Assembly: GCF_000970305.1 (NCBI RefSeq)
Contig: NZ_CP009517.1
Coordinates: forward strand, 3,286,001 to 3,350,000
Length of the DNA: 64,000 bases
Reading direction: 5' to 3'
Origin: Methanosarcina barkeri 3
Lineage (GTDB): Archaea; Halobacteriota; Methanosarcinia; Methanosarcinales; Methanosarcinaceae
Under the pieces are notes generated by a model. The model ran no database searches. It saw nothing but the letters and a program-made list of their open reading frames with translations, and had not been told where the DNA came from. Made by a program: the position numbers and the translations under genes. Within the stretch, counting starts at the first letter, position 1. Each line of letters starts with the position of its first letter. Shown one piece after another: positions 1-64,000 of this stretch.

Positions 1-146
1 AAACTAGTAATAAACAACTGAGAAGTTATGTACCTAACTGAGTATAGCGCTGTTTAATAACAAAATTACTCTTGGAAATATTTACTTAATACATATAAGA
101 AACTTTCTAAAAATTTTCAGTAATTATAAAATTATTAATATTAATA

Positions 147-183
<37 letters not shown>

Positions 184-405
184 GCGGTAGTGAAAAATTA
201 CTTAAAAGGCTTTTTAAATTTTGACGATAAATAATTGATTAAAATTATAAAAATTGAATGAATATCAAAAAATCCTAAATCTCGCATTTAATCTTTGAGT
301 TTTAATATCACATTTGCCTAAGGAAAATTTTTTCTCAATATTCAGTAAAAATAACATTAATGAGAAATTTGCACTAAATATTACTGATAAGTTAATTAGA
401 TAGTA

Positions 406-817
406 TTAACTGTTTGGAAAATTAGCTGGTTCTAATTTGAAAACATAAGTGTTAAATCCGTTTTTAGGAGTATACTCCCAATCAATTACTTTGAGCAATC
501 CAACATACTTCCACACTCTTTTTTCACGATCTTGTCTAAATCCATATACACTTCTTCCATCGTTTTGCGAATCAACAAGAGCTTTATTTGCAGCCGTTAA
601 TTTTTGATTTTTATTTACTCCTTCCCCATCATAGGAAAATGTGTTCTCACTAAATTCATCTGTGTAAGGACCAAGTTGCTTTTAGAACAAAATAATATGG
701 CCTACCATCTGTGAATTTCTCAAGTTGATTCCTTTTATTCCATAACCAAAATGAGTACCAAATCGATTCAATTTCTTCTTTTGCATATTCCTTGTTTAAT
801 GTTAAGTTAAAACTCAT
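406..817 (-). pseudogene. Frameshifted SRA/ScoMcrA-like domain gene
   Basis: Reading the minus strand from an ATG at 817 gives about 50 residues, ending in GRPYYFVLK, before a stop. Removing one A from the A4 run near 680-683 restores a frame that continues through LGPYTDEFSENTF and KLTAANKALVDSQNDGRS to a stop at 406-408, about 136 residues in all. The order of these motifs (GPYxDxFxxxxFxYxGEG, then NxALxxxxxxGRxxxxF, then YVG) resembles the SRA-like modified-DNA-binding domain found at the N terminus of ScoMcrA-type HNH restriction endonucleases. The family call is recalled, not searched. No nuclease domain follows, so this is a stand-alone or truncated domain inactivated by a single-base insertion, or a sequencing error in the A run. 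Confidence 0.5.
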
Positions 818-928
818 AATAAATTAGATGTGATTAGAATTTTTATACATTTTGATTGTTAAAATGTTATTAAAAACTACAACTTTAACTCTCATCTCCT
901 CCTTGATAGAGGGACATTTCCATTATTA

Positions 929-1146
929 GGGCTCTTCGCTATTTCGGATGGATTGAAAATAATTACTCAGTTAAATAGTAGCTAGGTCAAAAAGAGAAAC
1001 ATCAAGCTTGAGCATGATTTTCAACACCAAGTGTTTCTGGATATTGGATATGTTTCTGGATATTGGATATGTTTCTGGATATTGGATATATTACTTCAGT
1101 ATTTAGTAGATGAATGGAAGTTACCCACATAAAACAGCGAAGAGCC
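929..1146. mobile_element. Possible MITE / IS remnant with terminal inverted repeats
   Basis: The left end at 929-946 (GGGCTCTTCGCTATTTCGG) and the right end at 1130-1146 (AAAACAGCGAAGAGCC) are inverted copies matching at about 15 of 17 positions. They are about 218 bp apart. No complete ORF lies between them. This is the geometry of a miniature inverted-repeat element or of an IS that lost its transposase. I could not identify a clear target-site duplication. The interior holds a three-copy tandem repeat. Confidence 0.4.
1033..1089. repeat. 19-bp tandem repeat, 3 copies
   Basis: Three identical head-to-tail copies of GTTTCTGGATATTGGATAT start at 1033, 1052 and 1071. They lie inside the possible MITE. 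Confidence 0.9.
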
Positions 1147-1244
1147 AAAATTAAGGTCGAATTGCAGGAGTCTTGAGATTAAGGGATTGTAAACTACAAC
1201 CAGTAATATAAAGTAAATGTAGCTACACATCCCTTATCTCGGTC

Positions 1245-2840
1245 TTAATGAATTCGTTTTTTCAAAGTATAGAAAGCAAAAAGCCCAAAAATAGTTATAA
1301 ATAACCCAAATCCAGGACTCTTAGGTTCCTCTTCTGATTGGATACTATTCCTTGCTCCAGTGGAAAGGAGCTGTGAGCTAGATGATGACCCTTCCTTAAC
1401 TTTTATCGGTAGATTGAGTGTGTAATCCTCGGCATCTTCTGGATCACCATCAAAATAATAAATTACCCTGCCGTTGACATTAAAGTTTCCAACCTGATTG
1501 GACTTAATTCTTATTTCGATATCTTTTCCCTGTCCGGGCTCAAGCTCATAAGTAGTTGTATACTGGCCAGCTCCAGAATTAACAAATTCGGAGGATGTTA
1601 CACTCATTCCAGAAGGTGGAAGAAGAATCACCTGGATGCTCATGGTTGGTTTGGTGATCAAATTCACAGCAGATAGTCTGAGCAGAATGTCTTCTCCTAA
1701 AGTAACGTCTGTCTTTTCACCATACAATTGCACGCTAGCAGATGATTGTCCCTCATTATTATTTTCAGTTTTTTCTGTTTGTTTGGGCCTGAGATATTCT
1801 GTTTGTTTAGGCTTGGGATGTTCTGAACTAGAAGATCCAGAAGGGTTAGAACTTTTTTCATCAACAAATTCAGAAGGTTCACTTGTTTCATCCATTCTGG
1901 TTTCGGTCTTGTCAATTATAAACCCATTCGCAGTCCCTGAGCTGTCTGTTACAAGTTTTACCTTTAATGTATCCCCTGTATACCATTCTGTCCATAAATC
2001 CTGATAATTAACACCGTTATTCATTCCGTATGTTTTAAGCACATTATCATATTTATCATAAAGAATTAACTTATCGTAAACTTGAAAATTAATTCGCTGA
2101 TTTTGGGCAAGCTTAAGATATTCAAAATGTAGTCGTATCTGATCAGCACCAGGTTCGCTTATGGTCCAGGTATTCTTATAGTTGTTTGCATAAGGATGAT
2201 CAGACTCGGCTAAAGAGTCAGACTCAGCTAAAGAGTCAGACTCAGCTAAAGAGTCCTTAGAGGTGCTCGTATCTGTTCTGGTTTCGGTTTTGTCAATTAT
2301 AAACCCATTCGCAGTCCCTGAGCTGTCTGTTACAAGTTTTACCTTTAATGTATCCCCTGTATACCATTCTGTCCATAAATCCTGATAATTAACACCGTTA
2401 TTCATTCCGTATGTTTTAAGCACATTATCATATTTATCATAAAGAATTAACTTATCGTAAACTTGAAAATTAATTCGTTGATTTTGGGCAAGCTTAAGAT
2501 ATTCAAAGTGAAGTCGTATCTGGGCGGCACCTGGTTCACTTATAATCCACGTATCTTCAAAATTATTTGCATAAGGGTGATCAGACTCGGCTAATAATTT
2601 AGATCCAGTTAAAGAGTCCTGAGAAGTACTCGGATTTTGTCTGGTTTCTGCCTCAATATCTTCTGAAGTATCTATTTCTACATTGTTAGAGGTTTCTGTT
2701 TCGTTGCCATAAGAATAACCCGAATCTGTTAAAGTTTCAGATGAGGCACACGCGCTTATGACATTGCCTGTTAAAAAACAACCTATTAAGAGATACGTTG
2801 TTAAAACCCTTAAAACTCTTAAACTATCTCTCTCAGACAT
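1245..2840 (-). CDS. Secreted PGF-CTERM surface protein with duplicated CUB-like domain
   Basis: This 531-residue protein has a hydrophobic N-terminal signal (about residues 8-32). Two almost identical domains of about 100 residues follow (about 85-190 and 212-320), each starting SDHPYANN and ending GFIIDKTETR; they look like CUB-type beta-sandwiches. A serine-rich linker and a beta-sandwich domain of about 115 residues (about 372-490) come next. The C terminus has a PGF motif, a hydrophobic stretch and basic residues (KSPGFGLF...LKKRIH), a PGF-CTERM signal processed by archaeosortase in related archaea. The duplication is also visible in the DNA with a 381-bp offset (about 1895-2215 and 2276-2596), so it is recent. 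The linker contains a six-residue repeat (SLAESD) at about 2207-2257. AGGTGATAG just upstream supports the ATG at 2840. Probably cell-surface anchored; ligand unknown. Confidence 0.8.
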   Translation of the reverse strand: MSERDSLRVLRVLTTYLLIGCFLTGNVISACASSETLTDSGYSYGNETETSNNVEIDTSEDIEAETRQNPSTSQDSLTGSKLLAESDHPYANNFEDTWIISEPGAAQIRLHFEYLKLAQNQRINFQVYDKLILYDKYDNVLKTYGMNNGVNYQDLWTEWYTGDTLKVKLVTDSSGTANGFIIDKTETRTDTSTSKDSLAESDSLAESDSLAESDHPYANNYKNTWTISEPGADQIRLHFEYLKLAQNQRINFQVYDKLILYDKYDNVLKTYGMNNGVNYQDLWTEWYTGDTLKVKLVTDSSGTANGFIIDKTETRMDETSEPSEFVDEKSSNPSGSSSSEHPKPKQTEYLRPKQTEKTENNNEGQSSASVQLYGEKTDVTLGEDILLRLSAVNLITKPTMSIQVILLPPSGMSVTSSEFVNSGAGQYTTTYELEPGQGKDIEIRIKSNQVGNFNVNGRVIYYFDGDPEDAEDYTLNLPIKVKEGSSSSSQLLSTGARNSIQSEEEPKSPGFGLFITIFGLFAFYTLKKRIH

Positions 2841-3157
2841 TCTATCACCTATTATGTAACAATTATGTTATCAAAACACTTGTCGATTGATATTGATTTT
2901 GAGGAAACCGAGGGATCTGACAAATAACTGAAGGACAATTAAAAACGCAATAAGTCGCCGAAAATCTAAGAAAATCTGTTCACAGAGATTTGTCTATTAA
3001 ATTTATAAAGATGGCAATTTCTCATCTGGTAGGATTTTCAATATTTCACCTGGGTTTCAAACTCATTGGTTTTATTTTACAACTGGCTGGAGTCTTAAAA
3101 AGGGAAAATTCATGAATATTCCCTCTTTAAGCCATTTGAGCTCTATTTATTTTCGAA
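2841..3157. other. Intergenic leader of the 1245-2840 gene
   Basis: The 317-bp gap separates two surface-protein genes on the same strand. Apart from the AGGTGATAG ribosome binding site just before 2840 (minus strand), I see no gene or strong hairpin. Confidence 0.5.
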
Positions 3158-3889
3158 TTATCTTCTCCTAACAATATACACGCCTAGCAGCCCTATGCCT
3201 GCAATTATTGCTCCAAAGCCGGGGGTACTGAATGAACCTTGTCCTTTTGCTTCTACTCCAGAGTTCTCTTCAAGGTCAGGAGTTTCTGTGGAGTTCTTGG
3301 AAGGTTCCTTGACTGTAAAGGGATGAGAAAGGGAAATAGGACTATAATCGTCCTTTTTATCTCCAGGCCAGTAAAGACCTGTGAAATGTACAGTATAGCT
3401 ACCCACCTTTTCTCCTTTTATATTAATGTAAATTGTCCGGGAATTTCCTGGCGGTACTGAAAACATGCCATATACAACGCCAGCTGAGCCTGTCTGGCCA
3501 AAACCCTGTCCGTATACATGAATACCAGAGGGTACGCTGATCCTTGCATCCACATTCAAAGTCACGTCATTGAGGGATGGATTATCGATATAAAGTTCAA
3601 CAAGACCATCTTCGTTTTCAGTAATGACGTCGTTAACCGGTCGAAGGACTACAGTCGGGCCAATCCTGAATTTCTGTTCGACTGTAGTAGTTCCTTTTGT
3701 TTCTTCTACATTTTCAGTTACATTGACCAGGCATGATTCGTTTGTAGGTGTGGATCTATTGGTAGTTGAGACCTGAGATACCGATTGATTTTCGGTCGTG
3801 TTATTTCCCTGTGCCCCAGCGGTAACGCCCGTGAGAACAACTCCAAAAACAAGAATTGACATTAGCAGCATTGACAGATATTCTTTCAT
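3158..3889 (-). CDS. Secreted PGF-CTERM protein, sarcinarray-like beta-sandwich
   Basis: This 243-residue protein has a signal peptide (about 1-25), a Thr/Asn-rich segment, one beta-sandwich domain (about 75-190) related to the C-terminal domain of the neighbouring 531-residue protein, and a C-terminal PGF motif with a hydrophobic helix and arginines (STPGFGAI...VRRR). The shared domain and sorting signal suggest two paralogous cell-surface proteins. GAGGTGTAGAGG immediately precedes the ATG at 3889. Many N-x-S/T sequons suggest N-glycosylation. Substrate or partner unknown. Confidence 0.75.
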   Translation of the reverse strand: MKEYLSMLLMSILVFGVVLTGVTAGAQGNNTTENQSVSQVSTTNRSTPTNESCLVNVTENVEETKGTTTVEQKFRIGPTVVLRPVNDVITENEDGLVELYIDNPSLNDVTLNVDARISVPSGIHVYGQGFGQTGSAGVVYGMFSVPPGNSRTIYINIKGEKVGSYTVHFTGLYWPGDKKDDYSPISLSHPFTVKEPSKNSTETPDLEENSGVEAKGQGSFSTPGFGAIIAGIGLLGVYIVRRR

Positions 3890-4590
3890 CCTCTACACCT
3901 CTTCCAGGGTACTACCTGTAAAATTATTTTTATCAAAAAACAAACATAATATACACATATAAATCTGTATTGATAATACTTGTGATATTAATTTTAATAC
4001 TAAATTTTTTACTAAGTGTTGGGTAATTTCTATACAAGAAGATCTTTAAACAAGCAATATACCCGAAATAGGATTAAAAAGGCATTATCATCTCAATTCT
4101 AATAAATTGTCTTAGAATTCAAAATATTGATACAATTGAATAATAAGCAATGCTAGCTTTAAAATCCAGACCGTAATTATTCCGGAGTTCAGGTAAATAT
4201 ACCTTAAACTTGTAGCTCATCCATAGGACTTACGCATTAGATAAAAGTATTCAATTAAAATGCTAATTAGAGCCTAAATTGTAGAATAATCCTTATTTAG
4301 ATTTAAGTTCATTATTGTCTATTATCCAACTGTAGAAATTAGTTCTGCTTTGAGACAGTATTTGAGACGGTATGTTTGCCTACTTATTCTCAGCTTGATG
4401 AAATTTCAGAAAGCGACATAAATTTTAAGATATGAAGTAATATAAAAAAATAAACAATATCGGAGAAATTTTTAAATTACTATATAAAAACATAGAAGAA
4501 TTCCCTCCATTAAGACTACACCTTTAAATCTCATACCTTCCTTTTCTATCCTATAATATAACTCTTATAATTTTATTTGGTGACATTTTT
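3890..4590. other. Divergent intergenic region (701 bp)
   Basis: AT-rich region between divergent genes. The plus-strand gene at 4591 has GGTGA at 4580-4584 as ribosome binding site and an AT-rich TATA-like stretch near 4550-4562. No ORF, RNA gene or tandem array was seen in the rest. Confidence 0.5.
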
Positions 4591-7437
4591 ATGAAATGTA
4601 GGCTTTGCAAATATTATCCTGAAGATTTCGGGGAACTTACTGTTAACGTTTTGCATATGGATCTGGTATTTGATGTTTATGATGACAGGACGAATGTAAA
4701 GTCCATACTCAGGGTAAGGACAAAAGATGCTCCTATCGAGACACTGGAATTAAACTGCAGGGACCTTGAGATCAGGGCTGTGAGCTGCATACAGTACGAG
4801 GTTTCTTACAGATACCGGAAAGATGATGCAATTCTTGAGATTAATTTTAGGGAAGAGGTCCCTCCGCATACCGAAGTTACGGTCATTACGGATACGGTTT
4901 GCAGGCCGACTAAAAATATCCTTGAAGGGCTTTACTATGACGAAACGCCGGCAGGAGCTCCTCCTCAGCAGATTACGCAGTGCCAGCAGTGGGGGTTCCA
5001 GAGGATTGTGCCTTGTATTGACGATATGGCCGCAAAATGCACTTACAAGACTACCATAATTGCGGACTCGAGGTACACGAACCTTATTACGAATGGGGAT
5101 GTCGTGATTGAGAGGCATACGGTAAAACCCGGGCGAGATAAAATCGTATATGATAACTCGGTCACGCCGATGGCGACCTATCTCTTTTTCCTGGGAGTTG
5201 GGACTTATTCGACCTTTAAAAGGGAATTTGAGTATCCTGACGGAGGCACTTTCATGCTGGAACTGCTCGTGCCGCCAGCATCCGATGCAGCCGCAGCCGA
5301 AAAAGCGCTGGATATCCTGCATGATGCGGTTATGTGGGTTTACCTATTCACAGGGCCTGAGCAATTCGATGAGGATAAGCTGCCTGTCAGGAGAGAGCTC
5401 TGGGACCTTGTCCGCATGCGAGAGAAGATGAAATTTGAAGGAAAGCCAGAATCCGTTCTGGAAGAAGACTTTAAAAAGGTCAGGGAAAGGCTTGCAGAAC
5501 TTAACAAAACCATCAATCCCGGATACAGGTATACAGGCACCGTCTACAGGGAAATCGGCATGCAGAATTCGGACTTCGGAGGCATGGAAAATGTCGGGAA
5601 CACTACAATTACCACAAATCGTATAATGCCTTTCCCGCAGATGACAGATGCGGCTTATGAATATATGATTCGGGTAAAGGCGCACGAATATCACCACAAC
5701 CAGAACGGGTCTGAAGTCACAGGAAGAAGCCCGTTTGAAATCTGGCTGAACGAAGCCGTGACCGTCCATGTAGAAGAACAGCATCACGCCTTTTTCTTTG
5801 GCGAGGACTACAACAGGCTGGGCAGAGTGCTTGAACTGCTTGCTCCGGCTTCGGGAACTTTTGCCCTGGACTCTGGTGCAGCTTCCATGCCAATCATTCC
5901 TGAAGGCTTCAACGACCCAAATGACCTGATTACTGCAGTCACCTATGTAAAAGCCCCGGAATACGTGCGCATGGTCGAGTCTCTTATAGGGAAGGACACT
6001 TTTGTCAGGGGCCTGGACAGGTATTTCAAAAGGTTCAAACATTCCAATGCAGCCACCCAGGACTGGATGGAAGCCATGGAGGAAGAAAGCGGGCAGCCCT
6101 TAAAGGAGATGTCCGAAACCTGGCTGAGGCAGACAAAGTTCCCTGTAGTTGAGGTTTCAGCCGAATATGACCGGGATGCCAGGAAGTTTACATTCTTCCT
6201 CAAACAAAAATTCCCAGACAGCGGAAAACCCTGGGAATTCCCTTTCAGAGCAGCTCTTGTCGACGAAAACGGAAGCGACCTTGTAGAAATTATGGAAAGG
6301 GTGAGCGGGGAAAGCTCAGAGATTGTAATTGAAAACGTAGATATGCCAGCCTTCCTATCCCTTAATAGAGGTTATTCTTTCTATGGGAAGCTTGTATACA
6401 AAGCAAGCCATGACGAGCTCATGATGCAGGTAAGGAAGGACAGAGATATCATAGGCAGGTTTACGGCTTTCTATACCCTTGTTGACAGGGAAAAATTAAA
6501 GCTCCTTAAAAATCCCGAATCCAAGCCCTCTGAAAGCTTTATAGAACTTTACTACAGGCTTCTCAATGACCGGCAGCTTCTTGAAAAGGCAGGAGGTCAG
6601 TTCCTGACCATTTTTGAGTCCGTTGAGGATGAAGAGTTTGCCCACAGGTACCAGGAGCTTTACGAGGTAAGACAGAAACTCCTGAAAGCTGTTGCCAGGA
6701 AATATGTAAATTCCGTAATTTCCGCCTATCGTTTCTTTGAAGAAGCCTCGATTCCCAGGGACTCAACTCTTGAGGAGACGGCGAGAGTAATCAAGAACCG
6801 GCAGGCCAAAAACGTCTGTCTTGGCATCCTTGCAACCCTTGATACTGCTGAGATTCATGCAATGATAAAACAACAGTTCGAGACTGCAACCTGCGCAACG
6901 GATCGGCTGAGCGCATTTGCCGCATACCTGAACAGCTCGGCTCCAGATAAAATTGAAGTTCTGAGAGCCTTTGAAGCGGAGTCAAAGAAAAGCCTTGTTG
7001 CCTGGGAAGCCTTCCTTTCTGTAATAGGAAGCAACAGCAGCGTTGACGCAGTGGAACTTGTCAGAGAAATGGAAAGGTCAGATGCTTTCAGAATCGAGCA
7101 AACAAATGACCAGCGTGCTCTTTATGGAAGCTTTGCCCGCAACAGGAAAAAATCACTTCAGACCGAAGAAGGCAGGGCTCTTTTTGCAGAAATACTGAGA
7201 AAGCTGGCCCCTGTGAATGAGTACAGTACGGTCAACATGCTCAATGCCTTTGCAAACATAGACCAGATGGAGTCAAATTATTATATCCCGCTTGTAAAGA
7301 TCCTGGCAGACCTCCTCGGAGAACTTGACGCCCAGAAATACCCGAGTGTTTATAACAGGATTAGAAAACTCCTGCTTGGAGCTCCGAATGCTGTCAAAAC
7401 ATACAATATGGCACACGGAGAAATTCCGGGATTGTAA
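4591..7437 (+). CDS. M1 family zinc aminopeptidase
   Basis: This 948-residue protein removes N-terminal amino acids from peptides, most likely in the cytoplasm because no signal peptide is present. The exopeptidase motif appears as GGMEN at about residue 330. The zinc motif HEYHH lies at about 364-368, and the third zinc ligand is in WLNEA at about 387, matching the HExxH-x18-E pattern of M1 peptidases. The C-terminal half is helical, as in the ERAP1-like domain of this family. The N terminus starts MKCRLC, an unusual CxxC-type pair. GGTGA at 4580 supports the start. It is monocistronic, with a terminator hairpin directly downstream. Confidence 0.9.
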   Translation: MKCRLCKYYPEDFGELTVNVLHMDLVFDVYDDRTNVKSILRVRTKDAPIETLELNCRDLEIRAVSCIQYEVSYRYRKDDAILEINFREEVPPHTEVTVITDTVCRPTKNILEGLYYDETPAGAPPQQITQCQQWGFQRIVPCIDDMAAKCTYKTTIIADSRYTNLITNGDVVIERHTVKPGRDKIVYDNSVTPMATYLFFLGVGTYSTFKREFEYPDGGTFMLELLVPPASDAAAAEKALDILHDAVMWVYLFTGPEQFDEDKLPVRRELWDLVRMREKMKFEGKPESVLEEDFKKVRERLAELNKTINPGYRYTGTVYREIGMQNSDFGGMENVGNTTITTNRIMPFPQMTDAAYEYMIRVKAHEYHHNQNGSEVTGRSPFEIWLNEAVTVHVEEQHHAFFFGEDYNRLGRVLELLAPASGTFALDSGAASMPIIPEGFNDPNDLITAVTYVKAPEYVRMVESLIGKDTFVRGLDRYFKRFKHSNAATQDWMEAMEEESGQPLKEMSETWLRQTKFPVVEVSAEYDRDARKFTFFLKQKFPDSGKPWEFPFRAALVDENGSDLVEIMERVSGESSEIVIENVDMPAFLSLNRGYSFYGKLVYKASHDELMMQVRKDRDIIGRFTAFYTLVDREKLKLLKNPESKPSESFIELYYRLLNDRQLLEKAGGQFLTIFESVEDEEFAHRYQELYEVRQKLLKAVARKYVNSVISAYRFFEEASIPRDSTLEETARVIKNRQAKNVCLGILATLDTAEIHAMIKQQFETATCATDRLSAFAAYLNSSAPDKIEVLRAFEAESKKSLVAWEAFLSVIGSNSSVDAVELVREMERSDAFRIEQTNDQRALYGSFARNRKKSLQTEEGRALFAEILRKLAPVNEYSTVNMLNAFANIDQMESNYYIPLVKILADLLGELDAQKYPSVYNRIRKLLLGAPNAVKTYNMAHGEIPGL

Positions 7438-7481
7438 CCTGAATGCTGAGAAAAAGTAAACAAATACTGTAACTTTTTTGC

Positions 7482-7520
7482 TCCGGTGTGTTATCACCGG
7501 ATAAAATTTTTATTGGACTT
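7482..7520 (+). terminator. Terminator hairpin after the M1 peptidase gene
   Basis: TCCGGTG (7482-7488) pairs with CACCGGA (7495-7501) around a six-base loop, and a T-rich tract follows. It sits 45 bp after the stop codon. The rest of the gap to 7964 is AT-rich and I see no gene in it. Confidence 0.65.
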
Positions 7521-7964
7521 TAACTGAGTTATTATGTTTTACTCAGCGACTAAGTTGAGATTCAAACGTAATTTACAGGGAAGACATATTTTATAGCCCG
7601 CGAAGTTCGTTTGGGAAGTTTGTGGTACAGTAGCCTTTTTTCCTCATTTGAAACTATTAAGTTTTCTCTTCAGGCACAGATTTTTTGTTATGACCTACTT
7701 TCAGCAGCAAATATATTAAATATATTAATATATTTAATAAGAGACTGAGAAATCAAAATTGCACTGGCGTCCGTGCAAGCAGCGGATATTTGACAGAAAT
7801 AAAGCTTTTTTGAGCAACATGTCTTCGGGATAAAAGATATATTAAATAAAGAATATAGAAAGAATAGAATAAAAGTTCTGGACAAAGCTTTCAAAACTTT
7901 TTCTATGTAATATTAGACCCCTAATTTTTGAGATTGAGTTTATTCTAAAGCAGGTACTTTTGGA

Positions 7965-8306
7965 ATGGTAAGAATGGTACTTGAACTCACAAGTGTGATC
8001 TTGGAGATTTTTGTTAGATTCTTCGAACTTGTGAGTGCACTTCTTGTAGTATACGCAGGATTAAAGGCTGCAACTAAAATTCTACTTCTGGAAGCCTTCA
8101 AAAGACCCTACAGATATGAACAAATAAGGAGAGAGTTTACGAACAAAATACTCTTCACTCTCGAACTGTTAATAGTTGGTGATATAATCGTAACTGTAAG
8201 AAACCCTACAGCAGATGACCTGTTACTTGTTGGAGCTATTGTAGTAATCAGGACAGTTCTTGGCTACTTCCTGAGTAAAGAAGTTAAAGAGTATCACTTT
8301 GACTGA
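7965..8306 (+). CDS. DUF1622 family small membrane protein (copy 1)
   Basis: This 113-residue protein has three hydrophobic segments (about 8-35, 60-77, 84-103) and ends with SKEVKEYHFD. It fits the DUF1622 membrane protein family, whose function is not established. A near paralogue of identical length follows at 8452 with matching segments such as ILF-LE, RNPT-DL and the RTVLGYFLSKEVKEY block, so the pair arose by tandem duplication. The start could also be the internal ATG three codons later; the ribosome binding site is weak. Confidence 0.75.
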   Translation: MVRMVLELTSVILEIFVRFFELVSALLVVYAGLKAATKILLLEAFKRPYRYEQIRREFTNKILFTLELLIVGDIIVTVRNPTADDLLLVGAIVVIRTVLGYFLSKEVKEYHFD

Positions 8307-8330
8307 AAGTTGACTACAAGTTTAAGCAAA

Positions 8331-8436
8331 CTCCAGTAAGCTAATTCCAGTAAGCTAATTCCAGTAAGCTAATTCCAGTAAGCTAATTCCAGTAAGCTAA
8401 TTCCAGTAAGCTAATTCCAGTAAGCTAATTCCAGTA
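8331..8436. repeat. 14-bp minisatellite, about 7 copies
   Basis: CTAATTCCAGTAAG is repeated in perfect tandem from 8341, with partial copies on both sides. The array fills nearly the whole gap between the two DUF1622 genes and ends 15 bp before the next start codon. Confidence 0.95.
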
Positions 8437-8451
8437 TTTACTTCCTGGAGA

Positions 8452-8793
8452 GTGAAAAGGTTGTTGTCTGGATTGTTTAACAATTTCCTGCTCTATTTCG
8501 AATGGGTTTTCGAAGCAATAGGGACAACTATTATTATCTATGGAGGATTAAGGGCAACAATTCAGATTTTATTCTCTGAGGCACTAAAAAAGCCCCAGAA
8601 CCTCGCAACAATAAGGAAGGAACTTACGAATAGAATACTCTTCGGACTTGAGTTTTACATCGTAGTTGCTATTCTTGGAACCCTGAGAAATCCGACTATA
8701 CAGGATCTTACAGTACTTGGTACGATTGTACTTATCAGGACAGTTCTTGGTTATTTTCTCAGTAAAGAAGTAAAAGAATATCAGTTTGACTGA
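8452..8793 (+). CDS. DUF1622 family small membrane protein (copy 2)
   Basis: This 113-residue paralogue of the preceding gene has three membrane segments and a C terminus of the same type (SKEVKEYQFD). The only reasonable start is GTG at 8452, with CTGGAG directly upstream; spacing is tight, so a TTG at 8461 is an alternative. Function unknown. The spacer between the copies is a minisatellite. Confidence 0.7.
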   Translation: MKRLLSGLFNNFLLYFEWVFEAIGTTIIIYGGLRATIQILFSEALKKPQNLATIRKELTNRILFGLEFYIVVAILGTLRNPTIQDLTVLGTIVLIRTVLGYFLSKEVKEYQFD

Positions 8794-9422
8794 AGAAAAC
8801 TAGAATATGCAATAAAACTAGAATATGCAATTATTGACTTTTCTGAATATCATACTAACAAATTAACCTGCACTGAACATTATATTAACAAATTAGTCTG
8901 CAACAAATATTAGTTTCCCTGTTTCATGGAGAATGCTGACGAAAAAGAAAGAATCAAGATATTCCATATATGAATATGAGATTGTGGACGATATTTCATA
9001 TTTCTCCAGTAGTATTGTTAATCACAGGCAGACAAGTTTAAAGTGCTCACCTGGAAAAAAATAAAGTTTTTTTCTGATAAAATTTAAAGTTGTGGATATT
9101 AAAATATCATTTTTAGACATATTAATTTTAGCACCTGATTTTAAACCGGAATTCGCGGAATTATTGCAGAGGATTACTATCTGAAAACATAGTGGAAACA
9201 TAGCAAACTTACTGGAAATATTATAAATTTACTGGAAACATAACAAACTCAAAAACAGTAGAATTTAAAAGTAAGTAAAGTGTTAAGGATACAAAATATT
9301 ATTAAACTCTAATATTATACTAGTCCAAAATCCAGATTATGCTGCCTGAATTCGGGCTATCTAACATCAGTCAGGTATGAGTAAAACCTGGAATCCAAAA
9401 TATCAGAAACAGGAGAAATTTA
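8794..9422. other. Intergenic region with short direct repeats
   Basis: No gene was seen. It contains two copies of an 18-mer (AAAACTAGAATATGCAAT, about 8797-8832), two diverged copies of a 30-mer (about 8850-8905) and a 20-bp tandem array listed separately. AGGAG (about 9410) serves the next gene. Confidence 0.6.
9192..9251. repeat. 20-bp tandem repeat, 3 copies
   Basis: Three head-to-tail units start at 9192, 9212 and 9232 with the pattern CTGGAAACATARCAAACTTA. The middle copy is the most diverged. Confidence 0.8.
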
Positions 9423-10640
9423 ATGTATCATCTCAAATGTATCGAATGCGGTGCAGAGTATTCCAAAGATGAAGTAATTTACACATGCAGCAAATGTGAT
9501 GGGCTGCTTGATGTTATTTATGACTATTCCTCAATTAAAATAGATATGGAAAAATTGAAGACCGAATGTCCTTCGGTCTGGAAGTACGCAAAACTTCTTC
9601 CTATAGAAAGAGAACCTGTAACTATCAGGGAAGGCGGAACTCCACTTTACAAATGTGACCGCCTGGCTGAGAAAATAGGAATTAAAGAGCTTTATGTGAA
9701 ACACGAAGGCATGAACCCTACAGGCTCTTTTAAAGACAGGGGAATGACCGTAGGAGTTACAAAAGCTCTTGAATTGGGCATGAGCACCGTTGCCTGCGCA
9801 TCTACGGGAAATACCTCAGCAGCCCTTGCAATCTATGGGGCAAAAGCCGGGATTCCTGTAATCGTGCTTTTGCCTGCAGGAAAAGTTGCTCTTGGAAAAG
9901 TAGCCCAGGCCCTTATGCACGGAGCAAAGGTCCTCAGTATTCGTGGAAATTTTGACGACGCACTTGCCCTTGTACGCACCCTTTGTTCCCAGGAGAAAAT
10001 CTATCTCTTGAACTCAATCAACCCCTACAGGCTGGAAGGCCAGAAAACTATCGGTTTTGAGATTGCAGACCAGCTAGGCTTCAAAGTACCTGACAGAATT
10101 GTCCTGCCCGTAGGAAACGCAGGAAACATTACAGCTATCTGGAAGGGCTTCAGGGAATTTAAGAAGCTTGGCATAACGGACTCACTCCCGAAGATGACCG
10201 GTATTCAGGCTGCAGGCTCCTGCCCCATTGTAAAAGCCATAAAGAGCGAGGCTCCGGAAATTACTCCTGAGGAAGAACCCGAAACCGTTGCAACAGCAAT
10301 CAGGATCGGAAACCCTGTTAACGCCAAAAAGGCTCTTTCTGCTATCCGGGAATCAGGAGGGACTGCAGAATCCGTTACTGATGAAGAGATCCTTGCAGCT
10401 CAGAAAGACCTTGCAAGACTTGAAGGAATAGGTGTCGAACCTGCAAGTGCGGCTTCGGTTGCAGGGCTTAGGAAACTTGTTGATATGGGCGTAATAAGCA
10501 GAGACGAAACTGTTGTCTGTATTACTACAGGACACCTGCTTAAAGACCCGCAGACCGTAATTGACGTCTGCGAAGAGCCTATTGTTGTGGATGCCAGTAT
10601 AGAAGCCATTCGGGAAGCTATCTTCGGAAAAGCGGAATAA
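9423..10640 (+). CDS. thrC: Threonine synthase
   Basis: This 405-residue PLP enzyme converts O-phosphohomoserine to threonine. An N-terminal zinc-ribbon-like segment (CxxC at about 6-9 and 22-25) is typical of the archaeal form. The PLP lysine is K104 in GSFKDRGM. The phosphate-binding glycine loop VLPVGNAGNI lies near residue 225. Length fits the family. AGGAG sits about 8 bp before the ATG. It lies 63 bp upstream of leuS in the same direction, so the two may be cotranscribed. Confidence 0.93.
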   Translation: MYHLKCIECGAEYSKDEVIYTCSKCDGLLDVIYDYSSIKIDMEKLKTECPSVWKYAKLLPIEREPVTIREGGTPLYKCDRLAEKIGIKELYVKHEGMNPTGSFKDRGMTVGVTKALELGMSTVACASTGNTSAALAIYGAKAGIPVIVLLPAGKVALGKVAQALMHGAKVLSIRGNFDDALALVRTLCSQEKIYLLNSINPYRLEGQKTIGFEIADQLGFKVPDRIVLPVGNAGNITAIWKGFREFKKLGITDSLPKMTGIQAAGSCPIVKAIKSEAPEITPEEEPETVATAIRIGNPVNAKKALSAIRESGGTAESVTDEEILAAQKDLARLEGIGVEPASAASVAGLRKLVDMGVISRDETVVCITTGHLLKDPQTVIDVCEEPIVVDASIEAIREAIFGKAE

Positions 10641-10703
10641 AACTTGAAAAATTGATAACAATAGGAATAATAGTAGAAAAATAATCGATGGGTGTGAACA
10701 CGA

Positions 10704-13604
10704 ATGGAGCAGGATTATAAGCCTCACGAGATCGAAAAAAAGTGGCAAAAAAAGTGGAATGAAAGCCAGATTTTCCAGGCCGAGCCCGATAAACGAGAAA
10801 AATTTTTTATAACCATCCCCTACCCCTATCTGAATGGAAACCTGCACGCGGGGCATACCCGGACTTTTACAATAGGGGATGTTGTTGCAAGGCACAAACG
10901 GATGCTCGGGTATAACGTGCTTTACCCTATGGGCTTTCACGTCACAGGCACACCCATTGTGGGGCTTGCCGAACTAATTGCAAATCGAGACCCTCAGACC
11001 ATGGACGTCTATGAACGCCTCCATGGAATTCCAGGAGACATCCTGCCGACGCTCGATACCCCTGAAAAAATTGTTGATTATTTCAAGCGCGAATCCGAAA
11101 AAGCTATGCGTAATATCGGGTACTCCATTGACTGGAGACGCAAATTTACAACAACTGACCCGACATATAAGAAATTCATAGAGTGGCAATATATTCGGCT
11201 TGAGGAAAAGGGCCTGATAGTAAAAGGTTCTCATCCGGTGAAATGGTGCCCGAACGACAATAACCCTGTTGAAGACCATGACATCCTGCATGGGGAAGAA
11301 GCTACTATTGTTGAATATACGCTGATCAAATTCCGGTATAAAGACCTGGTCCTGCCCTGTGCAACCCTCAGGCCGGAAACGACATACGGAGTGACTAACC
11401 TGTGGGTCAATCCCGACGTAACCTATGTAAAAGCAAAGGTGACGCAGGGCGAAAATGAGGAGTTCTGGGTTGTCAGCAAAGAAGCTTTCCGAAAACTGAC
11501 TTTTACGGACCGGACAGTCGAGTATATCGAAGACGTACCTGCAAAATCGATAATAGGAATAAAACTCACAAATCCGGTTACGGGTGACGAAATAATTTCC
11601 CTTCCCGCTTCTTTTGTCAGGCCTGAAAACGGTAGCGGAATAGTCATGAGCGTGCCTGCCCATGCACCTTTTGACTACCTGGCTCTTCGCGACCTTTACG
11701 ATGCGGACCTGAGCGAGTACGGAATAACCGAAGACCTCAGGAACATCAAACTGATCTCCCTTATCAAGGTACCTGAATTCGGAGAATTCCCTGCAAAGGA
11801 AATTGTTGAAAGCATGGGAATTACAAGCCAGAAAGACCCGAAGGCCGAGGAAGCTACAAAGATTGTATACAGAAGGGAGTTCCACGGTGGAGTCCTTAAG
11901 GAGCTTACAGGAAAATACGAAGGACAGGCTGTATCTAAAATCAAGGATATCCTTACCAGAGACTTCATCAGCTCAAATGCCGGAGAGACCTTTTATGAAT
12001 TCAGCGAACCTGTCGTTTGCCGCTGCGGTACTCCCTGTGTCGTAAACATGGTCAAAGGCCAGTGGTTCCTTAACTATTCAAATCCCGAATGGAAAGCAAA
12101 GGTATATAAATGCCTGGATGAGATGCGAATTATTCCTGAAGAGTACAGGGTCGAGTTTGAAAACAAGGTTGACTGGCTTAAGGATAAAGCCTGCGCTCGC
12201 AGGAAAGGCCTTGGAACCCGCCTTCCATTTGATAAGGAATGGCTGATTGAATCTCTAGGGGATTCGACAATTTATATGAGTTATTATGTCATTGCCAGGT
12301 TTATCGAAAACGGTGAACTGAAGATCGAAAATCTCACTCTATCATTCTTTGACTATGTCCTGCTTGGAAAGAGCGATCTGGCAGCAGCCAGTGCGGATAC
12401 AGGCCTCAGTCCGGAGCTTCTTGAAGAGATCCGCAGGCATTTCAATTACTGGTATCCGGTTGACCTTCGCTCTTCAGGTAAAGACCTTGTCCCAAACCAT
12501 CTGCTCTTTTTCCTGTTCCACCATGTAGCCCTCTTTGAAGAGGAAAAATGGCCTAAAGCTCTTGCAGTAAACGGTTTTGTTTCTCTTGAAGGGCAGAAAA
12601 TGAGCAAGTCCAAAGGCCCGATCCTGACAATGGAAAGCGCAGTCAGCAAATATGGTGCGGACATAACGAGAATGTATATCCTTTCCACAGCCGAACAGAC
12701 GCAGGACGCAGACTGGCAGAGGACAGGAATCGAATCTGCCAGAAGGCAGGTAGACAGGTTCTATTCTTTTGCAAATAGTGTTATTGAGAGCGGAAAACGT
12801 GCGGACCTTAGCACTGAGCTAAAGCAGATTGACCACTGGATACTCTCGAGAATACAGAACTATATCCGGGATACGAATGCAGCCCTCTACTCTATCCAGA
12901 CAAGGGAAGCAATCCAGAATTCGTTTTTCCTGCTGCAAAATGATGTCAAATGGTACCAGAGACGGGGAGGAGAGACCCTGCTCTACTATGTGCTGGACAA
13001 CTGGGTCAGGCTTATGTCTCCTTTTACCCCGCACCTCTGTGAGGAAATCTGGGAAGCAATGGGACATAAGGACCCCATCTCCCTTGCCCAGTACCCACTC
13101 TATAACGAAGATCTGATAGATGACGGTGCCGAGCTTGCCGAAGAAATGATAAAGGGAACCCTGGAAGACGTTGAGGAAATCATAAGGGTAACAAAGATGA
13201 CCCCACAGAAGGTTCACCTCTACACAGCACCTGCCTGGAAAGCCGAAGCGATAAGGTGCGCCTGCGAGATGCAGCTTGAATGTTCGCTCGAAGTAGGCAC
13301 TCTTATTAAAAAGCTAATGGCAAACCCTGACCTCAAGCGTTTCGGCAAGGAAATCCCGAAGTTTGTACAGAAAATCGTTCCGGAGTTCAAAAGCGGGAGT
13401 GCAGACAGGTATGAAATCCTTACAGGTCCTAACATTGATGAACAGACTCTCTTGAAAGAGTCAATTTCGTTCCTGGAAAAAGAGATTGGCTGCCCTGTTG
13501 AAGTCCACAGTGCCGATTCTCCTGCCTTTGACCCTGAAAAGAAGTCAAGGTTTGCCGAACCTCTCAGGCCCGCTATTTATATTGAAGAAAAGAAGGAAGA
13601 ATAA
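10704..13604 (+). CDS. leuS: Leucyl-tRNA synthetase
   Basis: This 966-residue class I synthetase charges tRNA-Leu. The HIGH signature is HAGH at residues 48-51 and the KMSKS loop is at 632-636. An editing (CP1) domain occupies about residues 200-420, and the archaeal/eukaryal-type C-terminal extension is present. Length and architecture match archaeal LeuRS. GGTG at about 10690 precedes the ATG. Two hairpins follow the stop codon. Confidence 0.95.
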   Translation: MEQDYKPHEIEKKWQKKWNESQIFQAEPDKREKFFITIPYPYLNGNLHAGHTRTFTIGDVVARHKRMLGYNVLYPMGFHVTGTPIVGLAELIANRDPQTMDVYERLHGIPGDILPTLDTPEKIVDYFKRESEKAMRNIGYSIDWRRKFTTTDPTYKKFIEWQYIRLEEKGLIVKGSHPVKWCPNDNNPVEDHDILHGEEATIVEYTLIKFRYKDLVLPCATLRPETTYGVTNLWVNPDVTYVKAKVTQGENEEFWVVSKEAFRKLTFTDRTVEYIEDVPAKSIIGIKLTNPVTGDEIISLPASFVRPENGSGIVMSVPAHAPFDYLALRDLYDADLSEYGITEDLRNIKLISLIKVPEFGEFPAKEIVESMGITSQKDPKAEEATKIVYRREFHGGVLKELTGKYEGQAVSKIKDILTRDFISSNAGETFYEFSEPVVCRCGTPCVVNMVKGQWFLNYSNPEWKAKVYKCLDEMRIIPEEYRVEFENKVDWLKDKACARRKGLGTRLPFDKEWLIESLGDSTIYMSYYVIARFIENGELKIENLTLSFFDYVLLGKSDLAAASADTGLSPELLEEIRRHFNYWYPVDLRSSGKDLVPNHLLFFLFHHVALFEEEKWPKALAVNGFVSLEGQKMSKSKGPILTMESAVSKYGADITRMYILSTAEQTQDADWQRTGIESARRQVDRFYSFANSVIESGKRADLSTELKQIDHWILSRIQNYIRDTNAALYSIQTREAIQNSFFLLQNDVKWYQRRGGETLLYYVLDNWVRLMSPFTPHLCEEIWEAMGHKDPISLAQYPLYNEDLIDDGAELAEEMIKGTLEDVEEIIRVTKMTPQKVHLYTAPAWKAEAIRCACEMQLECSLEVGTLIKKLMANPDLKRFGKEIPKFVQKIVPEFKSGSADRYEILTGPNIDEQTLLKESISFLEKEIGCPVEVHSADSPAFDPEKKSRFAEPLRPAIYIEEKKEE

Positions 13605-13605
13605 A

Positions 13606-13672
13606 AGGTTCTTCTCAACTAAAAGAACCTGCATCCGGGCAGATTGAAGAATCCCGGAACTTTTTATTTTTT
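13606..13672 (+). terminator. Double hairpin terminator after leuS
   Basis: AGGTTCTT (13606-13613) pairs with AAGAACCT (13623-13630). A second stem TCCGGG (13634-13639)/CCCGGA (13653-13658) is followed by a T-rich run (13661-13672). It also lies downstream of the convergent gene ending at 13926. I see nothing else in the gap up to 13925. Confidence 0.7.
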
Positions 13673-13925
13673 GGGCTCAGCTATAAAATAATTATTATTG
13701 TTCTCGATACCATTGCTCATCTACGTCTGATTATTCCTGCCTTTCCGCAGTCATCTTCAAAAAATAGCATTTTTCCTGATATTGCACTTTCCGCAGTAGA
13801 GTTCTGGATTTAATATTTTAAAAGCACAGTACTTACTATTGAGATAAATTGTCCAAACCAGATAAAAAGAAATCTAGGATAAAGTTTTTTGTGTTCAATC
13901 ACCGTTTTTCGGGTTCGTCTGTCAT

Positions 13926-14777
13926 TTAGTGAGCCTCAGGAGCAGGATTTACTTTTGGAGAAAGGTTTACTTTTGAAAAAAACATTTCTTTGTCTAATAC
14001 AATAATTATAGCGACAACTACAGTAATGACTAGAGTCTCAATGCACTTAGTCATCTGAGACATATTCAGTGCCTCCTGGCAGATATTTACAATAAAGTGA
14101 AAGAGAATTGCTGCAGGAATACTTTTTCCATTTTTAATGCAGATCCAGCTGACAAATACCCCCATAGGAATGATACCGACAAAAAAATTTACCGCGTACC
14201 ATATGTTTTCGTGATAAATTTCGTACTGATAGAAGTGGTTGACAAATATAAGAGGAAAGTGCCAGAGCGACCATAGTATACTGAAAGTTACTGAAGCCAT
14301 AAAGTAGGTATATCGGCTCTGCAGACTGTCAAATGCATACCCTCTCCATCCAAGCTCTTCAAAACATGCAGCAAGCATAAGAAAAACCAATGTAGGTACG
14401 GACCCTGTCGAAAAAGAGAAACCATTAGCAAGTTGAAACTGCGAAACTGATCCTCCAAACGGAAGCGAAATAAAGATGGATACGATAACAGTTATAGGCA
14501 TTATCAAGAAAAATAGTGGAAGCATTCTTGGTTTTATTAGCCTGAGGTTGATAAGCCTGTTAATAAAATCCCTTTTCAAATTCGAATTTTTTGACGTAAA
14601 AATCATAAAATGTGAGATCAGAAAAGGCACCATCAACCCAGGAAGCATAAATAACATATAAAGTTCATTTTCTTCATCCTGAAAACTTAGATATGCTCCT
14701 GCAAACCAGAGAGCATAAGTTGCGATAAAGGTCGCAGTAAAATAGATCCAGGGTTTGTATCTGTGGTTAGGAATCAT
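13926..14777 (-). CDS. CPBP family intramembrane metalloprotease
   Basis: This 283-residue protein has about eight hydrophobic segments. The CPBP (CAAX protease and bacteriocin-processing) signature is complete: EELGWRG at about residue 140, a W-LWHFP motif about 35 residues later, and HFIVN near residue 230, which together supply the glutamates, histidines and asparagine of the membrane active site. The family includes CAAX prenyl endopeptidases and bacteriocin self-immunity proteins; its substrate here cannot be inferred. GGAGG lies five bases before the ATG. It stands alone. Confidence 0.85.
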   Translation of the reverse strand: MIPNHRYKPWIYFTATFIATYALWFAGAYLSFQDEENELYMLFMLPGLMVPFLISHFMIFTSKNSNLKRDFINRLINLRLIKPRMLPLFFLIMPITVIVSIFISLPFGGSVSQFQLANGFSFSTGSVPTLVFLMLAACFEELGWRGYAFDSLQSRYTYFMASVTFSILWSLWHFPLIFVNHFYQYEIYHENIWYAVNFFVGIIPMGVFVSWICIKNGKSIPAAILFHFIVNICQEALNMSQMTKCIETLVITVVVAIIIVLDKEMFFSKVNLSPKVNPAPEAH

Positions 14778-15002
14778 TGTTCCTCCAAATCTTAAATTTC
14801 ATGGCATGTTTTATTTTTCAATTTAACATAAGTTTGACAGTTAAAAGTAACAGATTGTTCTTAATTTTCGGTATCTTTGACAAAAAATTATATTATACTC
14901 TAGTAGTTTATTAGATTGTTTATAATATATACATTTTTTTATATAGTGATTACATTTTGTTCTGAAACTTGAGGATAAAATGTAAAAAAGCAGTCTTTAG
15001 TT

Positions 15003-15088
15003 GTACATAATAGAAGCAACCACTGATTGAACATAATAAAAATAACCTCTGTTTGGACGTAATGAAAACAACCTCTGACTGAGCATGA
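15003..15088. repeat. 27-bp imperfect tandem repeat, 3 copies
   Basis: Three diverged units each contain an ACATAATA- or ACGTAATG-type start, AACCWCTG and a TGA-rich end. They read as an older, decaying array than the neighbouring 15-bp repeat. Confidence 0.6.
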
Positions 15089-15205
15089 TATTATCTAAGG
15101 GATAGTTTACAAGGGAAAGTGAAAATTAGCAAATCAATGAAATTAAAAACTTTAGCTGTTAATGAGAGAAGTTAACAACTAAGACTCCCTAAAATCGAAA
15201 AATTA

Positions 15206-15310
15206 GATTCATCCAATTAAGATTCATCCAATTAAGATTCATCCAATTAAGATTCATCCAATTAAGATTCATCCAATTAAGATTCATCCAATTAAGATTC
15301 ATCCAATTAA
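15206..15310. repeat. 15-bp minisatellite, 7 perfect copies
   Basis: GATTCATCCAATTAA occurs seven times without a mismatch, starting every 15 bp from 15206 to 15296. It lies downstream of the minus-strand nitrilase-family gene. Confidence 0.97.
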
Positions 15311-15387
15311 GATAAACCAGTTACCGATAAGATGAGTAAGTATTATGGTCACAGGAATAATTATCGAAAAAAAGATTAAGTAATCTT

Positions 15388-16239
15388 TCAATCTTCAGAG
15401 TAAAGTTCAGTTCTCCTGTTCTCAAAAACAGGAATCATTTTACGGACTTCGTTTTTTCCAGATAAGTCAAGGTCATGTACTATTATGCATTCTTTGTTGC
15501 CCGCATCGGCTTTTACCTCACCCCAGGCGTCGATTATCATGGAGTTTCCAAAATAACTGCAGTCAGGAGCAGAACCTATCCGGTTGCAGGCAATATGTGG
15601 GATCTGGTTTTCAATTGCTCTTGCCTTTGCGAGAATTTTCCAGTGTTCAGACCTTGGATTGGGAAATGCGGCTGTGGTCACAAGCAGGTCAGAACCGGCA
15701 AGGGAAAGTTTTCTTGCAACCTCGGGAAAGCGGAGTTCATAGCAAATCTCAAAACCGATTTTCAGATTTTGCTTTTTAAGAGAAATGGGCTCTATAGAAC
15801 TGCCTTTTGAGAAATAACTGTTTTCGGTTTTGAATGGGTGAGTTTTCCGATAACTACCTGCAAGAGTGCCTGATTCAAAGCAAAAACCAAGATTGTAGTA
15901 AAATGAAGAATTACTGGAATCCGAAAGAGTAGAATTTTCAGAATCCACAGGTTTCCCACTGTCAGAAGTCTCTTCGGGAACGACTTTTTCAATTACTGAG
16001 CCCATGATAACACAGTCATTGGCATCGGAGAAACATGCCAGGTTTTCAAGGAGTGGAGAAGGTAAGGTCTCTGCTGCATGGTCAAAGTTCTCGTAGCAAA
16101 ACCCTGTTGAGAAGACTTCGGGTAAAACAATAAGTTCGGCTCCTTTTCTTACGGCTTCGAGAGCCATATGCAGGGCTTTTTCAAGGTTTTTCTGCTTTCT
16201 GCAATGCAACACATCCATCTGGATACAGGCTACTTTCAT
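15388..16239 (-). CDS. Carbon-nitrogen hydrolase (nitrilase superfamily)
   Basis: This 283-residue cytoplasmic amidase-type enzyme has the nitrilase superfamily triad: Glu41 in LPEVFSTGF, a Lys in GSYRKTHPF (about 130) and the nucleophile Cys in GFEICYELRFPE (about 165). The superfamily hydrolyses amides or nitriles, and this class is often an omega-amidase or carbamoylase; the substrate is not determined. An upstream ATG at 16260 is in frame, but GGTGATCC sits about 6 bp before the ATG at 16239, so I chose that start. The promoter region upstream is occupied by a minisatellite. Confidence 0.85.
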   Translation of the reverse strand: MKVACIQMDVLHCRKQKNLEKALHMALEAVRKGAELIVLPEVFSTGFCYENFDHAAETLPSPLLENLACFSDANDCVIMGSVIEKVVPEETSDSGKPVDSENSTLSDSSNSSFYYNLGFCFESGTLAGSYRKTHPFKTENSYFSKGSSIEPISLKKQNLKIGFEICYELRFPEVARKLSLAGSDLLVTTAAFPNPRSEHWKILAKARAIENQIPHIACNRIGSAPDCSYFGNSMIIDAWGEVKADAGNKECIIVHDLDLSGKNEVRKMIPVFENRRTELYSED

Positions 16240-16310
16240 GTCCGGATCACCAACCAACAACCAACAAATTGTTTAAACCTGTCAATGTGAGATTTCAAAT
16301 TAAGGAAACT

Positions 16311-16514
16311 AATTGAAAGAGATCAATTGAAAGAGATCAATTGAAAGAGATCAATTGAAAGAGATCAATTGAAAGAGATCAATTGAAAGAGATCAATTGA
16401 AAGAGATGAACTGAAAGAGATCAATTGGAAGAGATGAACTGAAAGAGATCAATTGGAAGAGATCAATTGGAAGAGATCAATTGGAAGAGATCAATTGAAA
16501 GAGATGAACTGAAA
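16311..16514. repeat. 14-bp minisatellite, about 14.5 copies
   Basis: The unit GATCAATTGAAAGA is repeated across 204 bp, with the variants GATGAACTGAAAGA and GATCAATTGGAAGA interspersed. Variants recur in blocks, as expected from unequal exchange or slippage within the array. It fills almost the whole 308-bp gap between two minus-strand genes. Confidence 0.97.
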
Positions 16515-16547
16515 GAAGTAAATTACGATTTAAACAAGCAAAGATCT

Positions 16548-17213
16548 TCACGGTAGAAGGGTAGTTTGCTTGCTCTTTGCTACCAGACCCTCAAGGTCAA
16601 GCCTGTGTTTTATCAGCCCTGCAAGGACTTCATTCGCAAGCCTTATTACTTCTTCCTTATTTTCCCGCATTTCATATGCAGGGTCATCAGAAGGTATCTC
16701 AATTTTCGTAATGTCGGCTCTGGCTTTTTTCAAATGTGTATCCTGAGCTTCACAGACTATGCCGGGTTTTTCCAGGTACTGCTCAAGATGTTTTTGAGTG
16801 ATTCCTATAAGCTTCAATTCCCTGCGGAAACAGGGCCTTTCAAACAGTCTGGAGACCACATATACTCCTACAGGAATCCTGAAATCCAGGTTGATTTTAA
16901 GAAGCTGGGCCCTGAGAATAGAATAAACTTCTTCCGGGTCAGAAAGTTCCGTAGACCTGGACTCTTTTCCTTTTTCAGATAAAAGCTCCGTGGTTTTTTC
17001 AGGCAAAGCATAGATCTTTGAGGGAGGAACTTCAGTTTCTTCCAGAATTTCAAGATCCCTGAGTGCCCTGAGATAGCCTGTAAGAACCAGGCGGTGTTCA
17101 TCTATGCCTCTGGCTTTTAATTCTCTGGAAAGCCCACTGATTGAGAGCTGCTTACCTTCAAGTAGTTCCAGGAGTTTAAGGTTAAGTTTTTCTTCCATCT
17201 GTACCGACATCAT
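16548..17213 (-). CDS. Uncharacterised protein with N-terminal winged-helix-like segment
   Basis: This 221-residue protein has an N-terminal segment (about 8-65) whose pattern (LLELLEGKQLSISGLSREL, then a short loop and LRALRDLEILEE) resembles a winged helix. A middle part (about 95-150) contains IPVGVYVVSRLFERP. No catalytic motif, membrane segment or signal peptide is seen. I do not recognise the family. Three in-frame ATGs occur (17213, 17210 and 17198), and no clear ribosome binding site decides among them. Confidence 0.65.
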   Translation of the reverse strand: MMSVQMEEKLNLKLLELLEGKQLSISGLSRELKARGIDEHRLVLTGYLRALRDLEILEETEVPPSKIYALPEKTTELLSEKGKESRSTELSDPEEVYSILRAQLLKINLDFRIPVGVYVVSRLFERPCFRRELKLIGITQKHLEQYLEKPGIVCEAQDTHLKKARADITKIEIPSDDPAYEMRENKEEVIRLANEVLAGLIKHRLDLEGLVAKSKQTTLLP

Positions 17214-17676
17214 ATTTTATTGTTGTTAATTAATTCTTCAGGACTCAGGCCGGGAAAGCATTTTTTGGAACAGCCAAGTAAACGAGCCCGTATCTTTTCA
17301 AATCTTCGAAAAGACCTGACTTTTCTGTCTGTGAGAGAAGTAAGCAAGAAAATTGCAGGGAGTAATACACGATGTAACTATTCTGCATAATATAAAGCTT
17401 ATGAGAGAGCTTGTAAAGGAGAAGTGCAGAGAATGTAAGAAAAGACTGGCAAATTTATACAAAAGATTTATGAAACTTTCAAATGAAAAGTTAAGAAAGT
17501 TTAACTCGAGAAAAACCTGGAAAAAAATAAAAAAAGTCAGTGCAATTTTATTATATTAAGTATTAACTAAATAAATAAGAATTGAGCTCTTTCCAGCAGA
17601 ATTGAAGGGCAATGCTTAAAAATAATAATTGCCATTTGGATTAGGCTTAAATTGATTATTTCACAAGGCTGCAAAG
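17214..17676. other. Divergent intergenic region with a hairpin
   Basis: TCTTTTC (17293-17299) pairs with GAAAAGA (17308-17314) to form a small hairpin. A short basic frame (17401-17559, about 52 residues, Lys-rich) has no ribosome binding site and is not called. No other gene is seen. Confidence 0.5.
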
Positions 17677-18174
17677 ATGATTACGAAATTAATTCCCAAA
17701 AAAGTATTTTTTACAAGTGGAGTTGGTAGACACCCCGAAAATCTTGAATCATTTGAAGTTGCACTCCGGGATGCAGGTATTGAGAAATTTAACCTTGTAA
17801 CTGTAAGTTCTATCCTACCCCCCAAATGTGAGGTTGTATCCAGAGAGGAAGGGCTTGAAGAGTTAAGTCCCGGAGAGATTGTGTTTTGCGTAATGTCCAG
17901 GATTTCTTCCAATGAGCCAAGAAGAACGCTCAGTGCATCAGTTGGTTGTGCATTCCCTCAAAACATAAACAGGCACGGTTACATATCAGAATACCATGCA
18001 TATGGAGAGACTGCACAGGACGTTGGGAAACATTCCGAAAAACTTGCACGAAGCATGTACAGTACATGGACAAACGAAGCCCCCCTCAGGACTCTCAGTT
18101 TTCCCAGGTCATCTTCTGTAGATGAGCATGGAGACTGGATGACCGTGATATCCGTAGCAGTCTTTACTATATGA
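17677..18174 (+). CDS. pdaD: Pyruvoyl-dependent arginine decarboxylase
   Basis: This 165-residue proenzyme converts arginine to agmatine. The self-cleavage site is the Ser-Ser pair S44-S45 in VSSILPP, where cleavage makes the beta chain and an alpha chain starting with a pyruvoyl group. Length and motif match the archaeal PvlArgDC family. It is 316 bp upstream of deoxyhypusine synthase in the same direction, which suits a supply of agmatine for polyamine and hypusine synthesis. Confidence 0.93.
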   Translation: MITKLIPKKVFFTSGVGRHPENLESFEVALRDAGIEKFNLVTVSSILPPKCEVVSREEGLEELSPGEIVFCVMSRISSNEPRRTLSASVGCAFPQNINRHGYISEYHAYGETAQDVGKHSEKLARSMYSTWTNEAPLRTLSFPRSSSVDEHGDWMTVISVAVFTI

Positions 18175-18490
18175 ACATTAACAACCCGAGCATTAACAGT
18201 ATACCTACAACAATTTCTGCGATTGTTTACGAACTTCACTCTGGAAATAAAGTATACTCATCATGCTGTCAATTTCACATTCTTTGATCCTGGTTCAAGC
18301 CTGACAAATTAGTTTCCTGAGGAAGGTTCATCTCTGTTGATATTGTCGAGGAAGAGTCTGCATATATTGATATTTAATAAATTATATAATTATTAGTGCT
18401 ATTTGCATTTCTTGCCGCCTGTTGCCAAGTGTCTTCAGGTCTTAGAAATCACATGCAAAACTATCATTATCTGCTTATTAGGAGAATGGT
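18175..18490. promoter_or_regulatory. Intergenic region with promoter for deoxyhypusine synthase
   Basis: An AT-rich TATA-like stretch (AAATTATATAATTA, about 18379-18392) lies about 100 bp before the start of the next gene. AGGAG at about 18480-18484 is its ribosome binding site. No gene or hairpin stands out elsewhere. Confidence 0.45.
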
Positions 18491-19528
18491 ATGCATCTTA
18501 ATGTGTTCACAGATAACCCAACCGTTCCGATAGATGTAAAAGACAGGTCTGTAAGCGAACTGATGGACGGAATGCTTAAGACAGGCTTCCAGGGAAGAAA
18601 GCTAGCCGAATCGGTCCAGGCCTGGCATAACATGCTAAAACAAGAAAATATGACTGTGCTTATGGGCCTGTCAGGAGCTATGGTCCCTGCTGGTATGCGT
18701 AGGGTTATCTCGTATATGATCCAGGAGAGGATGATAGACTGCCTTGTAAGCACAGGAGCGAACATGTTCCATGACTCACATGAAGCTCTCGGCAAGAAAC
18801 ACTATGTGGGTTCACATCTGGTTGATGATGAAAACCTCTTTGAGCATGGAGTGGACAGAATTTACGATGTTTTTGCAGTTGAGGAAGAATTCAGGACTGC
18901 AGATAACCTGATTGCGGATTTTGCAGAAGAAATCGGGGAAATATCCTGTTCCTCAAGGGAGTTCATGTATCTGCTAGGAAAAGAACTTGTAAGGCGTGGA
19001 GCGGCCGAGGATTCTATAGTCGTAAGTGCATACAGGCACAATATCCCTATCTTCATTCCTGCACTTTCTGATAGCTCAATAGGAATCGGGCTTACTATTG
19101 CAAGAAGAAGAGGACTGAAACTTGATATTGACCAGATAAAAGACGTTGATGAGGTCACGCAGATTGTCGAAAAATCAGGAAAAACCGGAGTTGTTTATAT
19201 TGGAGGTGGAGTCCCCAAGAATTTTATCCAGCAGACCGAAGTAATAGCTTCTATTCTTGGAATGCATATCGGAGGGCATGATTATGCAATTCAGTACACT
19301 ACTGATGCTCCTCACTGGGGAGGTCTTTCAGGCTGTACTTTCGATGAAGCCGTTTCCTGGGGAAAAATTGCAGCTCAGGCAAAAAAAGTGCAGGTCTTCG
19401 TGGATGCTACTATTGCTCTCCCTATTGTGGCCCATGCACTTCATGAAAAATGCCGCGAACTGAAACGAAAAGCTCCGATTTTTAACTGGAAAGGGCCTGA
19501 AGGGCTTGATATTGATTATAGAGAGTAA
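18491..19528 (+). CDS. dys: Deoxyhypusine synthase
   Basis: This 345-residue NAD-dependent enzyme modifies one lysine of archaeal initiation factor 5A. The catalytic lysine is K292 in EAVSWGKI, the equivalent of the intermediate-forming lysine of the human enzyme. The GGGVPKNF segment and the GHDYAIQYTTDAP segment belong to the NAD and substrate pocket. In archaea the donor may be spermidine, or agmatine followed by agmatinase. The nearby arginine decarboxylase makes agmatine. AGGAG at 18480 supports the ATG. Confidence 0.94.
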   Translation: MHLNVFTDNPTVPIDVKDRSVSELMDGMLKTGFQGRKLAESVQAWHNMLKQENMTVLMGLSGAMVPAGMRRVISYMIQERMIDCLVSTGANMFHDSHEALGKKHYVGSHLVDDENLFEHGVDRIYDVFAVEEEFRTADNLIADFAEEIGEISCSSREFMYLLGKELVRRGAAEDSIVVSAYRHNIPIFIPALSDSSIGIGLTIARRRGLKLDIDQIKDVDEVTQIVEKSGKTGVVYIGGGVPKNFIQQTEVIASILGMHIGGHDYAIQYTTDAPHWGGLSGCTFDEAVSWGKIAAQAKKVQVFVDATIALPIVAHALHEKCRELKRKAPIFNWKGPEGLDIDYRE

Positions 19529-19591
19529 TCAAATTACAAATCTTTATTATATTTGAAAGCTTATAACGTAAGACGAGAAGGAGAGGAGTAA

Positions 19592-20113
19592 ATGGGTAAA
19601 AGAACTCGAATAATTAACGATCCTTCCTATTTAGTACCATTACTCAGGACTTTTGGGTCAAGAACTCACAAAAAAATATTTGACACACTTTCGAACAAGT
19701 GGATGACCAGAGCAGAGATAGATGAATTCATGGGTACAGACTCATCAAAAAGCCTTCATATCCTGAAAAAAGCCGGGCTCCTGGAGAGCCAGTGGAGAGT
19801 TCCGGAGGCAGGGCAAAAACCCTCCAAAGAATACCACAGCTCCTATTCCAAGGTTCAGGTTAATTTTCAGTGTTCTTTTGAGGATTTGAGCGATATTATT
19901 ATGCTGACCTTCAAGCCATATGAAGAGGTCAAAGATGCGATGGAAGAACTGGAAAGGCTAGTAGAAGAAGGCAATACCTCCATGAGCAACCTCACAAGGA
20001 CGCTTAATAGAAACCCATTTTATATTTGTGCTGTTGCCCGCAGATCTGAAAGGCTTTCTGTAATGGGGCAAAGGTTAAAATTAATTGAAGATGTAGAGGA
20101 GAACTACGATTGA
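19592..20113 (+). CDS. ArsR-like winged-helix DNA-binding regulator
   Basis: This 173-residue protein has an N-terminal winged helix (about 15-70: RTFGSRTHKKIFDTLS, then DEFMGTDSSKSLHILKKAGLL). An alpha-helical C-terminal half (about 100-165) probably mediates dimerisation or effector contact. No metal-binding cysteine cluster is visible. AGGAG lies just before the ATG. Its stop codon overlaps the start of the next regulator (TGATG), so the two are translationally coupled and may act together. Target genes unknown. Confidence 0.75.
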   Translation: MGKRTRIINDPSYLVPLLRTFGSRTHKKIFDTLSNKWMTRAEIDEFMGTDSSKSLHILKKAGLLESQWRVPEAGQKPSKEYHSSYSKVQVNFQCSFEDLSDIIMLTFKPYEEVKDAMEELERLVEEGNTSMSNLTRTLNRNPFYICAVARRSERLSVMGQRLKLIEDVEENYD

Positions 20114-20901
20114 TGATTAAAATCCTCCAGACTAAAAGCGGAGTAACCAAATTTCAGGTTCTTATCGAAATTGCAGCTCACCAGCCTAATGTAAGACAAA
20201 AAGAAATTGCTGCAAAGATAGGAATAACTCCCCAGGCAGTTTCTGAATATATTAAAGAACTTGTAAATGACGGGCTGATAGTTACTGAGGGCCGTGTCAG
20301 GTACAGGATTACAAAAGAAGGTGTGGAATGGGTCCTTGAAAATGCCACGGAAATGAAGCAATACGCCCGCTTTGTCATGGAGGATATAATCAGCCATGTC
20401 TCAACCTGGACAGCGATTGCAAAAGAGGATATGAAAGAAGGCGAGCAGGTATACCTGAAAATGGAAAGGGGACTCCTGTACGTAAGCAGTACGGAAAAAA
20501 CAGGTGCATCAGGCAGTGTAATTTCCGATGCATCTTCCGGAGAAGACGTGGGAGTAACGAGCCTACGAGGCCTGATCGACCTGGAAAATGCTACGATTAC
20601 GATCTGCAAGGTTCCGAGAATTGAGCGTGGAGGATCAAGAAAAATAGATATTGAACGTCTGAGATCCCTGACAAACTCAAAACCTTATATAGCCGCTATC
20701 GGTGTCGAAGCACTTATTGCTCTGCGTAAGATCGGCATAACTCCAAATGTTATGTTCGGAAGTAACGAATCAGTTATTGAGGCTGCATACCATGGTTTAT
20801 CATCCCTTGTAGTCTCAGTAGATGAACAGGTTCCTTCCCTCCTTAACAGGCTGGAAACCGAAAACCTTGAGTATGAACTCGTAGACCTGACTCTCGAGTA
20901 A
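20113..20901 (+). CDS. COG1497-type transcriptional regulator
   Basis: This 262-residue protein has an N-terminal winged helix (about 8-70, with RQKEIAAKIGITPQAVSEYI as recognition region). A large C-terminal domain (about 130-262) appears to bind a ligand and contains GVEALIALRKIGITPNVMFG. It resembles the archaeal COG1497 predicted regulators; the ligand is unknown. I chose the ATG at 20113, which overlaps the previous stop by one base, over a TTG at 20110. A small hairpin follows. Confidence 0.75.
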   Translation: MIKILQTKSGVTKFQVLIEIAAHQPNVRQKEIAAKIGITPQAVSEYIKELVNDGLIVTEGRVRYRITKEGVEWVLENATEMKQYARFVMEDIISHVSTWTAIAKEDMKEGEQVYLKMERGLLYVSSTEKTGASGSVISDASSGEDVGVTSLRGLIDLENATITICKVPRIERGGSRKIDIERLRSLTNSKPYIAAIGVEALIALRKIGITPNVMFGSNESVIEAAYHGLSSLVVSVDEQVPSLLNRLETENLEYELVDLTLE

Positions 20902-20928
20902 TTCTTCTCTGATTTTTAAATGAATTCC

Positions 20929-20942
20929 AGACCTGCGGGTCT
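20929..20942 (+). terminator. Small hairpin after the regulator pair
   Basis: AGACC and GGTCT form a five-base stem 28 bp after the stop codon, with AT-rich sequence following. The rest of the gap to 21146 shows nothing distinct. Confidence 0.35.
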
Positions 20943-21146
20943 GAATCAAAAAATTCTAATTTTTCCGAGTACTATCACTACGGGACAGTTTTATCAGAAC
21001 CTCTCAAAACAGCTGGATTTTCCAGAATAATTATCTGCCTCCATGTTTAAGTTTGCTTTGTTTAGCTGAATAAATTTCTCTCGAGCGGATATATACTCCT
21101 CCATTTCGGAAGGGTTTTATAAATTCAAATAAACGCATTACTTTCC

Positions 21147-21410
21147 TTACTTATCATTTTTTTTCTTAAATTCATCCCACAGTTCAGAGCCTGGTGCCTC
21201 GCCAGTTAAAAGAATAATCGCAATAAGGATAACCACCATTGATATAAGAATAATATATCTGGTTATACTCTCTTCATGATAATACATACCGACAAGCGGA
21301 GCAATAATTATAAACCCAATAGTTACCAACCAGCCTTCTAAGCTAGCCGGTCTAACACCCCAACCGATACGCCTTTTTTGAAACCATGCTTTCCTGGTAA
21401 GTCTTTTCAT
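21147..21410 (-). CDS. Small two-helix membrane protein
   Basis: This 87-residue protein has a basic N terminus (RKAWFQKRRIGWGVRPAS) followed by EGWLVTIGF and two membrane helices (about 27-42 and 50-68). The segment RRxGWGxxPxxxxGWLVT is shared with an uncharacterised family of small membrane proteins in bacteria and archaea. GGAGATC precedes the ATG at 21410. Function unknown. Confidence 0.65.
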   Translation of the reverse strand: MKRLTRKAWFQKRRIGWGVRPASLEGWLVTIGFIIIAPLVGMYYHEESITRYIILISMVVILIAIILLTGEAPGSELWDEFKKKNDK

Positions 21411-21785
21411 GCTTGATCTCCATTTGTTTTTATTTCAGTCCTTGTTTTCATGATCTTATCGGTCAATAACTTCCAACATATTTAAGGATGATTTAGATAT
21501 AACTTCCAATATAGTTAGGAATGATTCAGATATAATATCAAGGGGTTTTTGTTACCAGAAATGATTATGGTAAATGGAACTACAGATAAATTCCTAAACT
21601 GAAAACATGAAGATAATTTCGAAAAACATCAATTTCGACAGGTTATTTATATTTGGTACATAAACAATTATTAGAAGTTAAGTTTATCAAAATACTCTGA
21701 AGTTATATTTTTATCATTCCCAAACACGAATGAAATACCTGAATGAAGAAATGACTTTTATCCCTGCTTTTTCGAACGATTTTCA
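21411..21785. other. Divergent intergenic region
   Basis: AT-rich with a short imperfect duplication (TAACTTCCAACATATTTAAG and TAACTTCCAATATAGTTAGG, 21470-21515). I see no gene here. A hairpin-bearing repeat follows at 21786. Confidence 0.45.
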
Positions 21786-21939
21786 CTCAAGCCTTTTTTG
21801 AAAAGGCTTGCAGTGAACCAATTGTCACACCATTGCTCAGTGTTTTTGCTCAAGCCTTTATTAAAAAGGCTTGCAGTGAACCAATTGTCACGCCATTGCT
21901 CGGCGTTTTCGCTCAAGCCTTTTTTGAAAAGGCTTGCAG
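21786..21939. repeat. 63-bp tandem repeat containing a hairpin, 2.4 copies
   Basis: Units start at 21786, 21849 and 21912. Each begins with an almost perfect palindrome: CAAGCCTTTT paired with AAAAGGCTTG around a three-base loop. The remainder of the unit (CAGTGAACCAATTGTCAC and beyond) is also conserved. Because 63 is a multiple of three the array is open in one frame, giving a spurious ORF. It ends about 47 bp before the phosphoesterase gene, so it lies in its promoter or leader. Confidence 0.9.
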
Positions 21940-21986
21940 CACAGATTTAACTTTAAAGGGCATATTTTATAATAAGGAGATTACTT

Positions 21987-22547
21987 ATGAAGATGATTGT
22001 ACTTTCCGATACTCATATGAAAACCGGAGAAATTCCCCAACAACTTCAAACGCTGCTTGAAGAATGTGACCTTATAGTCCATGCAGGAGATTTCAGTACC
22101 GTAAAAGCCTATAACGCCTTCAACGCAAGCGGCAAATTAAAAGCCGTTTTTGGAAATGATGACACTTCCGAACTCAAAAAACTCCTTCCAGAAAGACTGA
22201 CATTCGAAGTTGAAGGTGTAAAAATCGGAGTTGTACATGAAGGAGGGCTTTCGGTTACCGATACAACTGCACAGGGTTACCTCGCAAAAGAGATGGGGGT
22301 AAATATTCTGATTTTCGGTCATTTGCATCGGCCATTGATAGAGAAAAACGATGTTGTGCTTGTTTGTCCTGGCTCTCCTACCAGACCCAGGATGTCAAAC
22401 CCAAGTGTTGTAGAACTTATAATAGAAAAAGGAAGTATTAATGGCAGAATAATAACTCTTGAGGGAGCTACCTGTGATTATATAAAGTTTCGGGATTCCC
22501 TGAAGAAGGGTGAGCAGGAAAAAAACCGAAACGAAAAAAATGCTTAA
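21987..22547 (+). CDS. YfcE/MJ0936-type metallophosphoesterase
   Basis: This 186-residue calcineurin-like phosphoesterase has the metal-binding motifs in order: SDTH (7-10), HAGDF (about 36), FGNDD (about 57), VHEGG (about 80) and GHLHRP (about 110). The family hydrolyses phosphodiesters such as model substrates and possibly cyclic nucleotides; the natural substrate is unknown. AAGGAG lies 10 bp before the ATG. The C-terminal 20 residues are charged and low-complexity (KKGEQEKNRNEKNA). It converges with the small gene at 22696. Confidence 0.85.
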   Translation: MKMIVLSDTHMKTGEIPQQLQTLLEECDLIVHAGDFSTVKAYNAFNASGKLKAVFGNDDTSELKKLLPERLTFEVEGVKIGVVHEGGLSVTDTTAQGYLAKEMGVNILIFGHLHRPLIEKNDVVLVCPGSPTRPRMSNPSVVELIIEKGSINGRIITLEGATCDYIKFRDSLKKGEQEKNRNEKNA

Positions 22548-22608
22548 GCGTCTGAAACTGGCATAGATTACATGCAAGGATTCACAATCTGGACTACCTG
22601 TAGAATTA

Positions 22609-22671
22609 CCCCTGACCAGTAGTTTATTTACTGCTTAAATTCGGTACATTCCTTGCTAAGCAGGGTCAGGG
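22609..22671. terminator. Long bulged stem-loop between convergent genes
   Basis: CCCTGACC (22610-22617) pairs with GGTCAGGG (22664-22671), and CTGCTTA (22631-22637) pairs with TAAGCAG (22657-22663). The 3' arm is therefore a continuous 15-nt strand and the 5' arm has a 13-nt bulge. It lies between convergent genes and probably terminates both, although the bulge is unusual. Confidence 0.55.
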
Positions 22672-22695
22672 AAATTCAATTTTTGCAAGCCCTAT

Positions 22696-22917
22696 TTACA
22701 GTGTTTCCAATTTGAACATAACACCTGTGCCCTGAAGGCTCAGGTATACTTTATCCCCAAATTCGAGAATTGTCTCAACATTAACATTGCTATTCCAGTT
22801 GTACACAAAATCATAGCTGCCTTTCATAGGCTCGAAACCCAGAGACATCAACCGCTGGTTTACTTCCGACGGACGAGCTCCTTCACTGCTGAACCAGACC
22901 AGAAGATAGGTTTTCAC
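22696..22917 (-). CDS. Small conserved protein of unknown function
   Basis: This 73-residue soluble protein reads MKTYLLVWFSSEG...LQGTGVMFKLETL. The pattern suggests a compact alpha/beta fold (MKTYLLVWF; a helix PSEVNQRLMSLGF; then VETILEFGDKVYLSL). It starts with GTG at 22917, preceded by a GATGATCC ribosome binding site. I do not recognise the family. Confidence 0.6.
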   Translation of the reverse strand: MKTYLLVWFSSEGARPSEVNQRLMSLGFEPMKGSYDFVYNWNSNVNVETILEFGDKVYLSLQGTGVMFKLETL

Positions 22918-23198
22918 AGGATCATCTCACATATTTTTAAATTATTTTACTAGTTAAATAATTTTACTCCGAAATTTTACTCAAACACAAATTATTCATT
23001 TTATACCATGTCTCTTTTATTTATGTATATTTTGCCTTTTCTGGCTCTGAGACCTTTGAAAATATCAATATTTATAAAATGTAAAAAAGTTTTTAAATTA
23101 AATAGAAGGGCTCCAACGTGACACTTGCCATTCTTTATGGATAAAATGATTTTCAGTTCAAAAGCTCATTGGTTTTTATAAGGAAATTGTGAAGATAT
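22918..23198. other. Intergenic region upstream of the 22696 gene
   Basis: AT-rich; it should contain the promoter of the minus-strand gene starting at 22917. I see nothing else. The part beyond the small ORF, 23343-23587, also shows no gene. Confidence 0.4.
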
Positions 23199-23342
23199 TC
23201 ACAAAAAAGTAGAGCTGTTCACTATGCTTTCGATGTATGCAGTTACTGTAAATGTCTTGTCTTCAGGAGGCCCGTCCGCTTTCACAACTTCTGACTCGGT
23301 TTCTCTTCCGTTTTTACACAGAGAGGACCAAACTTTTGCCAT
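23199..23342 (-). CDS. Possible 47-residue small protein
   Basis: An ATG at 23342 opens a 47-codon frame (MAKVWSSLCKNGRETESEV..., ending ESIVNSSTFL) closed by TGA at 23199-23201. AGGTTGGTGTAG immediately before the ATG offers a GGTG ribosome binding site. The composition is protein-like (mixed acidic and basic residues, VKADGPPEDKTFTVTAYIES) and GC content is above the flanks. It is too short for ordinary gene calling. I do not recognise it. Confidence 0.45.
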   Translation of the reverse strand: MAKVWSSLCKNGRETESEVVKADGPPEDKTFTVTAYIESIVNSSTFL

Positions 23343-23587
23343 CTACACCAACCTGATCCACAATTAAAGAGTAGTTTTACCCAGTACTCATGAAGTTCTG
23401 TCAAATCTACGAGGAATGGACAAGTTATAAATTTGATTTATGTTGGAAATGATTTTTATTCCCCTTAGACCTGATAGTGCTACTCTGAAATACGTAAAAA
23501 GCCTCAAAAAATTGTGTTCAAGCTTAAACAGAAACGTGTGTTTTCTAGAGGAAGTAGCGGTTCGTTAAGATCCCCGATATCCTCAGT

Positions 23588-24427
23588 TTATTTTTCCCAC
23601 CACATTTTTACTCTGGTGGACCATCCTCTTTGAATAAGATTCCCGTTGTCTACCTCAAGAATACCTTTCAGATAGGACCTGAGAACGGTCTCCTGGGTAC
23701 TTGAGGTTACATTATAATACGACTTGAAATCCTCAACTGCTTCTTCAAAAGTTGCATACCTGTGGACGTGCTCGAAAGGGAAAACTTTGACATTTGGGTA
23801 GATTCCCATACTGTAGAGCACATTGTAGAGAACATCGCATTTCGGGGCTGGCTGATACTCATATCCGTGAAGGAAAGGCCAGAGTCTCCGAGAATGCATA
23901 TCCCATGAAGTTTCTCCCGCAAACCAGTACAGATAAACATACCTTGAAGAAGCATCTATCATCTTTTGAACTGAAGTCCGTATGTCTTTCATGCCCAAGG
24001 AATAAGAAGCAAAAACCACATCATAAGGAGCAGAAAGATCGGATTCGACATCAATGGCTTCCCAATCTTTGTGTACACAGTTGATGTTCTTGATTCCGTA
24101 CTCTTCAATATTTTCCTTCATGACGCTCATCATGCCGTCAGAAGGTTCAACAGCAGTTACATGAGCTACCTGCTGTGCAATCGGAATTGCAAGGGTACCG
24201 GGCCCTGACCCTATATCAAGGACTCTGGAGTCAGAAGAGAGTTTCATGCCCTTAATCCTCTTTTCGGTTATTGTCTTTGCGTTATTATCCTGAAACATCT
24301 TCCAGAAGCGTCTGGCCCTTTCCTTATTGTGCCATATAGCTGAACAATCTACATTTTTGTTCGATTGTAACTCTCTTTCCAACGTCCCTTTCCAGACTTC
24401 ATTCCAGTCAATATTACATGGGTCCAT
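23588..24427 (-). CDS. Class I SAM-dependent methyltransferase
   Basis: This 279-residue enzyme has the SAM motif VLDIGSGPGTLAIPIA (about 70-85), the acidic residue in AVEPSDGMM (about 97), and YDVVFASYSLGM (about 135). The N terminus (DPCNIDWNEVWK) and the YLYWFAGETSW segment fit a methanogen methyltransferase group often found beside metal/peptide-type ABC transporters. It is divergent from the NikA-like operon, which suggests a shared promoter region. The methyl acceptor is unknown; a metallophore or a regulatory role is possible. GAGCTGAT precedes the ATG. Confidence 0.8.
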   Translation of the reverse strand: MDPCNIDWNEVWKGTLERELQSNKNVDCSAIWHNKERARRFWKMFQDNNAKTITEKRIKGMKLSSDSRVLDIGSGPGTLAIPIAQQVAHVTAVEPSDGMMSVMKENIEEYGIKNINCVHKDWEAIDVESDLSAPYDVVFASYSLGMKDIRTSVQKMIDASSRYVYLYWFAGETSWDMHSRRLWPFLHGYEYQPAPKCDVLYNVLYSMGIYPNVKVFPFEHVHRYATFEEAVEDFKSYYNVTSSTQETVLRSYLKGILEVDNGNLIQRGWSTRVKMWWEK

Positions 24428-24995
24428 ATTATCAGCTCAAACTATTTGCACATGCAATTACTCGAAATTACCAATATATGTTACAAAAGCGAATACAAAT
24501 ATGAATATATATACTTTGTTAAATGGTAAAACAATTGTATCAGAGCTGATAATCAACGGAGTTACATTTGTTGAACTCTAATTGACAGTACGGAAAAATT
24601 GGAGATTTTCTGCAATTGACTGCAAGTGAAGTAACAAACCACTGATTTTACTATCTGAGCACAATATTTTTATCCCGATTTTTGAGATAATTGAGAATTT
24701 GGTTTATTTGTTCACGCTTTCAACAAGGTAATATCTCTGTTAACAATGTTTACATTTAGTTTTATAAGAAAACTTTTTTATTTAACTAAGTATTACAATA
24801 ATTTATTAAACTCACATTTATTATAATAATTTACTCACAATAAAAAGATAATAGAAACATATCCATCTTTCTAGCCTACATAGCATTTAAGTTAATTTTT
24901 AGTTTCGAGATAAATCGTGTCCTTCGATTTTTCCTCGAGGGAGCCTCTTTAAAAGTCCTTTTAGAAGTCCTTTTAGCTGAATTGAGGATTATTTT
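24428..24995. promoter_or_regulatory. Divergent promoter region between methyltransferase and transporter
   Basis: This 568-bp AT-rich region separates divergent genes. TATA-like stretches occur near 24505-24515 and 24780-24835. I found no perfect operator palindrome that I would name. A direct repeat AAAAGTCCTTTTAGAAGTCCTTTTAG (two halves at about 24951-24976) precedes GAGG (about 24984), the ribosome binding site of the next gene. Confidence 0.45.
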
Positions 24996-26570
24996 ATGGA
25001 TCGAAATTTCAAGCCTATTTTACTAACCTGCATGCTGCTTGCAGTAATTGGTGCAAGCGCCTGCATAAGCGGAGAAAACGATGAAACTGCCAAAGGAGAC
25101 AGTTTCGTGGAAAACTCTCAGGACCTTATTGTGGGCATAAGTTCAGACGTTAACAACTGGTATCTTGACAAGTTTGCGGATGGTGATGCCAGGTTTGTGT
25201 GGTCTCAGGTCTATGAAACCCTTGTAAGGCTTGACTCTAACCTGAATATTATCCCGGGACTTGCCGAGTCATGGGAAACGCCTGACAACGGGACGACATG
25301 GATCTTCCACCTACGCAAGAATGTGACCTTCCATGACGGTACGCCTTTTAACGCAGATTCGGTTGTGTTTTCTTACTCTGACAAATCCTATGTGAGACAG
25401 GCAGTACTGAAACCGATTAAAAGTATAGAGGCTCTTGATAACTATACCGTGAAATTTGTTCTCCAAAAACCCATGCCTCTACCTTTTTACCTGACTCATG
25501 TAGCCTGGCCCATAATGGGGCCTGGTTGTCTTGATAAAGCAGGAAATTTCATCAAACCGGTAGGGACAGGACCATTTAAGTTTGAATCGCAGAAAAAAGA
25601 TCAGGAAATAGTGCTTATAAGAAATGATGCTTACTGGGGAAATAAGTCTCTGCTTAATAAAGTTAGTTTTAAAATCATCCCTGATCCTTCTACGCAAGTT
25701 ATGGCGTTTGAGAACGGAGAACTGGATATGATTATCAAGGTTCCAGAGTATGATGTCAAGAGGCTCGAAGCCAAAAAAAGTATCCAGGTTCAAAAGAAGC
25801 TAAGTACTTTTACGGATTTCCTGCAATTCAATTGCGATAAAACTCCTTTTAACGATACAAAAGTACGCCAGAGTGTTGCCTACGCAATAGATACCAAAGC
25901 CTTAGTGAACGATATCCTTAACGGCGTTGGAAAACCGGCAGAAGGAAGACCGTATTCTCCCAACATGATGTACTCTGAACCTGACCTGAAAACATATTCG
26001 CAAGACCTTGATAAATCAAAGGCTCTACTTAAAGAAGCAGGATGGGAAGATTCCAATAGGGATGGAATTCTTGAAAAAGATGGAAGTCCCTTGAATTGTA
26101 CCTTGCTTGTTAGTAAGGGTGCATGGGCAGCCAGGCATACTCTTATGGCTCAGGTTGCGCAGGAAGATCTCAGAAAAATAGGAATGAATGTGGAAATTCA
26201 AGTACTTGATGAGGGAGCGATCAGTAAACTAGAAGGTATGGGAAACTTTGGCATGATACTCAGAACTGGCTATTTTGTCTGGGGTCCCTATCCAAAACAC
26301 TTCTTTATTCACCATTCCAAAAGTCCTTACTCTCACTACCACAATGAAACCTATGACCAGCTTGTAGATGCAGCAGATTCGACCATAGATCCGCAGAAGC
26401 AGAAAGAACTCTATTACGCTCTACAAAATTTTGTAATAAAAGAAGTCCCTGCTTTCTATCTTGTACATGAAGAAAAGGTAGTAGCAACCGGGCCTTCGGT
26501 AAAAGGTTTTGTGATAACAGCAGAAGATCCCTGGCTGGACCTCTCTGGAGTTTATCTTGAAAGAAAGTAA
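24996..26570 (+). CDS. nikA: NikA-like solute-binding lipoprotein of ABC transporter
   Basis: This 524-residue SBP_bac_5 family protein captures the substrate outside the membrane. A lipoprotein signal ends at Cys23 (GASAC). The body has TWIFHLRKNVTFHDGTPF, KPVGTGPFKF, RNDAYWG and IPDPSTQVMAFENGELDM, which resemble NikA more than typical oligopeptide-binding proteins. Nickel (possibly as a chelate) is the likely substrate, because methanogens need it for F430, CO dehydrogenase and hydrogenases. A peptide or other metal complex cannot be excluded. It is the first gene of a five-gene operon in nikABCDE order. Confidence 0.8.
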   Translation: MDRNFKPILLTCMLLAVIGASACISGENDETAKGDSFVENSQDLIVGISSDVNNWYLDKFADGDARFVWSQVYETLVRLDSNLNIIPGLAESWETPDNGTTWIFHLRKNVTFHDGTPFNADSVVFSYSDKSYVRQAVLKPIKSIEALDNYTVKFVLQKPMPLPFYLTHVAWPIMGPGCLDKAGNFIKPVGTGPFKFESQKKDQEIVLIRNDAYWGNKSLLNKVSFKIIPDPSTQVMAFENGELDMIIKVPEYDVKRLEAKKSIQVQKKLSTFTDFLQFNCDKTPFNDTKVRQSVAYAIDTKALVNDILNGVGKPAEGRPYSPNMMYSEPDLKTYSQDLDKSKALLKEAGWEDSNRDGILEKDGSPLNCTLLVSKGAWAARHTLMAQVAQEDLRKIGMNVEIQVLDEGAISKLEGMGNFGMILRTGYFVWGPYPKHFFIHHSKSPYSHYHNETYDQLVDAADSTIDPQKQKELYYALQNFVIKEVPAFYLVHEEKVVATGPSVKGFVITAEDPWLDLSGVYLERK

Positions 26571-26707
26571 ATTAAAACAAGGTTCCGAAAGGACAGAACA
26601 TTAGAAACTTCACAAACGGGAAGATAAACCTTAAAATGGAATATCTGAAAGCATCAGAAGTTAAGAGACCGATATCAGAAAACGACAGAAACATAAGAAG
26701 AATATCT

Positions 26708-27649
26708 ATGTGGAAGTACATTGCAAATCGCTTGGTCATGGTATTAATAGTAATAGCAGGGGTTACTCTTGTTTCTTTTTTTGCCATGTACCTTGCGCCA
26801 GGAGATCCTGCTGAGCTCATAGCTCTTGAGAGATATGGACAGGATCTTGATAAAAGCCAGATTGAATCCGTCAGGGAAGCAGAAGGACTTGATGCTCCTG
26901 TTTATTTCCAGTACTTTATATGGCTGGATCATCTCTTGCATCTTGATCTTGGAAGATCTATTATAACCTCTGATGATGTCCTTGAAGAAATACTCTTGAA
27001 GTTGCCGGCAACTATAGAACTTACAGTTGCCGGCTTATTAATCTCTCTCCTAATCGCCTTACCTATAGGAGTTCTGAGCGCTTTTCAGAAAAATATTCTG
27101 CTTGACAATTGTTGCGCGTTTTTTTCCTTGATAGGCATTTCTATCCCTAACTTCTGGCTTGGAATTCTTCTGATCTGGCTTTTTTCCCTGACTCTTCATA
27201 TTTTCCCTAGTTATGGGTATGGAAGCCTGAGTCACCTTGCTCTTCCTGCTCTAACCCTTGGAATTTCAATGTCTTCAATTACGGCCAGACTTACCCGAGC
27301 TAGTCTTATGGAGGTGATGGAGAAAGAATATATTTTGGCTGCACGTGCCAGAGGGTTTGATGAGTATACTGTCGTTTTACGGCATGCACTGAAAAATGCC
27401 TTACTCCCAGTTGTTACATTTGCAGGAATGCAGTTGGGTTATCTTCTTGGAGGAGCTGTTATTGTGGAAACAATTTTCTCCTGGCCAGGTATCGGAAAAC
27501 TTCTTGTTGATTCGATCTTTGCAAGAGACTTTTCTATGGTTCAGGGCTGTGTTCTTTTTATCGCAGTGCTCTTTTCTCTTTCCAGCCTTGCAGTAGATAT
27601 ATTGTATGCAGTGCTTGACCCGAGAATCAGGTATGACATGTATGAGTGA
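26708..27649 (+). CDS. nikB: ABC transporter permease, NikB/DppB type
   Basis: This 313-residue inner-membrane permease has six membrane helices and an N-terminal TM followed by SFFAMYLAPGDPAE, as usual for DppB/NikB. The EAA loop (LMEVMEKEYILAARARGF) contacts the ATPases. The frame is open to an upstream ATG at 26636, but its extra 24 residues are hydrophilic and unlike the family, so I prefer the ATG at 26708. It overlaps the next gene by 8 bp. Confidence 0.83.
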   Translation: MWKYIANRLVMVLIVIAGVTLVSFFAMYLAPGDPAELIALERYGQDLDKSQIESVREAEGLDAPVYFQYFIWLDHLLHLDLGRSIITSDDVLEEILLKLPATIELTVAGLLISLLIALPIGVLSAFQKNILLDNCCAFFSLIGISIPNFWLGILLIWLFSLTLHIFPSYGYGSLSHLALPALTLGISMSSITARLTRASLMEVMEKEYILAARARGFDEYTVVLRHALKNALLPVVTFAGMQLGYLLGGAVIVETIFSWPGIGKLLVDSIFARDFSMVQGCVLFIAVLFSLSSLAVDILYAVLDPRIRYDMYE

Positions 27650-28532
27650 AAATATAAAAATGACTGAAAAACTTTCTATGAATGAAAAAAAGCTAAGTCT
27701 ATGGAGGTTTGGAAAAAACAGACTTGCACTCTTTGGAATTTTGTTTATTGCTATCCTATGTTTTCTGGCCCTATTTGCTCCCTATATCTCTCCAAATGAT
27801 CCTTTTGTCCAGAAACTTGACAAACGACTTCTTGGCCCGTGCCATGAATTCCCTTTAGGAACTGATGAATTTGGGCGCTGCACCTTTTCAAGAGTAATTT
27901 ATGGCACACGCATTTCTCTCGGCATTGGAATTCTCGTTGTTGCAGCTACATCCATTGCAGGTACCTCTCTTGGGTTGCTTTCAGGGTATAAAGGAGGCTT
28001 GTTTGATGAAATCCTTATGAGAGGTGTAGACGTGATGCTGGCTTTCCCCAATATCATTCTTGCCCTTATGATAGCAGGACTGCTTGGGCCGGGGTTTTTA
28101 AGTGTCGTCCTTTCCTTATCCCTTACTCAATGGCCTGTTTATGCAAGGCTTGTACGCGGACAGGTTCTCTCTTTAAAAAAGAGAGATTTTGTGGAAGCGG
28201 CAAGGGCTCTTAGACCCTCAAATTTCTACATCATGCGAAAACATATACTTCCAAACTGCATGGAACCTGTAATCGTTCTTGGGACTCTTGAGATTGCCCA
28301 TGTAATAATCTTTGCCTCTGCTCTAAGTTTTCTAGGACTTGGAATCCAGCCTCCTACACCTGAGTGGGGCTCTATGCTCAAATCCGGAATTCCATACCTG
28401 CGCACATATCCTCACCTTTGTTTTATTCCGGGTCTCATGATTATGCTTACAGTTTTTGCTTTCAATTTTGCAGCAGACGGATTAAGAGCCAGCTTGGGAC
28501 AGTATACTAAACAGGAGGTGCTGGATAGATGA
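27642..28532 (+). CDS. nikC: ABC transporter permease, NikC/DppC type
   Basis: This 296-residue permease has a short cytoplasmic N terminus, a first helix at about 28-50 (LALFGILFIAILCFLALFAPY), the HxLGTDEFGR-type segment (EFPLGTDEFGRCTFSR) and an EAA loop (KRDFVEAARAL). It pairs with the preceding permease to form the channel. The ATG at 27642 overlaps the previous stop; an in-frame ATG at 27606 is less likely because of its larger overlap. The stop overlaps the next start as ATGA. Confidence 0.85.
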   Translation: MSENIKMTEKLSMNEKKLSLWRFGKNRLALFGILFIAILCFLALFAPYISPNDPFVQKLDKRLLGPCHEFPLGTDEFGRCTFSRVIYGTRISLGIGILVVAATSIAGTSLGLLSGYKGGLFDEILMRGVDVMLAFPNIILALMIAGLLGPGFLSVVLSLSLTQWPVYARLVRGQVLSLKKRDFVEAARALRPSNFYIMRKHILPNCMEPVIVLGTLEIAHVIIFASALSFLGLGIQPPTPEWGSMLKSGIPYLRTYPHLCFIPGLMIMLTVFAFNFAADGLRASLGQYTKQEVLDR

Positions 28533-29572
28533 GAATTTCTTCCCCCTCCACTCAACTTCTTTCAGTAGAAAAATTGAACGTTTCTTTCAAAACCCCAAAG
28601 GGCCTTGTAAAAGCAAACGAAAACATTTCCTTTGAGATCAAAGAAGGAGAGATTTTTGGGCTTATTGGAGAAACAGGCTGTGGGAAAACTACCCTTGGAA
28701 AAGCACTTTTAAGGCTGCTCTCAAATAATGCAAGGACAGAAGGGAGAATCGTTTACAGGGGTAAGAATATTTTAAGTCTGTCTGAAAAAGAAATGAGAAA
28801 TTTAAGAGGAAAGGAAATAGGGATCATGCTACAGGATCCTTCAATCTGTTTTAACCCAGTACTCTCTGTAGGTAGTCAAATTGCTGAAATTTATCGATAC
28901 CATGAAGGCATGAAAAAAAAAGATGCAGAAAAGAAGGCTTCAGAGATGCTTGAGCTTGTTGGAATAGATTCTTCAAGAAAGTCTGAGTATCCTCACCAGT
29001 TCAGTGGTGGGATGCTGCAGAGGGTTATGATGGTAGTAGCGCTTGCTCTCAAGCCAAGACTTCTTATTGCAGACGAACCTACAAAGGGGCTTGATCCTGA
29101 TATAAAATTGCAAATTCTTGAAATAATTGCCAGGCTTGTCAGGAAGGAAAACTCTTCCATGCTCTTAATTACTCATGATCTGGACGTCTCTACTAAACTT
29201 ACAGATAGGACTGCAGTGATGTATGCTGGAGAAATCGTTGAAATCGGGAAAACGGCAACGGTCATCTCCGATCCAAAACACCCTTATACTTTTGCACTAC
29301 TGCATTCGCTTCCAGAAAAAGGGCTAATGAACGTTTCAGGTCAGTCTCCAAGTCTGATCTTCCCTCCTTCCGGTTGTAGGTACCATCCCCGATGTAGTAA
29401 CCAGCTGGTAGACTGCTCAAAGACCCACCCAACTCTATTGGAACATGTAGATGATCATTTTGCTCGCTGCTTATTTTCTGAAAAAAATAGTAAGAATGTA
29501 AAAAGAGAACCACATTTGATCCCAGATACTCCTTCTCCTGGGTGTGCGGAGGTGGGCATACGGCATTGTTAG
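28529..29572 (+). CDS. nikD: ABC transporter ATPase, NikD/DppD type
   Basis: This 347-residue ATPase powers the transporter. Walker A is GETGCGKT (47-54), the signature is FSGGMLQR (about 155) and Walker B is LLIADEP (about 178). The C terminus (CRYHPRCSNQ...ARC) is the cysteine-containing oligopeptide/dipeptide transporter extension. AGGAGGTG lies just before the ATG, which overlaps the previous stop by four bases. Confidence 0.87.
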   Translation: MRISSPSTQLLSVEKLNVSFKTPKGLVKANENISFEIKEGEIFGLIGETGCGKTTLGKALLRLLSNNARTEGRIVYRGKNILSLSEKEMRNLRGKEIGIMLQDPSICFNPVLSVGSQIAEIYRYHEGMKKKDAEKKASEMLELVGIDSSRKSEYPHQFSGGMLQRVMMVVALALKPRLLIADEPTKGLDPDIKLQILEIIARLVRKENSSMLLITHDLDVSTKLTDRTAVMYAGEIVEIGKTATVISDPKHPYTFALLHSLPEKGLMNVSGQSPSLIFPPSGCRYHPRCSNQLVDCSKTHPTLLEHVDDHFARCLFSEKNSKNVKREPHLIPDTPSPGCAEVGIRHC

Positions 29573-30270
29573 AAGTGAAAGATCTGAAAAAGCATTATTA
29601 TTCCGGGCTTTTCCAGATTAAGGTTAACAAGGCCGTTGATGGAGTAAGTTTCAGGATAGAAAAAGGGAAGACTCTAGGTCTTGTTGGAAAAAGTGGTTGT
29701 GGGAAATCCACACTTGGAAGAACAGTGTTAAGATTGCTTGAACCGACAGAAGGTAGCATTATCTTTGATGGTAAGGATATTTCAGGACTTAAAGGCCACT
29801 CTTTAAAATACCTGGGAACCAGAATGCAGATTATTTTTCAAAACCCTGAATCATGCTTGAACCCGAAGATGAAAGTTTATGATATAATTGCAGAACCTTT
29901 AAGGCTTCACAGGCTTTGCGCTAAAGACAAAGAATTGGAGAGGATAAAGGAACTTATTGAAATTGTTTCCCTTAATGAAGAGCTTCTTTTTCGCTATCCC
30001 AAAGAGCTAAGTGGAGGTCAGCTTCAGAGAGTTGCAATTGCAAGAATCCTTAGCATGAAACCGGAATTAATAGTAGCGGATGAGCCTACTTCGATGCTAG
30101 ATCCACTTGTCCAAGCTCAAATTCTTTCGCTTCTTAAGGGACTGCAAATCAAGTTCAAGATAAGTTTTCTGTTTATCTCCCACGATATTAAGGTTGTTGA
30201 ATGGATGAGTGACGAGATTGCCTTTATGGAGAAAGGAAAAATTGTTAATTTTAAAACAGTGTCACGTTAA
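29566..30270 (+). CDS. nikE: ABC transporter ATPase, NikE/DppF type
   Basis: This ATPase of about 234 residues has Walker A GKSGCGKS, signature LSGGQLQR and Walker B LIVADEP followed by TSMLD. It lacks the longer C-terminal extension of its partner. The start is uncertain: the frame is open from GTG at 29542, but GGAGGTGG at 29548-29555 is a strong ribosome binding site placed 11 bp before a TTG at 29566, which I chose. The gene overlaps the previous one either way. It is the last gene of the operon. Confidence 0.83.
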   Translation: MLEVKDLKKHYYSGLFQIKVNKAVDGVSFRIEKGKTLGLVGKSGCGKSTLGRTVLRLLEPTEGSIIFDGKDISGLKGHSLKYLGTRMQIIFQNPESCLNPKMKVYDIIAEPLRLHRLCAKDKELERIKELIEIVSLNEELLFRYPKELSGGQLQRVAIARILSMKPELIVADEPTSMLDPLVQAQILSLLKGLQIKFKISFLFISHDIKVVEWMSDEIAFMEKGKIVNFKTVSR

Positions 30271-30441
30271 CCCTCAAAGACAAAAGAATTCTGAACCATT
30301 TTAAGTAATTATATAGGACATTTTAATGCTGACGAGATAGTATTACTGAAGGATTTTTCCCTGCGAGCTATTGAATTCCCTTTGCAGATTATTTCTTTGA
30401 AAGTTGAGTTAAGAGAAAAAAACATAAAATACCTGAAAAGA

Positions 30442-30497
30442 GACAGGTGAAAGGAAAAGAGACAGGTGAAAGGAAAAGGGACAGGTGAAAGGAAAAG
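30442..30497. repeat. 19-bp tandem repeat, 3 copies
   Basis: Units start at 30442, 30461 and 30480 with the sequence GACAGGTGAAAGGAAAAGR. The array directly abuts the sequence related to the IS110 right end at 30498. Confidence 0.9.
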
Positions 30498-30550
30498 AAA
30501 AAGGAACAAAAGTTCCTTGAGAATAAATAATTACGTACTTTTATGCAAAG
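30498..30550 (+). mobile_element. Eroded right end of an IS110 element
   Basis: This stretch aligns with 59280-59336, the last codons and right end of the complete IS110 element in this window. Shared blocks include AAAAAGGAACAA, then AAATAATYACGTACTTTY and ATGCMAAG, with one or two small gaps. Only about 53 bp survive, so it is a truncated relic. No matching left end or transposase body was seen upstream. The remainder of the gap 30271-30579 contains only the 19-bp array. Confidence 0.6.
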
Positions 30551-30579
30551 AGGAATGGAAAGTTAGAACTCTTTCGAAC

Positions 30580-31509
30580 TTAGTCTCTGTAATAATTAAA
30601 CAGCAACATTTCTCCTGAATGTGCGTCAATCCATACTGAAGCAGGATAGGTATCGTCCTTTGCAAAACTTGAATCCATGAATCGGATCCACCATGCCAGA
30701 TGAATTTTATCTTCATCGTCCTCTTTCCAGACAAGGTTTGACGAAATAACTTTTACGGTATTTGCTTTTTCTTCTCCTATAGACGGTTCGTTACTCATGT
30801 ATTCTTTGAGAATCTCAACTGCTTTTTCATCCGTAACGCCTGGTTTCGTATCAATGAGTGCTAGTTCTTCCTCATCCATAGACCATCTTTTACGATAGCT
30901 TGAAACTTCGCCTGTTTCTGCATTAACATCAAGCAGTATTCCATCGGAAAGAGAAGGTATTCCCCTGATAACTCTTGCGTAACTTACATGATAATTTCCT
31001 GGCAGATCATCAGCAGGAGGTTCTATGTAGTTTACATATTCAAGCTCAATATCATTAATTTTATCCGCTGAAACCCTGGATTCGATATATTCTTCTGCTA
31101 TTTTCAGAGCATCATCTTTACTTACACTGTCTTTGCCCTGTACATTCTTTCCCTGTACATTTTTCGATCCATCGTATACAAAAAGTTGCTCTCCATTAGA
31201 GGCATTTATTCCTGTTAAGATGCTTTTTCCATTAGTTGTTTTTGAGCTTATTTGCCAGATTATCCCAAAATTTTCATCATCAATCAGTTCTCCATGGACA
31301 GACTCATTGATTACTTCCGGATTTTCTGATATTATCTTGTTTTTTGCATCCTCAAAACTAATATTTACGTTTGCAGTTGACGGATCAAGGTATTTTGTTT
31401 GCTTTGCATCTTCTTTCGTAAATATTATTCTCCCCTCTTCAGAAGCAAAAGCCACAAATATTGCACTTGCCAGTACCAGACCCAATATACAAATTTGACT
31501 AAGTTTCAT
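30580..31509 (-). CDS. Secreted PepSY-domain protein
   Basis: This 309-residue protein has a signal peptide (about 1-23, LGLVLASAIFVAFASE). Three PepSY/YcdB-like modules follow, each with a helix of the type FEDAKNKIISENPEV, SKDDALKIAEEYIES or TDEKAVEILKEYMSN and strands ending in a Gly-x-x-like turn (INASNGEQL, VNAETGEVSSY, IDAHSGEMLLF). PepSY proteins commonly inhibit or assist extracellular proteases. A small in-frame duplication encodes NVQGKNVQGK. The ATG at 31509 is preceded by GGGAGAAAAGATC; an upstream in-frame ATG at 31536 is not supported. Confidence 0.75.
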   Translation of the reverse strand: MKLSQICILGLVLASAIFVAFASEEGRIIFTKEDAKQTKYLDPSTANVNISFEDAKNKIISENPEVINESVHGELIDDENFGIIWQISSKTTNGKSILTGINASNGEQLFVYDGSKNVQGKNVQGKDSVSKDDALKIAEEYIESRVSADKINDIELEYVNYIEPPADDLPGNYHVSYARVIRGIPSLSDGILLDVNAETGEVSSYRKRWSMDEEELALIDTKPGVTDEKAVEILKEYMSNEPSIGEEKANTVKVISSNLVWKEDDEDKIHLAWWIRFMDSSFAKDDTYPASVWIDAHSGEMLLFNYYRD

Positions 31510-31904
31510 GATCTTTTCTCCCTTGGTCTTAAACACAAGTTTGAATTTCCTATAAATCTGTTATTGGCAACATCTGCTGCATTTCCAAACTCCTCTTCTA
31601 CTTCTCCTGCTGCATAGTTGGCTGCTTCAAACATAGTTGGCTGCTTCAGAAAAACAGTGACATCGGTGAAAGTAGCCATATAATTCCTTTAAAGGAAAAT
31701 AACAACCCTAAACAATTTAGTTTGAGCAGAAGTTAATAACCGAAAATGGAATTGATAATAATGGAATTGATAATTATACTATCATCAATGGTTACCGGGG
31801 AAGTTTTCATCCATGCAGTAGGCTAGCGTGGTATTCGAATAAAATAAAAAGATTAAGGGGCATTCATCCCCCGATTTAGACAGTATGACTTTACTCGTTT
31901 TGAT
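31510..31904. other. Intergenic region (395 bp)
   Basis: It contains two short direct duplications: CATAGTTGGCTGCTTC at about 31613 and 31636, and AATGGAATTGATAAT at about 31744 and 31760. No gene or terminator hairpin was recognised. Confidence 0.5.
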
Positions 31905-32474
31905 TTATTCTCTTTCTTTGAGGGACTCAAGAGCCTTTTTGACTATTTCACGGTAGTAACCGGTATCAGTTGAGTAGTGTTCTTTTGCAAGTTTTGAGTT
32001 TTGGTCTTCCTCTGCCTCAATTGTCCTTATCCTTTCAAGTGTCTGCTTTGCAGTATCGAGCACCCAGAGATTCCGGGTAAGTTCATCTACCTGCTGAATA
32101 GATTCGGGACGGATAGAAGTCAGGACATTTCCGTCATCTGTGGTATATGTACTGGTTTTGCCCACAACTGCTACAAAAGCCGGTAATTCACACTCAGCAA
32201 GGAACTGAGCTGCTTCGGGCTGGTACTGTCCGGCATAGACCAGGAAAGAACCTGTAGGATCTGAAACCCTCCCTCTCCAGTACTCGGAATCAGTGCCGAT
32301 GTCTTCCTTTTCGATAAGTGTGCCAACAAGGAAGATGCGGTTTACTTTAGCTCCAGTGGGCGTCAGGACGTACTGTGGAGCATACTGATCACTTTCGTCC
32401 CTTGAAGTCAGGTTCGAATCCTTCAGTTCCTGGGCAAAAACTCTGCGGGCAGCTTCTCTGAAAAAGCCTGGCAT
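31905..32474 (-). CDS. RPA-associated OB-fold protein (COG3390)
   Basis: This 189-residue protein belongs to the archaeal COG3390 family that is encoded beside RPA genes. An OB-fold core (about 45-120) includes NRIFLVGTLIEKEDIG, RVSDPTGSFLVYAGQYQP and PAFVAVVGKTSTYTTDDG; a helical tail follows. It is likely a partner of the single-stranded DNA binding protein encoded just upstream. Its ATG directly follows the RPA stop (TAAATG) and GGAGGTG precedes it, so translation is coupled. Confidence 0.88.
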   Translation of the reverse strand: MPGFFREAARRVFAQELKDSNLTSRDESDQYAPQYVLTPTGAKVNRIFLVGTLIEKEDIGTDSEYWRGRVSDPTGSFLVYAGQYQPEAAQFLAECELPAFVAVVGKTSTYTTDDGNVLTSIRPESIQQVDELTRNLWVLDTAKQTLERIRTIEAEEDQNSKLAKEHYSTDTGYYREIVKKALESLKERE

Positions 32475-33746
32475 TTACTGCACCTCCAGCTTCGTAAATG
32501 TTTCATTAAGCGAAAGCATCTCATCAAGCATCTCTTTATCCAGAGAAGTCTTGGGAGTAATGGAATCCACAAGGATGTAGCGATCAAGCTTGTGCCCGGT
32601 TACGGTATAGTACCTGCCTACCAACTCATGTTTTATAGTATCCAGCACTACCCCGGGATCGAGAGCGTCAGCAGCCATTGCAATTGCAGTATCGAGAGAA
32701 AGTCCTGCAAGCTCCTCAGTAAGTTCTCTATTAATCAGAACATCCTGAGTGGAAGTTCCGGAGTCCAAAACCGCTTTTATCCTCAGGTCGTATTCTCCTT
32801 TTACTTTCCCGTGCTCCGGACAGGCGCCTTTAACCAGGGCCCTTTTACACTCGGGACAACGCTTTATGAGGCCCGAACCGGTCTGGATGTCAACCATTGC
32901 TCCGAAGTATGTAGAAGTTGAGGACCCGACTTTGATATCTTCATCAAGTTCTTCTATGGAACTTGACCGGTTAAGCTGGAGCTGGATCTTACCGCCCCAT
33001 TCGTTGACAACCACATTTTTCAACACATAGCTCTTACCCTCTTCCATATCCGGAAGTTCGGAACTAGCCCAGTTAGTGAATTTGATAACCCCTGTGGGAT
33101 CCCCTATAAGCCCTGCCTGCTCAATCGATTCATGAGAGTTTTCCCAGAGCTGAACTACTTTTCCTTTGACTGTAGCCCACTGGCCTCCAGAAAGGTCGGA
33201 AATATTCCTGAGTTCGGATTCTCTTGCAGCCGGTGTGAAGTCACCGCCTCCGACTCCAATGGCTTCATCCAGTTTTTCTATAGAAGTATTCTTATTAAGC
33301 TGAACCTGGAATCTGCCATTGTACTCTCCTACAACAACGCTCCTGAAGAGATAACTCTCTCCCTGTTCAAGCTCAGGCAGTTCGGCATTTTTCCATTCGG
33401 TAAACTTTATAATTCCGGTTTCATCTCCCAGTAATCCTACCTGAGAGATGGACTCATGAGTGTTTTCCCAGAGCTGGACAACCTTTGCCTTAAGATTTGC
33501 CCACTGTCCATTTTCCGAAATATCCATAATCTTAGTAAGCTGCGGCTCAGCCTGCCTGGTGTAAAATTCATTCTTAGGAATAGCATATTTCTTCAAAAAG
33601 TAATTGGTCACGCTGCGCTGAGCTTCGTTTGAAGGAACTTTAAATTTCGTAATCAGTTCATCAAGTCTGCTTTCGATATCCTCTACAGGTACATCGATGC
33701 CAAGTTTTAAAAATCGATCTCGAATAGATTGGGCTGTTTGTTTCAT
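32475..33746 (-). CDS. rpa: Replication protein A (two OB folds plus zinc finger)
   Basis: This 423-residue protein binds single-stranded DNA in replication and repair. Two homologous OB folds (about 68-155 and 172-260) share WA-(L/V)K-KVVQLWEN-HES and TGxIKFT-W motifs. A zinc finger of the type CPEC-x8-CPEH (about 293-310) precedes a C-terminal OB-like region. This matches the RPA2/RPA3 type of Methanosarcina. The frame is open to 33818, but GAGGTAGGAAG immediately precedes the ATG at 33746, giving the expected MKQTAQSIRDRF start. Cotranscribed with the COG3390 gene. Confidence 0.92.
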   Translation of the reverse strand: MKQTAQSIRDRFLKLGIDVPVEDIESRLDELITKFKVPSNEAQRSVTNYFLKKYAIPKNEFYTRQAEPQLTKIMDISENGQWANLKAKVVQLWENTHESISQVGLLGDETGIIKFTEWKNAELPELEQGESYLFRSVVVGEYNGRFQVQLNKNTSIEKLDEAIGVGGGDFTPAARESELRNISDLSGGQWATVKGKVVQLWENSHESIEQAGLIGDPTGVIKFTNWASSELPDMEEGKSYVLKNVVVNEWGGKIQLQLNRSSSIEELDEDIKVGSSTSTYFGAMVDIQTGSGLIKRCPECKRALVKGACPEHGKVKGEYDLRIKAVLDSGTSTQDVLINRELTEELAGLSLDTAIAMAADALDPGVVLDTIKHELVGRYYTVTGHKLDRYILVDSITPKTSLDKEMLDEMLSLNETFTKLEVQ

Positions 33747-35049
33747 TCTTCCTACCTCAAGCCTCTTGTTTATCTTGTATTGTGTAGAGAGGCGTTTTAA
33801 ACTACAACGCCACAACATATAAAGTTAAGGAAAGCAGATTGAAAGTATTCGCATCAAGGCCGGCATTCGGTATATGGTAAACCTCCTCTTAAAGACTGAG
33901 AGACCATAAGAAATTGGCCCTAGAGACTCAATCCGATGCATAGGAAAAACTATTATTTTGAGACTGTTTTTAAATTCCCGATGCATAATTCCTGCTTCCT
34001 GCTTGAGCTCAATTTTGAAGTTACTTCAGTTTATCATTAAATTTTTTTTAAGAGACTATGTGCGCATACTATACTTAAACTTATTTGCCCAAAAATTTTG
34101 TATCATACAAAGAACTAACCCGTTTTTTAAAAAATTAAAAATATACCGATTTTTATAAATTATTCTTCAGTGGACCTTATCAAAATGCCCATAAAGACTT
34201 ATAAATATTTTTTGTTTTTGAGATAAGTCCTGTAAAGGTCAGATTCATTAATATATTTCTATTAATATGTTTCATTTAACCGTGTTGCTTCAAGAGTAGG
34301 TTACAGGTTTGTTTTGAACACCTGCTATTTATACAGATAAGCAATTCCATAACTAAAATCAAATTGTTCATTGGTGCCTTATTCTTTATGGATCAAAGTG
34401 GTTCTATCTCCGTTCTTGAAGTCTCCAAGCTCCATGAAACTAAGGTAACGTTGATCACCTCCTTTGTACAATGGAGTATTGAGTTTAAATGAATAGTATG
34501 GAAGTAAATATTCAGGCCTGGCCAAAAAGTGAGTATCCTTAAACGATTCCCAGAACTTCAGTATTATTTGAAGCCTTTTGTTTGTGATTATATAGAAAAT
34601 TAAGGAAGCATCCAGAAAAGTATTAAGAGGTAGATTAAATTTTCCATAAATTGCGGCAACTACTTCTTAAATATATGACAGTGAATTAAAACTTCCAATG
34701 GAAAGAATTTATCAAGAATTGTCCAGATTCTCAAGGGTTAGGAAGCATAAGGCATAAAAAGTAGGAAATACATACCGGAGTTATAAAATAAATAAGTTTT
34801 GGCACTTTCAAAAAGATAAAACGGCTATAAAAAATAGTACATAGGATAGAATTCTTTCGGAATCCCCGGATTTATGGTATTGAGTTGTTTATCTATAGGA
34901 AAAACTTATTTCCTAATTATATAGGGATTACTTTTTTATTGTTAGTTGTCCCTTGTAAAGACAGAATACTCTAGATATATTTAGGTATGGTTATTTTGTT
35001 TAAAACTTTCGAAGGTAATGTATAAATTCTAAAAAAGGTTCTTTAAATT
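33747..35049. other. Long intergenic region upstream of the UDP-GlcNAc operon
   Basis: About 1.3 kb between divergent operons. The only coding-like signal is the start-less frame at 34379-34685. Regulatory elements for the UDP-GlcNAc operon should lie in 34690-35049, where AT-rich TATA-like stretches occur (for example about 34970-34990), but none can be assigned firmly. No hairpin-dense RNA was recognised. Confidence 0.5.
34379..34685 (-). pseudogene. Coding-like remnant without a start codon
   Basis: The minus strand is open for about 100 codons, ending at a TAA at 34379-34381. The protein-like sequence includes NLWKFNLPLNTFLDASL, FWESFKDTHFLARPEYLLPY, then GGDQRYLSFMELGDF and ends RTTLIHKE. 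A stop precedes it and there is no plausible initiator except an internal ATG that would give 18 residues. It may be the C-terminal part of a decayed gene. I do not recognise the family. A chance open frame cannot be excluded. Confidence 0.3.
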
Positions 35050-36267
35050 ATGAAAGCTATTATCCTTGCAGCAGGAGAAGGGCTGCGCTGCAGGCCTCTT
35101 ACTCTAACTCGTTCAAAAGTAATGCTTCCTATAGCCAACAGGCCTATTTTAGAGCATGTAATAGGTTCGCTTGAAAAAAATGGAATAACTGATATTATAC
35201 TAGTTGTTGGATATAAAAAAGAACGCATAATGGACTATTTCGAAGACGGGCTAAACTTCGGAGTAAAAATAAAGTACGTTGAACAGAGAGCTCAGCTAGG
35301 TACTGCACATGCAATTGAGCAGGCAAAAAAGTGGATTGACCCCGAGGATTCAGTATTTCTCGTGCTCAATGGAGACAACCTGGTAGAACCGAAAACTATA
35401 GCAGATCTTTTGAATAATTATGAAGGGGACGCAAGCCTTCTAACTGTTCGGATGGAAGAGACTGCAGGCTATGGTGTGGTTCTTAAAGAGAAAGAAAGAG
35501 TAACAAAAATTCTGGAAAAAAGACCTGGAGACCTGAGCCGTATTGTGAATACCGGAATTTATATTTTTACGCCAAATGTCTTTGAAACCATCGAAAAAAC
35601 TCCGATATCTGAAAATGGAGAGTATGCAATAACCGATACCCTCCAGCTTATGATTGACGAAGGAAAAATCGTTACTTCCGTTTCTACCGAATCAAAGTGG
35701 CTTGATGCTGTCCATTCCTGGGATCTGTTAAAAGCTAATGCCACAGTCTTAAACTCAGACAGGAACCTGAAGCTTGAAGGAGAAATTGAAGATGGAGTTT
35801 TCCTCAGTGGAAAGGTGGCAGTAGGAAAAAATACCAGGATTCGTTCAGGCACTTACATTGTAGGCCCTGTAGTCATAGGGGAAAACTGTGATATCGGCCC
35901 CAATGTAGTTATTCTGCCCTCCACAACAATAGGAGACAATGTATCGATCAGGTCATTTACCGAAATACAGAACAGCATAATAATGAATGACTGCAGGATA
36001 TACTCACATGGACGGATCTCTAACTCCATAATTGGAAGCAACAATACAATTGGTTCAGGTTTCTTTGTTGAAGAAAAAGAAGGTCTATCGATCATAATGA
36101 ACGGAACCGTTCATCGAGCTCCCAAACTCGGTACCATCTTCGGAGACGACAACCGGATTGGGAATAGCGTACTTGTGAAAGCAGGAGTGACAATAGCTGT
36201 TGACTGCCAGGTTGAATCTGGAAATACTATATATAAGGACCTGTCCCGTCATTCGGTTGTTCTTTAA
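35050..36267 (+). CDS. Sugar-1-phosphate nucleotidylyltransferase / acetyltransferase (GlmU-like), copy 1
   Basis: This 405-residue protein has an N-terminal nucleotidyltransferase domain with LAAGEGLRCRPLT and K24-type lysine in SKVMLPIANRP, LGTAHAIEQA and LVLNGDN. A left-handed beta-helix domain (about 240-400) has hexapeptide repeats ([15 protein letters not shown]). The architecture matches archaeal bifunctional enzymes that acetylate glucosamine-1-phosphate and make UDP-GlcNAc. It opens an operon with glmS, glmM and a second paralogue. The two paralogues may divide glucosamine- and glucose- or thymidylyl-type work. AAGGTTC lies before the ATG. Confidence 0.85.
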   Translation: MKAIILAAGEGLRCRPLTLTRSKVMLPIANRPILEHVIGSLEKNGITDIILVVGYKKERIMDYFEDGLNFGVKIKYVEQRAQLGTAHAIEQAKKWIDPEDSVFLVLNGDNLVEPKTIADLLNNYEGDASLLTVRMEETAGYGVVLKEKERVTKILEKRPGDLSRIVNTGIYIFTPNVFETIEKTPISENGEYAITDTLQLMIDEGKIVTSVSTESKWLDAVHSWDLLKANATVLNSDRNLKLEGEIEDGVFLSGKVAVGKNTRIRSGTYIVGPVVIGENCDIGPNVVILPSTTIGDNVSIRSFTEIQNSIIMNDCRIYSHGRISNSIIGSNNTIGSGFFVEEKEGLSIIMNGTVHRAPKLGTIFGDDNRIGNSVLVKAGVTIAVDCQVESGNTIYKDLSRHSVVL

Positions 36268-36284
36268 CCCTTAAAGGTGGAAAA

Positions 36285-38138
36285 ATGTGTGGAATTGTAG
36301 GATATGCAGGAGAAAACTCTGCTGCATCTGTTATCATAGAATCTCTCAAAAAACTCGAGTATCGTGGATATGACTCTGCTGGAATTTCGATTCTGAACAA
36401 CGGAATTGATACTTATAAGTCAGTAGGTAAAATTGTAAATCTTGAAGCCACGATTCCAGACGGAACAAGTGGCAACATCGGAATAGGGCACACTCGCTGG
36501 GCAACCCACGGACGACCCAGCACAACAAATGCTCATCCGCATACCTCCGGAAACCCATGTAAGATCTCGGTTGTACATAACGGAATTATAGAGAACTACA
36601 TGGCATTGAAAGAACAACTGACTGCAGAAGGATATGAATTTAAATCGGAAACTGATACCGAAGTGGTCGCACACCTCCTGCATAAGCACATATACGGTCA
36701 GCCCGATGGAAGAGAAGTAAAATGTGAACTTCTTACAGGACTGCGGGAAGCGCTAAAAGAGATAGAAGGTTCTTATGCCCTTGCAGTTCTCTGTGCTGAC
36801 GAACAGGGAAAACTCGTGCTTGCTCGAAAAGACAGCCCACTTGTTATAGGACTCGGCAAAGGAGAGAACTTTGCCGCATCGGATGTAACTGCTTTTTTGA
36901 ATTATACAAGGGACGTAATTTTCGTAAATGACCTTGAAACTGCAATTCTTACCCCTACCAGTGTAGAGATCTTTGACAGAGAAGGAAAAGTCTGCGAAAA
37001 GAGAATAGAAAAAATTGAGTGGGACTTTGAAGCTGCTGAGAAAGCCGGTTACGAACACTTCATGCTTAAGGAGATCCACGAGCAGGTGAGTGCAATTCAT
37101 AATACACTTGCAGGTAAAGTCTCGGAACTTGAAGGAACAATAGATCTCAAAGAACTAAGTATGACCGACGAGGAGATCAGGAAACTTTCAAGAGTCCAGA
37201 TTCTGGCATGTGGAACCTCCTGGCATGCAGGACTGCTTGGGAAATATCTTTTTGAGCAGCTTGCAGGAATTCATTGCGATATAGACATCTGCTCGGAGTA
37301 CAGGTACAGAAGCCCGGTTATAAGTGATGGAACTATTGCCATTGCAATTACCCAATCTGGAGAGACTGCAGATACTCTAGCGGCTGTTAGGGAAATAATG
37401 TCTTACAATTGCCCCACGCTAGCAATCACAAATGTTGTGGGAAGCACCATTACAAGAGAAGCTAATAGTGTGCTCTATACCAGAGCAGGGCCTGAAATTG
37501 GAGTTGCTGCGACCAAGACTTTCAGTACCCAGCTTACGCTTCTTTATATTCTCGCCGTAAAATTTGCCCTGGCAAGAGGCAAGCTAAGTCCTAATTACGT
37601 TAAAGGATTCATCACGGGTTTAAGAAAAGTACCAGGTCAGATTCAGCAGATTCTTAACCAGAAAGAAGCAGTGAAGGAATGTGCAGAGAATTTTGCTCAT
37701 GCAGAGAACTACTTCTTCCTCGGCAGGCACTTTAACTATCCTATTGCCCTCGAAGGAGCTCTCAAACTAAAAGAAATTTCATATTTGCATGCAGAGGGTT
37801 TTGCCGCAGGCGAACTTAAACATGGGCCGATTGCGCTGCTTGAGAAAGGAACGCCTGTAGTTACCATTGCAACAAGAGGGCAGACTTACGATAAGGTGCT
37901 GAGCAATATAAAAGAAGTAAAAGCCAGGGATGCAACGGTTATCGCAGTGGCTGATAACAAAGACACCGAGATCGGAAAGTATGCGGATGTTGTCCTTACA
38001 ATTCCTCAAACTAGCGAACTGCTATCTCCGCTGCTCAGTGTTGTAGTCCTTCAACTGCTTGCTTACTATACTGCCCTTGCTCGTGGATGTTCGATTGACA
38101 AACCGCGTAATCTTGCAAAAAGTGTCACTGTAGAATAA
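36285..38138 (+). CDS. glmS: Glucosamine-fructose-6-phosphate aminotransferase
   Basis: This 617-residue enzyme makes glucosamine-6-phosphate from fructose-6-phosphate and glutamine. The N-terminal glutaminase uses Cys2 (MCGIVGYAG). Two SIS domains (about 290-425 and 460-600) form the isomerase part, with [18 protein letters not shown] and the C-terminal KSVTVE. It lies 17 bp downstream of the first nucleotidyltransferase with AAAGGTGG as ribosome binding site. It provides the first committed step of the operon's pathway to UDP-GlcNAc. Confidence 0.95.
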
Positions 38139-38214
38139 CGGAAAGACTAAAAATTTAAAATCAAAATTAAGAGAATTCAAGAAAACATACTTCAGGAAAT
38201 TGGGATTGGGACAT

Positions 38215-39519
38215 ATGAAACTCTTCGGATCTTCAGGAATAAGAGGGATAGCAAATAAAGAAATTACGCCCGAACTTGCGCTTAAGGTAGGGCTTGTATT
38301 GGGAAGCCGGAAAAAAACTGCGGTTATCGGGAGAGACCCTAGAGTTTCAGCCCCTATGATCGAACATGCTCTGATTGCTGGACTGACGGCTACAGGCTGT
38401 GCTGTTACAGAAATAGGCCTGGTATCTACTCCAACCCTTGCATATGCAACCAGAGAATACGAATGCGGTGTAATGGTTACAGCCTCCCATAATCCCTCAG
38501 AGTATGTAGGGATCAAACTCTGGAACCCTGATGGCATGGCCTTTGACTCGGCACAGCAGGAAGAGATAGAAAAAGCAATTGAAGATGAGGACTTTTCCAT
38601 GGTTCCCTGGAACCTGATAGGCAAGTTCGAAGAAGACGGAAGTGCTATTCGGGCCCATATGAACATGATCAAAAAGCTTGTCGAAGGTTCCAGCCTGAAA
38701 GTTGTACTTGACTGCGGGTGCGGAGCAGGAGGGACAATTAGCCCTTATCTTCTTCAGGAACTGGGCTGTGAGGTAATAACCCTGAATGCTCAGCCTGATG
38801 GTCATTTCCCTGCGAGAAACCCTGAACCAAACGATGAAAACCTTTCCATGCTCAAAAAAGCTGTTGTGGATTTCGGAGCTGATCTCGGAATCGCACACGA
38901 TGGTGACGCGGATCGGATGATGGCTGTGGACGAGAAAGGCAATTTTGTTTCAGGAGACGAAATGCTTGCAATTTTCGGGCTGTATGAATGTAATGGTAAG
39001 AAAGGAACAGTCGTCGTGCCTGTGGATACTTCAATGATGGTTGATGATTCCCTTAAGGGTTCGGAAATTGTGAGAACAAGAGTTGGAGACGTTTACGTTG
39101 CAGAGGGCATAAAACAGTGCAGTGCTATCTATGGAGGCGAGCCATCAGGAAGCTGGATATTCCCGAAGATTTCCTACTGCCCGGATGGAATTTACGCAGC
39201 TGCAAAACTTGTTGAGATTGTCAAGAAAAAGAAATTAAGCGAGCTTCGAGAAGAACTTCCCAGGTATGCCACAAAAAGAGGAGCTTTTCCCTGTGCAAAT
39301 GACAAAAAGGCAGAGTTTATGGGAAAAATTAAGGCCAAACTCGAGCCTTTGGGAAAGGTACTTGACATCGACGGAATTCGCGTGGAAATGAACAATGGCT
39401 GGGTACTCGTCCGCCCCTCGGGGACGGAAGCAAAAGTTAGAATTACAGCTGAAGCCCGGGAAAATGTTGATGAGATTTTCGAGATGGCTGAAAAGATAGC
39501 AAAGGAGGCACTTAAATGA
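38215..39519 (+). CDS. glmM: Phosphoglucosamine mutase
   Basis: This 434-residue enzyme of the alpha-D-phosphohexomutase family converts glucosamine-6-phosphate to glucosamine-1-phosphate. The phosphoserine is S91 in TASHNPSE. The magnesium loop is DGDADR (229-234). The sugar-binding loop is GGEPSGSW (about 305), and the C-terminal phosphate loop is [10 protein letters not shown]. The start at 38215 ([11 protein letters not shown]) is typical; an in-frame TTG at 38200 is unlikely. The stop overlaps the next start as ATGA. Confidence 0.93.
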
Positions 39520-40709
39520 AAGCGGTTGTCCTTGTGGCAGGCAAAGGCACAAGGATGGAACCTCTAACTTCCGGCTGTTCCAAAGTTATGCTCCAGGTCG
39601 CAAATAAACCAATCCTCGAACATATTCTCAATTCAGCCATAGAAGCAGGCATTGAAGGCTTTGTCTTCATTACCGGTTATCTCGAAGAACAGATAAAAGA
39701 GTACTTCGGGGACGGAAGCAAATGGGGAGTAAGCATAGAGTACGTGCAGCAGAAAGAGCAGCTAGGAACTGCAAATGCAATAGGCTGTGCAAAAGGCTAT
39801 GTTGATGGGGCTTTCCTTGTACTTAACGGGGATATGCTCATAGGCCAGGAGGACTTAAAAGCCCTTATCTCAAGGACAGAGGAAGCTGTCATCTGCGTAA
39901 AAGAAGTAGAAAACCCGTCGGATTTCGGGGTACTTGAAACCGATGATAGTAGAGTTGTCAGGATAATAGAAAAACCTAAAAACCCTCCTACTAACCTTGC
40001 AAACGCCGGAATATATCTCTTCAGGCAATCCATTTTTGACTTTATTGACAGAACCCGGGCCTCAGTGAGAAATGAATTTGAGATTACGGACTCCATCCAG
40101 ATGCTGATCGACAGTGGAGCAGCTGTGGGTTACAGCCCTCTCGAAGGCAGATGGATAGATATAGGGTACCCATGGGATCTCCTGAAAGCAAATGAATACC
40201 TCCTGAAAGGCCTTGAGGGCAGCTGCGAAGGTACCGTGGAACCGAACGCTACCGTAAGAGGAGCGGTTGTAATCGGGAAAGGCACTCTTATCAGGAACGG
40301 TTCTTATATCGAAGGTCCGGTAATAATAGGAGAAAACTGCGATATCGGGCCTAACTGTTTTATTCGTCCTTCCACCGCAATAGGGAATCATGTAAGAGTT
40401 GGAAATGCCGTAGAAATAAAAAATACGATTATTATGAAGGACACTCATGTGGGTCACCTGAGTTATGTAGGAGACAGTGTTATCGGGCACCGCTGCAACT
40501 TTGGAGCTGGTACCAAGGTTGCAAACCTCCGCCATGACGGAAAAAACATAAAAGTAATGATAAAAAACAGGATTCTTGACTCGGGCAGGAGAAAACTCGG
40601 GGTGATTATGGGAGATGACGTGCATACAGGTATCAATACAAGTATAAATATCGGCACGATAATGGAAAAAGGAAGATATACATATCCTGGAGAGGTTGTC
40701 AAGCATTAA
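39516..40709 (+). CDS. Sugar-1-phosphate nucleotidylyltransferase / acetyltransferase (GlmU-like), copy 2
   Basis: This 397-residue protein is a paralogue of the gene at 35050. It has [33 protein letters not shown] and LVLNGDM in the nucleotidyltransferase domain, and a beta-helix (about 235-395) with [12 protein letters not shown] and [12 protein letters not shown], then [13 protein letters not shown]. The last segment resembles the acetyltransferase active region of GlmU, making this copy the stronger candidate for the bifunctional UDP-GlcNAc pyrophosphorylase. GGAGG lies 9 bp before the ATG. It ends the operon. Confidence 0.87.
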
Positions 40710-40964
40710 CCCTTGATACTAAATAGATTTATTGTAACTATTCAGCTACCAAAAAGCTTATTGATATTCGATTGATATCGATTATGATAAAAAGAGAACT
40801 GACATTAGGACAAAAATATAATCAAGCACTAAGTAAAATAAATTTCATTTTTTGGATTTGTATATCTAATATCAATAACGATGGCTATTGATGTATTTTG
40901 TCCAGGCTGAATAGTTACGATTCAATGCATTGTTACTTTTGCAATGAATTATTATTGTGGAATT

Positions 40965-41528
40965 TTAGTATTCAAAATGTGAAAGAAATACATTCAAAAC
41001 TTTCTCATTTGTTTCAAGCCCATTTTTGATCCTAATTGCATCTCCTTCCGAAATCCAATCAGTTGATCCGTCTCCAATACGAATATAACACAAGATAGAC
41101 TGTTTTAATTGAAGATTATTTTTTTTCAACATTGCGATAAATTTTTTATCTGCTATGAACTCTTCGGGTAATATAATTATGTTATAGTTTTCTTTTCTGA
41201 TTTCAACTTCAAAAGTCAAATTTTCATCTTTCTTCAGCTCATTTATTATATCGGTTTTTTTATCTTGGTCTACAGTTATGTAGTATCTTCTTAGCATATC
41301 CTTGGAGTCGTAATCTATGGTATAGTTCTCAGTTATGTTGTAATTATCAAGAATGGCATTAACTTCTGGCTCAGTAGTTCCGTTTTCAAATTGGATATAT
41401 ATACCACTTACCTGCGGTTCTTGAGTTTGTTTTTTCATATCAATTGAAGTTTTTATACATAGTCCAAGCAGTATTGCAAGAATCAGAAAAAAGGCAAAAG
41501 CAGCTATTGTATTACTACTTTTACTCAT
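40965..41528 (-). CDS. UPF0228 family protein
   Basis: This 187-residue protein has an N-terminal membrane helix (about 9-27) and an extracellular domain with SGIYIQFENGTTEPEVNAIL, YNITENYTIDYDS and IIILPEEF. It fits UPF0228, a family known mainly from Methanosarcina and of unknown function. The ATG at 41528 is preceded by GAGGTG with six-base spacing; a GTG at 41537 is in frame but lies too close. A hairpin with a T-run stands just upstream. Confidence 0.85.
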   Translation of the reverse strand: MSKSSNTIAAFAFFLILAILLGLCIKTSIDMKKQTQEPQVSGIYIQFENGTTEPEVNAILDNYNITENYTIDYDSKDMLRRYYITVDQDKKTDIINELKKDENLTFEVEIRKENYNIIILPEEFIADKKFIAMLKKNNLQLKQSILCYIRIGDGSTDWISEGDAIRIKNGLETNEKVLNVFLSHFEY

Positions 41529-41532
41529 ATTA

Positions 41533-41566
41533 TTCACCTCAAAAAATGAGGAGTTTTAACTCCTCA
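41533..41566 (-). promoter_or_regulatory. Leader hairpin plus T-run before the UPF0228 start (possible attenuator)
   Basis: On the minus strand TGAGGAGT pairs with ACTCCTCA (41547-41566) around a four-base loop and is followed by TTTTTT and then the ribosome binding site GAGGTG. The ACTCCTC arm could instead pair with the ribosome binding site. This is the form of a terminator or attenuator placed directly before the start codon. Confidence 0.5.
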
Positions 41567-42633
41567 CATATATGCGATCAGCTTCAGAACCAAGTGTTTT
41601 CCAATAAGCCATACCTAACGACGTATAGTAAGGGTCACCTATACGCAAATATTACCACTTTGTTTATATCTACGACAAACTCTGGCATGAGTTCCAGTTC
41701 CACTCCTGAAAGGTCTATAATTGTTAATTTCAGAAACAGCTTTGTAAAAGTCAAGAAAGTACATTTGAACTCTATAAATTCCTTAGTATTAGTTCATTAT
41801 AAGTCTTATGTCCAAATTATCTAACAATATAATTTTCGAACTAATTTTAAGTTTTAAATTGTTATTTGATGTCTGAATATTAGATGATTTAGCTATAAAG
41901 TATATCTAGTTTATATATGAGAGAATTGCCTTTAGTCATACTTTACTTCATCCAAAATTATCCAGCCTATATTCCGTAGTATTCTTTCAAAAATAAATAA
42001 TTTCCCTGATAGCATTTTTGAAATATAAGTAATATACTTAATGACACTTGGTGAAAATTAAATAAATTTTTTTATTCTCTAATTCACCAGTGAGAAGACA
42101 ATTCAACTAACATCTTCGAAAATTAAGTTTGAATATTTTTTCAATGGTTTTCGTTATTTACAGTTTTTAAATTCCTACTAATTATATGCAAAAATTTATT
42201 AAAAAGTATACAAAAAATTAATAAATATAGAAAGATATTTAGCAAACTATAAAAATTTTTATTAATGTGCCATAGTGTTACCTGATAAATATTTATTTGT
42301 AAAAAAATAATTAGGAACGTTATGATTAATACCAATGATTTCGATGTTAAAACCAGAATTAGGAATCTTTTTATTAAAGAGTTGCCTTATTCTTAAAAAT
42401 ATTTTTACGTATTTACTCTTTATGATTTCAGAAATGCATTTGTGTATTTAAAGCCTTTAAGTTCTGAAAATATATAATATTTGCAATAACTTACCCGCGA
42501 TATCTGAAAAGCTAATTTAGCGAGCTAAATTCTAGCAAATAATCCTAAAATTTGAGGAGGTGTGGATACGCTACTGTATAAAAATTTAACTGCCAAAGAC
42601 AATAATATATTTTGTTCTGACCACCTTCAGCCG
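41567..42633. other. AT-rich intergenic region with a decayed copy of the next gene's start
   Basis: No complete gene is visible in about 1.07 kb. At 42337-42396 there is a sequence similar (about 70 percent by eye over 60 bases) to the start of the following gene at 42633-42692, including TCGATGTTAAAAC and AGAATTA followed by TTTTTATT. A strong GGAGGTG at 42556-42562 lies about 72 bp before the likely start codon and has no well-spaced in-frame start. The rest is AT-rich. Confidence 0.5.
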
Positions 42634-44127
42634 ATGTCGATGTTAAAACGAGAATTAATGATATTTTTATTGGTAAATTTCCTTCTTCTTGCAAGCGTTT
42701 CTACAGCTTTATGTGCAACTAGCTCATCAATAGTATATGTTGCGGGGGATGGCACTGGAAAATATAATTGCGATGGAAAAGACGATCATGTACAGATAAA
42801 TCAGGCCCTTAAGTTTGTGGCAAGTAACTCCAAATATACCACTGTCCACCTTAAAGGTCCTTTTACATATGTTATTGACGATACTCTTCTCATTGGCAGC
42901 AATACTATTCTTGAAGGGGATTCAAGTGCTGTGATCAAACTTGCTAATAATGCAGGCTGGGTTGCAATGAAACCCTTGATCAAGCAGATGAGTAGTTCTG
43001 GTAATAGTAACATTGTAGTAAGAGGTTTCAAGGTTAATGGAAACCGTAAAGGCAATTCAAAAGTTTCTTTGGGTGACGGGCACTATAATATAATGTACTT
43101 CACTAACTGCAACAACATAAAAGTATACAATATGTATATGTATGATGGTCTCGGCGATGGGCTGAGGGCAAATTCCTGTAAAAACATCCAATTTTATAAC
43201 AACAAGTTATACAAAATGGGGCACGACGGTCTGTTTGCTATTAGCAGTCAGTATGTACAAGCCTGGAAAAACAGGATAACCTGCAGGACTAACAGCGGTC
43301 TTAGAATCTGGAACTCAAACCACGTAAAATTCCATGATAATGTGATTGATTCTTTCTACGACTGGAGCGCAGGCGGTCCAGGAATTCAAATCGAAAAAGG
43401 CGGGACTGATACAGGCACTATGGATAGTATTAGTATCTACAATAATGTTATCCATAACACCTATGGTCCTGGGATCTGGATTTTCAATTATGATACCGCT
43501 TCTGCTACTAAAGATCTTGGAAAAAATGTTCGTATTCACAATAATGTCTTTTACAGAACAGGCACCAATCCTAGCATTACCTGGGTCGGCGGTGTCATAA
43601 TTAGCGGATTTCATAATACTTACATTGAAAACAATGTCTTTGACGGCATATATCATGTAGCTATTGCCAATTTGTATCCGGAAAATTATTCACCAAGTTA
43701 CACGTCAAAATCCGTATATGCAATAATTGCCCGTAACAATATAATCGTAAACACCCTGAAACGTAAAAAGAGTCCGGGTGGGACAGGGTATGGTGTGATG
43801 AATTATCTCGCCAGTAAAAACCATAAAATATATTTGCAATATAACTGCCTCTACAACAACGCAGTAGGAAATTATAAAAGTTGTACCTCGAAAACTGACA
43901 TCCATGTAAATCCACTATTTGCGAGCCAGACAAAACATGATTACCATCTGAAATCAACAACTGGAAGATGGAATGGAAAAACCTGGGTTAAAGACACAGT
44001 AATCTCTCCCTGTATTGATGCCGGACATCCGTCTTGGAGTTACTCTCATGAACCGAAACCCAACGGAAAAAGGATTAACATAGGCAGGTACGGAAATACG
44101 ATATATGCATCAAAATCAAAGAGTTAA
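42634..44127 (+). CDS. Secreted parallel beta-helix protein, disaggregatase-like
   Basis: This protein of about 497 residues has a signal peptide (MIFLLVNFLLLASVSTALCA) and then the opening IVYVAGDGTGKYNCDG, characteristic of Methanosarcina disaggregatase-type proteins. PbH1 beta-helix repeats follow (HDNVIDSFY, YNNVIHNTYGPGIW, HNNVFYRTG, ENNVFDGIYHVA). Disaggregatase breaks down methanochondroitin, the outer polysaccharide that holds sarcina cells together; whether this paralogue acts on it is inferred. Only the catalytic helix-like part is present, with no C-terminal repeat domains. Start uncertain: GTG at 42562, or ATG at 42634 or 42640. I chose 42634 because it places the signal peptide properly. 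Confidence 0.75.
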   Translation: MSMLKRELMIFLLVNFLLLASVSTALCATSSSIVYVAGDGTGKYNCDGKDDHVQINQALKFVASNSKYTTVHLKGPFTYVIDDTLLIGSNTILEGDSSAVIKLANNAGWVAMKPLIKQMSSSGNSNIVVRGFKVNGNRKGNSKVSLGDGHYNIMYFTNCNNIKVYNMYMYDGLGDGLRANSCKNIQFYNNKLYKMGHDGLFAISSQYVQAWKNRITCRTNSGLRIWNSNHVKFHDNVIDSFYDWSAGGPGIQIEKGGTDTGTMDSISIYNNVIHNTYGPGIWIFNYDTASATKDLGKNVRIHNNVFYRTGTNPSITWVGGVIISGFHNTYIENNVFDGIYHVAIANLYPENYSPSYTSKSVYAIIARNNIIVNTLKRKKSPGGTGYGVMNYLASKNHKIYLQYNCLYNNAVGNYKSCTSKTDIHVNPLFASQTKHDYHLKSTTGRWNGKTWVKDTVISPCIDAGHPSWSYSHEPKPNGKRINIGRYGNTIYASKSKS

Positions 44128-44317
44128 TGCGTCATATATGTATCAAAAACCTGTATAAAGAGATCTTGTAAATTTGAAAAATTTGAGAACAAACCATAAA
44201 TTCTGAAAAATTATGCCCTTTTCACAGAAAGGAAAAGAGCATTTCAAATCAATAACTTCTAGAGCTTAGATTTCTAGAGCTCAAAAATTTAGTTATTATT
44301 TATTATTTATTATTTAT

Positions 44318-44851
44318 TTACTTATAAAATGTCTTTAAAGTTGAGAGCATAAAGTTTCGGAAAAGCCCTTCGGTTTCCACCTTCAGAGAGCCGTCATTCA
44401 TGCTTTTTACGGCTTCCTTTAAAGGTTCTTTTGAATCAAGCACATTTTGTATGGTTTTTTCATCGGTTTCCACTGTGATGGAAGGTCCAAACTTTGAGTT
44501 TGGGTCATCAGGAGTTTCATAACTGTAGAAATCCCTTACTTGTCCTCCTCCCATAAGTAAAGTCACGTAAAGCATCTCGCCGTTCTCAAGTTTGATTTTC
44601 CCGGCGATCTCCTCACTGGCCACCAGTCTCTGCAGAATATCAGGAACTTTATCGAAATTCTTGTTATAAAGCTCGACGTTTGCACTCAGTTCTGCAAAGA
44701 GAGCATTTTCATTAGTAGAATTCTCAGGCGCTTGATAAAGGTCAGCTTTTTTGATACTGCCTGTATTCGAAGCTGCCCCCGCTATTGGGACAAGTAAAAG
44801 CAGAATTAAAATCAAAAGACTCAAAGCTTTAGTTTTACTGCAAGGAGACAT
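44318..44851 (-). CDS. Secreted protein with SCP2-like domain
   Basis: This 177-residue protein has a signal peptide (KALSLLILILLLLVPIAGAAS). Its body pairs a strand-rich segment (LENGEMLYVTLLMGGGQV) with ITVETDEKTIQNVLDSKEPLKEAVKSM and a C-terminal LKVETEGLFRNFMLSTLKTF. That order resembles SCP2 sterol-carrier domains, but the call is tentative. The frame is open much further upstream (to 45019) only because a 22-bp tandem repeat happens to be open; the ATG at 44851 gives a proper signal peptide. Confidence 0.6.
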   Translation of the reverse strand: MSPCSKTKALSLLILILLLLVPIAGAASNTGSIKKADLYQAPENSTNENALFAELSANVELYNKNFDKVPDILQRLVASEEIAGKIKLENGEMLYVTLLMGGGQVRDFYSYETPDDPNSKFGPSITVETDEKTIQNVLDSKEPLKEAVKSMNDGSLKVETEGLFRNFMLSTLKTFYK

Positions 44852-44921
44852 AACTGAAAATAAGAGGAAGGAATATAAAAAAGTTATTGATACAAAAATA
44901 AAAAAGATACTGATACAAAAT

Positions 44922-45009
44922 ATACTGAAGCAGGACAAAAAGCATACTGAAGCAGGACAAAAAGTATACTGAAGCAGAACAAAAAGTATACTGAAGCAGA
45001 ACAAAAAGA
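44922..45009. repeat. 22-bp minisatellite, 4 copies
   Basis: Units start at 44922, 44944, 44966 and 44988 with the pattern ATACTGAAGCAGRACAAAAAGY. It lies in the upstream region of the SCP2-like gene. Confidence 0.93.
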
Positions 45010-45478
45010 CTAGAAACAAGATGATCAGTATATAAATTGGATTCTGAACACTTTTCCCTTAATGACTTTACGAACATTAAATAGTAATCAATATATAAAC
45101 ATACCTTTTAGAATCTGTTCCTTTACGAATATGCCCCAAACTTAGGTAAAGCTAAATTGTGTACAAAACGAAAAAAGAAAAGAAAAGAAAAAATTAAAAA
45201 ATGGAGGTTATAATTAGATATTGAGCCCGTTTTTGGAGGCCTGGAAGACAGGCAATAAAAATGAGTCAAAGCAGTAAAATCAACTAAATTTGCTTTGACA
45301 ATCAAATATTGTACCATGGATTATATAAAGATATCTATTTTTCTCTTCAAGAGGGTAATTACCTTGTGAAATTATATAGAAAAAAAGAATTATATAACGG
45401 AATAAAATTAATAAAAAATTGTTTAAAGGAATGAAAATCGATAAAATAATAAGTTAGGTCTATCTCGAAAAGCCTGAA
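45010..45478. other. Intergenic region (469 bp)
   Basis: It contains an A-rich, GAAAAGA-type simple sequence at about 45165-45200. No gene, tandem array or clear hairpin is visible. Confidence 0.45.
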
Positions 45479-45934
45479 TCAATTGCTAAAAAAAACTGTT
45501 AGATAAGCAATAGCAAAATAACGCCCGAATTTCCCAAGAAAAACCAGGACAGAAAAGTATCGGAAAGGAAGCTGCATAAGCCCGGCAACCATGGTAATTG
45601 CGTCTCCGATACCTGGAACCCAGGTAAAAAGAAGAGTATAAAGACCATATTTTTTAAAAAGCTTCTCGCTTTTCTCAAGCTTCTCAGGAGAAGGAGACAG
45701 AAACTTCTCAAGTACCGGACGCCCTTTTAGCCCGAGATAGTACGTTGTACACGATCCGAGATAATTGCCTGAAGTCGCCACCAGAACGACAGCAAAAGGA
45801 TTAAAACCCTGATAAATAAGAGCTACTACCAGTGCTTCTGATCCTAAAGGCAAAACCGTGGAAGCCAGAAAGCTAAGGATAAAGAGGTTCAGGTACCCGT
45901 AATTGGCAATAAAAGCACTTAAAGCTTCAAGCAT
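45479..45934 (-). CDS. YqaA/DedA-type membrane protein (VTT domain)
   Basis: This 151-residue protein has about four hydrophobic segments and the family's characteristic FLASTVLPLGSEALVV near the N terminus, GNYLGSCTTYYLG in the middle and FTWVPGIGDAITMVAG later. YqaA/DedA proteins are lipid- or ion-related membrane proteins; related VTT-domain proteins act as phospholipid scramblases or flippases. The ATG at 45934 is chosen over a TTG at 45946. Confidence 0.8.
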   Translation of the reverse strand: MLEALSAFIANYGYLNLFILSFLASTVLPLGSEALVVALIYQGFNPFAVVLVATSGNYLGSCTTYYLGLKGRPVLEKFLSPSPEKLEKSEKLFKKYGLYTLLFTWVPGIGDAITMVAGLMQLPFRYFSVLVFLGKFGRYFAIAYLTVFFSN

Positions 45935-46176
45935 TCTATTCAACAATCGTAGTTCAGTATTTTAAGCTGTCGTCTCGAACATCAAATAAGAGAAAAAAGT
46001 GGAGAGCCGGAAATTCGGAGCATAATTTCCAGCTTCTGCCACAGCACAGGTATTAAAGTTATATTAAACCGACAGGTTTTCAGTTTAAACCCTTACAGCT
46101 TAATATAAGCTTTAATACGAAAGTTTAAAACGTTAATTAAGCTTTAGTACGAAAGTCAGAAGCGTTAATTAGTTTA

Positions 46177-48780
46177 TTAGCTTCTTCTCTTCCGCAGAAT
46201 AACAAACGCTGTGGCAAGTATTCCAAGCGTAGCCATCCCACTGAAGAAAGGAGCCTTTTTTGTCACTTCATAACTTTCTCTCAGGCCTCCTACTTCAACA
46301 GTATACGTCCCTGGATTGTCCTCAGTATGTGAGAATTCGACTGATTTGTTCTCACCCGGGTTGAGGGTTACATTCTCGGAATCAACCGATTCGTTATTAA
46401 CTAGCAATTCCACTTTGGATTCTCCTGTGACGCTTCCATTGTTCATAGCATTCACACTTATATTTACCGGGGTTCCGGCTTCAACTGAAGCAGGCTGTAT
46501 CGTGAGGTTTGAGAAAGAGAACTGTGTGGCTTTTTCCGTCACCTCGACATGGGTTTCTCCTTCTTCATAACCGGTCTTTGTGGCGTTTACCACATATGTG
46601 CCCGGAGTAGTAACCCAGTAAGACGTGATACCTTTTTCGTCTGTCTGTGCGTCAGTTTTCTGCCCGCCGAAGAAAACATCCGCCCCTGCAACAGGCTTGT
46701 TATCTACAGAGTCCGTGACACTTATTTTGATCTGGTCCCCTTCCCGGACAGTTTCGGGAGAAACCGAAACCAGGAGTTTCTGGACACCCTGTGCAAGGAC
46801 ATCTACACGCTTAGTTCCGGAAACGTAACCTTCCCGATTCGCAGTTACAGTGAAGCTACCTTCCTTACCCGGGGTGAAAGTGAGATTGCCGTTATCTCCG
46901 GTAGTACCTATGCTTTCGTTTCCAACAGAAACTTCAACACCGCCGACTGAAACATTTCTAGCAGTTACCAGGATTTCGGTTGGCTTCCCGACTACAAGCG
47001 CCTCAGGAATCTCGATGTTCAGTTGATCTCCTGCTTCGGTCTTGACCTCAACAAAAGGATAAAAGCGCAGGACTGAAGCATCGGCAACTTTGAATTTCAT
47101 ATTGCCCATCAGGTCTATGACATCACCCCTTGAAAGGGAGACTGAGTCCTTGTTTTTCATTGTGATGCCTGAATCGGAAATCGAAGTTATTTCCATTTCA
47201 CCGAAAGAATCTCCCCCAGAAATTTCCAGGTAATCATCCGAAATCTGGAAAATTCCCTCCACAAACACGGCATCTGTTTCTGTGGAACGGAAGACCGTAC
47301 TTACATGGACTGCAATCATAGGAATATTTTCAGCTCCTCCTATATCGGCTTCGTAAATATAGTCCCCACCCTGAGGGACTATCCCCGAGTCAAGGAGCTT
47401 TCCATTTTTGTAAAGCTCGAAAAGTACACTTTTCCCGTTAACATCTACCTCGGCTGCCTTAAGGGAGTAGCCATTCTCCAGGGCTAAAGAAGAACCAGTA
47501 AACAGGGACTTTTTGTCATTGTCGTCAATCAAAACTTTTGAAAGAACCCTATCCGAAAGCACACTTATGCCTTTTGAGTTACCAAGAGTGTTTTCAGGAT
47601 ATCCTGCAAAATATTTCTCTGCCATGAAACCGACAACTTCATAACTTCCCCAGCCCTCGTGCTCAAATTTGACATTTTCAGGCTTCGTAGAGTAAACAAG
47701 TGCTTCATCCTCAATTGTTCTGTCATCGAGCCCTTCAATGGAAAGGCTCTCAGTGGAAATATTCTCGTCAATGTTATAATAGAAACCCTCAAAGTTAAAA
47801 GGCGTCCAGACCATAGTATCAAACTTATCATCGTGTATCGTTCCCCTTAATTCGTAGGTTCCGGGCCTGGAGGTTTCAACTATTGGAGCAAAACGAAGTT
47901 CATTGGCATCGGCCACGACAAAACTAAGTTTACCCATGATATCAATAGTGTCACCCTTGCTAAGAGAGATCGAGTCACTATTTCTCATTTTTATGCCTGA
48001 ACTTGAGGTGGAACTTACCTCCATCTTCCCAAACTTGTCACCGTTCTGGATTTTCACATACTGGTCCGAGATCTGGAAAATTCCGTCAACGAAAACTGCG
48101 TTGGTTTCTACGCCGCTGAAGATCTGAGCAAAATGAACTGCAATTATGGGTACATCTTCGGTACTCCCGAGGTCGGCTTTGTATACATAGTCGCTATTAG
48201 AGGATAGGAAAGCTTCATCGACTACTTTGCCGTCCTTTTCAAGCTGTACCCAAACTGTGTTTCCATTAACATCAACCTCAACCATATTAAGGGAGTATCC
48301 TTCTTCAAGAACAAGAGCTGAACCCGTGTACATGGATTTCCTATCATCGTTATCCATCAGGACTTTTGAAAGCTGCCCACCCGAGATAACGCTAATCTCT
48401 TTATTTGCAAAGCTTGAGTTTGCAGTATACCCTGCAAAGTAGCGCTCTGCCATAAACCCTATAACCTCATAAGAACCCCACTTTCCATACTCAAAACCGG
48501 TCTTTATGGGTACTGTTTCGTACTGCAGGTCTTCCTTTTCAATTGTCCGGCTGCCCTTACTGAGCTGGACTGTTAGATTCTCGGAACCTTCTCCGGTATC
48601 CAGATCATAATAAAAGCCCGAATAAGTCTGAGGCGTCCATGTATAGTTAAGGCTCTCATTTGCGTTTTCATCCCATATACGGTTGCCTGTCGAATCTGAA
48701 GCCTGGGCAGCTGCACTTAGACACAGCAACCCACATGTCAGAAGTAAGCATAAAATCTTGATATAGTTTTTAATCCCCAA
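46177..48780 (-). CDS. S-layer-related protein with two S-layer domains, Ig-like and CARDB-like domains
   Basis: This 867-residue protein has a signal peptide (about 9-27). Two tandem S-layer domains of the Methanosarcina type (about 38-305 and 315-580) share W(T/N)P and F(Y)YDLDTGEGSENL-like openings, EVVGFMAEKYFAGY, and GDFIDLMG-type ends. Two carboxypeptidase-regulatory or PEGA-like Ig domains follow (about 595-670 and 675-750), then a CARDB-like domain (about 755-840) and a C-terminal helix with RKRRS and no PGF motif. It is a paralogue of the major S-layer protein at 53389 with a stalk added. TTG at 48780 is the start; AAGGAGGT is placed 6 bp before it. Confidence 0.87.
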   Translation of the reverse strand: MGIKNYIKILCLLLTCGLLCLSAAAQASDSTGNRIWDENANESLNYTWTPQTYSGFYYDLDTGEGSENLTVQLSKGSRTIEKEDLQYETVPIKTGFEYGKWGSYEVIGFMAERYFAGYTANSSFANKEISVISGGQLSKVLMDNDDRKSMYTGSALVLEEGYSLNMVEVDVNGNTVWVQLEKDGKVVDEAFLSSNSDYVYKADLGSTEDVPIIAVHFAQIFSGVETNAVFVDGIFQISDQYVKIQNGDKFGKMEVSSTSSSGIKMRNSDSISLSKGDTIDIMGKLSFVVADANELRFAPIVETSRPGTYELRGTIHDDKFDTMVWTPFNFEGFYYNIDENISTESLSIEGLDDRTIEDEALVYSTKPENVKFEHEGWGSYEVVGFMAEKYFAGYPENTLGNSKGISVLSDRVLSKVLIDDNDKKSLFTGSSLALENGYSLKAAEVDVNGKSVLFELYKNGKLLDSGIVPQGGDYIYEADIGGAENIPMIAVHVSTVFRSTETDAVFVEGIFQISDDYLEISGGDSFGEMEITSISDSGITMKNKDSVSLSRGDVIDLMGNMKFKVADASVLRFYPFVEVKTEAGDQLNIEIPEALVVGKPTEILVTARNVSVGGVEVSVGNESIGTTGDNGNLTFTPGKEGSFTVTANREGYVSGTKRVDVLAQGVQKLLVSVSPETVREGDQIKISVTDSVDNKPVAGADVFFGGQKTDAQTDEKGITSYWVTTPGTYVVNATKTGYEEGETHVEVTEKATQFSFSNLTIQPASVEAGTPVNISVNAMNNGSVTGESKVELLVNNESVDSENVTLNPGENKSVEFSHTEDNPGTYTVEVGGLRESYEVTKKAPFFSGMATLGILATAFVILRKRRS

Positions 48781-49527
48781 ATTAAACCTCCTTTATACTG
48801 TATTAACCGAGAGCGTTACTTTCAGGCTTCCGAAAAGAAGAATAGGAAAATAATTTCCTGAACATTCGGAATACACCCTGAGCAGGATACCCCCGTATAC
48901 CTGAGTGATATCAAACGTATTCAACTATAAGCATTTTCTAATATCTCAGGCATTAAATAAAAATTTTTTGGGCATTATGTGAAATATTTTTCACAATTAG
49001 GGAATAAAAAAAATAAATATGCCAAAAGAAGGAATTGAAAGCCTTGAAAAACTTAAAGTTGCTTTCAATCGTCTTTTTAACACTAGAGTAAGTTTCAGAT
49101 AGTTACTACCAGGAAGACAATTCGGGAAACTCAGAAAATATTTCTACCACAGCCAGTTTTTACTTAGAGTTACGTTTATATTAGAGGTGACTTTTTATCA
49201 GAACCAAAATGATCCAAAAGAGATGTTTATCAGAACCAAAATGATCCAAAAGAGATGTTTATCAGAGTCAAATCAACTCAAAAGAAGCTTTTTATTCACG
49301 TTTAAGATAAAAGTTTGAAAATAAATTCAAAAATTCCTTTTTCCTTTAAGAGTCACTTTAATATACACAAATTATAAGTTTGAAGAAGCGATTTCTGACA
49401 CTTATAAGCAAAATCAGCGTAATCGGATTTATAAGATCCATTATAAGATTCATAAGATCCGTTACGAGATTCCTAAGATTCATTCTGCAGAGTAAGACAG
49501 AGTAAAAAATATGGAGCCGTCCCTGGC
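48781..49527. other. Divergent intergenic region (747 bp)
   Basis: The region contains a 32-bp tandem array at 49194-49285 and, at about 49430-49490, a decaying array of 10-14-bp units around ATAAGATCC/ATAAGATTC. No gene is visible. It should hold the promoters of the S-layer-related gene and of the CCA enzyme. Confidence 0.5.
49194..49285. repeat. 32-bp tandem repeat, 3 copies
   Basis: Units start at 49194, 49226 and 49258. The first two are identical over TTTATCAGAACCAAAATG and the following ATCCAAAAGAGATG; the third is diverged. Confidence 0.88.
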
Positions 49528-50892
49528 ATGGAAACGTATACAGGCATTCCCGAAGAATTAAAGTTTGTAGTCCTTAAGAGAATAAAACCCACTGAACCTG
49601 AAAGAGAAAAACTCCTTGTGATCCAGGAAGAGCTCGCCTTGCAAGTTAAAGCCGCAGCAAAAAAACTTGACGTACCAGGCGTGCTTGTAAAAATGGTGGG
49701 CTCTGCTGCCAGAGGTACCTGGCTTTCAGGCACTCATGATATTGATATTTTTATAAGCTTTCCTGAAGAAACCTCCAGAAAGGAACTTGAAACCCTGGGT
49801 ATAGCAGTTGCAAGAGATGTGGCAAAAAACGCTGAACATGTCGAAGACCGCCATGCTGAACACCCTTACCTGAATATTACATACAAAGGTTTTGACGTAG
49901 ACCTTGTCCCCTGCTTCAGGGTTGCTTCGGCTTCCCAGATCAAATCTGCAGTTGACAGAACGCCTTTTCATAATGATTTTGTCAAACCTCGCATAAAAGG
50001 GCACGAAGATGAAGTCCTGCTTTTGAAGCAGTTTATGCGTGGGGGCGGAGTCTATGGCTCGGAACTCAAGACTCAGGGTTTTTCAGGTTACCTGACCGAG
50101 ATCCTGATAATCTACTATGGCTCCTTCGAAAACACTGTATGTGCCGCCTGCACCTGGAAACCAGGTGAGAAAATTGATATAATGCATCACTCGGAAATAG
50201 AGCACGAAGAACCTCTTGTAGTGGTCGACCCAACCGACCCCAGGCGGAATGTGGCAGCTGCTCTTTCCCTTGACAAATTCTGCATGTTTATAGACCACTG
50301 CAGGGAATTCCTGAAAAGCCCCGAGCTCAGTTTCTTTTTCCCACCTTCTCTCTTACCCCTTGAGGACAGCGAAATCCTGGAAAGGCTTGAAAGCCGAAAA
50401 AGTACCCAGCTTGCAATAGTTTTCAAAACTCCGGATGTTGTAGAGGATGTCCTCTTTCCGCAGTTATATAAAATGGAGCAGGCAGTTGCTGCCCTTCTGA
50501 AAGAATATGACTTTACAGTGATAAAAACCGGCATATGGTCAGGCAAAACCGAAACCGCAGTTATGCTGGAACTTATTTCAGGCGTTCTCCCCAACGTGAA
50601 AAAGCACGTTGGCCCTCCGGTTTGGGTTAAGGTACACGCTGAGAAATTTAAGGAAAAATATCAGGCGGCTGCTGGCGTTTTCGGAGGTTATATAGAAAAT
50701 GGGAAATACATCTTCGAAATCCGGCGCAAGTACCCGATGGCAAAAGGGCTTCTCGAAGACCGGCTCATGACCTGCTCTCTTGGAAAACAAGTTCATCAGA
50801 GCGTTAGCGAAGGCTTTGAGATTATAGAGAACGCCGGGATTTGTCGATTAAAAGATCCGGATTTCAGGATTTTTTTGAGGAAATGGATGTAA
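49528..50892 (+). CDS. cca: Archaeal CCA-adding enzyme (class I tRNA nucleotidyltransferase)
   Basis: This 454-residue enzyme adds or repairs the CCA end of tRNA. The polymerase-beta-like motif is GSAARGTWLSGTHDIDIF with catalytic D71 and D73; the third carboxylate is in DVDLVPC (123-125). A middle region with HNDFVKPRIKG and LLKQFMRG and the tail regions of class I archaeal enzymes are present. It has no strong ribosome binding site. A 3'-part fragment of this gene (about codons 389-415) recurs at 60551-60627. Confidence 0.94.
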   Translation: METYTGIPEELKFVVLKRIKPTEPEREKLLVIQEELALQVKAAAKKLDVPGVLVKMVGSAARGTWLSGTHDIDIFISFPEETSRKELETLGIAVARDVAKNAEHVEDRHAEHPYLNITYKGFDVDLVPCFRVASASQIKSAVDRTPFHNDFVKPRIKGHEDEVLLLKQFMRGGGVYGSELKTQGFSGYLTEILIIYYGSFENTVCAACTWKPGEKIDIMHHSEIEHEEPLVVVDPTDPRRNVAAALSLDKFCMFIDHCREFLKSPELSFFFPPSLLPLEDSEILERLESRKSTQLAIVFKTPDVVEDVLFPQLYKMEQAVAALLKEYDFTVIKTGIWSGKTETAVMLELISGVLPNVKKHVGPPVWVKVHAEKFKEKYQAAAGVFGGYIENGKYIFEIRRKYPMAKGLLEDRLMTCSLGKQVHQSVSEGFEIIENAGICRLKDPDFRIFLRKWM

Positions 50893-51478
50893 AAGAAATT
50901 TTCATGTGAACAAAGTAGTGACCACTTAACTGACTTTACACAAAGCGGAATTCTTCCGTAAAAATTTTTGATGGGTTTTTTCAATTGACCAATAATAAGT
51001 ATGCAGTTGTTTCACCCACAGTTGTTGCCATGTTTTAAATGACCATTCAGAAACATAGCCACATTTGGATAAATAATTACAAATAATATATTGATTCTGG
51101 TATATCACTCAAATATTAGTACAGTAAAAGAATTGGCAAAAATAAACCTACTGTTAAGAAAGGACTTCATCTGTAGTTTTTATTGTATGTGAGCATTATT
51201 AATAACATGGCATAGATTTCAAATACTTCATTGTGGTATGACAGATTATTTTGTAGATATAAAAGAACCAATAAAATCATCCAAAGAACTAATAAAATCA
51301 TCCAAAGAACCAGTAAAATCATCCAAAGAACCAGTAAAATCATCCAAAGGACCAATAAAATCATCCAAAACAGCCAGAAGTCTATTTTTTATGGAGCGTA
51401 TCTCAAAACTTGATTTTTTAATGTTTAATCTAATGTACTCCGTTTAATGTATTGCGTTGAAGGAGGTAACTGAAGTCC
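50893..51478. other. Intergenic region with a degenerate dispersed repeat
   Basis: A stretch at about 51040-51125 resembles 52983-53068 (see findings). The 21-bp array at 51266-51370 lies within it. AGGAGGTAA at about 51461 is the ribosome binding site of the next gene. I accept no gene here. Confidence 0.45.
51266..51370. repeat. 21-bp minisatellite, 5 copies
   Basis: Units AACCARTAAAATCATCCAAAG start every 21 bp from 51266. Because 21 is divisible by three, open frames run through it on both strands (KSSKEP- or LLVLWMI-type repeats); these are not treated as genes. Confidence 0.94.
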
Positions 51479-51748
51479 ATGTTGACCGAACCTGAACAAA
51501 TAATCCAACTCGTATCGAGTCTATTAGCGTTAATTCTTTTTGTTATTTCCTATCTTGCATATCGTCGAGAGCGTAGAAAGAAGTTTTTTATTTTATCTTC
51601 AGCATTTTTTTTCTATTCAACAATGAATTTCCTGGATGCAGCAGATATTTTTTTCCCTCAAGCGGGTGAGTACCCCGAAATTTGGGGAAGTTTACTTAAT
51701 TTTGTCGTCCTTGCATTGTTTTTCCTTTCTATGATCACAAAAGAGTAG
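51479..51748 (+). CDS. Small three-helix membrane protein
   Basis: This 89-residue protein has hydrophobic helices at about 10-26, 37-52 and 68-85, with a RRERRKK basic loop after the first. It precedes a winged-helix regulator by 6 bp, a pairing that recurs in archaea (DUF7521-like proteins). The partner may be controlled by a membrane signal sensed by this protein, but that is inferred. AGGAGGTAA lies about 10 bp before the ATG. Confidence 0.72.
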   Translation: MLTEPEQIIQLVSSLLALILFVISYLAYRRERRKKFFILSSAFFFYSTMNFLDAADIFFPQAGEYPEIWGSLLNFVVLALFFLSMITKE

Positions 51749-51754
51749 AGTAAA

Positions 51755-52279
51755 ATGGAATTTGAACTCGAGACACGAAGAAAAATTTATGAACAAATAA
51801 AAAAATCTCCTGGGATCCATTTCCGGGAACTTGAGCGGAGGCTGCAGATGGTAGTTGGCAACCTGCAGTACCACCTTCAGTGCCTGGAAAAGAAAAATTT
51901 GATAAGAGCCTCGAATGATGGAGATTACGTACGTTATTTCGTAAAAGACAGGAGCTTAAGCGAAACCGAAAGAAAAATAATGTCTTTTTTAAGAAGATCA
52001 GGTTGCAGGCATATTCTTCTTCAACTTCTCAATAATCCAGACCTGAATAACAAAGAACTCTCTCAGGCTGTTGGCCTCTCTCCTTCAACTGTTTCCTGGA
52101 ACCTGAACAAGCTTGTAGAAGCCGGAATAATTGAAAAGGAAAAAAACGGCAGAATAAGTAAATTTACAATCATTGACCCTCCAGCGATTGCAGAGCTCCT
52201 TGTATGCTACAAAGAAAGCTTTCTTGATACTCTGGTTGACGGTTTTATCGAAATGTGGGAATTCAAGAACTCTAAATGA
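51755..52279 (+). CDS. Two-module winged-helix transcriptional regulator
   Basis: This 174-residue protein contains two winged-helix domains (about 5-60 and 75-140). The first has RKIYEQIKKSPGIHFRELERRLQ-type features (RKIYEQIKKSPG; FRELERRLQM); the second has NKELSQAVGLSPSTVSWNL and a GRISKF wing. A C-terminal helix follows. It is cotranscribed with the small membrane protein upstream. Targets unknown; it lies upstream of the S-layer gene and could affect surface genes, but nothing in the sequence shows it. Confidence 0.8.
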   Translation: MEFELETRRKIYEQIKKSPGIHFRELERRLQMVVGNLQYHLQCLEKKNLIRASNDGDYVRYFVKDRSLSETERKIMSFLRRSGCRHILLQLLNNPDLNNKELSQAVGLSPSTVSWNLNKLVEAGIIEKEKNGRISKFTIIDPPAIAELLVCYKESFLDTLVDGFIEMWEFKNSK

Positions 52280-52479
52280 TTTGGTTATTTATCGTTTATT
52301 AATATTTGATTATTTACCATTTGCTAATATTTGATTATCTATCATTTGTTAATTTTGACAATTTATCGTTTGTTGATATTTGACGACTTATTGTTTGTTA
52401 ATATTTGACGATTTATTGTTTGTTAATATTTGATTATTTATCGTTTGCTGATATTTTACGATTAGTTGTTTGTTGATAT
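52280..52479. repeat. About 25-bp tandem repeat, 8 diverged copies
   Basis: Units follow the pattern TTTGATTATTTATCGTTTGTT with AATA and vary at several positions, so this is an older array. It begins immediately after the regulator's stop codon, separating it from the S-layer gene region. Confidence 0.85.
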
Positions 52480-53190
52480 TCCAGTATGATCGAAATACAG
52501 CTTCTAGTATCTTTTTTCGATAAATTGAGCTTTTTTAAAGAAATTTTCAATATGGCATTAAACGGAATCACAAGTCATATTACAGGTAATGTGAGGAAAA
52601 CATCAGTCAGATATTGCTGGAGATCAAAGTTTTTGGGTTAGTCCTGTTATCTGAGTCCTGCTTAACTGGTTTTGAACTCTATTGAGACATCCTGGCTAGT
52701 TAATGTGGATGATCTATACACCAGATTCAAAGTATGCTTGCGAGAAAATATTGAATTGTGAGCTCAAGTTTCATTAAGATGTCAGCTCAAACACATGTTC
52801 TTAAGAATCAACCGGATAAAAACGGACGAAAACTTTTACGCTTAATGAACAAAAGTTAAAATTATTTATGGTGGCGGGAAACATGGAAGAAACTTGGAAA
52901 ACCCGCCACATTCTCCTATGGAAGAAAGTTCCGCCACATTCTCCTAGGGAGGAAGGTTCGAAATATTTTGCAGTGTTGATCCCGATCATTCACCACAATA
53001 ACCTTCGGTTTTCAGTCTTCGTTAGACATAATAACGATTCTGGTACATTACTCGAAGATTAGTACAATTGTCGAACATTAGTACAATATTCGAATTATTA
53101 AGATTCTGTGTTGTTGACGAGTCAAATCTTCAAGTTATGTCAGAGCTTATTGGAAATTGCAAGTAACCTATAGATTGATCAAATCTTGAA
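52480..53190. other. Intergenic region upstream of the S-layer promoter
   Basis: No gene is accepted. It contains a 28-bp direct duplication at about 52903-52960 (CCGCCACATTCTCCTA twice), the degenerate repeat at about 52983-53068 shared with 51040-51125, and two or three 19-bp units of the type CGAANATTAGTACAAT at about 53050-53095. Confidence 0.5.
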
Positions 53191-53208
53191 CCAAAAGAGA
53201 TTTATAAG
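53191..53208 (+). promoter_or_regulatory. Predicted S-layer promoter (BRE/TATA)
   Basis: CCAAAAGAGA followed by TTTATAAG gives a BRE/TATA pair. Transcription would start near 53228-53235, leaving a 5' leader of about 155 nt before the ATG at 53389. A second TTTATAAA at about 53216-53223 is an alternative. Confidence 0.45.
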
Positions 53209-53388
53209 ACACCATTTTATAAAACGCTGTAAACCAATTTTCGGGATGAGGCGAAACGAAACTATCTTCGACAATGGACGTAATAAATAACTCAGATTGA
53301 TGAAGAATGGTGAACCCCCTTAAATTATTGATCCCGACAATTCTTCTTACACATAATTGGTCTTAACAAATATGGAGGAAACAACAAA

Positions 53389-55440
53389 ATGAAGAGATTT
53401 GTAGCCAGTGCACTGGCGGCTCTCATGCTTCTGACTGTATTTGCATCCGCCGCAATGGCTGATGATAATAATACAACCTCAGCAGCAAGTACAGTTGAGA
53501 TCCGCGGCCCTGTGTACAATGGCTCAAGCTTAACCGACATCCTTGCAAACACTGCATACGGTAACGGTACAGCTATTACAATGGATGCTAACAAATTTGC
53601 AGCATTCTATTACGATATTGACGATAATGTAACAACCGAGTCTCTTTCCATTAAGAACGTTGCCGGTACTTCTGGCAGGACTATAGGAGAGAACGGTTTA
53701 GTGTATACAACAACAATCGGAAAAGCCGAATACGAGAACAAAGATGTCGACTGGGGCAACTACAGCGTGATTGGCTTCTTCGCAGACAAGTACATCCCGC
53801 TGAAATCTAACGACGCCAGCAAGCTCGCCAAGCTCGTTGTTGACAGTGATGACAAGCAAACTCTCAAGACCGGCGACACTCTTGACCTCGGTGACGGATA
53901 CTCTCTCCAGGCCAAGCAGGTAGACGTTGACGGTGATAAAGTCTGGCTTGAACTCGACAAGGACGGACAGTATGTAGATGACCAGATCGTCTCAACTGAC
54001 TCTGGCGATCATACATGGACTTGCGAAGTTGACGACGTGCAGGGTGAAGACAATGTTCCTGTCTTGAAGGTACATGTCAATCAGGTCTTCCAGGGCGCAG
54101 TTGACAGCGTTGCACAGATTGATGCTATCTGGCTTATTGACTATGCAAACGCAATAAAGATCGACTCTGATGATGAATTCGGCAAACTCGACGATGTTTC
54201 TATCAACGGTCCGACCATCACCATCAGCAACGATGATACATTCAGCCTGACTAAAGACTCTGATCAGGAAATCGGACAGGGATTATACTTCAAGGTTGCT
54301 GACTCCGATGCTCTCAGGTTCTATGCCTATAAGCAGCAAACAACTTCTGGAACCTATGATGTAAGAGGAACCGTTGTTTCCGGCACGCAGCCTTACACCT
54401 GGACTCCAGACAACTTTGCCGGATTCTTCTATGACCTGAAGAAAAATGTTGGAACCGAAACTTTGAATGTTTCCGGCGTTGACGGAAGAACTATTCCTGA
54501 AAACGGCCTCAAATACAGCACCACCATAAGCAAGGTTGATTATGATGCCGATGATGCATTCAATGGAACGTACCCTGTTCTCGGTTTCTTTGCACAGAAG
54601 TATGTCCCGCTGAAATCTAACGACGCCAGCAAGCTCGCCAAGCTCGTTGTTGACAGTGATGACAAGCAAACTCTCAAGACCGGCGACACTCTTGACCTCG
54701 GTGACGGATACTCTCTCCAGGCCAAGCAGGTAGACGTTGACGGTGATAAGGTCTGGCTTGAACTCGACAAGGACGGACAGTATGTGGATGACCAGATCGT
54801 CTCAACTGACTCTGGCGATCATACCTGGACTTGCGAAGTTGACGACGTGCAGGGTGAAGACAATGTTCCTGTCTTGAAGGTACATGTCAATCAGGTCTTC
54901 CAGGGCGCAGTTGACAGCGTTGCACAGATTGACGGGCTCTGGCTCATTGACTATGCAAACGCAATAAAGATCGACTCCGACGACGAGTTCGGTAAACTCA
55001 ACGATGTTTCTATCAACGGTCCGACCATCACCATCAGCAACGATGATACATTCAGCCTGACTAAAGACTCTGATCAGGAAATCGGACAGGGAATGTACTT
55101 CAAGGTCGCTGACTCCAGTGAGCTCAGATACTACCCATATGTTCAGCAGACCCTTGGTAATGAAACAACTACAACCACCTCGGGTAACATAACCAGCATC
55201 GATAACACAACAAGTATTGATAACACAAGTGTTACTCCAACTCCAGTTGAGAACAGCACTGAAGAAACTCAAGATGTAAATGCGAGCACTCCTACAGAGA
55301 CCCCGGTTACATCAACTCCAGATACATCAGCTGCTGCAAACAACACCACCGAAACAAAGAACAATACTCCTGGCTTTGAGATTGTCCCGGCAATCTTCGG
55401 ACTGCTGTCAGTCTTCTACATCGTCAGGAAGAACAGATAA
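53389..55440 (+). CDS. Major S-layer protein (two S-layer domains, PGF-CTERM)
   Basis: This 683-residue protein has a signal peptide (about 1-24, ending AMA). Two tandem S-layer domains (about 38-300 and 310-585) are of the Methanosarcina S-layer type. A Thr/Asn/Ser-rich glycosylation-prone linker (about 590-650) leads to the PGF-CTERM segment (NTPGFEIV...VRKNR). Sequence GGAG lies about 10 bp before the ATG. The gene is GC-richer than its surroundings, as expected for a highly expressed gene. The two domains contain a DNA block that is almost identical at an 810-bp offset (about 53796-54120 and 54606-54930), which suggests gene conversion. A strong terminator follows. Confidence 0.93.
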   Translation: MKRFVASALAALMLLTVFASAAMADDNNTTSAASTVEIRGPVYNGSSLTDILANTAYGNGTAITMDANKFAAFYYDIDDNVTTESLSIKNVAGTSGRTIGENGLVYTTTIGKAEYENKDVDWGNYSVIGFFADKYIPLKSNDASKLAKLVVDSDDKQTLKTGDTLDLGDGYSLQAKQVDVDGDKVWLELDKDGQYVDDQIVSTDSGDHTWTCEVDDVQGEDNVPVLKVHVNQVFQGAVDSVAQIDAIWLIDYANAIKIDSDDEFGKLDDVSINGPTITISNDDTFSLTKDSDQEIGQGLYFKVADSDALRFYAYKQQTTSGTYDVRGTVVSGTQPYTWTPDNFAGFFYDLKKNVGTETLNVSGVDGRTIPENGLKYSTTISKVDYDADDAFNGTYPVLGFFAQKYVPLKSNDASKLAKLVVDSDDKQTLKTGDTLDLGDGYSLQAKQVDVDGDKVWLELDKDGQYVDDQIVSTDSGDHTWTCEVDDVQGEDNVPVLKVHVNQVFQGAVDSVAQIDGLWLIDYANAIKIDSDDEFGKLNDVSINGPTITISNDDTFSLTKDSDQEIGQGMYFKVADSSELRYYPYVQQTLGNETTTTTSGNITSIDNTTSIDNTSVTPTPVENSTEETQDVNASTPTETPVTSTPDTSAAANNTTETKNNTPGFEIVPAIFGLLSVFYIVRKNR

Positions 55441-55451
55441 ATTATCTGAGT

Positions 55452-55478
55452 GAAGGATTTTCTTAATCCTTCTTTTTT
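55452..55478 (+). terminator. Terminator hairpin of the S-layer gene
   Basis: GAAGGATT (55452-55459) pairs with AATCCTTC (55465-55472) around TTCTT and is followed by six Ts. It starts 12 bp after the stop codon. Confidence 0.8.
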
Positions 55479-55819
55479 CAATTTTTACTAAAATCCCAAT
55501 TACTGTTGTACACGGATTTCACATTTTTAGACGCATAAATGTCTCTTGATATCCATGTTGATATCAATGTGTGCGCTTAAACTTAAGCACATGCCTGTAA
55601 ATTTTAAAATCGTGATCTATTAATTTTTATATTTTCATTATGCATATGTGCGCTTATATTTGGGATTAAACAGGTGTAGCTTTTTCCACAATTTCTCCAC
55701 AATTAATATATAGTTGTTTTATTCTATGAAAAAAACCTAATAAACCGAATAACAGTAAAAGAGATTTCAAAATTATCTATCTTCGGATTAATTTATTTAA
55801 ATACTGAGGCGCACATTAA
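55479..55819. other. Intergenic region (341 bp)
   Basis: AT-rich. ATATGTGCGCTTATATTTGG (about 55643) and ATGTGTGCGCTTAAACTTAA (about 55568) are an imperfect duplication. No gene is seen; the promoter of the PAP2 gene should lie near 55700-55800. Confidence 0.4.
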
Positions 55820-56650
55820 ATGATATCCTCAAATAAACTAGACGTTATGATAATGCTGTCTCTGATATTTTCAGTGCCAGTAGGTTATTATATTTTTGTG
55901 CCGGAAACCCTTCGGCCCAAATATTATTATAGAAACCTTGAGTCCTCTGGAATTTTAGATATTTTACCTTATGCAGCTTCGGCGACACTTATCTTTATAC
56001 TTATGGATTCACAAAGACACATTTCAAACTTCCTGGGTCTCAGTCCCTCTCTTAATTATGATAGATATATGTTGATGCTGGAAGGCACTAAAGTGAGTAT
56101 TTTCCAGAGCCTGGCCAGTCCAACGCTGACATATTTTTGTGGAGCAGTTTATCTGCTCGGGTTTCCTTTCCTTTTGATCTTTACATTTATACTATTCCTG
56201 TTTAGCCAGAATGATGAGACTCTTAAAGAATATGCAATTACTTTTACGCTTATATATTTGATAGCTTACGTTTTTTACATATTTTTCCCGGTAGATGTTA
56301 CCGGGCATGTGTTGCCGGGTGTGGCCCCTTTGCTATATCAACTGAACCCGGCCATCCTGGGAATAGTAACCATCTGTAGTCCCGGTCTTAATAATTGCTT
56401 CCCAAGCCTGCATGCAGCACTCTCGGTAATGGCAACGATGTTTATACTTTTCAAGACAGATCTCAGGCGTTACAAGGTTTTTGCGGTAGGAACAACTATT
56501 TTCATTCTTTTTTCAATACTGTATCTTGGTATACACTGGATCACGGATATGATTGGCGGAATTATACTCGCTCTTATTTCTTATCTTGTAGCTACTCGAA
56601 TTTTTAAAAAGAGGTTCAAAAATGAAAGTGCTCATTTTTATATGCGGTGA
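55820..56650 (+). CDS. PAP2 superfamily membrane phosphatase
   Basis: This 276-residue protein has about six membrane helices. The PAP2 signature is split as NNCFPSLHAA (about 195-204) and GIHWITDMIGG (about 238-248), giving the catalytic histidines and aspartate. It may remove phosphate from polyprenyl or phosphatidyl lipids or act in an AUR1-like head-group transfer. It overlaps the following glycosyltransferase by 29 bp, so both probably act on the same lipid-linked product of the envelope. Confidence 0.85.
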   Translation: MISSNKLDVMIMLSLIFSVPVGYYIFVPETLRPKYYYRNLESSGILDILPYAASATLIFILMDSQRHISNFLGLSPSLNYDRYMLMLEGTKVSIFQSLASPTLTYFCGAVYLLGFPFLLIFTFILFLFSQNDETLKEYAITFTLIYLIAYVFYIFFPVDVTGHVLPGVAPLLYQLNPAILGIVTICSPGLNNCFPSLHAALSVMATMFILFKTDLRRYKVFAVGTTIFILFSILYLGIHWITDMIGGIILALISYLVATRIFKKRFKNESAHFYMR

Positions 56651-57767
56651 AGGGTTAGGTCATACAAGCCGCTGTATCGCATTGGGTCGGGAGTTGTTGG
56701 CTGCAGGCCACGAAGTTTATTTAGGAGCATATGGTTATTCAAAGGAGTTCATCGAGAGAAAAGGATACAAGACCGTTGAAATACCCCCGGAAATAAAACT
56801 TGTAGGTGAGTCCGGTTCCCTGAATCTGAAAAGATCAATTATATCTACCCTGAAAGACGGAAATATTTTTGCAGTTTTTAAGGTTCTGAGCTTATTAAAA
56901 GAAAAGAAACCTGATATTGTAGTTTCGGATAGTTATTTTACAGGAATAGTTGCCTCTAAAGTCAGAGGAATTCCTGTTTACCTTATAGTAAATCAGTCAA
57001 ATATGGAAACTTTCTTTAAAGAAGGAGGCATTGCCCTAAGAACAATGGGCGGAGTAATTAAGCAGTTTTATAACTGCATTTTCAGAAGAGTTGACAGGAT
57101 AATAATACCGGATTTCCCAATGCCTTATACCGTATGCAGGCTAAATCTTGCTTTTGAAGAAGAGGTTTCCAAAAGTTTGTTTTTCAGCGGGCCTCTTACC
57201 CTTGAAAAATTTAGTGATGTAAAAGCTGAAGTCTTACAAAAACCCCATGTATTATCATTAATAGGGGGATTTGGGTATCGAGAACCCATATTCAGAAAAG
57301 TCATCGAAGTTGCAAAACTCGACAAAAATATAAATTACACTCTCCTTTCAGGACCTAATCTAAATCCTGATGTCTTCTCAAACCTTCCGGAAAATGTCAC
57401 AATTGAGCATTTTATTAATGACCAGTTCCCTTATCTCAAAGCTTCTGATCTTGTGATCGCTCCAGGAGGACACAGCACTATAATGGAAGCTCTTACCTTT
57501 GGGGTTCCAGTACTTTCATTTCCGGATATGAACCATAGTGAGCAGGAAAGTAATGCTGCTGTGATAGAGCTTGAAGGTTATGGCAGACGTCTGGATTACA
57601 ACGCGTCTCCGGAAGAGATCCTTCGGTCGATAAAAGAGCTTTTAGAGAATGAAAAGATCCACCAGAAGGTTGAAACTATGAAAAACCTATCTGAAGACCT
57701 CAATGCTACTGCAACATTCAAAGAACTCCTTGAATCAAATAGTAAGATAAGTCAAAAAGTAAGATAA
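56622..57767 (+). CDS. MurG-like glycosyltransferase (GT-B)
   Basis: This 381-residue protein has an N-terminal FICGEGLGHTSRCIALGREL nucleotide/acceptor motif (4-23) and a C-terminal donor-binding motif APGGHSTIMEAL (about 285). It resembles MurG/UGT families that transfer UDP-linked sugars to lipid acceptors. GAGGTT lies just before the ATG, inside the preceding gene. The last codons (NSKISQKVR) and the stop lie inside a tandem array, so repeat number can alter the C terminus. UDP-GlcNAc made by the glm operon is a plausible donor. Confidence 0.82.
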   Translation: MKVLIFICGEGLGHTSRCIALGRELLAAGHEVYLGAYGYSKEFIERKGYKTVEIPPEIKLVGESGSLNLKRSIISTLKDGNIFAVFKVLSLLKEKKPDIVVSDSYFTGIVASKVRGIPVYLIVNQSNMETFFKEGGIALRTMGGVIKQFYNCIFRRVDRIIIPDFPMPYTVCRLNLAFEEEVSKSLFFSGPLTLEKFSDVKAEVLQKPHVLSLIGGFGYREPIFRKVIEVAKLDKNINYTLLSGPNLNPDVFSNLPENVTIEHFINDQFPYLKASDLVIAPGGHSTIMEALTFGVPVLSFPDMNHSEQESNAAVIELEGYGRRLDYNASPEEILRSIKELLENEKIHQKVETMKNLSEDLNATATFKELLESNSKISQKVR

Positions 57768-57820
57768 GTCAAAAAGTAAGATAAGTCAAAAAGTATAAGT
57801 CAAAAAGTATAAGTCAAAAA
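57742..57820. repeat. 17/14-bp tandem array, left part
   Basis: Three units of AGTAAGATAAGTCAAAA are followed by about three of AGTATAAGTCAAAA. The array begins inside the glycosyltransferase gene and is interrupted by the IS110 element. It continues at 59334. Confidence 0.93.
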
Positions 57821-57892
57821 ACACACATGATATTCTTCGAATAACATGCCCAGAGAATGAAAGTCTTATTTCCTTACCTTTTTTAGAATTTA

Positions 57893-58052
57893 ACTCCATC
57901 ATTACCTTGGACAGGAAGGTTGTTTTTACTTTGGTTCTCCGAAACCGTCAAAAAACTAACCCTTGAATTGCCATCGAAGGCCCAGATGTGACTTTGATCA
58001 CGAATGCCAAATTGCCTTTGAGGCAATTCTACTGTCCTTGAAATGATGGAGT
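57893..58052 (+). ncRNA. Candidate bridge RNA of the IS110 element
   Basis: A terminal stem ACTCCATCATT (57893-57903)/AATGATGGAGT (58042-58052) and GGACAG (57909-57914)/CTGTCC (58032-58037) close the RNA. Hairpin 1 is GGTTGTTTTT (57918-57927) with AAAAAC-AACC (57951-57961, one bulge); hairpin 2 is GAATTGCC (57965-57972) with GGCAATTC (58022-58029). Loop 1 carries TTACTT (57926-57931) and GTCAAAAA (57947-57954), the two guides for the target. Loop 2 carries ATGTGACTTT (57986-57995) and ATGCCAA (58004-58010), which match the element's own ends. A weak BRE/TATA at 57858-57871 would start transcription at about 57894. Confidence 0.82.
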
Positions 58053-58060
58053 AATCTAAA

Positions 58061-59305
58061 TTGGAAGGGGAAATAAACAAATCTTGTGGTTTAGATATTC
58101 ACAAACATTTTTTTATTGCTACAATTCTGAGTAGATCCGGTGAAAAACAGCAACAACGTTTTGCCAGAGATGATGATGGGATTTTAAACCTTAAAAATTG
58201 GGTAACATCAGAAAAATGTGACGTTGTAGCCTGTGAATCAACAAGTGATTTTTGGGTTCCGATTTATGGGGCATTGACAGATCATTTGCCTGTTATAGTT
58301 GGAAATGCTCGGGATATGAAGGCATTTACACATAAAAAAACTGATAAAATAGACTCAGAAGTAATTGCACAACTTGCATTGAATAAAATGATTCAACCAT
58401 CGAGAGTTTTTCCAAAAAGGCATAGAGAATTCAGGTCATATGTTAGGCTCAGGTTAACTCTGGTAAGAAAAAGAACAGATATTAAAAATGAATCTCATGC
58501 TATTCTTTCTTCCGAAATGTTACATCTGGGTGATGTGCTTACTGACATTTTTGGGAAAAATGGTAGAGCAATTCTAGCAGGAATATCTTCAGGTAAAAAC
58601 GTTGACCAGATTATAGAATCTCTTTCTCCAAATGTTCGGAAAAAAGCTGTTCAGATAAGAGATATTCTTGACAGAGAAATATCCCAGAGTGCTGCAATCA
58701 GGCTTCAGATATGCCTTAACCTTATAAAACATTTAGATGATGAGATTGAGACTCTAGAAAGGGAAATTTTCAATTATGCTTATCAAAAGCATAAAAGGGA
58801 AATGGAGATTTTAATGTCAGTTCCAGGTATTGGAGAACTTGGTGCAGCGACTCTAATTGCTGAAATAGGAAATTTTAGTGATTTTCCAACGGGAGATAAG
58901 CTTGCTTCGTGGCTTGGAATAGTTCCTAATGTATATCAATCTGCAGATAAATACCATAACGGAAGAATCACTAAGAGAGGATCAAAAGTAGCAAGGTGGA
59001 TTCTAACTCAGATTGCTCAAGCAGCAGCAAGAAAGAAGAATAGCAGGTTAAAAGAATTTTTTAACAGGAAAAAGAAGTCAATTGGATATGCAAAGGCAAT
59101 TATTGCCCTGGCAAGGAAAATTGCAACAATAATATGGCATCTTATCACAAAGGATGAGATGTACCAAGATGAAACAGGGTATGAAAAAGGAGAAGTTCAA
59201 AAGAGGAAGATTGTGGAAACCGAGATATTCTCGGTTGATGAAAGGATAACAATAATTAGTGGTATTATCGCAATTATGGGAAAAAAGGAACAAGAGAGTA
59301 CGTGA
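58061..59305 (+). CDS. IS110 family transposase (bridge-RNA-guided recombinase)
   Basis: This 414-residue recombinase has an N-terminal DEDD RuvC-like domain with D12 (GLDIHK), E59 (ACEST), D95 and D98 (KTDKIDSE), a helical linker, and a C-terminal Transposase_20 domain with SVPGIGELGAATL and the presumed catalytic S294 in YQSADKYHNGRITKRGS. All key residues are present, so it is probably active. The start is TTG at 58061; the GGAG at 58048-58051 lies in the terminal stem of the RNA, which may limit translation when the RNA is folded. Confidence 0.93.
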   Translation: MEGEINKSCGLDIHKHFFIATILSRSGEKQQQRFARDDDGILNLKNWVTSEKCDVVACESTSDFWVPIYGALTDHLPVIVGNARDMKAFTHKKTDKIDSEVIAQLALNKMIQPSRVFPKRHREFRSYVRLRLTLVRKRTDIKNESHAILSSEMLHLGDVLTDIFGKNGRAILAGISSGKNVDQIIESLSPNVRKKAVQIRDILDREISQSAAIRLQICLNLIKHLDDEIETLEREIFNYAYQKHKREMEILMSVPGIGELGAATLIAEIGNFSDFPTGDKLASWLGIVPNVYQSADKYHNGRITKRGSKVARWILTQIAQAAARKKNSRLKEFFNRKKKSIGYAKAIIALARKIATIIWHLITKDEMYQDETGYEKGEVQKRKIVETEIFSVDERITIISGIIAIMGKKEQEST

Positions 59306-59333
59306 AAAACAAATAATCACGTACTTTCATGCC

Positions 59334-59402
59334 AAGTAAGATAAGTCAAAAAGTATAAGTCAAAAAGTATAAGTCAAAAAGTATAAGTCAAAAAGTATAA
59401 TT
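59334..59402. repeat. 17/14-bp tandem array, right part
   Basis: After the IS element the array resumes with AAGTAAGATAAGTCAAAA and four units of AGTATAAGTCAAAA. The left part has the same unit types, so the element sits inside one array. Confidence 0.9.
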
Positions 59403-59468
59403 AGGGCATTGTAATGGACTATTGCAGGTAATAATTTTGAAGAAGGTTAAATAACGGATAGTGTTTTC

Positions 59469-60515
59469 ATGAAAAATTACGCAAAGTGGATAACAAGCTC
59501 AATTTTGATCAGTATAATTTCGATAGTTTTTGTTCTTATCTTTACTTTTGATAAAACAACAATTGAAATTGTTAGGGAGATTCGGCCTGGATATGTAATA
59601 GCTGCACTTGTTATCCACCTGTTTTCCTTCTATATATGGGGACTGCGCATAAAATCAATGTCATCTGCATTGGGCCATGAAATAGATCTTAAAACTTCTA
59701 TAGAAATGGTAATTTCCGGAACTTTTGTTGCAGCGCTTACGCCTTCTTCAATAGGCGGAGAACCTTTGAGAATTCATCTCCTTAGACAGAAAAATATGCC
59801 GGTTGGACAGGCTACTGCAGTTATTTTAGGAGAACGTGTACTGGACGCTCTACTGATCCTGTTAGCTGTACCTTTTTCACTGTATTTTCTCCATGGTATA
59901 CTGTTAGATTCCAGACTGGATACCGTGATTATATTAGGAGAAGTCCTTTCAATAGTTGTTTTTGCCCTCATGATATATGCAACCGTGAAACCCGGTTTTA
60001 TTAAGTTCACCATAAACGGTCTTATGAGGTGGATTGGACGTCTTGGCGGTAAGAAAACAGAACAAAAAATACATAAATTATCAGAGTCAATTGACAGAGA
60101 AATCGACGAATTCCATTCCAGCATAAATATATTTTTGACAGAAGGGCGTAAAGGCCTGTATTATGGGCTGATATTCACAGTCATATACTGGATAGTAGAA
60201 TTTTCCTCGCTCCCGATAACTCTTATGGGCCTTAATCAGGCTCCTTCGGTACTTATTTCTTTCGCAGTACAGGTTCTGCTCATGATTATTATAGTCATGC
60301 CTTTGACCCCGGGTGCAAGTGGCGTGGCCGAACTTGCTGCAATTTCCCTTTTTTCAATCTTTGTGCCGGCAAGTATTCTCGGAGTTACAGTGGCAGCATG
60401 GAGAACTTTTACATTTTATACGAATATTATTGCCGGAGGATTTGTAAGTTTTAAATTACTGAAAGACACGGATCTGGTTAAGAAGTATTTGAACCAAAGC
60501 CAAAGTGAAGTTTGA
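59469..60515 (+). CDS. LPG synthase/AglD-type membrane protein
   Basis: This 348-residue protein has about eight membrane helices. It shows the family segment AALTPSSIGGEPLRIHLL (about 82-100) and TPGASGVAELAAISLF (about 280-295). The family (lysylphosphatidylglycerol synthase TM region, UPF0104) covers lipid-linked glycan or lipid flippase-like proteins including archaeal AglD. With the PAP2 and glycosyltransferase genes upstream it suggests envelope glycolipid synthesis. Before the IS insertion these genes may have formed one unit. Confidence 0.82.
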   Translation: MKNYAKWITSSILISIISIVFVLIFTFDKTTIEIVREIRPGYVIAALVIHLFSFYIWGLRIKSMSSALGHEIDLKTSIEMVISGTFVAALTPSSIGGEPLRIHLLRQKNMPVGQATAVILGERVLDALLILLAVPFSLYFLHGILLDSRLDTVIILGEVLSIVVFALMIYATVKPGFIKFTINGLMRWIGRLGGKKTEQKIHKLSESIDREIDEFHSSINIFLTEGRKGLYYGLIFTVIYWIVEFSSLPITLMGLNQAPSVLISFAVQVLLMIIIVMPLTPGASGVAELAAISLFSIFVPASILGVTVAAWRTFTFYTNIIAGGFVSFKLLKDTDLVKKYLNQSQSEV

Positions 60516-60550
60516 AGGGAATGAAAAGTGTTTGAGGTTTAGAAGGCTAT

Positions 60551-60627
60551 AGAAAACTAGAAATTTGTTTTTGAAATCCGGCGCAAGTACCCGACGGCAA
60601 AAGAGCTTCTCGAAGACTGCTCATGAG
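60551..60627 (+). pseudogene. Fragment of a duplicated cca gene
   Basis: The sequence from GAAATCCGGCGCAAGTACCC (60574) to GCTTCTCGAAGAC (60617) matches the cca gene at about 50716-50763 with about three differences, and similarity extends weakly on both sides (60551-60627). It corresponds to codons about 389-415. Only this short piece is present. It ends where the YhcG-type remnant begins. Confidence 0.8.
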
Positions 60628-60991
60628 AGTATGAGTATCTTGAAATGTGTCCAGCTTAATTGTCGCCTCAGTGCAGCGATAATTTCTTCATCCGGAAAAG
60701 CTTCTGCGAACTGGATCATCCGGCGCAGGTTTTTCTCTTCAAATCCCCGACCAAACTCAGCAGTCAATTCTCTTCCAAGTGAAATGACAATCTCCTGTCC
60801 GTATTCCGCCCTCCCCCCTCTAAGGATTTCTTCCTGGATGCGTTTGCCGATATGCCAGTAGAGCATTGTCAACCCGGCACTAACAGTAGTCGCCACCGCC
60901 GAACGGGTTTCTTCGATCATCTGGCGGTCTCGCTCACCAGCAGGGATTTATTTAAAGCCTGTCCGACCTCCTTCCTGTCTTTACGGTTCAT
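60621..60991 (-). pseudogene. Truncated YhcG/DUF1016-type PD-(D/E)xK nuclease gene
   Basis: The minus strand encodes MIEETRSAVATTVSAGLTML, then YWHIGKRIQEEILRGGRAEYG and FEEKNLRRMIQFAEAFPDEE, ending RRQLSWTHFKIL. This is the N-terminal DUF1016 domain, which normally precedes a C-terminal nuclease domain of about 200 more residues. An upstream ATG at 60991 opens MNRKDRKEVGQ but shifts frame near 60920-60940. Both the frameshift and the lost C terminus make the gene non-functional. The truncation joins the cca fragment. YhcG nucleases are related to restriction and defence. Confidence 0.7.
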
Positions 60992-61081
60992 AGCTTTTTC
61001 CTGTTCCCTTATATCTAATCCAGCAGTTATTCTAAAAAGAAATAATAAAAAGAACTAATAAAAATAAATAGTGAAAAGAAT

Positions 61082-61933
61082 TTAATAAAGACCTACAAAC
61101 CCTTCCATCCTTTTCTGATAATACAAATACTCCTGGGCATACCCGCAGTAGTGTCCGAAATATTCCCTTCCCCAGTCTCCCATACAGCTCATGTTTGTGC
61201 AGGTCTCAAAATAGCTGTCGTCTATGTGGTAATGCTGGATGATCTGCCTGATGTGGGTATCAACTGGAAAAGCTTCCATTTTTTCAAAAGCGAAAAGTAG
61301 AACGCAGTCGGCGACTTTTTCCCCGACTCCGCGAAGCCTCATAAGGCGTTCCCTTGCATATTTGTACTCCAGGCGGAAAAGTACGTCAAGTTCCAGCTCG
61401 CCTGAAACAACTGCCTGAGCTGCTGCTTTTATGTTCTGCGTCCTGAAACCCAGCTTGCATTTATCAAGTTCGGCAGGATCGGCATTTGCAAGCGTTTCAG
61501 GGGTAGGAAAGCTGAAATAGCCTGGCTCGAGTTCCTGCCCGAAAAACTGGCTAAGCAGGAAGATTCTTTTCTGGATTGTAGGAATACTTGAGGCTGTCGA
61601 GAGCATGTAAGAAATAAGGCACTCCCAGGGGTCCTGTCGGATCAGCCGCAAGCCCCAATATTTGTGTATGGCCCTGTCGATCAGCAGGTCCCTGTTTATG
61701 CTTTCGTAGATTGAAGGCAGATTGTCGTCCAGGCGGAAATAGCGAGTAAGAAAATCAGGCGAAAGCTTTGAATCGACAATCAGTCGATCCTGGTCCTGCG
61801 AAAGCCGGATAACATGATCTCCGACAACGCCTGTCCACCAGTCTCCTTCTTGTCCCCATCTGAAAACCTGCCCGCAGTCGAGTGTATAATTGAGATCGAA
61901 AAGTTCGGGTTTAAGCCTGTACGTCCAGCTCAA
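61082..61933 (-). CDS. ogg: 8-oxoguanine DNA glycosylase/AP lyase (Ogg1 type)
   Basis: This 283-residue HhH-GPD enzyme excises 8-oxoguanine from DNA. The catalytic lysine is K206 in LRGVGEKVADC and the conserved aspartate is D225 in AFPVDTHIRQ, the Ogg1 arrangement. The N-terminal domain has LDCGQVFRW, as in Ogg1. The start is TTG at 61933, which overlaps the stop region of the upstream kinase by 23 bp. It is cotranscribed with two sugar kinases, an odd pairing for a repair enzyme. Confidence 0.9.
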   Translation of the reverse strand: MSWTYRLKPELFDLNYTLDCGQVFRWGQEGDWWTGVVGDHVIRLSQDQDRLIVDSKLSPDFLTRYFRLDDNLPSIYESINRDLLIDRAIHKYWGLRLIRQDPWECLISYMLSTASSIPTIQKRIFLLSQFFGQELEPGYFSFPTPETLANADPAELDKCKLGFRTQNIKAAAQAVVSGELELDVLFRLEYKYARERLMRLRGVGEKVADCVLLFAFEKMEAFPVDTHIRQIIQHYHIDDSYFETCTNMSCMGDWGREYFGHYCGYAQEYLYYQKRMEGFVGLY

Positions 61934-63341
61934 GCCCCCTGAGAAAAGTCCCTGCAGTTAGTGTATCCCCCAGCCCGACTGTGGTTATGGGAGATCTGGA
62001 AAGCATTGTAGGCAACATGCAGATAATATAATTCTCCCTTAAGATATAAGCTCCCTGCCCGAAAGTTTTTCCATTAAAAGCCTTAACGAAAGCTTCAATC
62101 CGTTTCTTTCCAAACGGGCTTTCCTGAAGTTTTGCAGCTTCCTTTTCTACAAATTCCCATCCTTCAAGCCTGCCTGAAGCTGCATACGCGCCTGCACACT
62201 TGACTCCGAATGCCAGGGCTTCAAGTTTTTCTCCGACGACCTTTTGCAAAATTGGATTTTCTGATTCACCCATTTCAAATTCAGAATCCGGAATCGAATT
62301 AAAATCGTTTTTAAATACAGCCAGTACAAATTCCCTGGTATGAATCATAAGCTTCTTAAGCCCATGCCCTGATGCCAGCCTGAAAGCTGCATTGGATATA
62401 GCATCTGCTTCCATATGTAGAAGTCCTTCTCCGGGAACTCCGTGTAAGCTATAAAGCATTGAAAGCTCGTCTTCATTCATTCCAAAGCTATCTGAAATTT
62501 CTTCAAACTTCAGAAAGACAGAATTTGCAATTTTTTTACTTGAAAAATGTCCGAATTCCAGGTGAATGCGAAGCTTATTGTTTTTGGCTTTCCAGCTTTT
62601 TAGCTGGGAGAAAGTATCATCAAGAATGGTCTCATAAGTGAGACCGTCAGGATAGTTCTCAAGCAGTAGATGGAAACCCGATATAAGGACACCATCAAGC
62701 TCGCAGGCGTGTTGGAGGGCATACTGTTCAAACGCAGGATTGACAAAAAGCCTGAGATTCAAGTGATCGCAGGTCGCTATGAAGCGATTTTCCCTGGGAA
62801 CCCGAACCTCGGTTCCGTACAGAGAAAATGTCTCTCCTTCGGAGAAATCAAACACAAAATGTATGGGTTCCTGCCTGCTGGAAAAGGCACCTTTATTTTC
62901 TTCAGGCTCTTTCCTTTCATTTTCCGTTATCTGCGTAGAGGCTTCCGGAAAGTAGATCGCTTTTTTTGAGAAGAGAGAAAGCTGGGTTTTTGAGGGCACT
63001 GCAACATTAGGAATTACTCTGGAAGCGCCTAGCTGGGAAAGAGCATTTGCCATTATTCCCGCGTTTCCGCCCATTCTTACGATAGATTTCCCAAAATAAC
63101 GGGTTTTAAGGAACTCGAAAACGGACTGCTCAAAAACAAGCCACTCGGCTCCATATCCGTTTTTCATACAGTAAGCAAGCCCTGCTACAAAATCCGATTC
63201 CGAGAAGATATTTCCGGGTGGGTTCTTGATTTTATTAAGGATTTCAGCCTCTTCGAAGGTTTCCAGCAGTTCCGAAATCTCGATCCCGCTGATTCGGTAC
63301 ACCGAATCTATATTGACATTATATCCGCAAAGTATGTTCAT
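61911..63341 (-). CDS. ADP-dependent sugar kinase family protein
   Basis: This 476-residue protein has the ADP-dependent kinase fold: RMGGNAGIMANALSQLGA (about 89-106) and the catalytic TVGLGDTLTAG (454-464). It is diverged from the partial gene at 63549, and its substrate is not clear; it may be a glucokinase- or phosphofructokinase-related enzyme or a novel one. These kinases use ADP instead of ATP in the modified glycolysis of archaea. An in-frame ATG at 63341 is supported by the family start (MNILCGYNVNIDS). It overlaps ogg by 23 bp. Confidence 0.85.
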   Translation of the reverse strand: MNILCGYNVNIDSVYRISGIEISELLETFEEAEILNKIKNPPGNIFSESDFVAGLAYCMKNGYGAEWLVFEQSVFEFLKTRYFGKSIVRMGGNAGIMANALSQLGASRVIPNVAVPSKTQLSLFSKKAIYFPEASTQITENERKEPEENKGAFSSRQEPIHFVFDFSEGETFSLYGTEVRVPRENRFIATCDHLNLRLFVNPAFEQYALQHACELDGVLISGFHLLLENYPDGLTYETILDDTFSQLKSWKAKNNKLRIHLEFGHFSSKKIANSVFLKFEEISDSFGMNEDELSMLYSLHGVPGEGLLHMEADAISNAAFRLASGHGLKKLMIHTREFVLAVFKNDFNSIPDSEFEMGESENPILQKVVGEKLEALAFGVKCAGAYAASGRLEGWEFVEKEAAKLQESPFGKKRIEAFVKAFNGKTFGQGAYILRENYIICMLPTMLSRSPITTVGLGDTLTAGTFLRGLELDVQA

Positions 63342-63420
63342 CTAACCAGTTCCTGTATCCGTGGAATAGAGGCGAATGGATGCAAAAGGAAGTGAATGGA
63401 AGGCAAGTAGGTGCAATTGT

Positions 63421-63480
63421 AAATGAACTGAACGCAAATGAAATGAACGCAAATGGAATGAACGCAAATGAAATGAATGC
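63421..63480. repeat. 15-bp tandem repeat, 4 copies
   Basis: AAATGAACTGAACGC, AAATGAAATGAACGC, AAATGGAATGAACGC and AAATGAAATGAATGC follow each other from 63421. The array lies between the two ADP-dependent kinase genes, and GCAAATG-type copies continue weakly to about 63515. Confidence 0.9.
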
Positions 63481-63548
63481 AAATAACCGGAAGGAAAACG
63501 AATAGAAGGCAAATGTACGGCTTAGGAGAAAACAAAGGGAATACATTT

Positions 63549-64000
63549 TCATGCCCGATCTTGCTTCATTCTTGCAAGCATGGCTGCAAAAGCTCCTGCC
63601 GAGATCGCATCGCCTATTCCGACTGTTGCTTTGGGCTTATCTACCACCTTGGAAGGAATTAAAACCGCATCATGGTCAGGCCCATAGAGATATCCGTATT
63701 CGAATTCGTCAGGAGTACAGAGTTTTTTTCCTACACAATAAACCCTGAAGTTCTCAAGGTCTTCTATGCCTTTACTTGAAATCGGGACATCTAACCCTGC
63801 TTCTGCGTCCTCAAGGTTTTCAATTTTTCCATTGAGGGCTTTGGCACCTGCCAGGGTTGAGGAAAAGAGCAGAGCGTCCCTGTGTTCTTTAAGTGTAAGA
63901 GGATGGCCTTTTGCAAGGATACAAATGTAAAAGCCAAGAGAATGCACATGAACCCTTTCAAGCGACAGATCCTTTAATAGCTGAACAGCTCCCTGGTAAA
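63549..64000 (-). CDS. ADP-dependent phosphofructokinase/glucokinase, C-terminal part
   Basis: The frame is open through the window edge, so only the last 150 or so residues are seen. It includes YQGAVQLLKDLSLERVHVHS, LTLKEHRDALLFSSTLAGAK and the catalytic ATVGIGDAISAG. These fit the canonical archaeal ADP-dependent PFK/GK family. The 5' part lies beyond 64000. It is upstream of and in the same direction as the second kinase, with a minisatellite between. Confidence 0.88.
   Translation of the reverse strand, partial: YQGAVQLLKDLSLERVHVHSLGFYICILAKGHPLTLKEHRDALLFSSTLAGAKALNGKIENLEDAEAGLDVPISSKGIEDLENFRVYCVGKKLCTPDEFEYGYLYGPDHDAVLIPSKVVDKPKATVGIGDAISAGAFAAMLARMKQDRA

Follow-up and report, generated by a model that had tools for sequence, protein, structure and literature searches.

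A conserved, terminator-like hairpin at the stop codon of C39-like peptidase genes preceding UPF0228 in Methanosarcina

Intrinsic (Rho-independent) terminators of bacteria consist of a stem with a short loop and a U-run directly after it, and attenuators and riboswitches likewise place a hairpin and a U-run in a leader. In archaea, M. mazei among them, passages of PMC8716108 and PMC7515710 report terminators that are U-runs with no hairpin; according to the former, it is the archaeal terminator factor aCPSF1 that binds the U-tracts, with a preference for two or more U4 tracts. For Haloferax, an extract of PMC7237163 gives 59% termination of transcripts at a hairpin motif, and much read-through. 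Between MA0829 and MA0830 of M. acetivorans a hairpin has been predicted, and the expression of MA0830 is 2-7% that of MA0829 (stated in part of PMC3361143). This last case is like the locus described here in that the hairpin stands between two co-directional Methanosarcina genes, the second of them weakly expressed; the genes are other ones, and the likeness is drawn from hairpin placement and expression as that excerpt gives them.

The DNA analysed here, referred to as the window, is a 64,000-nt stretch of Methanosarcina barkeri 3 (NZ_CP009517.1, positions 3,286,001 to 3,350,000). On its minus strand, 41567-41546 reads GTGAGGAGT-TAAA-ACTCCTCAT, a stem-loop of nine pairs (eight Watson-Crick and one outer G-U), with the 5' arm at 41567-41559, the loop TAAA at 41558-41555 and the 3' arm at 41554-41546. 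A T6 run follows at 41541-41546, its first T doubling as the G-U partner, and a stem with an immediate U-run is a feature of intrinsic terminators. Next comes GAGGTG (41535-41540), which its spacing suggests is the ribosome-binding site of a UPF0228 gene of 187 aa (40965-41528, minus strand); the likely ATG is at 41528, and the hairpin lies 17 nt before it. The first-pass annotation had placed an eight-base stem with T6 just upstream of this ribosome-binding site, at 41533-41566, which covers the hairpin, and that description stands. Folding energy does not by itself set the 101-nt window leader apart (z -1.09; 26 of 200 shuffles fold as well), so the case for the hairpin rests on comparison.

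The frame upstream of UPF0228 ends, in translation, in ...RIYVRS-TAA, with the stop codon in the hairpin arm and loop; in the window, TAA (41556-41558) lies inside the loop. This frame belongs to a C39-like peptidase gene of which the window keeps only remnants, namely the C-terminal one (YLRIGDPYYTSLGMAYWKTLGSEADRIYVRS, 41559-41651, minus strand) and a second one in a different frame at 41663-41755 (minus strand; G000:C1:3327663-3327755, 58% identity, E 6.4e-4). Intact copies encode C39-like peptidases in open frames some 400 aa long, and the three intact copies scanned all match Peptidase_C39_2 (PF13529), at 38.5-44.7 bits against a cut-off of 24. The R-I-Y codons contain, immediately 5' of the stem, the sequence CATATAT (41568-41574, minus strand), which would be a candidate TATA box if the junction were a promoter.

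The downstream gene matches PF05727 in a profile search (136.9 bits against a cut-off of 25), and nine further matches are present in its own genome. It had been called Methanosarcina-specific; however, PF05727 was found in 33 of 111 genomes of the family, spread over 6 of 14 genera. Its three closest homologues are two from other species (L061, 65%, and L062, 60%), which have neither peptidase nor hairpin, and a paralogue in its own genome (L154, 63%), which has both. The predicted structure, of fair quality (mean pLDDT 81.3), is an N-terminal helix and a ferredoxin-like fold; it matches numerous ferredoxin-like proteins of unrelated kinds (the best with Z 9.5 and an rmsd of 3.0 over 89 residues), Foldseek gave a best E of 3.1e-4 with TM under 0.35, and a profile search of solved structures with UPF0228 gave nothing below E 0.15. 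A role as protease inhibitor or propeptide was considered and dropped, the ferredoxin-like matches to the predicted model being too general to point to any function. A literature search for UPF0228 with Methanosarcina found nothing, and among the matches listed for peptidase C39, PF13529 or PF05727 with Methanosarcina no title was on this gene pair. In three places (L045, L214 and G003:C2:4150431-4151435), two UPF0228 domains are fused in a single open frame of ~346-361 aa. A UPF0228 relative 58% identical to that of the window (L283, DBTL01000079.1) is on a contig titled Bacteroides sp. UBA1317, perhaps through a binning error.

Searched as DNA, the region upstream of the gene recurs in front of other UPF0228 copies. 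From the homologue match rows, 94 upstream regions of the genus were kept, leaving out second-domain rows, short fragments and two near-identical G019 copies (one of them back as L197), and merging of identical leaders took the set from 96 to 92. A hairpin with a T-run in the last 75 nt is present in 33 of these 92 unique leaders, against 2.1 expected from dinucleotide shuffles, and 32 of the 33, the window included, end 14-20 nt before the start; the remaining one (L106), 44 nt away, looks like chance. The stems vary by paired changes, with GAGGAG/CTCCTC, GAAGAG/CTCTTC and longer forms, and G-U pairs are retained in several copies. In an alignment of 37 chosen leaders, degraded ones included and three of them misplaced by MAFFT (L082, L083 and L110), 91.3% of stem cells pair and 14 cells have changed on both sides, each value being reached by none of 500 shuffles, and pairing falls to 64% or less when one arm is slid. 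On the same alignment two of five covariation measures are not above shuffles, these being the number of pairs with two-sided change (reached by 31 of 500) and the number of further pair types (392 of 500). A stricter, smaller alignment of 25 better-preserved leaders, which leans towards the structure, agrees on the covariation. The covariance model built from it, which these 25 match by construction, gave 45 matches in 18 of 30 genomes of the genus when the best 150 first-look candidates per genome were scored. By coordinates, 41 of the 45 coincide with loci of the existing set. The four new ones are L232 and L251, each before a UPF0228-like start, L250, which comes after a peptidase tail and has no UPF0228, and L237, a weak match whose neighbours carry no identification.

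The hairpin was found in 29 of the 34 leaders that have a peptidase tail and in 3 of the 58 that do not; a leader counted as having a tail when tblastn gave a hit close to the start or when a short motif was present, so the label of L108 may be chance. Four of the five leaders with a tail and no hairpin have a stem with one or two mismatches or a rearranged one (L066, L076 and L086; L083). Where tail and hairpin occur together, a run of five or more T is present in 29 of 29, as in archaeal U-tract terminators, and the hairpin encloses the peptidase stop codon in 26 of 29, longer stems not excepted; in these 26 the start codon follows 26-36 nt after the stop. The three with the stop outside are L087, L108 and L153. 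In L153, the peptidase frame stays open across the hairpin and continues in the direction of the UPF0228 start. In L017, the same stretch lies about 50 nt after the peptidase stop, and UPF0228 was not detected in the next 1.6 kb. Conservation before other UPF0228 genes, a point raised by the first-pass annotation, holds for many of them and follows the peptidase tail. Since the hairpin tracks this tail, it is not, on the sequence evidence, a UPF0228 element, and the better name for it is stop-codon hairpin of the C39-like peptidase gene.

This association also bears on the proposal that the arrangement is an attenuator or RNA switch. An RNA switch or translation attenuator for UPF0228 would have the CTCCTC arm mask the ribosome-binding site, and in the window the ACTCCTC arm can indeed pair with GAGGTG, at -7.3 kcal/mol against -12.9 arm with arm; a few other copies reach -6.5 to -8.5. 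Over 32 copies, however, pairing of the 3' arm with the leader has a mean of -3.8 kcal/mol against -12.2 for arm with arm, and the flanks pair with each other no better in native than in swapped combinations (permutation 0.57); a closing helix between the peptidase tail and the ribosome-binding site was rejected, native energies being equal to swapped ones. That UPF0228 leaders without a peptidase tail have the hairpin in just 3 of 58 also counts against such a switch. A search of the window against Rfam gave 0 matches at gathering scores to described RNA families. The junction shares hairpin and U-run with attenuators and riboswitches and differs from them in having no conserved alternative pairing and no Rfam match in the window. 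Because the pairing with the ribosome-binding site is not conserved and no described family matches, a switch of this kind is highly improbable, and the pairing noticed at first is possible in the window and no conserved feature. The attenuation part of the proposal is plausible, since a conserved terminator-like hairpin and U-run stand before many UPF0228 genes.

The element is not a generic terminator of its genome, a candidate rejected because such hairpins are rare at gene ends. Of 40 unique peptidase 3' ends, 16 were positive in the same scan; in the own genome, 3 of 209 gene ends were. This rarity, together with the archaeal host, the stop codon inside the hairpin (26/29) and a start codon only 26-36 nt past it, sets the junction apart from bacterial intrinsic terminators, with which it shares the immediate U-run, the short loop and a stem that is 6-12 pairs long in the leaders. 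Within the window, the sole annotated-length gene end that passes the hairpin and T-run scan is at 55452-55472 (plus strand), a perfect GAAGGATTTTCTTAATCCTTC with T6 just after the gene at 53388-55440. An eleven-pair hairpin with a T-rich tail also occurs at 44213-44242 (minus strand), downstream of the open frame 44318-45019.

The scan-negative peptidases come mostly from one branch, in which the stop is followed by a long inverted repeat (TTCGATAAAC...GTTTATCGAA); over 20 of their ends the mean folding z is -2.6, with 9 below -3, against a mean of -0.59 over the 209 background gene ends, with 16 below -3. Near-identical inverted repeats of about 90 nt with 18-pair ends (GAGGACTTCGATAAACC...GGTTTATCGAAGTCCTC) are present at four unrelated places of the own genome (L204, L205, L206 and L208 in G000; four weak hits with the same query part), and a diverged relative lies 3' of the stop in one C39-like peptidase branch (L180, L185, L194, L267 and others). 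The dispersed repeat looks like a miniature inverted-repeat element. The long inverted repeat was dropped as a second form of terminator, as it resembles this mobile-type repeat and was more likely inserted; it is counted as no support.

These repeats leave room for the view that the hairpin has no present function and is either a passenger in duplications of the peptidase-UPF0228 pair or, within Methanosarcina, a remnant of the outer arms of the dispersed repeat. The outermost letters of that repeat, which occurs at four other places of the genome and has its relative after other peptidase genes, resemble the short stem by eye, and a perfect hairpin persists in L250, a double relic that lacks UPF0228. 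The compensated stems of diverged paralogues speak against a mere leftover, as do other genera in which the stems are unrelated and the pairing and the position of the stop codon are kept, and a hairpin with no present function is decidedly unlikely.

For those genera, nine peptidase 3' ends were chosen from the out-of-genus match rows, and six of the nine have a short hairpin with a U-run, the stop codon lying within or touching the hairpin in all six. The hairpin of G035 is as in Methanosarcina and that of G109 is similar to the longer Methanosarcina form, while in G065, G072, G066 and G059 the stems are unrelated to those of Methanosarcina, that of G059 being A-T rich; stem sequence is similar within the genus and unrelated in four of the six. 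The peptidase of G066 is a distant relative (27% identity), and no UPF0228 match was found downstream of G066 or G109 in the PF05727 search of 111 genomes of the family. The remaining three ends have the long repeat of the other peptidase branch (G046), five pairs only (G051) or none (G058). Leader folding z is -3.45 in G065, -2.65 in G035 and -1.42 in G072, and near zero in G051, G038 and one G058 copy.

The same comparison weighs on a reading of the junction as DNA, in which ATATAT in the last peptidase codons would be the TATA box of an internal promoter, UPF0228 transcripts would start near the T-run and the inverted repeat would be the site of a dimeric regulator. Of the 29 leaders that combine tail and hairpin, 25 contain TATATA or ATATAT; of the 55 with neither, 17 do. 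In the peptidases preceding UPF0228, ATA encodes the Ile of the tail in 16 of 16 (elsewhere in these genes it makes up 32% of Ile codons) and GTG the Val of the tail in 18 of 19 (7% elsewhere), so codon usage does not account for how constant ATATAT and its codons are, which counts for a promoter with an operator; a terminator gives no explanation of the fixed ATA codon. The TATA boxes of Methanolobus, about 19-22 nt from the start according to a passage of PMC5378194, would place the start near the stem end. However, the other peptidase branch is also mostly ATA (14 of 16), no A-rich BRE is visible by eye, stem length varies, G-U pairs are kept in several copies, and the unrelated stems of four of the six short hairpins in other genera are unlike the operator of a single protein. 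Compensatory change alone cannot tell a DNA palindrome from an RNA stem. Taken with the rest of this evidence, a promoter with an operator is unlikely.

It is proposed instead, with about an even chance of being right, that hairpin and U-run form a conserved, terminator-like 3'-end element of the C39-like peptidase gene which lets part of the transcripts into UPF0228. The anatomy, the pairing kept while the sequence changes and the link to the peptidase tail are observed; co-transcription, termination and partial read-through are inferred. The element, between the peptidase gene and the downstream UPF0228 with the peptidase stop in the loop or 5' arm, would cause RNA polymerase to pause at the U-run, or aCPSF1 would act there; the peptidase mRNA would have its 3' end fixed or protected by the hairpin, and only a fraction of transcription would continue into UPF0228. 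The geometry of stem and U-run, the conservation of pairing over sequence and the retained G-U pairs argue for a terminator, and the partial termination in Haloferax and the weak expression of MA0830 are in keeping with it; against it stand the hairpin-free terminators excerpted above, and the window has a single T6 run where aCPSF1 is described as preferring two or more U4 tracts.

The same anatomy would also suit a processing or stabilising hairpin, with a dicistronic RNA cut at the U-run and the hairpin shielding the peptidase mRNA from 3' exonucleases, giving unequal amounts of the two messages in the absence of termination. In clostridia, intercistronic stem-loops set operon stoichiometry, as parts of PMC4423207 and PMC10311766 describe; this precedent is bacterial, and such a role at the archaeal junction is rather improbable.

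With partial termination, the hairpin of the window, where the peptidase has decayed, would be a leftover still able to attenuate as a leader if transcription starts upstream; given the perfect hairpin of L250, its retention in the window may only reflect recent decay. A ribosome-gated version of the terminator is conceivable too, though quite unlikely: with the peptidase stop placed in the loop or 5' arm, a ribosome ending the peptidase would cover the stem as RNA polymerase passes the U-run, so that UPF0228 would be transcribed only under full peptidase translation and poorly translated peptidase mRNA would be cut short. If true, the peptidase frame would be its own leader peptide and would tie UPF0228 output to peptidase synthesis.

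The RNA-like element at this junction is real and conserved, and partial termination is its most likely role as judged from comparative sequence data. Archaeal termination being described as U-run driven and hairpin-free, a junction hairpin that has a U-run, encloses the stop codon and is kept by compensatory change in several genera offers a defined setting in which to ask whether termination in archaea is controlled by RNA structure and by translation as far as the stop codon, and the junction links UPF0228, a family of unknown function, to a C39-like peptidase.
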